From: a virus
IMG/VR virus record: IMGVR_UViG_3300024298_000046
Coordinates: 1 to 21,990 of that record
DNA length: 21,990 nucleotides
Reading direction: 5' to 3' (one strand)
Shown here: piece by piece, positions 1-21,990 of the stretch
Layout of the letters: every line of letters starts with the position of its first letter
Numbering within the stretch: the first letter of the stretch is position 1
Program-made: the position numbers and the translations under genes
The notes under the pieces: generated by a model
What the model saw: only the letters and a program-made list of their open reading frames with translations
Database searches by the model: none
What the model was told of the DNA's origin: nothing

Positions 1-59
1 GGCTGTTCGCCAGCCAACTGAACGTACTCACTGATCGTGTAGTTTTTTGACCAAGACAT
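1..59 (-). CDS. Start of a small or structural phage protein, cut by the window edge
   Basis: An ATG at 59-57 overlaps the TGA stop of the preceding 126-aa gene (TGATG arrangement) and the frame stays open to the window edge. The first 19 residues read MSWSKNYTISEYVQLAGEQ. The position just downstream of the portal and a linker gene suggests another virion or head-completion protein, but that is inference from gene order. Only the N-terminus is visible, so no family can be assigned. Confidence 0.6.
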   Translation of the reverse strand, partial: MSWSKNYTISEYVQLAGEQ

Positions 60-439
60 CAGGACATCCAGCGAGATGCCAGATCTGCCAAGTCCGTGTT
101 CTGCTCCAACTGGGCGAGCATCTTCAATTCTTCAACCGCCGCAGACGTTGGGTTGTATGTTGGGATTCCGGCAGCAACCGGTCCAATACCGGGACCGAAT
201 GGAGCGCCAGCAGTAATCGGCTCATTGGGTCTTTCCGTTGGCCGACCAAGTGGTTTGATTTCGCGCTTTGGCTGCTGCGTGCGAGCCTGAACTTCGGTTG
301 GCGGAGCGCCCATTGGAACCATTCTCTGTGAGGCAAGTTGCTCACTGGCCTTGCCCCACGTCTGGTTCTTGGCGACCATGCGCTTGACCTTTGCCTGTGG
401 CATGTTCAGGTCGGTTCGGATTCCGTATGCTTCTGCCAT
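59..439 (-). CDS. 126-aa hypothetical protein downstream of portal
   Basis: The gene begins three bases after the portal stop codon, with a GGGG stretch about nine bases upstream as a possible ribosome site. The product has a basic N-terminal half (residues 1-65), a Pro/Gly-rich middle (about 66-97) and a short acidic helical C-terminus. No catalytic motif, membrane segment or signal peptide is visible. Its place between the portal and the next minus-strand gene fits a head-associated or scaffold-like role, but I do not recognise the family and this is inferred from order alone. The next gene's ATG overlaps its stop, so the genes are probably translationally coupled. Confidence 0.7.
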   Translation of the reverse strand: MAEAYGIRTDLNMPQAKVKRMVAKNQTWGKASEQLASQRMVPMGAPPTEVQARTQQPKREIKPLGRPTERPNEPITAGAPFGPGIGPVAAGIPTYNPTSAAVEELKMLAQLEQNTDLADLASRWMS

Positions 440-442
440 TTT

Positions 443-2191
443 TTACCCCAACTGGCCGAGTAGTGCCTCGAGCGAAGGTTCGCCACCGCCAACCCCCGCT
501 TCTGCGCCCATGCCAGGTGCGGCCAATCCAGGCATGGTTTCTGGTGTTCCAGGCATCATCATTGCTGCCTGTCTGTCTCTTGCTCTTTGATCAGTGCGAC
601 TCACTGCTTCGTAAAGCGTAACGTCCTGTTCCATGACCAATCTCGTCAAGTAGGCCATGTCGTCTGGCTGATATGGGCCAGCAGGGTTTGCTGCCTGTTG
701 CTGGATTGACGAAAGCAGTGCTGCCTCGACCCCCTCCGAAATGATCCTGTCGTGCTCCAACTCTGGATCCGAGATCAACGGATCGGCTTCTCGTGCAGAT
801 TCTTTTGACATCATTCCAGTTCCGAGTCTCTGGCCCAAGCCAATGATCAGAGAGTTGACGTCGGAACCTGCAGCCGAATAACTGACGTAGTGGAAATCAG
901 TTTCCCAGATCTTGTTTGGAACGTAGATTTCCTGTCCGGCTCCAACCCTTGATGGGATGAAGAACGTCTTGGGGAAGTCACCCCAGTATGCGCGCTCAAC
1001 GGCAATGGCAATCTTGTCCTCTTCCACCAACGATGCCTCGAACAACGCCTGTGCTTCTTGCACCCTGTAGTCAACGGTTGCCGAAAGAACGTTTTCTCCG
1101 CGACGACCGGTACGGATGTTGGTTGGAGATTCGCCACCAAACTCTGCGGGAATTGCGCCTTCAAGTCGCTCTTGGCGCTCCAAGCGATCGAGTGCCGTGT
1201 CTGTTTTGTAGCCGGGATTCAACTGCAACTGCTGAATGTCTCCGCCCTTGACGACGCCGAGGATTCCTTGCTTGCCGTCTGCAACCTGGAGGATCTCCGG
1301 GTTCTCGCCTGGGCGGGCAATGAGGTATTCCTCGGGGAAGATTCCACGCTCGATGGCAATTTCGGTCAAAGCCTGTAGGCGTGCGCGCGTGTAATACATG
1401 CCGATCACGCCATCGAATTGACCTTTTGCCTTGTCCAGGTTGATCCTGTTGCAAATGACGGAAAGCGGTCGGCCAGTGCGGTTGGGGATAGCCTCGAGCA
1501 TCATTGCTTCGAGACCAGCCCGTTCTGCCGATGACAGTTCGGGATTGTCCTCTGCGCCAAGAACAACCAATTGAATCGAGTCGTAGTCGGAATACTCGAG
1601 CATTGTGTATCGAGAATCGCTGTCGATTCGACCGAACCGCAATTGTCCGCCAACCAAATCCCCGTAGTTCTGCAACAGCCACCGTGCGCTGGTCTTGTAC
1701 GTAAAGATACAGTTGTCCGGAACCATCTGGTCGGGATCGTCGATTGGCGCAGGGAAGGTATCCAGCGGATTGCGCACGACCCATTGTGGGTTCAGGGAGC
1801 GGAAGTTGGGTCGGATCATCACGCCGGATTGCGCATACGCCAACAGGTGACGAGCGCGACGTCGCAATTTCATCTTCATCTTGTTTTCGTCCCAGATGGA
1901 GATCATTGCCTTGCGTCTGGTGCGGGCATAACCCTTGGAGCGCTCTGATCCTTCCTTTGCCGGAGGGAAATACGGTGTTGGCATGGTGGACGCAATGCGC
2001 ATTGACATTTGCTCGAGGCCCTGCACCAGCAGGTTTGCAACGTTTGTCTTTGCGTTCTTGTCCAATTCGTTCAGCGGAACGACCACATCGCCGTTGGCAA
2101 GGTCGCGAACCCTGCGCATCTGATCGTGGAGCGGACCAGCGGCCCGCTTGCGATTGTGATAAAGTTCTACGATTTCGTCAACTGAAAGCAT
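443..2191 (-). CDS. Portal protein (putative)
   Basis: This 582-aa protein lies two genes after the terminase, the usual place for the portal, the ring at the capsid vertex through which DNA is pumped. The sequence has the look of actinophage portals: a helical N-terminus beginning LSVDEIVELYHNRK, a polar region around residues 85-115, the RNPLDTFPAP stretch near residue 140, and a long helical C-terminal part (about 470-555) ending in a Gly/Pro/Met-rich tail. Its length is within the usual portal range. The ATG overlaps the upstream TAA as TAATG, with only a weak Shine-Dalgarno, suggesting re-initiation by ribosomes finishing the 1038-aa gene. The assignment rests on sequence feel plus gene order; a profile search would settle it. 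Confidence 0.8.
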   Translation of the reverse strand: MLSVDEIVELYHNRKRAAGPLHDQMRRVRDLANGDVVVPLNELDKNAKTNVANLLVQGLEQMSMRIASTMPTPYFPPAKEGSERSKGYARTRRKAMISIWDENKMKMKLRRRARHLLAYAQSGVMIRPNFRSLNPQWVVRNPLDTFPAPIDDPDQMVPDNCIFTYKTSARWLLQNYGDLVGGQLRFGRIDSDSRYTMLEYSDYDSIQLVVLGAEDNPELSSAERAGLEAMMLEAIPNRTGRPLSVICNRINLDKAKGQFDGVIGMYYTRARLQALTEIAIERGIFPEEYLIARPGENPEILQVADGKQGILGVVKGGDIQQLQLNPGYKTDTALDRLERQERLEGAIPAEFGGESPTNIRTGRRGENVLSATVDYRVQEAQALFEASLVEEDKIAIAVERAYWGDFPKTFFIPSRVGAGQEIYVPNKIWETDFHYVSYSAAGSDVNSLIIGLGQRLGTGMMSKESAREADPLISDPELEHDRIISEGVEAALLSSIQQQAANPAGPYQPDDMAYLTRLVMEQDVTLYEAVSRTDQRARDRQAAMMMPGTPETMPGLAAPGMGAEAGVGGGEPSLEALLGQLG

Positions 2192-5100
2192 TACTTACCG
2201 CCGGATGTTGATTGAATAAGACGCAATAGATCTTCCCGAGTATATTCGGTCGACTTCACCAAGTTGCCGTATTCTTCCATGGTTACGCCTCTTCCGCTGT
2301 GGGAGAAGGTTCCCCTGACGCCACGATCTTTGGTGTAGCGAGTGGGTGCCCCACGTCTGACTTGCAACTTGAATCCAGCCTGCTCAACGCGCAATAGTTG
2401 CTCGTAGTCCATCTTGGCCGGGTTCATCTCGAATGATGTCATTGGGTTTTGTGGGAGTTCCGGCCCATAAACCGGGCGATTCAAAACGTCTTCCATGCCC
2501 CTGATTTCCACGCGAGCGGTTCGAGCCGAACCTCCCTCAAGCATGATTCTGTTCAGTTCGGCAGTGGTCTTTGCAAACTGATCGCCGTAAGTTTCCATTC
2601 TCAACAACTGATCTTTGTCCACCACGTTGAACGTTCTGCCCTGATCTGGTGGATACTTGCGCGGTGGTTGCAATTGCTTTTGCTGTCTCTTGGTCCTGAA
2701 TCGAATGATTGGTTTGTCGGACTGCTCGAACTCTTCTTGCAATTCCTTTGATCGCTTTGATCGTGCCTCTGCTGCGGCATTCTCCTGCGCAATTCGCTCT
2801 GGTGATTTCTGACGAGAAGCAATCTCAATGTTTCGCTGACGAACTTCTGCCAATTTCTTTTGACGCTTTTTGTACTCTTTGGTTCCTGGAGTCAAATGGG
2901 GATTGTAACCAGTGTTGATTTCAGCGACGTAGCGTCCTTCATAATCAATTTTTTGACCAGTTGCAGGATCAAACGGGCCAGGGTTCTGCAGTGCCTCTTT
3001 CAAGCGCTCATCTACTTGCTGGAGTTTGGTTGGCTTTTGCTCCGGTGGGGTAACCGAAGGAGTGCGCGTCTTTAGTGTTTTGCGCGGCTTTTTGTCTGGG
3101 TCGCGGAAACTAGTGCGCTTTTCTTCAAAGCCCTTCATGTAATCGCGTTGCTGTAGCCACTTTTGGGTATTGATGTCCTGGCCGTAGATCGGCGCTCCAC
3201 CCTTGGTTCTGCCAACGATCGTCGGCTCACCAAGTGCCTCCCTGGTCTGTTCGATGAGCCTGCTCTTGTCGCTGGCAGTAGCGCCGCCGAGACTCGGAAC
3301 GACCTCGACTTCGCCGCCGGGAAGTTTGGTCTTTGATTGTTCCTCAATGAAGGTTATTTCTGGCTTTCTGCGAACCGTTGCATCGGGTGCAAAACGAACC
3401 GTTTGCGTATTCGCCACCCCGGTTGAAACTGTTTGTCCCGATGCCTCGTCGTAGAACGTATACGTCGCATCCGATTCTGCCTTTTTCCTGGCCCTTCGCT
3501 CCCCGCGAGCGGCTTGTGCTTCGGCCCTTATTTCTGCTTCCGACTTGTACGTGATCTTTTGTGCAGGTTTGCCGGTCTTGGGGTTGATGACAGGACGGCC
3601 GGTTGCGGGGTCGATTACGTTCTCAACCTTTACGACTTGTTTTTCCAGTTGTTTGCGAAGCGTCTTGAGTGACGCAGCAGACTGTTTTGTGCCAGGAGTT
3701 TTCGCCGCTGTTTGAATTCTCGCCGCCTCGGCAAGTTCTTCCGGCGTGAATTGCTTTTGGGCCGTTTCAATTCTCGGATTGTCGATGAACTCAATTTCCG
3801 GACTGGATGGTTTCTCCAGCGGATTGACGACCTTAGTCGACGAAGTTGTACTCTGCTTCTTCTTTTTTCTTTTTCCGACCACCTCGCTTGGGCCTTGCGC
3901 GCTTGGCTTCGGACTGGACGGGGCCGAGACTTGCTCGACGGGGGTCGGAGACGTCCTCGAAGGAATACTCGACTCCGTAACGGTCGATAAGTTCTGCGTC
4001 CGTAAGTTCGTCGAACTGCTTACTTTTGGGCTAGTGCCTTCAACCACCCCCTCTGGGGCAGGCCTGCCTGTTGCTGGAGCAACGTTGTTGTTATCGATAA
4101 ATGTAGTTTCCGCTTCCGCCTTCTTGGCCTTCTTCGGCTTTGATGCTTTTGCTGGCTTTGGTGCTGGCGCAGCCGTTGCGGGCTGAACGTTTGCAGTTGG
4201 TGCCGCAAGATTTTCAGGAGTTGCGGTTCGCTGCATTGGTGTTGGCGGAGTTGTTCCGGCAACATTCACCGGATTCTCAACGACGATCTCTGGGGCTTTG
4301 ACTGGGCTTGCCGTTGCCGGTGCTGGCTGAGGTGCAGGCGTCGGTGTTGACTTCCTGGTTGAAGTCCTACGCGAAGATGGTGCGCCCTTGATCTTTGGCT
4401 CTCGTGTTGCTGGACCAGTGACCGGAGTCCTTACCGGTTCTGGTGCGGCAACGGTTCGCTCGACAGAAGAAACAACTGGACGGGTTTCGTTTACCGCCAA
4501 ACGAGCGGCGCTTTCTGCCCTTCCTTGTCGATATGCTCCGATTGATCCGCCTGTAAAAATTTTGTCGGCAGCCGTGATTGCTCGTCCGGCAAGACCCTTT
4601 GCGCCAATTTTGCCAAGAGCCTTTGCCCCAAGACCAAGTGCGCCTTTGGTTCCAACGCGAACCAAACCAGCATCAAATGCACCATAGGCAAGTTCTCTTC
4701 CTACGCCAGCAACGTTCTTCAGGCCTTCGGTAACTTCGCCTTGTTTGAATGCCATGTATGCTTCATCGAGTTCGCGAGCGCCTTGTCGAATGACGCGCGC
4801 AACTGGAATTCCAGGTCCGATCAGGTCACCCAAAACTGGAATCTTTGTATCGGCCAACCAATTGATGGCAGCGCTTGGCTGATACGTAGAACCAAACTCG
4901 CCGGTAACGCGCTTGACATTGGCCCTGGACGTTGTGGTCGTTGTTGCCGGTGGAACGTATGATGGCGGACGATATCCCGCACCACGATAAACGTCACCGC
5001 GAGCAGATGGCGTATTGAGATTCGTTGCCTGTGGCGTTGTTTCGTTTTGCTGACCGATGCTTCCGGACTTCTGCGGAATGTTCTTGCGAATCTTCTGCCT

Positions 5101-5307
5101 TAGTGCGCGACGCTCTTCTTGTGGTGCTTCTGGCAAAAGCAAGCGCGCGATCTTTCCTCGACCCTCAACGCTTGCGGCAAGTACGTCGAAACGGTTGGCA
5201 AGACGCTGACGGTCACCAACGCTGAGTTGATCCCAGCCGCGATTTTCTGCGCGCTGTTCAACAAACTCTTCTTGGATTTCTCCGTAGGCGTTCTTTTTCT
5301 TGGGCAT
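2191..5307 (-). CDS. 1038-aa low-complexity protein between terminase and portal
   Basis: I do not recognise a family. Visible architecture: a basic helical N-terminus (1-80); a region with small hydrophobic residues, Gly/Ala/Leu/Ile-rich at about 145-265, that could be amphipathic or membrane-interacting; a long Pro/Ala/Thr/Ser/Lys-rich segment (about 275-560) expected to be disordered; then a highly charged helical C-terminal half. Short motifs recur: an FID/FIE motif after acidic or Thr residues near 399, 502 and 648, and a D-P-x-T-G-K/R/Q motif near 409, 563-580 and 777. It starts with an ATG preceded by GAGG at eight bases and ends in a TAATG overlap with the portal gene. A gene this large at this position is unusual; an internal virion, ejection or scaffold protein is possible, but this is inference. 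Confidence 0.85.
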   Translation of the reverse strand: MPKKKNAYGEIQEEFVEQRAENRGWDQLSVGDRQRLANRFDVLAASVEGRGKIARLLLPEAPQEERRALRQKIRKNIPQKSGSIGQQNETTPQATNLNTPSARGDVYRGAGYRPPSYVPPATTTTTSRANVKRVTGEFGSTYQPSAAINWLADTKIPVLGDLIGPGIPVARVIRQGARELDEAYMAFKQGEVTEGLKNVAGVGRELAYGAFDAGLVRVGTKGALGLGAKALGKIGAKGLAGRAITAADKIFTGGSIGAYRQGRAESAARLAVNETRPVVSSVERTVAAPEPVRTPVTGPATREPKIKGAPSSRRTSTRKSTPTPAPQPAPATASPVKAPEIVVENPVNVAGTTPPTPMQRTATPENLAAPTANVQPATAAPAPKPAKASKPKKAKKAEAETTFIDNNNVAPATGRPAPEGVVEGTSPKVSSSTNLRTQNLSTVTESSIPSRTSPTPVEQVSAPSSPKPSAQGPSEVVGKRKKKKQSTTSSTKVVNPLEKPSSPEIEFIDNPRIETAQKQFTPEELAEAARIQTAAKTPGTKQSAASLKTLRKQLEKQVVKVENVIDPATGRPVINPKTGKPAQKITYKSEAEIRAEAQAARGERRARKKAESDATYTFYDEASGQTVSTGVANTQTVRFAPDATVRRKPEITFIEEQSKTKLPGGEVEVVPSLGGATASDKSRLIEQTREALGEPTIVGRTKGGAPIYGQDINTQKWLQQRDYMKGFEEKRTSFRDPDKKPRKTLKTRTPSVTPPEQKPTKLQQVDERLKEALQNPGPFDPATGQKIDYEGRYVAEINTGYNPHLTPGTKEYKKRQKKLAEVRQRNIEIASRQKSPERIAQENAAAEARSKRSKELQEEFEQSDKPIIRFRTKRQQKQLQPPRKYPPDQGRTFNVVDKDQLLRMETYGDQFAKTTAELNRIMLEGGSARTARVEIRGMEDVLNRPVYGPELPQNPMTSFEMNPAKMDYEQLLRVEQAGFKLQVRRGAPTRYTKDRGVRGTFSHSGRGVTMEEYGNLVKSTEYTREDLLRLIQSTSGGK

Positions 5308-5328
5308 AAACGACCTCAGAATAGCACA

Positions 5329-7278
5329 TTAGATCCAGGAAGGACGCCACAATTTGGGCGGAGCCTTGAATGGCGACAGTCCGGGCATGTGTAGTTCCGC
5401 AAACCAGTGGGCCATGACCAGGTCTGTGCCGTTTTTCTTGTCGCGGGTCCAGGTGCTCATTTCGTCCACGAAAGCCAGGGTCTTCCAGTTCTCGCGCATG
5501 CTGGGCAGCCTGATGGCTCCGGATCGCCATAGTTGCGGAAGTAACGCCTCGACACCAAGGTCGTCATCAAGTTTGTTCCGGTTCGTCGTATGCGGAATGA
5601 TCATGACCTGTTGACGTGCCTGCCACTTGCGTACGAAGTCGTGAGCAAGAAGGAAGCGCTGGGCTGCGTTGATTTCCACGACCCAGTGGCTTATTGGATA
5701 GCCCATGTCCCAAGATCTATTTTGCCAATCCTCCATCAAACCAAAGTGGCTAGACGTCGCGGTATCCCAACCAAGCAGTTCTTCGGCCGTCAACTTGACT
5801 CGCTCCAAATCGACAAGGTACCTCAGGTTGGTCTTTGGTTGATACAGCCACCACTGTACGGCCCAGAACATGGTCGGGCTCGGGTCGATTGAGCAAATCG
5901 AAATGATCGGTGGCTCGAGGCTGTTTGGTATGTAACCGGGTCGACGATCCTGGTCGATGCATCCTGGATACAGAACGCCGTCTGGTCCTATGCCGCCAGT
6001 TGCCCAAACGCGTTCGATCAGGTAGTAGCCCTGTTGCACATCCTGTTGTTGGTAGACGGTGGCAAACTTCGTTGGCGAGTTGTGTCGAATGTAGGACAGA
6101 TCCTTCCAGGACAAACGGAAGGGCTCAAGGAGTGGTCCGTTCGGCCAGGCTGGGGCGGTGGTTTTCCTGGATTCCGGACCGGTGTCGAGTTCTTCGTAGT
6201 AGGCCCTATAGACGATGTGGTCGTACTTGTAACGCTTTACCGGCTCTTTGACTTCTTCAGTGGTCACATCGCTACCGTCGTAGTCATCCGGGTCTTCTTC
6301 GTATGTCACTTTCGACAAACAGTGTGCGTATAGATCCTGTGGTCCAAGTCTCTGGCCGATGACCGCCAACACGCCGCCTGGCTCCACACGGGCTTCTGCC
6401 ATCGAGTCCCAGCGCTCTATGAGTTTGTCCCTGGCCGAAGACTCCTTTGAGTTCTCTGGCGACGCCACGTCGTCAAACAAACACAGGTCGGCACGGTGTC
6501 CAATGAACTCGGATTCAATGCCGTACGCCGACACGGTTGGTTCTTTGTTGTCCAGTCCTCCGTCGCCGTACTGTTCGACGATGAACTCCTCGGCGCGCCA
6601 CAAAGCACCCACGTGGGTTGGCTTGAACCTTCCGTAGTCGAGGGATAAGCAGGCTTCTGCATCGATCGCCAATCCACGGCGGATCATTTCCGGATCGGGA
6701 CGAAGAGGCGAAGTTCGTTCCAGTGTCTCACGAATGCGGCGGCTGTACATCTTTGCCAGGGTCTGGGAGATTGATCCGATCATCACGCGGATTGCGCGAT
6801 TGCGCACGATGCACCATACTGCTACGTCGTGGAACAAAGTCGACTTGCCTGCACCAGGCGGGCAGTTCAAGACCAGAAACTCTTTGTCGTTTGACTCAAG
6901 TTTGGCGACGATCTTGTACGCCGCGTCAACCTGCCAAGCGCTCGGCACGCGACCCAGGTAGCGCATGCGGAAGTAGTCGAAGTCTTCCAGCGCCCGAGCA
7001 GAGTGTTTGGAAAGACGTGATGGCGGAACTACTGGTGGCAATTCCTTTGCCACAACCAGGTCTCGTTTCAGCGCATTGCCGCCGCTTGCCTTGCCGAACT
7101 CCAGGTTCTGTTTGTCAAGTTCTGCCGACGTAGCCTTGGCCTTTGCCACCCACTTGGTAGCCGAAGCGTATGAAATGCCGGCCATGCGGGCGGCTTCTTT
7201 CATGTTTATGCCGGATTGCATTGCCTGCCAAAACATGGCTCGATCTTCGGGCGAGATCGGACGCCTTCCTTTGGACAT
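5329..7278 (-). CDS. terL: Terminase large subunit with fused N-terminal HTH
   Basis: DNA-packaging motor ATPase/nuclease, 649 aa. An N-terminal helix-turn-helix (about residues 17-48, NMKEAARMAGISYASATKW) resembles the DNA-recognition part of small terminases. The ATPase has Walker A CPPGAGKST at 139-147, Walker B LCLFDD at 265-270 and a coupling motif near VIGQR at 306-310. The RNase H-like nuclease has acidic residues at D465 (SIDPSP), E535 (VVEIN) and D619 (GTDLVMAHW). All key residues are present, so it should be active. An in-frame TAG lies three codons upstream, so this ATG is the first possible. There is no Shine-Dalgarno within the usual distance; a TATAGT box ends ten bases upstream instead. 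No separate small terminase gene is visible. Confidence 0.96.
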   Translation of the reverse strand: MSKGRRPISPEDRAMFWQAMQSGINMKEAARMAGISYASATKWVAKAKATSAELDKQNLEFGKASGGNALKRDLVVAKELPPVVPPSRLSKHSARALEDFDYFRMRYLGRVPSAWQVDAAYKIVAKLESNDKEFLVLNCPPGAGKSTLFHDVAVWCIVRNRAIRVMIGSISQTLAKMYSRRIRETLERTSPLRPDPEMIRRGLAIDAEACLSLDYGRFKPTHVGALWRAEEFIVEQYGDGGLDNKEPTVSAYGIESEFIGHRADLCLFDDVASPENSKESSARDKLIERWDSMAEARVEPGGVLAVIGQRLGPQDLYAHCLSKVTYEEDPDDYDGSDVTTEEVKEPVKRYKYDHIVYRAYYEELDTGPESRKTTAPAWPNGPLLEPFRLSWKDLSYIRHNSPTKFATVYQQQDVQQGYYLIERVWATGGIGPDGVLYPGCIDQDRRPGYIPNSLEPPIISICSIDPSPTMFWAVQWWLYQPKTNLRYLVDLERVKLTAEELLGWDTATSSHFGLMEDWQNRSWDMGYPISHWVVEINAAQRFLLAHDFVRKWQARQQVMIIPHTTNRNKLDDDLGVEALLPQLWRSGAIRLPSMRENWKTLAFVDEMSTWTRDKKNGTDLVMAHWFAELHMPGLSPFKAPPKLWRPSWI

Positions 7279-7294
7279 GTGCTGCTATACTATA
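7279..7294 (-). promoter_or_regulatory. Possible leaderless-type promoter of terL
   Basis: On the minus strand TATAGT (7294-7289) matches the -10 consensus at five of six bases and ends ten bases before the terminase ATG, so a transcript would carry at most a few leader bases. No clear -35 is seen. A GGAGG lies about 21 bases before the ATG, too far for a normal ribosome site. Confidence 0.4.
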
Positions 7295-7361
7295 CACGTC
7301 CTCCGGCGGTGCGATCCGTGTTGGTTGTCCGCGGTTCGTTCTCCTTCCCGCCGGCGGACAC

Positions 7362-7391
7362 CTATCTCGGGTTTTTGGGCTTGCGTGCCAT
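7362..7391 (-). CDS. 9-codon mini-ORF repeating the start of the 311-aa gene
   Basis: The ATG overlaps the TAA of the 311-aa gene as TAATG, and the frame encodes MARKPKNPR followed by TAG. Its first eight residues equal the first eight of the 311-aa protein encoded just upstream. The two copies differ only at third codon positions, all synonymous (AAA/AAG, AAG/AAA, AAT/AAC, CCA/CCG). It may be the stump of a lost paralogue, a gene truncated by a nonsense change (the frame reopens for 24 codons after the TAG), or a functional short peptide. The sequence cannot decide among these. Confidence 0.45.
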   Translation of the reverse strand: MARKPKNPR

Positions 7392-8326
7392 TACTGGTCA
7401 AAATCTTCCGGGTCCATGTCAATGTCTGGCATGTTGCGTCGTGCGTTTGAAATGTACAGTTGGCGCTGCAGTTTCTTTGCTCGCTCAGCGGCTTTCTTGT
7501 TGGCTTCATAAGCCATTTTTTTCCTTGCATATTCACTGGTTTCGTTGCGCATATATTCGTCCATGGACTGCGAGAACTCCCTTTGTCCTCTCAAGAATTT
7601 GCCCCTTTCGCGAAGTGCTCGTTTTGCAAAACGAATTTCATCGGCATTCATTTCAGAACTAATCCCCTTGTACGCCGATTCGGCCGTATCCAAAAGCATT
7701 CTGTTTTCGCGACCTGGACTAAGCAGTGGATCGCCAAGGCGCTCAATATCCTCCGCGGCTTGATGACGCACCGGATTGTATCGTTGATACAAATCCATGT
7801 AGTCTTCGTCGTACGGCGCGCCTCTTTCAAGACCTTTTATTTTTTGCTCTAGGTGCTCATTGTAAAACCGAGCGTCCTCTGCGACGTCTTGTGCTTCTTG
7901 TAGCGCCAGAATCAGTTCTTTTTGTGATTTCATTACCGTACGGGTTGTCACTGGCTTTAGCAGTTTTGCATGAAATGCCGCATTTGCCGCGACCGTAGCG
8001 GCCTTCCTGGTTGCGTACTGACCGGGTGCCGACTGAAGCGCAGCGCTAATTGCACTTGGAGCAACGACGCCAGCACCATAAAGACCGATTTGCGTGTTTG
8101 CATAACGCGCAAAGGCGCCTGGTCCCTGTTGTGCTGCGGAAACTCCACCACCAGAAGCAATGTCAAGACCACGTTGCGTGGCACGAATTCCTGCACGAGT
8201 TTGCGGATTCAGCGTTGGGTTTCTATCTCCAGTGAGAAAGGTGTTCAATGACTTGGCGCCACCGCCAAGCCATCCGCCAACGGTCTTGGCAATGTCGTCG
8301 ATTGGATTCTTGGGTTTGCGTGCCAT
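7391..8326 (-). CDS. 311-aa hypothetical protein, structural or accessory
   Basis: The frame is open further upstream, but I place the start at the ATG overlapping the preceding stop (TAATG), giving MARKPKNPIDD. Residues 17-30 are Gly-rich; 55-120 are rich in Ala/Gly/Ser with modest hydrophobicity; 135-165 and 225-292 are strongly charged helices likely to form coiled coils; the C-terminus is acidic (DIDMDPEDFDQ). No enzymatic motif is seen. Its location just upstream of the terminase, with Ala-rich and coiled-coil parts, fits a virion-associated or scaffold-type protein, but I do not recognise the family. It is co-transcribed with the 98-aa gene before it. Confidence 0.8.
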   Translation of the reverse strand: MARKPKNPIDDIAKTVGGWLGGGAKSLNTFLTGDRNPTLNPQTRAGIRATQRGLDIASGGGVSAAQQGPGAFARYANTQIGLYGAGVVAPSAISAALQSAPGQYATRKAATVAANAAFHAKLLKPVTTRTVMKSQKELILALQEAQDVAEDARFYNEHLEQKIKGLERGAPYDEDYMDLYQRYNPVRHQAAEDIERLGDPLLSPGRENRMLLDTAESAYKGISSEMNADEIRFAKRALRERGKFLRGQREFSQSMDEYMRNETSEYARKKMAYEANKKAAERAKKLQRQLYISNARRNMPDIDMDPEDFDQ

Positions 8327-8622
8327 TACTTCAAAAAGCCCCAGAGGTTCTTGTTGCGCGTACTTTGCCATTGCACACCGCCACGCCCCGGTTGATTCCA
8401 CGGCGTGCGATCCGGATCTCTAAAACCACCGAGTGGTGGTGTTGGCATCGGAATGAGCGGGCGTCCCGGAACGGGCTGATTGAGTGCACCCTTACGTTTT
8501 CCGGTTTTGGGATCGTAGTTCTTTTCTGACTGCTGTTGAACTTCCTTCGAAGGCGGGATCTTACGACGCGACGGATGATCTTCTCCACCCGGGGGAACTG
8601 GTTTTGCTCGCGACTTGGCCAC
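8326..8622 (-). CDS. 98-aa Pro/Lys/Arg-rich protein
   Basis: GTG start, no Shine-Dalgarno, and a TAAAGT box ending six bases before the GTG, the expected geometry for a leaderless transcript. The product is basic and Pro-rich throughout and probably disordered. It carries a D-P-K-T-G-K motif (about residues 37-42) like those repeated in the 1038-aa protein, which may mean they share a partner. It ends in a TAATG overlap with the 311-aa gene. The function is unknown. Confidence 0.65.
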   Translation of the reverse strand: MAKSRAKPVPPGGEDHPSRRKIPPSKEVQQQSEKNYDPKTGKRKGALNQPVPGRPLIPMPTPPLGGFRDPDRTPWNQPGRGGVQWQSTRNKNLWGFLK

Positions 8623-8634
8623 GTGAAAACTTTA
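8623..8634 (-). promoter_or_regulatory. Leaderless -10 box before the 98-aa gene
   Basis: TAAAGT at 8634-8629 fits the actinobacterial TANNNT -10 element and is followed by exactly six bases (TTTCAC) and the GTG start. No ribosome site is present. No convincing -35 is seen at 17 bases. Confidence 0.45.
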
Positions 8635-8856
8635 GCACAGGTTGCAAACGGCGACCGGTGATGCTAAGGTGTGCGTCGACAACTTCATTGACTCGGACCC
8701 TAAACGGTTAGATTCCTCCGTGCACACAACTGTACGGGCAGCATCGCCAGACCGCACGGGATTAGTGGCCTGAAAAGGGGACCGATGATTGTCGCCTTCT
8801 TTCGGTATTCAGACAGACGGGTTCAGGCGTGAAACAGAACTTGGGGGGGCTAAAAA
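8635..8856. other. Intergenic stretch without a convincing gene
   Basis: About 220 bases between the 86-aa and 98-aa genes. On the minus strand only ORFs of 14 and 18 codons are present (starting near 8753 and 8697), neither with a good ribosome site. A G7 run lies near 8843. I see no tRNA and no strong terminator hairpin. The gap probably carries promoter or control sequences for the packaging block. Confidence 0.5.
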
Positions 8857-9117
8857 CTACCGCTTCCTGTCGGGGTGACCAGGAGGAATGTAGTCGGGTT
8901 CATGGCGGTCGTACCAGTACTCGCGCTCACGGATTCGATCCTCGATGAACTTCTGCATCCGCTCATTACTCGGAAACCTAAACGGAGCATTGATGATGTT
9001 CCATGCTCCTTTGGCTACGGTTTCCACAAGCCCGGCGTAGCCGCGCTTCAGCACCCTGTTGCTCTTTCTGTTGGACGCAATGGCTTTTTCAAAATCGTCG
9101 TATGGATCGTTTGGCAT
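8857..9117 (-). CDS. 86-aa hypothetical protein opening the late block
   Basis: The ATG has no Shine-Dalgarno, but TACTGT ends six bases upstream, matching a leaderless start. The product is highly charged, with a helical N-terminus (DPYDDFEKAIASNRKSNRVLKR), a short hydrophobic or aromatic centre (about 29-47) and an Arg/Tyr-rich C-terminal part (ERMQKFIEDRIREREYWYDRHEPDY). No family is recognised. It is the first gene after a strong terminator, so it probably begins a new transcription unit running towards terL. Confidence 0.65.
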   Translation of the reverse strand: MPNDPYDDFEKAIASNRKSNRVLKRGYAGLVETVAKGAWNIINAPFRFPSNERMQKFIEDRIREREYWYDRHEPDYIPPGHPDRKR

Positions 9118-9129
9118 GGGGTAACAGTA
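9118..9129 (-). promoter_or_regulatory. Leaderless -10 box before the 86-aa gene
   Basis: TACTGT (9129-9124), then TACCCC, then ATG. The box-to-start distance is six bases, the same as at the 98-aa gene. A promoter is needed here because an intrinsic terminator lies just upstream at 9266-9225. Confidence 0.5.
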
Positions 9130-9191
9130 GCAGAAATACGTAGATAGACAGGAGGGCTAATTGCGCCCCCACAGCCCCCACGCACGGCAAT

Positions 9192-9218
9192 GCCCCAGAC
9201 ACGCTGGGCGTCTGGGGC
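9192..9218. other. 9-bp stem inverted repeat beyond the terminator
   Basis: GCCCCAGAC (9192-9200) pairs with GTCTGGGGC (9210-9218) around a nine-base loop. It is not followed by a T-run on either strand. It may be a secondary transcription stop, an mRNA 3'-end structure or a protein-binding site. Confidence 0.5.
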
Positions 9219-9224
9219 TGAGAC

Positions 9225-9266
9225 AAAAAAAGGGGCGTGAGCGTGCTTGCGCACGCCCACGCCCCT
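9225..9266 (-). terminator. Strong rho-independent terminator
   Basis: On the minus strand AGGGGCGTG pairs with CACGCCCCT (9 bp), then after a 1x1 mismatch GCGTGC pairs with GCACGC (6 bp) around a four-base loop. The hairpin is followed directly by seven T (9231-9225; the first T overlaps the stem). It lies about 20 bases after the stop of the 125-aa gene and closes the accessory operon. Confidence 0.9.
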
Positions 9267-9286
9267 GGGGGATTACTGCCTGACGC

Positions 9287-9664
9287 TCAGACGAGCGTCG
9301 TGGTGGCAGTGCTGGTGGTGGTCTCCAACGGCTCGCCCGTGTGCGGGTTCACTGCGCTGGCGTACCACAACGCTTCACGCTTGCCGTTCTCGGCACGATA
9401 GCCGACCAACTGCGTGAGCACCATCACGGCAAGTTCGCCCGTGCGTGACTTGGTCACGACCAGACTGTCGCCTGCCTTGGCTGTCTCGCTCGTAGCCACC
9501 GCGTACTCGCGACGGTACTGCTTGCGCTCGTCTGCCGTGAGCGCACGGTACTGCTCGCCCGTGATGAGCGTGGCAGTCTCGGTGTGGTACCAGCGTGAAG
9601 TGTGTCGCCACACTCCCGTCAGCACGCCTGCGAGCAGGCGCACCATTGCTTCGATTGCGGACAT
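9287..9664 (-). CDS. 125-aa hypothetical protein, last gene of the accessory module
   Basis: The start is well supported by AAGGAG eight bases before the ATG, downstream of its own promoter box. Residues 1-19 form an amphipathic or hydrophobic helix (AIEAMVRLLAGVLTGVW). The middle is charged and contains TADERKQYRREY (about 43-54), followed by a beta-prone part, and the C-terminus is Thr-rich. I do not recognise a family and see no catalytic motif. It is separated from the MoxR/VWA genes by a structured RNA and a separate promoter copy, so it can be expressed alone while sharing the same control box. Confidence 0.75.
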   Translation of the reverse strand: MSAIEAMVRLLAGVLTGVWRHTSRWYHTETATLITGEQYRALTADERKQYRREYAVATSETAKAGDSLVVTKSRTGELAVMVLTQLVGYRAENGKREALWYASAVNPHTGEPLETTTSTATTTLV

Positions 9665-9684
9665 TGCGTATCTCCTTCGTGATG

Positions 9685-9702
9685 GTCGGCGGGATTGCCG
9701 AC
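9685..9702. other. Leader hairpin after the promoter box
   Basis: GTCGGC and GCCGAC form a 6-bp stem with a six-base loop between the promoter box and the ribosome site of the 125-aa gene. A similar stem lies after the second box copy (14168-14181). Confidence 0.4.
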
Positions 9703-9707
9703 AACGA

Positions 9708-9731
9708 GATTATCCCCCACCCCGAAATCGG
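9708..9731 (-). promoter_or_regulatory. Promoter/operator box, copy 1
   Basis: 24 bases, 23 of them identical to 14190-14213. Minus strand: CCGATTTCGG (an inverted repeat, CCGA-TT-TCGG), then a G/T-rich spacer, then GGATAATC with a GATAAT -10-like hexamer. It lies 43 bases before the start of the 125-aa gene. A combined promoter and repressor-binding site is inferred from the conservation and the inverted repeat. Confidence 0.6.
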
Positions 9732-9809
9732 CTCCCGACAACGCGCGCACGCGCTGCGCAGCGCACCTGTGCGCCTGCGTGGTATTGCGCGCTGGCTTCG
9801 GTAGCGATT

Positions 9810-9906
9810 GGCACGAATAAGGGCGCAGTTACCCAGGTTGCCCTGAGTCCCTGCGCCCTTTGGGCCGGTTTGGGCGACTATTGCCGCCTAGCCAACCATT
9901 CGTGCC
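9810..9906 (-). ncRNA. Putative structured RNA, three-way junction
   Basis: The minus-strand RNA folds by eye into: P1, 9 bp, GGCACGAAT (9906-9898) with ATTCGTGCC (9818-9810); P3 (9897-9867), GGTTGG... with a GGCG/CGCC tip; and P2 (9860-9819), a 10-bp stem AAGGGCGCAG/CTGCGCCCTT continuing through a GG/AA tandem mismatch into a 7-bp stem capped by a GCAA tetraloop (GNRA type). The GNRA loop and tandem G-A only make sense on the minus strand. It starts on the last base of the stop codon of the 25-aa gene. It lacks tRNA T-loop features and a T-run. A 3' mRNA-end structure, an independent small RNA or a regulatory element are all possible. Confidence 0.55.
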
Positions 9907-9983
9907 TACTCACGCAGTATCCACCAAAGGACCACTGCCACCAGCGATACTGTAATGCCTACGAAGTAATCGTAGGTTGACAT
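9906..9983 (-). CDS. 25-aa single-span membrane microprotein
   Basis: ATG at 9983, TAG at 9908-9906. The peptide begins MSTYDYFVG, carries a hydrophobic core (about residues 7-22, rich in Val/Ile/Leu/Trp) and ends LRE, which is one transmembrane helix with short polar ends. No good Shine-Dalgarno is seen, and a 13-base palindrome lies just upstream. It follows the 230-aa gene in the same direction and is followed at once by a structured RNA. Short hydrophobic ORFs occur by chance, so this is a moderate call based on the clean TM profile and its position in an otherwise empty stretch. Confidence 0.4.
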   Translation of the reverse strand: MSTYDYFVGITVSLVAVVLWWILRE

Positions 9984-9995
9984 ACGGTCTGCTGC

Positions 9996-10008
9996 GCTGG
10001 TGACCAGC
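9996..10008. repeat. 13-base odd palindrome GCTGGTGACCAGC
   Basis: GCTGGT-G-ACCAGC, 13 bases before the microprotein ATG and 50 bases after the 230-aa stop. It could be an operator or a small RNA hairpin; no second copy was noticed. Confidence 0.35.
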
Positions 10009-10057
10009 AGGCTCACGGGTAGTAACGGGATAGGTAAATCTGACCATCGCTTCACGG

Positions 10058-10750
10058 TCAGTCCCCATCGTCGCTGTCACCCTCGTCATCTGCGCCTGAT
10101 GCCTTACGGAGCCTGTCTACGGCAACCTTGTAGGCACTGGGCGTTTCTCTCTCCAGAAGTCCAGCACTCTCCTTGAGGGCGATGAGCGCACCGACGAACT
10201 CTTGTTCTGCTTCGGTGGCTTCGCACTTGGCAAAGAATGCTTCTGGGTTGTCGTCTTCTGCGATGCTGGTGTGGTTGGTGATGTATTCGTCACCAGCAAT
10301 GTGACGGCTAAAGGTCACCTTGCCACCTGCGTAGATGATCGACAAGCCCTTCGGAAAGTAAGCGAACAAGGCGTTGGGTGACAACTTGTGCGCTTCGTGA
10401 AGGCAGATGCTTGCTATGGGATTGGTCATCAGGGCCACTGCTTCCTTGGCATTGGAGAAACTGCCCAACAAGCGCAACTCCGAAGCAATGTTCGTAGCGC
10501 TGCTTGTGTCCAGGCCCAATGGATTGGATACCTCTGGTCCGTTGATGTCCTTGTCTGGGTCGCTTTGAATGACAAAGATGTATGAATCATCATCGGCGCT
10601 GGCATCTCGCTGGTTGATGATTGTCTTTGCCATCTGGCGCAAGAATGGCACTGATGCCATCTGTTCCCTGCTCTGCTCGGCACTCATACGCTGTACTGCT
10701 TCGCGTACTGCTGCCTCTGCTTCGCTGATAACTGCTTCTTCGTCGGTCAT
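10058..10750 (-). CDS. 230-aa protein of the MoxR/VWA module
   Basis: The ATG overlaps the VWA stop as ATGA, with GAGAGG upstream, so it is coupled to the VWA gene. The N-terminus is an acidic helix (EEAVISEAEAAVREAVQRM), the middle is a mixed alpha/beta domain (about residues 55-180) with hydrophobic strands such as YIFVIQSD and GLSIIYAGGKVTF, and the C-terminus is very acidic (ASGADDEGDSDDGD). No catalytic signature is seen and I do not recognise the family. Its fixed place behind an AAA+/VWA pair makes it a candidate substrate, adaptor or effector of that chaperone-like system; this is inference. Confidence 0.8.
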   Translation of the reverse strand: MTDEEAVISEAEAAVREAVQRMSAEQSREQMASVPFLRQMAKTIINQRDASADDDSYIFVIQSDPDKDINGPEVSNPLGLDTSSATNIASELRLLGSFSNAKEAVALMTNPIASICLHEAHKLSPNALFAYFPKGLSIIYAGGKVTFSRHIAGDEYITNHTSIAEDDNPEAFFAKCEATEAEQEFVGALIALKESAGLLERETPSAYKVAVDRLRKASGADDEGDSDDGD

Positions 10751-12147
10751 TTCCGTTGTCCTCTCTGGAGTTTGCGTAATAGCCGTACTGCGTCGTCTGG
10801 ACTGCTGACTCGCTTGATTCCCTTGGCTCTGTTGAAAGCCTTGGTCTCCCTGTGTAGGGCTTCATTGGACTTCGAGCCGTCACCCGTCACCTGACCATCT
10901 GAAACCCAGATGACTGGCGACTTGGAGTTGAGCCGAAGGTTGAAGTAAGCCCACTTGAGCGCTGGCAAGTCAACGCCGTTGTCGCCAGGGAACTCAGGCA
11001 AACCTCTCATTTGCCTGCCGTTCTTGGCGATTAGGTGTATGTTGCCATAGGTCTCGTCGTGTCCTTCGTCTCCTGCTGAGTAAGCCACGATGGACATACC
11101 AGCAGCAGCCTTCATAACCGACCTGATGTCATCGTCGTCAAGGCTCATTGAACCTGAGCAGTCAAAGACGACAACACCACCCAGCGCCCTTGTCTTGCGC
11201 TGGAAGATGCGCCTGTACGGGTCTGTGACCATACGGTGGAAAGCCTTGGGAAACCTGCCTTCGTTGGAAGGTATGAGTTTCCTGCCTGCCAAGCCCGTGT
11301 GTGGCAACACAAGTTCGTGCTTGGTCAGGTAAGGGCGCTTCCACCCTGCTGAACCATACTCGTCAATGGGAATGACGGTAAAGCCCTTGCCTTTGCGCTT
11401 GCCTTTGGGTGCCGTGTCCGTTGGCCTGCCTTCGCCTTCGCCTGGATTGGTGCCTGTGCCTGGCTTGTTGCCCGGCTTTGAGCCTGGCTTCTTGCGATGC
11501 CTACGAGACAGGTCGTCTGAGTAGCCATTGATTGTACGCGCCATATGACGGTACATATTGGTGGCATACTGACGCTTGCGCTTGTTGGTGTCGTGTAGCC
11601 CGTTGGCGTAATCCAAGTCAGCATCGATGAAGCCGTTGAGATACTCGGCAACTTCGCCAAGCGTCTCTGCCATCTCTGGATTCTTGACTCGCACGGCATC
11701 GACAATCGTGGCAAACACTGGAGTGTTGGCGAGTGCCAATGCGCTGGCAAAGGTGTCAGGAGTTGGAGCATCGCTGAGCAATGCGCTGATGTACGGCTTG
11801 GCGCTTACGGTTCCCTGGGTGGGATGCTCGCCAAAGACCTGCCTGTACATAGCGTTGCTGACCAGCCTGTTGGTGGCAGCAAATGCTGTCGCTGATACTC
11901 CCCACTTCTTGGAGTTCTTGGCAGTTGACGGGTACGACCACTTTGCCATCACGAGAGAGTAGCGACGCATACGCTCGAACTCCTCGCCTGGCAATGAAGT
12001 GGTTGTGTACTCGCCTGGCTTGCTGGTGTCTGACACATCGACATAAACGCCATCGATGCTGGTGACAAACCTGCCAACCTCTTTGAACCTGGTGCTCTTC
12101 TGTGTTGGGCGCTTGGTTAGTGCGCCACCGTAGAAGTTGGTAGACAT
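10747..12147 (-). CDS. VWA-domain protein (CobT/CoxE-like partner of MoxR ATPase)
   Basis: 466 aa from the ATG that overlaps the MoxR stop as TAATG; the frame is open 18 codons further, but that would overlap the ATPase gene. Residues 1-215 are a helical domain; 219-255 are a Lys/Gly/Pro-rich linker; 324-466 are a von Willebrand A domain with the MIDAS motif D329-C-S331-G-S333, a second metal-ligand region around DNGVD (389-393) and VSDG (415-418). VWA proteins encoded next to MoxR ATPases (CobS/CobT, NorQ/NorD, CbbQ/CbbO, RavA/ViaA) deliver or remodel partner proteins. This layout resembles CobT, but nothing else of cobalamin synthesis is here, so a cobaltochelatase label would be misleading. 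Confidence 0.88.
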   Translation of the reverse strand: MSTNFYGGALTKRPTQKSTRFKEVGRFVTSIDGVYVDVSDTSKPGEYTTTSLPGEEFERMRRYSLVMAKWSYPSTAKNSKKWGVSATAFAATNRLVSNAMYRQVFGEHPTQGTVSAKPYISALLSDAPTPDTFASALALANTPVFATIVDAVRVKNPEMAETLGEVAEYLNGFIDADLDYANGLHDTNKRKRQYATNMYRHMARTINGYSDDLSRRHRKKPGSKPGNKPGTGTNPGEGEGRPTDTAPKGKRKGKGFTVIPIDEYGSAGWKRPYLTKHELVLPHTGLAGRKLIPSNEGRFPKAFHRMVTDPYRRIFQRKTRALGGVVVFDCSGSMSLDDDDIRSVMKAAAGMSIVAYSAGDEGHDETYGNIHLIAKNGRQMRGLPEFPGDNGVDLPALKWAYFNLRLNSKSPVIWVSDGQVTGDGSKSNEALHRETKAFNRAKGIKRVSSPDDAVRLLRKLQRGQRK

Positions 12148-12869
12148 TACGAGCCTGCCTTTGTCTTGTCGACCAACATCACATCGGCCATCTGCTGCCA
12201 AGTGTCAGGGAACACAACCTGAGCGCTGAGTTCCAGGTTGTTGCTCGCTCGGTACATTCGCTCGAAGTCAACGAAGGCGCGCAATGACTTGCGCTCTGAA
12301 CCCATATCTGGGTTAGTCCACTTCGCTGCTACGCCACGAAGATAATCGGGCAGGCTCTCCAACGCTGCTGGGTGTGGCTCGTTGACTGCAACCCTGACGA
12401 CCAGTCGGTCAAGGATTGCTGGAGCCAAGTCTTCTGGCTCACCGTTCATCGTCGCAATGACGCTGAAGTCCTTGTGTGGCTTGACCACTTCGCCTGTGTC
12501 TGGGTGCTGCCAACTGCTGGAAGCAACGCTGTCGATGAGTGCCATCATACGGCTCTCGACATCACCGTTCATACGGTTGATTTCGTCAACGACCAAGCGT
12601 GCGCCTTCGCGCCAAGCCTTGATGCCAACGCCTTCAGCGAATGACCAGGTGCCCTGGGCGTTCTGCTTGTAGCAGCCAATGAGGTCTGCGTCAGTCATCT
12701 CTTCGGTGCAAATGAGCCGATAGGCGTTCTTGCCCTTGAGTGAATGGTTCAGACCGAAGTATGTCTTGCCAGTGCCCGGTAGTCCGTAAAGGAGCACACG
12801 ATTGCTGTGCTCCGTTGCGAACTCGGCGCGCTGCCAGTCCGTGAGTTGTTGTGTTGCTTTGGTGGGCAT
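12147..12869 (-). CDS. MoxR/CobS-like AAA+ ATPase
   Basis: 240 aa, a compact single AAA+ domain. Walker A GLPGTGKT is at 29-36, Walker B RLVVDEIN at 91-98, sensor-1 region SVIATMN at 136-142, and an arginine-finger candidate R155 in AILDRL. Start supported by AGGAG overlapping the upstream stop region eight bases before the ATG. MoxR ATPases form hexameric rings and work with VWA partners to activate or remodel other proteins; the VWA gene follows immediately through a TAATG overlap. Shorter than most MoxR proteins, with only a small C-terminal lid. All catalytic residues are present. Confidence 0.93.
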   Translation of the reverse strand: MPTKATQQLTDWQRAEFATEHSNRVLLYGLPGTGKTYFGLNHSLKGKNAYRLICTEEMTDADLIGCYKQNAQGTWSFAEGVGIKAWREGARLVVDEINRMNGDVESRMMALIDSVASSSWQHPDTGEVVKPHKDFSVIATMNGEPEDLAPAILDRLVVRVAVNEPHPAALESLPDYLRGVAAKWTNPDMGSERKSLRAFVDFERMYRASNNLELSAQVVFPDTWQQMADVMLVDKTKAGS

Positions 12870-12871
12870 TG

Positions 12872-13663
12872 CTATTTCTCCTCTGGTGTTGTTGTTTCCC
12901 CATCGTCGGATGACGACGAGGCATCTTTCGCCAATGCGGCGAATAGTTCTGGGTCCCTGTCACGCATCATCATCGGCAGGTACAAAGCAGCGTAGAGCAG
13001 GTAGGGCACTTCGCCGTGCTCTTCCCTGAGTTCCAACGCTTGCTTCTCTATGCCCTTGTAGTTCTTGCCAGTGAACTCCTTGACCTTCATCATCTTGGTC
13101 TCAAGGATTTCTCCCGTGTCTTTGGCCCTGATTCTGAACATCATTCGGTTGGCAAGAATGCTGGCAATGATGACAATGTCTTGCTTGTCCTCTGCTTCGC
13201 TGGGCTTGACGCCGTCTTTCTCGGCAGTCTTGCTTGCCCACGCTTCGGTTCTGATCATCAACCCTGCGAGGTTGGGCAGTTGGTCGTGCATACGAATCAT
13301 CTGGGCACCGTTGGACAACAGTTCCTTGATGTCTCCTGGACCATTTGGCTCTGCTTCGTAGGCGCAGTGAACCTGTAGGCAGGCATTGGCTGAGCCATTG
13401 GAAGCATCGACAACACCCACATTGGGGTTGGTGTCTGGGCCGTGTTCTTGCTTGAACTCGGCAACTTCCTCTGGTGAACCCTGGAACACTTTGTGCTTGA
13501 CCCAAAAGTCAAACACTGCAGTCATTGGCGCACCGTTCCAGATTGATTCTTCGCCTTCGGTCAAAGCCCTTTCGGTGCTTAGCGTTGATTCTTCTATGAG
13601 TCTGCTGCCTGCGTCGTCGACTACATCGCGCAACGCATTGAGCACTTGCTCTTCTTCGGTCAT
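12872..13663 (-). CDS. 263-aa hypothetical protein of the MoxR/VWA module
   Basis: GGGAG lies eight to nine bases before the ATG, and the gene ends just before the ATPase start. An acidic N-terminus (1-40) is followed by a mixed domain with a cluster of Asn/Gly/Cys residues (about 83-102, SNGSANACLQVHC), helical segments, a strand-like RMMFRIRAKDTGEILETKMMKVKEF (about 172-196), and a Ser/Asp/Glu/Thr-rich tail. No family is recognised. The acidic tail resembles that of the 230-aa protein on the other side of the ATPase/VWA pair. It may be the target or a regulatory subunit; inference from position only. Confidence 0.8.
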   Translation of the reverse strand: MTEEEQVLNALRDVVDDAGSRLIEESTLSTERALTEGEESIWNGAPMTAVFDFWVKHKVFQGSPEEVAEFKQEHGPDTNPNVGVVDASNGSANACLQVHCAYEAEPNGPGDIKELLSNGAQMIRMHDQLPNLAGLMIRTEAWASKTAEKDGVKPSEAEDKQDIVIIASILANRMMFRIRAKDTGEILETKMMKVKEFTGKNYKGIEKQALELREEHGEVPYLLYAALYLPMMMRDRDPELFAALAKDASSSSDDGETTTPEEK

Positions 13664-13786
13664 TGCTGTTCTCCCTGTGTGAGTGGTTGTTGTTGTGGCA
13701 GACTTACCGTGCTTTGGCCGCTGGTCTGCCAGCAGACGGATACTTCAGGCGCACGACTGCCTGCCCCGTTAGGGGACCTGGGGGGA
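13664..13786 (-). promoter_or_regulatory. Leader region with mutually exclusive hairpins
   Basis: In the minus-strand RNA, GGCAGAC (13730-13724) can pair with GTCTGC just upstream (13737-13732, two-base loop) or with GTCTGCC downstream (13703-13697). A CCCC/GGGG stem (13775-13764) lies earlier. An unstructured ACAACAACAACC tract and the ribosome site follow. Alternative pairings like this can act as a switch, but short GC-rich repeats also arise by chance. Confidence 0.3.
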
Positions 13787-14137
13787 TTAGTGGCTTTCGA
13801 CCATTGACATCGAGTCGGTCTTGGCAACCATTTCGGTGTACCACCTGTACTCGCTGATGTAGTCGTTGCGCAACACGCACCAGTATTCGTAGGACACTTC
13901 CACGCCCATTGCCGCAATGACACGCCAGATGTAAGCGTGGCTGAGGCTTGTGTCGGTGACCATCTCGATGAACAGGGGCATATTGGCTTCGCCAACAGTC
14001 TGCTCAATCTTCTGACGGATTGTGTTGATGCGCCCACGACCATTGGTCCTGTGCTTCTGAGCCACTGACTTGATTGCGTCGGGCAGGCTCATCTTCCCGA
14101 GCGCAGGTTTATTGCGCTTCATTGATTGCTTGGTCAT
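13787..14137 (-). CDS. 116-aa hypothetical protein, first gene of the accessory module
   Basis: The start is supported by GGGAG twelve bases before the ATG, in an initiation region nearly identical to that of the 263-aa gene. It is the first gene after promoter box copy 2. The N-terminus is basic (TKQSMKRNKPALGK) and the rest is predicted helical, with SLSHAYIWRVIAAMGVEVSYEYW near the middle, which could form a small helix-turn-helix, though no standard motif is clear. If it binds DNA it could be the regulator of the twin boxes; that is speculation. I do not recognise the family. Confidence 0.75.
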   Translation of the reverse strand: MTKQSMKRNKPALGKMSLPDAIKSVAQKHRTNGRGRINTIRQKIEQTVGEANMPLFIEMVTDTSLSHAYIWRVIAAMGVEVSYEYWCVLRNDYISEYRWYTEMVAKTDSMSMVESH

Positions 14138-14167
14138 TGCTGTGTTCTCCCTGTGGGTAGTTGCGTA

Positions 14168-14181
14168 CCGTCGGCTGACGG
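14168..14181. other. Leader hairpin after promoter box copy 2
   Basis: CCGTC and GACGG form a 5-bp stem with a four-base loop between box copy 2 and the 116-aa gene, equivalent in position to the stem at 9685-9702. Confidence 0.35.
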
Positions 14182-14189
14182 CACGACGG

Positions 14190-14213
14190 GATTATCCACC
14201 ACCCCGAAATCGG
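14190..14213 (-). promoter_or_regulatory. Promoter/operator box, copy 2
   Basis: One mismatch from 9708-9731. Here the inverted repeat extends to CCCGA-TT-TCGGG and is followed by the GATAAT hexamer. It lies 52 bases before the 116-aa gene and should drive the MoxR/VWA operon. A CG-alternating stretch (CACGCGCG) flanks both copies. Confidence 0.6.
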
Positions 14214-14250
14214 GTCGGGAACACGCGCGTGCCTACGGTAGGGAGACTAT

Positions 14251-14297
14251 GGGGCGCCCCGCGCGATCGCGTTCGCGCCGGTAGCGGTAGCGGTAGC
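14251..14297. repeat. GC palindromes and three tandem GGTAGC units
   Basis: The perfect palindrome GGGGCGCCCC (14251-14260) is followed by a CGCGATCGCG palindrome and three head-to-tail GGTAGC hexamers (14280-14297) ending next to the stop of the 69-aa gene. There is no T-run, so it is not a standard terminator, but the fold could end or protect the upstream mRNA. Confidence 0.5.
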
Positions 14298-14301
14298 GGT
14301 T

Positions 14302-14511
14302 CTAGTTGTTTGCTTGACGCGCCCGGTACTGCGCGTAGTCCTTGCTGCGGGCGATCGCCTCGTCGCTGAGGATTTCCGAGATGCCTTCTGCAAATGCAGT
14401 CCATGCACCTTTGAGGTTTGGCTGGCAGGTGATGGCAAGATACAGGATCTCGGTCAGCATCTCCTCGGCAATCTCGATATCAATCGGCGTGAACTGTGGC
14501 GGGTAACTCAT
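14302..14511 (-). CDS. 69-aa hypothetical protein
   Basis: The longer open frame begins upstream, but AAAGGAG lies seven bases before the ATG at 14511, which fixes the start. The product is an acidic, helical small protein (IDIEIAEEMLTEILYLAITC) ending in a basic tail (YRARQANN). No family is recognised. It overlaps the end of the 54-aa zinc-ribbon gene by about 30 bases and is the last gene before the box-controlled module. Confidence 0.75.
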   Translation of the reverse strand: MSYPPQFTPIDIEIAEEMLTEILYLAITCQPNLKGAWTAFAEGISEILSDEAIARSKDYAQYRARQANN

Positions 14512-14644
14512 GGTTGTCTCCTTTGACTTTATCCATGGATTCTGGCTTGGGTGAATGTCTTGTACATACTGGCGGATGATACGTCTTGACGTGAAGAACG
14601 ATAGACGACTTGCACCGCGGGCAAACATACTTGTCACGTAACAT
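14480..14644 (-). CDS. 54-aa zinc-ribbon-like small protein
   Basis: Start chosen at the ATG overlapping the upstream stop by 11 bases, giving MLRDKYVCPRCKSS. C8-x2-C11 and C27 with nearby His (YHPP, RH) make a plausible zinc site. Small proteins of the YVCPRC...HPPxC type are common in actinophages; their function is unknown. The C-terminal end overlaps the 69-aa gene in another frame, which weakens confidence in the exact limits. Confidence 0.6.
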   Translation of the reverse strand: MLRDKYVCPRCKSSIVLHVKTYHPPVCTRHSPKPESMDKVKGDNHELPATVHAD

Positions 14645-14807
14645 CGTAGTCACGCCAGGACGCTTGAGAAAACCCACGCACCCTGCCGTCCGGCTCTATG
14701 TACACCCAAGTCGGAGCGTCCGGGTCGCAGTTGCAACCCGAGACGTTCCGCTTGTCGTGCACGATTATTGCAGAGCACGTCTGACACACGACCTTGCGCT
14801 CGTTCAG
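14634..14807 (-). CDS. 57-aa cysteine-rich protein, possible CTG start
   Basis: Cysteines in a C-x2-C...C-x-C pattern (CQTCSAIIVHDK..., GCNCD) suggest a zinc ribbon, followed by a beta-like WVYIEPDGRVRGF part. There is no ATG after the upstream stop. A CTG at 14807 overlaps the upstream TGA as CTGA and has AGGAAGAG upstream, so CTG initiation is plausible. Alternatives are GTG at 14789, or a GTG at 14858 that would overlap the neighbour by 55 bases. Confidence 0.5.
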   Translation of the reverse strand: MNERKVVCQTCSAIIVHDKRNVSGCNCDPDAPTWVYIEPDGRVRGFSQASWRDYDVT

Positions 14808-15016
14808 AACGGCTCTTCCTGCTGTGCTGCTTCCGGTTCGACGTCTGTGACCGACCACAGTTGGGCATCGTCGAACTTGGCGGTACGACTGTCAAGCCAT
14901 ACCGTCTTGGTCTCGCCCTTCTTGTTGGTCACCTCGACGGAATCGCCGGGCTGTCCGTCGTGTCGGATCTTGACGCCCCACTTGCCGTCCTTCAGTTTGT
15001 ACCACGTTGCTGTCAT
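14804..15016 (-). CDS. 70-aa small beta-rich protein
   Basis: Starts in an ATGA overlap with the coiled-coil gene. The sequence (WYKLKDGKWGVKIRHDG, PGDSVEVTNKKGETKTVWL) alternates in the manner of a small beta barrel and ends in an acidic tail (DVEPEAAQQEEPF). The combination of a small barrel and an acidic tail is reminiscent of nucleic-acid-binding accessory proteins, but I cannot assign a family. Confidence 0.7.
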   Translation of the reverse strand: MTATWYKLKDGKWGVKIRHDGQPGDSVEVTNKKGETKTVWLDSRTAKFDDAQLWSVTDVEPEAAQQEEPF

Positions 15017-15216
15017 CGGTAATCATCTCCTTGGCTCATAAGAACCCTCAGTCGTTCGACCATGCTACGGTACATGGCCACCTTTTTTTCTAGTTCCGCA
15101 ATCCGCTTGCGGTCTTCGTCGCGTTGCTCCCGAAGGGAATCAACGGTGACTTGAAGATCGTTCAACCATGCCTGGTACGTAATCAGTTCATTCTCGCTCA
15201 AGGTGCTTGCTCCCAT
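15013..15216 (-). CDS. 67-aa coiled-coil protein
   Basis: Almost the whole length is a heptad-like charged helix (VDSLREQRDEDRKRIAELEKKV, then RSMVERLRVL). The ATG at 15216 overlaps the WhiB gene by 29 bases and lacks good spacing. A TTG at 15201 has GGGAG eight bases upstream and may be the true start, giving 62 aa. Function unknown. Confidence 0.65.
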   Translation of the reverse strand: MGASTLSENELITYQAWLNDLQVTVDSLREQRDEDRKRIAELEKKVAMYRSMVERLRVLMSQGDDYR

Positions 15217-15457
15217 TCCTACGACGCTGGCGAGGGCTGAGCCCGCCCCAGATGCCGTACTTGATGTTGTTCTCTATTGCAAAGCGCATGCAGTCTTTGT
15301 ATACCACGCATCGCTTGCAGTACTCCTGTGCCTTGGCGTTGGCCGTATGCCAACCGGACTCGGCAAAGAATATCTCTGCGTCTGCTCCCTTGCACGCAGC
15401 GAATTCCATCCACGTGAAGTCAGAGTTCTTTAGTTTCCACTCGCTCATCAGGTCCAT
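15188..15457 (-). CDS. whiB: WhiB-family Fe-S transcription regulator
   Basis: 89 aa from the ATG at 15457, which has GGGAG ten bases upstream and starts six bases after the transglycosylase stop. An upstream in-frame ATG at 15514 would overlap that gene by 53 bases with no ribosome site. The four Fe-S cysteines are C22, C47, C50 and C56 (C...C-x2-C-x5-C), followed by the G-I-W-G-G turn at 68-72 and a basic tail (SPRQRRR). WhiB proteins are found in Actinobacteria and their phages and usually act with the major sigma factor. A phage copy may redirect host transcription or affect superinfection. Confidence 0.95.
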   Translation of the reverse strand: MDLMSEWKLKNSDFTWMEFAACKGADAEIFFAESGWHTANAKAQEYCKRCVVYKDCMRFAIENNIKYGIWGGLSPRQRRRNGSKHLERE

Positions 15458-15461
15458 GTAG

Positions 15462-16007
15462 TTATAACTCCCACGCTTCGAATCCTCGTCCTTCGTTTTG
15501 TCTGCTGTAGTCATAGATTGCTTTCGCTGCTTTCAGGTTGGTTGCCGGATCGAACAGTTCGTCGCATCCAAGACTAGACAGAACGCCAACCGATTGCAAG
15601 TATCCGTTCGGATACCATCTGGTTGGCAGGCACCACGACCTGTCGTTGATCTGCGTCAGCCCGATGTCGGTCGAACCGTCCTTGTTTAGTTTCGTATTGT
15701 GCTGGCTTGGGTCGCACCTGGACTCCCGCCACATGACGTAGTCGAGAGTGTCCAGGTCCTGCTCTTGCCACCCGAGTTCTATCGCCAGCCCCCACCACTG
15801 ACCACACCGAGCCGTGGACGGAATGGCGTATGTAGTGGTTGTGGTGGGGGCCGGTCGGTAAACGGGGAGAGGAGAAGACCCCGTTGCCGTAACCGCGCTC
15901 GTGCTGGTGGTGGTAGTCGAGGCGTTTTCTACGCCGCCCCTATTGCCAACACCGACCACGAGAAACGCGGCCGATACCAATGCCAGTGTTCGGGTGATGA
16001 AATCCAT
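15462..16007 (-). CDS. Secreted lysozyme-like/SLT transglycosylase
   Basis: 181 aa. An N-terminal hydrophobic segment (about 7-20) after an Arg looks like a signal peptide or anchor, followed by a Thr/Ser/Pro-rich linker (30-62) and a lysozyme-fold domain. The catalytic Glu is probably E95 in MWRESRCDP; GLTQIND (116-122) is the usual SLT/lysozyme substrate-cleft motif. Four Cys (68, 98, 126, 148) could form disulphides outside the membrane. It cleaves peptidoglycan glycan strands. It sits among early DNA genes rather than by the holin/endolysin pair, so a role in entry, export or a second lysis pathway is possible. Confidence 0.85.
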   Translation of the reverse strand: MDFITRTLALVSAAFLVVGVGNRGGVENASTTTTSTSAVTATGSSPLPVYRPAPTTTTTYAIPSTARCGQWWGLAIELGWQEQDLDTLDYVMWRESRCDPSQHNTKLNKDGSTDIGLTQINDRSWCLPTRWYPNGYLQSVGVLSSLGCDELFDPATNLKAAKAIYDYSRQNEGRGFEAWEL

Positions 16008-16016
16008 GTGTCCGTC

Positions 16017-16466
16017 CTAAGGATTGATGATAAGGCTGGCGAGTTCAGTGAACTCCGTCAGTGTCATCAAGACTATCCCCTCGTTGGTGCCGTCGGGCAT
16101 TGCCACCATCACGAACGGACGAATGTCGCCCAGCGCCTTCGCCGCGTCAGACTGGGCTTTAGCGGCGTAGAAACGGGTAGCAATCGGACCGATCTGAGCG
16201 CCAGCCTTGATCTCGGTACGAAAAGCACCACCCCAATTCTCTTCGTGACGGGTAAGGTGACCGCCCAGCCCCAACTTCTTACGGGCACGACGAGCCTTCG
16301 AGTCCCCCTTTCGCCTATTTCGTTTACCGCGAGCGGCAGGATCGGCACACCCTCTAACCCGGCGTAGACCCTGTCTGTCTGGTCTTCCCAAAGTGCCAAA
16401 CAGTGGGCAGTTGTCCAAGGAACATTTGTCCTTGTTGCCTTGACATTCACCCTTGCGCTCATCCAC
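16017..16466 (-). CDS. PDDEXK-type nuclease, Holliday-junction-resolvase-like (putative)
   Basis: 149 aa from a GTG that overlaps the upstream stop by eight bases, with AAGGG six bases before it; a further upstream ATG at 16502 would overlap more. The N-terminal part has four cysteines (C8, C15, C20, C40), a likely zinc site. The basic centre is followed by a resolvase-like core: D55 in KGDSKARRARKKLG, the E-x-K pair E85/K87 in FRTEIKAG, then strands at FVMVAMPDG and EGIVLMTLTEF. Location right after an exonuclease and annealing protein supports a role in recombination or branch resolution. The family call is moderate. Confidence 0.65.
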   Translation of the reverse strand: MDERKGECQGNKDKCSLDNCPLFGTLGRPDRQGLRRVRGCADPAARGKRNRRKGDSKARRARKKLGLGGHLTRHEENWGGAFRTEIKAGAQIGPIATRFYAAKAQSDAAKALGDIRPFVMVAMPDGTNEGIVLMTLTEFTELASLIINP

Positions 16467-17253
16467 GGTTCGCCCTTGAGTCGAGCGCCTTGATTGCGGC
16501 ATTGGCTTGGCCCTTGGTCAACGCATCAAGTTTTGCAAGTGGTGCATTGATTATCTCGGCCACTGCCTCTACCTGCTTGGGTCGATCGCCAATACCGTTG
16601 GCCAACAGCATCGCACGCAACTTGCCTATCTGTGCGTTGGTTGCTGGCGCATCTGGGTCCTTGACCTGTGGTTGCTCGGTGACCTTGGCCGAAGGGAATG
16701 CCTCCTTGACTTTGTCGAGCAGGTTGTCTCCGACTGGGGCTGGCTCAGGCTTGGGCTTTTGCATTGCCTTGAATGCATCACGCAACTTCGGCATCGACTC
16801 GTTGGTCAACTCGTACAGGTCAACACCTGCAGACTTGGCCACGTCCTGCGGGTCGAGCCCAGCCTTGGCGCACGCTTCACGGAACTTCGTGAGAAGATCG
16901 GCGTCCGACTTCGGCTCCTCCCGTCGTGCCACCTTTGCCATTTCTTCCCGGCTCGGGCGAGGCGCGGTCTTCGATTGGAAGATGTAGTTGGCGAGCGCCC
17001 TGCCAATTGCCGAGGTCTCCGCATTTTCCACGTGTGATGTTCGGTTCACCGGGGACGCATCGCGAATCTCCTCGGCGTATCCCGTGGCAACCGGACGCGG
17101 GTCGGAGATGTCCTTGTATATCTCGGCACGGAACACGACCTTGTCCGCGTCGTAGTGGTGGATGGCGGTGAACACCTGCCCGTTCGGGTACATCTCCCAG
17201 AACTTGGCAAGGCGTGCCTCCACCGTCTCGTAGTTGTCGAGGTTGAACCTCAT
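16459..17253 (-). CDS. Single-strand annealing protein, Rad52/Erf-like (putative)
   Basis: 264 aa. The ATG at 17253 follows GGAGA by six bases; the longer frame upstream is a shadow of the exonuclease gene. Residues 8-92 form the core, ending in HVENAETSAIGRAL (74-87), the helix typical of phage Rad52/Erf-type annealing proteins. A Lys/Pro/Glu-rich linker (165-175) leads to a C-terminal helical domain (203-257, NAQIGKLRAMLLANG...) often seen in phage recombinases. It should anneal complementary single strands made by the adjacent exonuclease, a Red-like pair. Confidence 0.75.
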   Translation of the reverse strand: MRFNLDNYETVEARLAKFWEMYPNGQVFTAIHHYDADKVVFRAEIYKDISDPRPVATGYAEEIRDASPVNRTSHVENAETSAIGRALANYIFQSKTAPRPSREEMAKVARREEPKSDADLLTKFREACAKAGLDPQDVAKSAGVDLYELTNESMPKLRDAFKAMQKPKPEPAPVGDNLLDKVKEAFPSAKVTEQPQVKDPDAPATNAQIGKLRAMLLANGIGDRPKQVEAVAEIINAPLAKLDALTKGQANAAIKALDSRANRG

Positions 17254-17254
17254 G

Positions 17255-18199
17255 TCATTCTCCTTTTTTTGAGACCACACGGAATGTGCGGTACGTTGTT
17301 TGCTTCTTGAATTTAGCAGCAAGAGCGGGATGTTCCAACTCGAACTTCTTGGAATCGAACGTGGTGCGTGTCGCCGTCTTCCACGTGCAGGCAAGGTCGC
17401 CATCCACGTGGCCGTAGTCAGCATCACCCATGGCCATGCACAACTTGGTCTTGATTTCCTCGCAAATCTTTTCGAGTTCAGCAATGCTGCCCTGCAACTT
17501 GCCGTAGTTGTAAAGCAACACGGCGTGCTCCTCGTCGAGTTCCTTGATTGTTCCATTGCCGCGCGGGAACAGATCGTTCACGTTCGTGTAGTTCATTGAT
17601 GCCGTATCCGGAACCATGCCCATGTCTATGGCTGCAAGGAACTGGCGACACGCCTCTATGTGCATGCGCTTCTCATCGCTGGTCACGACTTGCTCGTGGA
17701 ACTGGATGTCAAGATCGCTGTCGAATATGACCCATGTGATCTTGTCGACGTTGGCACAGATTGCCTGCTGAACTCCCTGCCAGTACCAATGGTCCGACAA
17801 CTTGCCGTTCCACCTACCGCGCATGGTCTTGATCTCGAAGACTTCCTTGTCCTCGCTAACGGCATCAAGGGTGGCGATGAGCCTGACCCCTTCTTCTTCG
17901 TAGACGTACATCACCGCAGGTGCGCCAAGCCATTTGTCCAGCAACCTGCTGGCCCAGTCCCTGATCGGAACCTCGAGCGTGTTGCCACGCATCATTGCCC
18001 TGTTCTCGCTCTGCGGCGTTGGCGGTGTATCCGACAAGAGTTCGACCGCCAGGTCTGCGCCACTCGTGTACGGATGGCTTCCGTGTACGGCGGCGGCAAC
18101 TGATGCCGAGATGCGGGCGAGATTGTTCTCGTCCCTCCACCTGACCGCCAGCCATTCGCTGCTTCCGTGCGGTGGTTTGTTGATTGTCCGGTTGTTCAT
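17255..18199 (-). CDS. YqaJ/lambda-exonuclease-type recombination nuclease
   Basis: 314 aa, AAGGAG before the ATG. PDDEXK motifs in order: E76 in GNTLEVPIRDW, D112 in IATLDAV, E122-I-K124 in EVFEIKTM, and Q141/Q144-145 in HWYWQGVQQAIC. Residues 215-260 include a charged helix. The family degrades one strand of double-stranded DNA ends to give single-stranded tails for annealing. The TGA is separated by one base from the annealing-protein ATG, so the two are coupled. All catalytic residues are present. Confidence 0.9.
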   Translation of the reverse strand: MNNRTINKPPHGSSEWLAVRWRDENNLARISASVAAAVHGSHPYTSGADLAVELLSDTPPTPQSENRAMMRGNTLEVPIRDWASRLLDKWLGAPAVMYVYEEEGVRLIATLDAVSEDKEVFEIKTMRGRWNGKLSDHWYWQGVQQAICANVDKITWVIFDSDLDIQFHEQVVTSDEKRMHIEACRQFLAAIDMGMVPDTASMNYTNVNDLFPRGNGTIKELDEEHAVLLYNYGKLQGSIAELEKICEEIKTKLCMAMGDADYGHVDGDLACTWKTATRTTFDSKKFELEHPALAAKFKKQTTYRTFRVVSKKGE

Positions 18200-18221
18200 T
18201 GCTTCTCCTTCTGTTGTTTGT

Positions 18222-18527
18222 CTAACTGGGTAAACTCCAGTTTGGTTGCTCCAGCACGACGATTCGTTGAACCATCGCGCAGGGAATGTGGGTAATCATA
18301 CCGACGGTTTCCATTTCTGGCAACTCGTCCGGCATGTACGAACCGGTGATCGAGATGTATCCCTCTAGTGCGTCGGGGTAAACGAACCCGACCGACACCA
18401 CGTCACACCTCTTTGGTTTGTAATCCTTGATGGCAATCCAACCATTCTCGGAATCAAACGCGTCAATCCAGTGGATGGAAACCAATGACCATGGGCAAAC
18501 GTCAATCGAGCCAGCAGACATACTCAC
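18222..18527 (-). CDS. 101-aa hypothetical protein
   Basis: GTG start with AGGG six bases upstream; a second candidate ATG lies two codons further. It overlaps the phosphoesterase gene end by 26 bases. The sequence is beta-prone with Trp, Tyr and Cys residues (WIDAFDSENGWIAIKDYKP, GFVYPDALEGYISITGSYMP). No family is recognised. Its place between nuclease and phosphoesterase suggests DNA metabolism. Confidence 0.65.
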   Translation of the reverse strand: MSMSAGSIDVCPWSLVSIHWIDAFDSENGWIAIKDYKPKRCDVVSVGFVYPDALEGYISITGSYMPDELPEMETVGMITHIPCAMVQRIVVLEQPNWSLPS

Positions 18528-19500
18528 AGGTTACCCTCCCCTTGTCCGGGTCAACGAACATTAGACGCTGTGATGGTTTGCCTACTGCGGCAACGAATGA
18601 CTTGGCGTATTGATTGTCCGACTCAGGACTTCCGGTAACCCAGATGCGCCCACCGTTTGCCATGGTCAAATTGATTGGCGTGTGGAAGTGACCAAGGATT
18701 GCGTCGTCGAATTCCATGAACGTAGCCCAGGCATTGCACTTGCGCAATATCGAGTACGACGGCGTCTGTCCACCGAACGATGGAATCTCATCGCCATGCA
18801 CGACCAAGAGTTTGTAGTTGCCAATCGTGGCAATCTGGTACCAGTCGGCAGACTGCTGCCATGTTACGTGCTTCAGGTGCGCACAACGCTCTGACGCAAT
18901 CTTGTACGCCATGCGATCGACGTTGTCCGAAGATGGCATGTCACCCTTGCGGCCAATGCGTCCATGGTTGCCGTACTCGCACACCACGTGCACCTTGCGG
19001 AAGTGACCTGCCAGCGTATGCACACACTGCTCGATGATGCTGGCAACAGAGAACAACTGCTCGAACAGGTGTGCCTCGATCTCGTATTGCTGCCCCGGGA
19101 ATACCGTAAGTCCCTCGACCATGTCACCACCCAAGACCAGCACGCAGTCGTTGACCGGGTGGTGGGCTCGCTGAATGTCGGTGAGCGCCATGACCTTGTC
19201 GACCATCTGTGCCATGCGTTTGCGAAGCACCTCGATGTTGTACGACACCGACACCTTGCCCGCCTGCCAATCGGTTAGGTGCACCAACGCAACTTCTGCG
19301 CGTCCCTTCTTCTTCGGCTTGTGCGGCTTGACGTTTACCCGCGGTTGAACAAGCATTGCCTGATGTGCGGCTTTGTACACCGCATCGACCAGATCGTCGT
19401 TCTTGCGTTTGGCTCTTGCCTCCGCCCGCTGCGCCTTTTGCAAGGCAGCCTTGAGAAGCGATATCTCGTCTTCGTATCTTGCATCTTCACTCATCGACAT
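18502..19500 (-). CDS. Calcineurin-like metallophosphoesterase (SbcD/Mre11-like)
   Basis: 332 aa from the ATG at 19500, which has AAGGA nine bases upstream; the frame extends ten codons more into the neighbour. An N-terminal charged coiled coil (about 5-40) precedes the phosphoesterase core: D77-W-Q (in place of the usual D-x-H), GGDMVEG at 124-130, GNH at 177-179, HGD at 235-237 and GHFH at 270-273. It should bind two metals and hydrolyse phosphodiesters. The first motif has Gln where His is usual, seen in some phage members. It probably acts as a nuclease in replication or recombination. Confidence 0.88.
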   Translation of the reverse strand: MSMSEDARYEDEISLLKAALQKAQRAEARAKRKNDDLVDAVYKAAHQAMLVQPRVNVKPHKPKKKGRAEVALVHLTDWQAGKVSVSYNIEVLRKRMAQMVDKVMALTDIQRAHHPVNDCVLVLGGDMVEGLTVFPGQQYEIEAHLFEQLFSVASIIEQCVHTLAGHFRKVHVVCEYGNHGRIGRKGDMPSSDNVDRMAYKIASERCAHLKHVTWQQSADWYQIATIGNYKLLVVHGDEIPSFGGQTPSYSILRKCNAWATFMEFDDAILGHFHTPINLTMANGGRIWVTGSPESDNQYAKSFVAAVGKPSQRLMFVDPDKGRVTCEYVCWLD

Positions 19501-19714
19501 TCTTGTTGATCCTTTCCCTGATCCTTGCAACCGTGTTTGGGGCGCATTCGATGCCGCGTTTCTTCAGCGCTTTCGCAATTCCCACATGCGAAATCTCTGG
19601 ATCGCGAAGTGCGGCAACAAACTCCTTGTAATCCTTTGGTTCCAGTTTGGCACGTATCTCGTCGTGTTTGCCCGACGACAACGAAAGCGTCTTTGCCTCA
19701 TCAAGAAATCCCAC
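19487..19714 (-). CDS. 75-aa small HTH protein
   Basis: GTG start at 19714 with AGGA nine bases upstream; the longer frame overlaps the DUF6378 gene. The C-terminal half looks like a helix-turn-helix (ISHVGIAKALKKRGIECAPN then TVARIRERI, about residues 41-69), like phage Nin/replication-type DNA-binding proteins. It overlaps the phosphoesterase start by a few bases. It could be a regulator or a DNA-binding accessory factor. Confidence 0.7.
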   Translation of the reverse strand: MGFLDEAKTLSLSSGKHDEIRAKLEPKDYKEFVAALRDPEISHVGIAKALKKRGIECAPNTVARIRERINKNVDE

Positions 19715-20003
19715 GACGCACCGTCCTGACCATGTTGAGGCAACCAAGATAACCAATGGCATCGCGCGTGTTGTCCGGTACGTCCAGGCCCATGTCGAAT
19801 TCGTTGGCGATGCGTGAAAGTTTTACCGCAACCATGAACAAGATTGCTTGCTCTGGTGTAAGTGAAACTCCGGTCATTGCCCTGAAGATGTCCGCCGTCC
19901 TCGAGTAGTCGTGGTGTGGGTGGTTGTATTCGGCTTGTCGCGGACCGACGATGAGGTCGTATGCCTCGCGCACAATTTCAGCGCCTGCGGTTTTCTGTTC
20001 CAT
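19701..20003 (-). CDS. DUF6378-like phage protein
   Basis: 100 aa, AAAGGGG before the ATG. The pattern IVGPRQAEYNHPHHDYSRTADIF (about 18-40), then LTPEQAILFMVAVKLSRI (48-65) and DNTRDAIGYLGCLNMV (77-92) matches the conserved helical DUF6378 family widespread in phages; related helical folds include MazG-like nucleotide hydrolases, but activity is unproven. It lies at the head of the DNA-metabolism run. Confidence 0.8.
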   Translation of the reverse strand: MEQKTAGAEIVREAYDLIVGPRQAEYNHPHHDYSRTADIFRAMTGVSLTPEQAILFMVAVKLSRIANEFDMGLDVPDNTRDAIGYLGCLNMVRTVRRGIS

Positions 20004-20136
20004 GCTTCCCCTTTGTGAGTTGTTCTGTTTTTTCTATCAACGCCCAGAGTTCGTCTTGTTCGGCAACTCCAGGATATACCTTACGAAGAAACTTCGCCAG
20101 TTTCCTCAACTCGATTTTGGTGAACTGTTCGCCCAT
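19978..20136 (-). CDS. 52-aa small charged protein overlapping both neighbours
   Basis: ATG at 20136, TGA at 19980-19978. The product (MGEQFTKIELRKLAKFLRKV..., ending KGKHGTENRRR) is a well-formed amphipathic helical protein and fills the otherwise empty 20004-20080. It overlaps the 95-aa gene by 56 bases and DUF6378 by 26 bases. A G-rich stretch lies about ten bases before the ATG. The large overlap is the main doubt. Confidence 0.5.
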   Translation of the reverse strand: MGEQFTKIELRKLAKFLRKVYPGVAEQDELWALIEKTEQLTKGKHGTENRRR

Positions 20137-20368
20137 TGTCAAGCATCCCCCCTGAGGCGTGCAACTCTAGGTGGTTCGACAGCCGTTCGTCAACTCGATC
20201 TACCTTCGTTTCGATTCGATTCTGGGATTTGTACAGCATCGTCAACACGCCACGGACGTAGGCGTGATCGTCCTTGTTTTCTTTCCGGAACTTATTGATT
20301 GCAGCAACGATGATGCCACCAACCGCGGTGATTGCGGCAACGATGATGCTTGCTGTTCCCATGTCCAT
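20081..20368 (-). CDS. 95-aa membrane-anchored coiled-coil protein in lysis cassette
   Basis: Residues 6-24 are a clean transmembrane helix (ASIIVAAITAVGGIIVAAI), then a Lys-rich stop-transfer, then a coiled coil (about 40-70, RIETKVDRVDERLSNHLELH). This is the layout of DUF2746-type and other small actinophage membrane proteins coded near the endolysin. It may be a holin partner, a spanin-like linker or a holin itself. AAGGTGAG lies eleven bases before the ATG; another ATG follows at codon 3. Confidence 0.75.
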   Translation of the reverse strand: MDMGTASIIVAAITAVGGIIVAAINKFRKENKDDHAYVRGVLTMLYKSQNRIETKVDRVDERLSNHLELHASGGMLDNGRTVHQNRVEETGEVSS

Positions 20369-20369
20369 T

Positions 20370-20834
20370 TCAAATCAAACTCACCTTAGCAAATGCAGCC
20401 GTCACTCTGTGTGGTGACTCGGCCATTCTTGGTGAGATTTCTACGTGCATCCAGTCGCCACCCGGCGCGCCTGTGAGTGTTGGCTTGGTGTACGCCTGCC
20501 ACGATGCGCGGTCACATCTCCACCCCCTGCCATGGCCATCCCAGTAATCAAGGATTAGTTCGACGCCAAGCAATTCACTATTGGCGGTAAGGATGTCCAT
20601 AACCCGTTCGGCTGACTTCCTGCCGTTTGTTTTACCACGCCACGACAAGTCCATCGCCCTGCCCGTGGCATGAACGCTGAGGCTGGTTTTGCCGCGCATG
20701 TTGCGCACGACCCATGTGCCATTGTTCCAAAGCGCACCGCCAGATAGCGAACAAACCTGGCGCACCCATTCTTCCGTGCCCGGACGCTTGGCTTTTGATA
20801 CCCCGTCGGATGTGCCCGTGTAGCGACGGGGCAT
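20370..20834 (-). CDS. M15-type peptidase endolysin
   Basis: 154 aa. Zinc site of the VanY/D-Ala-D-Ala carboxypeptidase-like group: H55 and D62 in SVHATGRAMDLSW, and a C-terminal H130-V-E132 in GDWMHVEIS. It should cut the peptide part of peptidoglycan. No signal peptide, so release through the neighbouring holin is expected. No separate wall-binding domain is present, making it a compact endolysin. Starts four bases after the holin stop. Confidence 0.85.
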   Translation of the reverse strand: MPRRYTGTSDGVSKAKRPGTEEWVRQVCSLSGGALWNNGTWVVRNMRGKTSLSVHATGRAMDLSWRGKTNGRKSAERVMDILTANSELLGVELILDYWDGHGRGWRCDRASWQAYTKPTLTGAPGGDWMHVEISPRMAESPHRVTAAFAKVSLI

Positions 20835-20837
20835 GGC

Positions 20838-21038
20838 TTATTTGGTGCGCCCGAAGCGTTTGTCGGACTTGTCAAACCAGGTGTGGATTACCGGCAGAAC
20901 TGCGACAAGGGCTGCGTCTGCAATGAGCGTCCAGTCGCGGGTGCCAGCCATGTATGAGGCGATGCCTGCGGCGATGGCGACTTTTGCCCAGGACTTTAGT
21001 AGGGCTTTGGTCTGTTTGGTGATAAGTTTCTTTGTCAT
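20838..21038 (-). CDS. Two-span holin candidate
   Basis: 66 aa, with a basic N-terminus (MTKKLITKQTKALLK), a hydrophobic span at 17-32, a short polar turn (GTRDW), a second span at 38-54 and a basic tail (DKSDKRFGRTK). Size, topology and its place directly before the endolysin fit a class II-like holin. AGGG lies eight bases before the ATG; the same bases also give TAGGGT seven bases before it, so leaderless initiation is possible. Its ATG overlaps the ATG of the plus-strand gene in a CATG palindrome. Confidence 0.75.
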   Translation of the reverse strand: MTKKLITKQTKALLKSWAKVAIAAGIASYMAGTRDWTLIADAALVAVLPVIHTWFDKSDKRFGRTK

Positions 21039-21171
21039 GGAAGAAACCCTATCACGCGCAGCGATCGTATTCTTGTGCTTCTTTGTCGGAATCGGCGTCG
21101 TGATCGGCGTGTGTTTGCTGATCTTGCTTGCTGTTTTGTCGAAGTGGCCCGACGACGAGGTTGAGTTTTAG
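21037..21171 (+). CDS. 44-aa single-span membrane protein on the plus strand
   Basis: The only convincing plus-strand gene. It reads MEETLSRAAIVFLCFFVG..., with a transmembrane helix at about 9-34 and the acidic tail KWPDDEVEF. It exactly fills the gap between the holin start and the 84-aa gene stop: its ATG interlocks with the holin ATG, and its TAG overlaps the TAA of the convergent gene. The minus strand of this stretch has no ORF. A GTG at 21019 would add six hydrophobic residues. Possible roles are antiholin, second holin or an antisense control; inferred from topology and place. Confidence 0.6.
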   Translation: MEETLSRAAIVFLCFFVGIGVVIGVCLLILLAVLSKWPDDEVEF

Positions 21172-21422
21172 GCGTTTTCTTCAAACACTGGTGTTACGAA
21201 CTCGTCTAGTTCTGCGTCGTAGCGGTCACCGATACCAGCGTACTTGGCACGGAAGTTTGAGTTGTACGAAGTCTGCTTCCATTCGCCTGCGAGACCCATA
21301 CCTGCGATGAACGCCTGACCTTTGGCTTCACATTCGGCGTGGTCGCCGTGACCGATTACATCGTTTGACACCACGATGACCTGCGTGACGATACCGTTCT
21401 CAATCTTCGCAAAGTGAGCCAT
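21168..21422 (-). CDS. 84-aa tail-associated protein
   Basis: Starts in a TAATG overlap with the glycine-rich fibre gene. It contains FRAKYAGIGDRYDAELDEFV (about 56-75), a motif shared by small proteins coded next to tail fibre genes in many marine and freshwater phages, where it often ends a fibre or baseplate gene. N-terminus MAHFAKIENGIVTQVIVV is beta-like. Likely virion-associated; exact role not known. Confidence 0.75.
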   Translation of the reverse strand: MAHFAKIENGIVTQVIVVSNDVIGHGDHAECEAKGQAFIAGMGLAGEWKQTSYNSNFRAKYAGIGDRYDAELDEFVTPVFEENA

Positions 21423-21990
21423 TATGCCACCACCAAAGTTCCCGATGAGTTGAATGTCCAGACCGTGTACGAACCGCTTGTCGTGCTTGTGCCAACCGCC
21501 GATGTGATACTGCGACCAGATGCTTGCGATGTGAGATAGCGAAGAATGACCACACCGCTACCGCCGCTACCGCCATAACTAATGCCGTTTGCGTTACCGC
21601 CTGAACCGTTGCCCGAACCGCCACCGCCGCCACCACCGCCCGTGTTGGCTGTTCCCGATGGTGCCGTATTGTTTCCATTCGCATTAGTTCCACCGTCAGC
21701 ACCACCACCCTGACCGCCCGTTCTTGCCGTGCCGTTGTTGCCGCCAGCACCACCGCCAGCGTAGAACACGGCTGACCCTGTGATGCTTGACGAAACACCG
21801 TCACCGCCGAAACCGTCACCGTCAGTTCCGCCTGCTTCACCAGCACCACCGCCGCCGCCGCCGATAGAACCCGTGACTGCGTTCTCACCGCCGTACCCCT
21901 GATTAGCAGTTCCTGAGCCAGCACCAGAAGCACTGCTCACTCTTCCGCCGCCTGAACCGCCTGATGTCGCACCACCTTCAACACTGTTGG
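21422..21990 (-). CDS. Glycine-rich tail fibre protein, C-terminal part
   Basis: The frame is open to the right window edge, so only about 189 C-terminal codons are seen. Poly-Gly/Ser/Asn/Ala tracts are followed by GGSGVVILRYLTS and a C-terminal SGSYTVWTFNSSGTLVVA, the usual end of phage glycine-rich adhesin or fibre domains. Such domains form polyglycine-II-like bundles and bind host surface structures. The repeats make the region prone to length variation. Apparent internal starts (such as GTG at 21940) are probably not used. Confidence 0.8.
   Translation of the reverse strand, partial: NSVEGGATSGGSGGGRVSSASGAGSGTANQGYGGENAVTGSIGGGGGGAGEAGGTDGDGFGGDGVSSSITGSAVFYAGGGAGGNNGTARTGGQGGGADGGTNANGNNTAPSGTANTGGGGGGGGSGNGSGGNANGISYGGSGGSGVVILRYLTSQASGRSITSAVGTSTTSGSYTVWTFNSSGTLVVA

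Follow-up and report, generated by a model that had tools for sequence, protein, structure and literature searches.

Why do two neighboring reading frames in front of the terminase large-subunit gene (terL) of a phage open with the same eight residues, MARKPKNP, when the second of them stops after nine codons? The window, that is, the whole stretch of DNA analyzed, is a 21,990-base virus contig from IMG/VR. It carries a WhiB gene (15514-15188, E 9.8e-20), which suggests an actinobacterial host; there is no host record, since terL has no relative in genome_contigs. In the phage records terL matched 1492 records, but no match reached 80% of the query; the best covered 65%, at 27% identity. The features that matter here are the following.

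8857-9117, minus strand: 86-aa gene, the other flank of the mosaic segment described below, 82% identical to the copy in the related contig L087
8690-8857, minus strand: conserved structured non-coding block of about 165 nt, flank of the mosaic segment
8326-8622, minus strand: 98-aa basic ORF, first gene after the structured block and part of the cassette that stands in place of the single gene of L087
8326-7391, minus strand: 311-aa gene, with a complete N-terminal module (MARKPKNPIDDIAKTVGGWLGG) and a predicted-helical remainder
7391-7362, minus strand: mini-ORF MARKPKNPR*, probable remnant head of a module gene, head-profile score 15.0 bits
about 7279-7361, minus strand: inverted-repeat element immediately ahead of the terL start codon, with arms that covary across 15 aligned copies
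5329-7278, minus strand: terL (phrog_38, E 2.7e-59)

Both frames begin in a TAATG junction on the minus strand (8328-8324 and 7393-7389), in which the ATG overlaps the stop of the preceding gene and opens MARKPKNP. The mini-ORF reads ATG GCA CGC AAG CCC AAA AAC CCG AGA TAG. Over the eight codons that it has in common with the 311-aa gene there are four differences (AAA/AAG, AAG/AAA, AAT/AAC and CCA/CCG, the 311-aa gene given first), and all four are silent third-position transitions. The duplicated start with only silent differences, pointed out in a sequence-only reading of this DNA, is thus real. The similarity covers 27 nt at 89% identity and stops after codon 8 (repeat family D11), and the two copies are 935 nt apart. 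A 25-nt IUPAC pattern of the head occurs twice in the window, with 0 occurrences expected from 100 shuffles, and had 0 matches in 163 fetched loci other than cuts of the window.

Could two basic gene starts have come to resemble each other by chance? A looser coding pattern, MAR(K/R)PKNP, matches only 11 stretches of the whole viral collection, which makes a second copy by chance at a distance of 935 nt very improbable. Three of these stretches are starts of genes of the module family introduced below (L095, L096 and L101), and six begin ORFs of 81-317 aa that have other sequences (L097, L098, L099, and L100, L103 and L104, which have one common sequence). Judged from these starts, the MARKPKNP peptide is not unique to the module family. 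The last two (L102 and L105, one sequence in two contigs) are an out-of-frame nine-codon ORF, MARKPKNPL*, at a gene end, which is a product of chance. Such an ORF in one other phage pair and the unrelated ORFs with the same head are what speaks for chance in the window; the rarity of the pattern and the placement of both copies at TAATG junctions speak against it. We give a chance origin hardly any credence, and rejected it on pattern rarity and the shuffles, with L102/L105 and the unrelated ORFs as the caveat.

The eight residues are the head of an N-terminal module of about 22 residues, MARK-KNPIxDIxxTVGGWLGG, which opens the gene before terL in part of the loci collected through terL (the best 80 of 249 related stretches, L003-L082) and in loci added through the 311-aa family. 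A head profile made from the first 26 residues of 17 proteins, the 311-aa protein of the window among them, detects the module in the window and 19 further contigs, and in 10 of the 80 terL loci (best 80 of 249). Most of the 19 contigs contributed to the profile, so the module scores high in them by construction, and several are near-identical pairs (L015/L085, L070/L090). A gene of L018 that starts MARKPKG is missed by the profile. The 311-aa gene carries the whole module (58.1 bits). The mini-ORF scores 15.0 bits, with an i-Evalue of 0.045 over 53,106 stop-to-stop stretches, against a profile made partly from the neighboring 311-aa gene. Because it has just the first eight residues of the module, we call it a remnant and not a family member. 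Its position is that of the family, with a stop that abuts the element before terL as that of the L087 gene does.

The 311-aa protein itself has no Pfam match (E 0.01) and no PHROG match; tblastn against 50,697 phage records gave 0 matches at E 10, and as a single query in viral_contigs it had no relatives. Its AlphaFold model is of low confidence (mean pLDDT 55.2) and a second structure model is also poor (mean pLDDT 48.4). One fold search returned two viral proteins below E 0.001, from which we draw no function.

What may have stood in the slot before terL is suggested by L087. There, a full 206-aa module gene (3001-3621), starting MARRPKNPIDDI, ends at the same edge of the element: its TAA is directly followed by GTGTCCGCCGGCG, the start of the element that reaches terL, and in the window the TAG of the mini-ORF is directly followed by the same GTGTCCGCCGGCG. 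The flanks agree as well. The terL of L087 is 89.2% identical to that of the window, second to L003 (90.8%), its 86-aa gene is the best match to that of the window, and its structured block is 86% identical. Between these flanks L087 has one gene; in the window this interval is taken up by the 98-aa ORF, the 311-aa gene and the mini-ORF. The 98-aa protein has no relative in viral_contigs. Full-length relatives of the 311-aa gene occur in L013, L083 and L117 (46-49% identity) and in L015/L085 (38%), with weaker partial matches in L010 and L017. The terL genes of contigs with such relatives are 76-77% identical to that of the window where compared (for L083 over 316 residues only, and with no separate figure used for L085). 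The element was found at E 0.05 or better in 0 of these seven loci, and in L013, L015, L083 and L117 the 311-type gene runs straight into terL by TAAGTG. Since the flanks match L087 while the 311-aa relatives lie with a distant terL and without the element, the window is a mosaic with the mini-ORF at its seam. A recombination hot spot at gene starts, one of the earlier proposals, would fit this picture.

The mini-ORF is probably the remnant of a second module gene at this mosaic junction. In an ancestor, as in L087, a module gene would have lain between the structured block and the element upstream of terL. The 98-aa and 311-aa genes would then have arrived by recombination; relatives of the 311-aa gene occur in a lineage whose terL is more distant. 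A deletion or an imprecise crossover would have removed the body of the module gene already present, so that only its first eight codons were left, joined to a stop at the element edge. The silent differences would have arisen while each head still began a full-length gene. Selection at the protein level, which had been read from these differences, would hence have acted before the truncation, and the pattern says nothing of selection on the nine codons now. The remnant may still be translated via termination-reinitiation at TAATG, and probably has no function of its own. The idea of a recently truncated paralogue stands as far as a gene remnant is concerned, but not as a simple recent nonsense mutation. 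A point nonsense mutation or frameshift was rejected because the conserved element, and not the remains of a gene, follows the TAG. The homology to the module rests on eight codons, and the ninth codon and the TAG match no tail. As MARKPKNP opens unrelated phage ORFs (six of the 11 pattern matches), the lost gene could have been another basic-headed gene.

Adjacent module genes do exist in relatives. L015/L085 have a 243-aa and then a 302-aa module gene, the head of the first with an i-Evalue of 0.003. L114 has a 190-aa gene, then TAATG MARRPKNPINDI, at which a second gene starts MARRPKNP, and then TAATG into terL. Its first gene and that of L015 are related (BLASTP E 6.6e-11, 63% over 38 residues), and the head of this gene alone scores 10.7 bits (E 1.0) with the head profile; the ORF preceding the module gene of L070/L090 scores 10.1 bits (E 1.5). 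From L015/L085 and L114 it follows that a TAATG-started second module gene behind another is a real arrangement. The expectation that relatives would show a full-length second gene was thus borne out in part, by the module gene of L087 at this very edge and by the adjacent genes of L015/L085 and L114; the immediate parent, with a 311-type gene, a full module gene and then the element, was not found among the relatives.

Alternatively, the 311-aa gene could have placed a 27-nt duplication of its own start downstream, which then drifted. Both heads are in the same record, and they share the AGT before the ATG as well as the codons GCA CGC and CCC. We simulated drift conditioned on four differences, with transition biases of 1 to 8. 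The all-silent outcome arose in 0.6-1.5% of cases when the mini-ORF copy drifted freely and the 311-aa gene was constrained, and in 0.1-0.2% when both were free; the former, a probability of 0.006-0.015 for four of four silent, comes from only 24 nt and a simple model. Furthermore, over the 24 sites the mini-ORF is as far from the 311-aa head (4 differences) as from the head of L071, in another phage (4), and the 311-aa head is closer to L071 (2). As the mini-ORF head is no nearer to the 311-aa gene than L071 is, a recent copy of the gene's own start is unlikely, and we think such a self-duplication improbable overall.

The nine codons could also encode a working basic peptide or a translational bridge under selection. 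The TAATG overlap permits reinitiation, and L005 has a tiny basic ORF of seven codons, MAAKKRR*, at the same edge of the terL-upstream element (5896-5919, two bases past the stop of the preceding gene), so that short ORFs at this place could be tolerated or useful. But terL starts 112 nt past the 311-aa stop and 83 nt past that of the mini-ORF, distances too great for direct coupling. The two tiny ORFs, in the window and in L005, have different sequences, the slot of L087 is occupied by a full gene, and neither the pattern search of the viral collection nor the 163 loci yielded a relative with the same nine codons. No positive evidence speaks for the working peptide that had been proposed, and we consider it quite unlikely.

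An artefact, either a chimeric join just before the element or a wrong base at the TAG, is conceivable in a contig from a metagenome. We judge it very unlikely overall. The sequence after the TAG is an element homologous to those of L087, L004, L005 and others, which speaks against a wrong base more than against a chimeric join just before the element. A sequencing error at the TAG, which had been raised earlier, would also explain little: the element follows directly, and a longer module gene could not be opened by changing a base.

A gene remnant at a recombination seam is an ordinary kind of event, here in an undescribed family, and the mini-ORF itself is ordinary phage-genome debris. It matters as a lead to this head-sharing gene family and to two structured non-coding elements. 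The family, as its alignments indicate, consists of pre-terminase genes that begin with a common N-terminal head and diverge in their C-terminal parts. Among seven proteins (L070, L071, L080, L081, L093, L094 and L087), all 21 pairs are 75-99% identical over residues 1-100. After residue 110, all 10 pairs without L087 or L094 match above the shuffled maximum (30 shuffles), whereas only 1 of the 11 pairs with either of them does so (L070-L087, 41 vs 35), and one more ties. The tails of L020, L079 and L114 are of a third kind, and the 311-type tail (window, L013, L083, L117 and L015) is of a fourth.

Three module-protein tails, in L114 (1345-2316), L020 (4371-5342) and L079 (525-1526), contain HEFHH/HEFQH...G..H, which is like a metallopeptidase site; by the HExxHxxGxxH motif and sub-cut-off Pfam matches these tails may be metallopeptidases. 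The sub-cut-off matches of the L114 tail, checked on L114 only, were to Peptidase_M10 (E 0.035) and Reprolysin_4 (E 0.067). Tails of the HGS type may resemble ADP-ribosyltransferases, a resemblance for which the searches gave no support. A PDB sequence search with A6 returned C alpha-dehydrogenase at E 0.014 and a second match at E 1.2, both of which we judged to be chance; the same search with L114 gave no match.

An N-terminal tag carried by different cargo proteins is known from the internal proteins of T4, with their capsid targeting sequences; for a family known to us here only as sequence, this is no more than a works-like lead. The mini-ORF might, as we tentatively suggest, be a scar left in an actinophage cassette locus that changes fast. 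In such a locus a module of about 22-100 residues would head interchangeable C-terminal domains (helical, metallopeptidase-like, HGS-motif and others), perhaps as a virion-loading tag for delivery to the host, and recombination at the common heads would swap domains and leave truncated heads behind. If the head were a packaging or delivery tag, this would be directly testable, and it could carry chosen cargo in laboratory phages.

Comparable architectures have been described. The MuF polymorphic toxins of temperate phages have a conserved N-terminal region and differing C-terminal domains, and are encoded in the packaging module near portal or terminase genes (PMC5576092). The module family is like them in its conserved N-terminus, its differing C-terminal parts and its place beside packaging genes (PMC5576092), and the seven-protein comparison shows the same combination of a conserved N-terminus with unrelated C-terminal domains. 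It differs in that the module is short and is unrelated to MuF by these searches, which showed no toxin domain. Pfam gave no MuF match (PF04233/PF06152) in the 311-aa protein (E 0.01) or among 10 module proteins (E 0.1). MuF toxins have toxic activity with cognate immunity; the module family is known here from sequence alone. Within the literature searched, in the portions available, the module family of uncultured actinophages is undescribed.

The structured block at one flank is 80-93% identical in other phages of the group. It was found in 55 of 116 loci at E 1e-3 (many of them from the same contigs) and in 27 of the 80 terL loci (best 80 of 249), and its exact core is present once in each of 52 viral contigs. 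Across 24 aligned copies the paired cells make up 99.2%, against 92.6% in shuffles, and nine of 36 pairs change on both sides, a number reached in 0 of 500 shuffles; the measure "further pair types" was as high in 167 of 500. Compensatory changes occur solely in the 3' domain (helices 4-6); helices 1-3 have none. The block had no Rfam match up to E 10 and no match in the 50,697 phage records. It is possibly a new structured RNA, as this covariation suggests.

The element before terL has arms of about 12 bp spanning 62 nt and ends in a TATAGTATAGCA stretch next to the terL ATG that is promoter-like by eye. In 15 aligned copies, 93.8% of cells are paired, against 76.9% in shuffles, a figure inflated because the copies were chosen for a visible inverted repeat; 12 of 15 pairs have changes on both sides (0 of 500 shuffles as high), and "further pair types" is no different from shuffles (301/500). 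At E 0.05 a model of the element gives 53 matches in 52 of 89 loci, one locus being matched on both strands; near-duplicates or training sequences account for many of these, and eight lie at the weak end (E 0.025). The copy of the window, a training sequence, scores 60.8 bits. The element lies before terL or, as in L070, L071, L080 and L094, ahead of the gene that opens the row. Folded singly as RNA, the window copy gives a z of -2.4, and Rfam 15 gave no match. The element is a covarying structured non-coding one that may act as RNA or as DNA. In cluster K mycobacteriophages, start-associated sequences (SAS) and extended ones (ESAS) precede some start codons, and the ESAS are 17-bp imperfect repeats with a 4-13 bp spacer beside the 13-bp SAS (PMC3203893). 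Both they and the element are conserved sequences with inverted repeats just upstream of actinophage start codons; compared with that description, the element differs in its arm length and span, in arms that change together yet stay complementary and in having no SAS (PMC3203893). Even with 2 mismatches allowed, the 13-bp SAS, GGGATAGGAGCCC, matched nowhere in the window.

Other repeats occur elsewhere in the window. A 47-nt repeat at 9701-9747 and 14183-14229 (83% identical) is located close to gene starts and has, on the minus strand, the core GGATAATC; among 116 loci it was found otherwise only in L003. Similar gene-start pairs with common ribosome-binding regions lie at 13639-13674, 13658-13689, 14132-14163 and 10726-10761 (repeat families D4 and D7), and the proteins starting MTDEEAVI and MTEEEQVL may be paralogues.

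Follow-up and report, generated by a model that had tools for sequence, protein, structure and literature searches.

Most mycobacterial genes have, no more than 50 bp from the stop codon, a hairpin that lacks a poly-U tract (PMC12288462). Rho-independent terminators without poly-U tails are also reported from the actinophage phiC31, in its early region (Ingham 1995, as cited in PMC8355165), and the title of Czyz 2014, found in the reference list of PMC8355165, states that a U-tract is required by the mycobacterial polymerase. It is disputed whether terminators lacking the U-tract function with the actinobacterial polymerase.

Here we consider a 97-nt structured element on the minus strand of a stretch of viral DNA of 21,990 nt (the window). 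The main genes around the element are on this strand as well. Read in their own direction, those of the upstream block encode a MoxR-type ATPase, a 484-aa protein, a 230-aa protein and a 49-aa protein, and the block ends at the element; past the element come a promoter-like block, the gene of a 125-aa protein with a U-tailed terminator behind it and, after further genes, that of the terminase large subunit (Table 1). With the final gene of one block on one side and a promoter-like module that is repeated on the other, the element is placed as expected for a terminator. The explanation that we prefer, and to which we give about an even chance of being right, is that the element is a compound, U-poor intrinsic terminator or a transcript-end hairpin separating two transcription units.

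The 484-aa protein we take for a VWA-like partner of the MoxR ATPase, which is our own reading and comes without a VWA family match. The genes of the MoxR-type ATPase and of the VWA-like protein are adjacent, and the pair is kept across the phage group. The product of the 49-aa ORF has a 41% identical homologue in L004, the closest relative. The first 60 residues of the terminase large subunit showed weak matches to helix-turn-helix and small-terminase families, and this N-terminal part is possibly a fused DNA-recognition part. The phage encodes a WhiB-like regulator, and this gene points to an actinobacterial host; a prophage search with the phage proteins against bacterial genomes returned remote ATPase matches only and no host.

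Table 1. Features of the window in and around the element, with coordinates given as window positions.
Feature	Position	Strand	Remarks
MoxR-type AAA ATPase	12869-12147	-	
484-aa protein	12201-10747	-	matches a PHROG of unknown function
49-aa ORF, small hydrophobic protein, final gene of the upstream block	9906..10055	-	TAG at 9908-9906
P1 base stem, 5' strand GGCACGAAU	9898..9906	-	9 bp with 9818-9810; begins on the final base of the TAG of ORF 9906-10055
Arm 1	9863..9897	-	6 bp + 6 bp; conserved TAGGC(A/G)(A/G)CA motif at 9890-9882
Arm 2	9819..9860	-	AAGGGCGCAG-GG-ACUCAGG-GCAA-CCUGGGU-AA-CUGCGCCCUU; hairpin retained in relatives
P1 base stem, 3' strand AUUCGUGCC	9810..9818	-	gives, joined to the two final U of arm 2, the U-rich tail TTATTCGT
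Motif CGCTACCGAAG	9796..9806	-	retained in at least 18 related loci
Promoter-like repeat, copy 1	9701..9747	-	GCCGATTTCGGGGTGG-GATAATC; ~40 nt ahead of a gene start
Promoter-like repeat, copy 2	14183-14229	-	83% over 47 nt; again ~40 nt ahead of a gene start
125-aa gene, first past the element	9287..9664	-	no family match; L004 homologue 46% identical
U-tailed intrinsic terminator after the 125-aa gene	9231..9266	-	16-bp stem, GCAA loop, TTTTTTT; internal comparison
Terminase large subunit	7278-5329	-	gene ~2.5 kb from the element

Folding of the element (minus strand 9906-9810, 97 nt) produced a three-way junction with a minimum free energy (MFE) of -64.1 kcal/mol, and the MFE structure was identical to the centroid. 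The three nested helices that the initial annotation had drawn by eye, a 9-bp base stem, a side arm and a longer arm, were reproduced, with arm 2 built of 10 bp, a GG/AA tandem mismatch, 7 bp and a GCAA loop. The same annotation had assigned the structure to the minus strand, and the opposite (plus) strand reached -51.9 kcal/mol, which is 12 kcal/mol weaker. It had also placed the element directly after a stop codon, with which the element proved to share one base, the final one of the TAG, and had seen no tRNA features, in agreement with a tRNA/tmRNA search that found none.

Dinucleotide shuffles of the element folded at -35.7 +/- 3.8 kcal/mol, and 0 of 200 were equally stable (z -7.47); the stability is therefore beyond that of shuffled sequence. 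When both strands were scanned in 100-nt windows, 2190 in all, the element ranked second in energy, with the U-tailed terminator at 9231-9266 as the sole stretch above it, and its z of -9.1 against mononucleotide shuffles was the best among the 16 most stable 100-nt windows. With arm 2 swapped for a fixed stub, the remainder of the element still had a z of -4.5 (0/500 shuffles), and a helix of P1 length between both flanks arose in 6/500 shuffles; therefore P1 and arm 1 are not merely carried by arm 2. Within a context of 200-360 nt, the pair probabilities of P1 and arm 2 were 0.84-1.0, and no competing fold was found. The folded minus-strand RNA structure is real and very stable.

Related viral contigs were collected by a terminase search (80 contigs) and by a search with a MoxR alignment (77 contigs). 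In L004, which has the gene order of the window and an alignable intergenic region, we observed a 19-bp version of arm 2 with a GAAA loop, followed by TTTTTCGTCTTTC. When the 42-nt hairpins of the window and L004 were matched base for base, starting at the foot of the stem, many pairs differed and both hairpins stayed paired; several of these differences were changes on both sides, part of which a one-base register shift could account for. Long hairpins were present at the element's place in 7 A-type and at least 11 B-type loci. In the A-type loci L005, L006, L007, L009 and L089/L105 these were hairpins of 16-22 bp with other sequence, and in distant relatives the hairpin sequence was almost unrelated, with differing helices around the recurring long hairpin. 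The motif TAGGC(A/G)(A/G)CA and CGCTACCGA frame the region in A-type and B-type loci. As another candidate motif, TAGGCAAC of L185-L198 was rejected, being merely a GCAA loop on a CUAG stem.

The B-type loci (at least 11) share a 16-bp stem around the TAGGC motif. All of its 192 pair cells were standard, four pairs had changes on both sides, and slid versions of the stem were paired at 38-54%. In a shuffle control of the B-type pair count, three measures (cells paired, cells changed on both sides, covariation score) exceeded every one of the 500 shuffles, while two did not (pairs changed on both sides, 89/500; pair types, 471/500). The MAFFT alignments of arm 2 across subgroups were out of register and were therefore left unused for covariation counts, with the pairs listed per sequence instead.

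On the sense strand, each stem contained from 1 to 5 G-U pairs. These pairs, together with the compensatory changes, show that the RNA pairing is selected. In a fixed window the sense strand was more stable in 21/25 loci, with a mean difference of -4.4 kcal/mol, which is support and not a clean test because the loci are related and were chosen by a sense-strand hairpin. This comparison includes the most distant loci, L170-L183, whose hairpins may overlap a small coding region and which were left out of the family evidence. The predicted folds of L004, L006, L007, L009 and L089 join the final codons of the small hydrophobic gene upstream to a segment that adjoins TAGGC, and both partners carry changes; the end of this gene may be under selection for coding and for RNA pairing at once.

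The tails of the hairpins were evaluated with a TransTerm-like score. In the window, the G-C core is followed by the tail TTATTCGT, with 5 T in 8, which scored 2.68 compared to a 99th percentile of 2.44 over all window positions; a terminator scan of the window did not flag the element's hairpin. The L004 tail TTTTTCGT contains TTTTT, scored 4.20 and was flagged by the terminator scan. In most relatives the tails were poor (scores of 0-1.8 in 11/14 loci), and a second hairpin ~500-1000 nt downstream in the same genomes had a tail score of 2.2-5.9. We also observed in relatives U-tailed hairpins downstream of the element that are comparable to the one at 9231-9266. The phage group thus has good U-tailed terminators and makes no use of one at this place, which counts most against the terminator reading.

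Of the features of a canonical intrinsic terminator, the stable G+C-rich hairpin is present. The arrangement of the U-poor (I-shaped) type, a hairpin without poly-U within ~50 nt of the stop, is found as well, with the stop at 9908-9906 and arm 2 beginning at 9860. Since U-poor terminators are reported for mycobacteria and phiC31, the problem of the weak tail is eased, though not removed. The initial annotation had seen no terminator features, a claim that has to be withdrawn: the stem is flanked by AAA and the U-rich tail, the hairpin of L004 ends in a flagged T-tract, and the position is one where a terminator is expected.

Beyond the element, the 47-nt repeat of the promoter-like block holds GATTTCGGGGTGG and GATAAT and is probably a phage promoter; its 13-nt core also occurs in L004, L136, L137, L142 and L143. 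The sequence CGCTACCG has 7 copies in the window compared to 0.5 expected. Because copies of it precede the shared GATTTCGG core by 67-69 nt at both repeat sites, the motif is better read as belonging to a promoter region than to an RNA, and CGCTACCGAAG is less likely a part of the RNA than a box in the DNA of the promoter region downstream.

Three copies of CGCTACCG stand in tandem directly past a gene end (window 14279-14298, minus strand), and similar (CTACCG)n repeats are present in relatives (L007, 4541-4660; L009, 4276-4385). In B-type loci, past the MoxR gene (for example L158, +2814; L161, +2737), a second hairpin with a GCAA loop is followed by TTCTT or TTATT and then by CGCTACCGAT; it lies ~450 nt downstream of the first. 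A hairpin with CTACCG may be a recurring boundary module.

We infer from these features that the region's transcription would terminate at the element and begin again from a promoter beyond it. The element would be the folded 3' end of an actinophage gene-block transcript, that of the MoxR-type ATPase, its partner and two small genes. Arm 2 would be the working part: once the RNA polymerase leaves the last gene, the long G+C-rich hairpin would form and would stop or pause the polymerase at the U-rich stretch UUAUUCGU. P1 and arm 1 would extend the fold in this phage, and P1 could draw the tail from the RNA-DNA hybrid. Transcription of the next gene and of the terminase region would restart at the promoter-like block ~70-120 nt on. 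A bolder proposal, which we consider improbable, is that a cis-acting phage RNA, with the motif TAGGC(A/G)(A/G)CA and, past a hairpin of free sequence, CGCTACCGA, would set the ratio of termination to read-through where an accessory block gives way to the packaging genes, across a whole clade of uncultured actinophages, perhaps with a phage protein that reads the motif.

The long, nearly perfect stems with freely changing sequence and no conserved U-tract are also what is expected of a duplex recognised by its shape. The processing sites of phage T7 are a precedent for a duplex that is cut by RNase III or that protects the message. The blocks might accordingly be read through, with a host enzyme cutting the 16-22 bp duplex or with the duplex shielding the upstream message from 3' exonucleases; a true terminator stands one gene later. 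An RNase III processing site or stabilising hairpin is the strongest rival, because it needs the long duplex and does not need the U-tract. Still, the U-tailed version at the same place in L004 speaks against it, the downstream promoter-like block argues for a boundary, and we consider this reading unlikely, if far from negligible.

Searches for a family bear on the next alternative. Rfam gave no match at the element at the gathering score, and a permissive scan returned far sub-threshold matches only, none at the element. A covariance model of 11 B-type sequences (the best-aligned relatives) found its own kind and neither the window nor L004; its match to the A-type hairpin of L105 was weak (16.8 bits, E 0.16). 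A nucleotide search in cultured phages returned only chance matches of 19-33 nt, and the exact 22-nt core was found in viral contigs in one near-identical contig only. The motif-pair pattern gave 52 stretches in viral contigs, where those beside MoxR, VWA-like or terminase genes are homologues and most others look like chance. P1 and arm 1 were absent in L004, whose flanks fold otherwise. With Rfam empty and the B-type model missing both the window and L004, we conclude that the relatives keep the position and the hairpin, not one fold, and, on the loci compared, the three-way junction is a feature of the window's phage.

A new covariance-defined ncRNA family was therefore rejected, since P1 and arm 1 are absent in L004, the B-type model misses the window, and arm 2 alone is kept. 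The suggestion of an unreported phage RNA holds in so far as no match was found in the libraries searched; a discrete, conserved three-way-junction ncRNA is unsupported. The checks proposed with it had a divided outcome: compensatory changes appeared in the relatives' hairpins, with P1 and arm 1 missing from L004, and the covariance search from 11 relatives did not reach the window.

For the same reasons we regard as rather improbable an independent, trans-acting ncRNA of ~100 nt, whose three-way junction would bind a protein or a target RNA. All three helices beat chance in the window sequence, and TAGGC(A/G)(A/G)CA of arm 1 is at the same place in relatives, which speaks for such an RNA; against this, the closest relative does without P1 and arm 1, no covariance family emerged, a promoter of its own was not seen just upstream, and the element overlaps a stop codon.

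The predicted pairing beside TAGGC, with its changes on both sides in L004, L006, L007, L009 and L089, would fit a regulated read-through switch, where alternative pairings (of the upstream gene end with an AACC segment, in A-type loci) couple translation of the small gene to termination. In the window, however, this pairing is weak, and the single fold, with MFE equal to centroid and no competitor in 200-360 nt, makes a switch very unlikely. A DNA-level element (a cruciform, a packaging or a replication site) could be suggested by the distance of ~2.5 kb to the terminase gene and by the repeated CTACCG boxes nearby, but each G-U pair of the stems would become an A-C mismatch on the opposite DNA strand and the sense strand is the more stable in 21/25 loci, so that we give this idea hardly any credence.

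If the transcript-end reading is true, the element marks a transcription-unit boundary in a clade of uncultured phages, and ~20 natural variants, some with a U-tract and some lacking it, occupy a single fixed position. Such a set would lend itself readily to testing whether transcription in actinobacteria is ended by U-poor hairpins, a disputed point. The case would also illustrate that a fold which looks striking in one sequence can be a compound terminator and not a new RNA class.

The comparison with known systems can be summarised as follows. T7-type hairpins for RNase III share with the element an intercistronic duplex of about two turns and a shape kept over sequence, whereas the element has a promoter-like block and a U-rich tail nearby. 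Canonical intrinsic terminators, such as the one at 9231-9266, resemble it in the G+C-rich stem, the stable tetraloop and the U-rich tail (present in L004, partial in the window); compared to them the element is longer, has an internal G-A mismatch and side helices, and its tail is poor in most relatives. The phiC31 early-region terminators and the 'I-shaped' mycobacterial terminators, as far as the cited accounts describe them, also have a long G+C-rich hairpin ~45 nt past the stop with little or no U-tract, in an actinophage and adjoining a repeated promoter-like sequence; unlike those described there, the hairpin of the element sits inside a three-way junction, and the element is a predicted terminator only.
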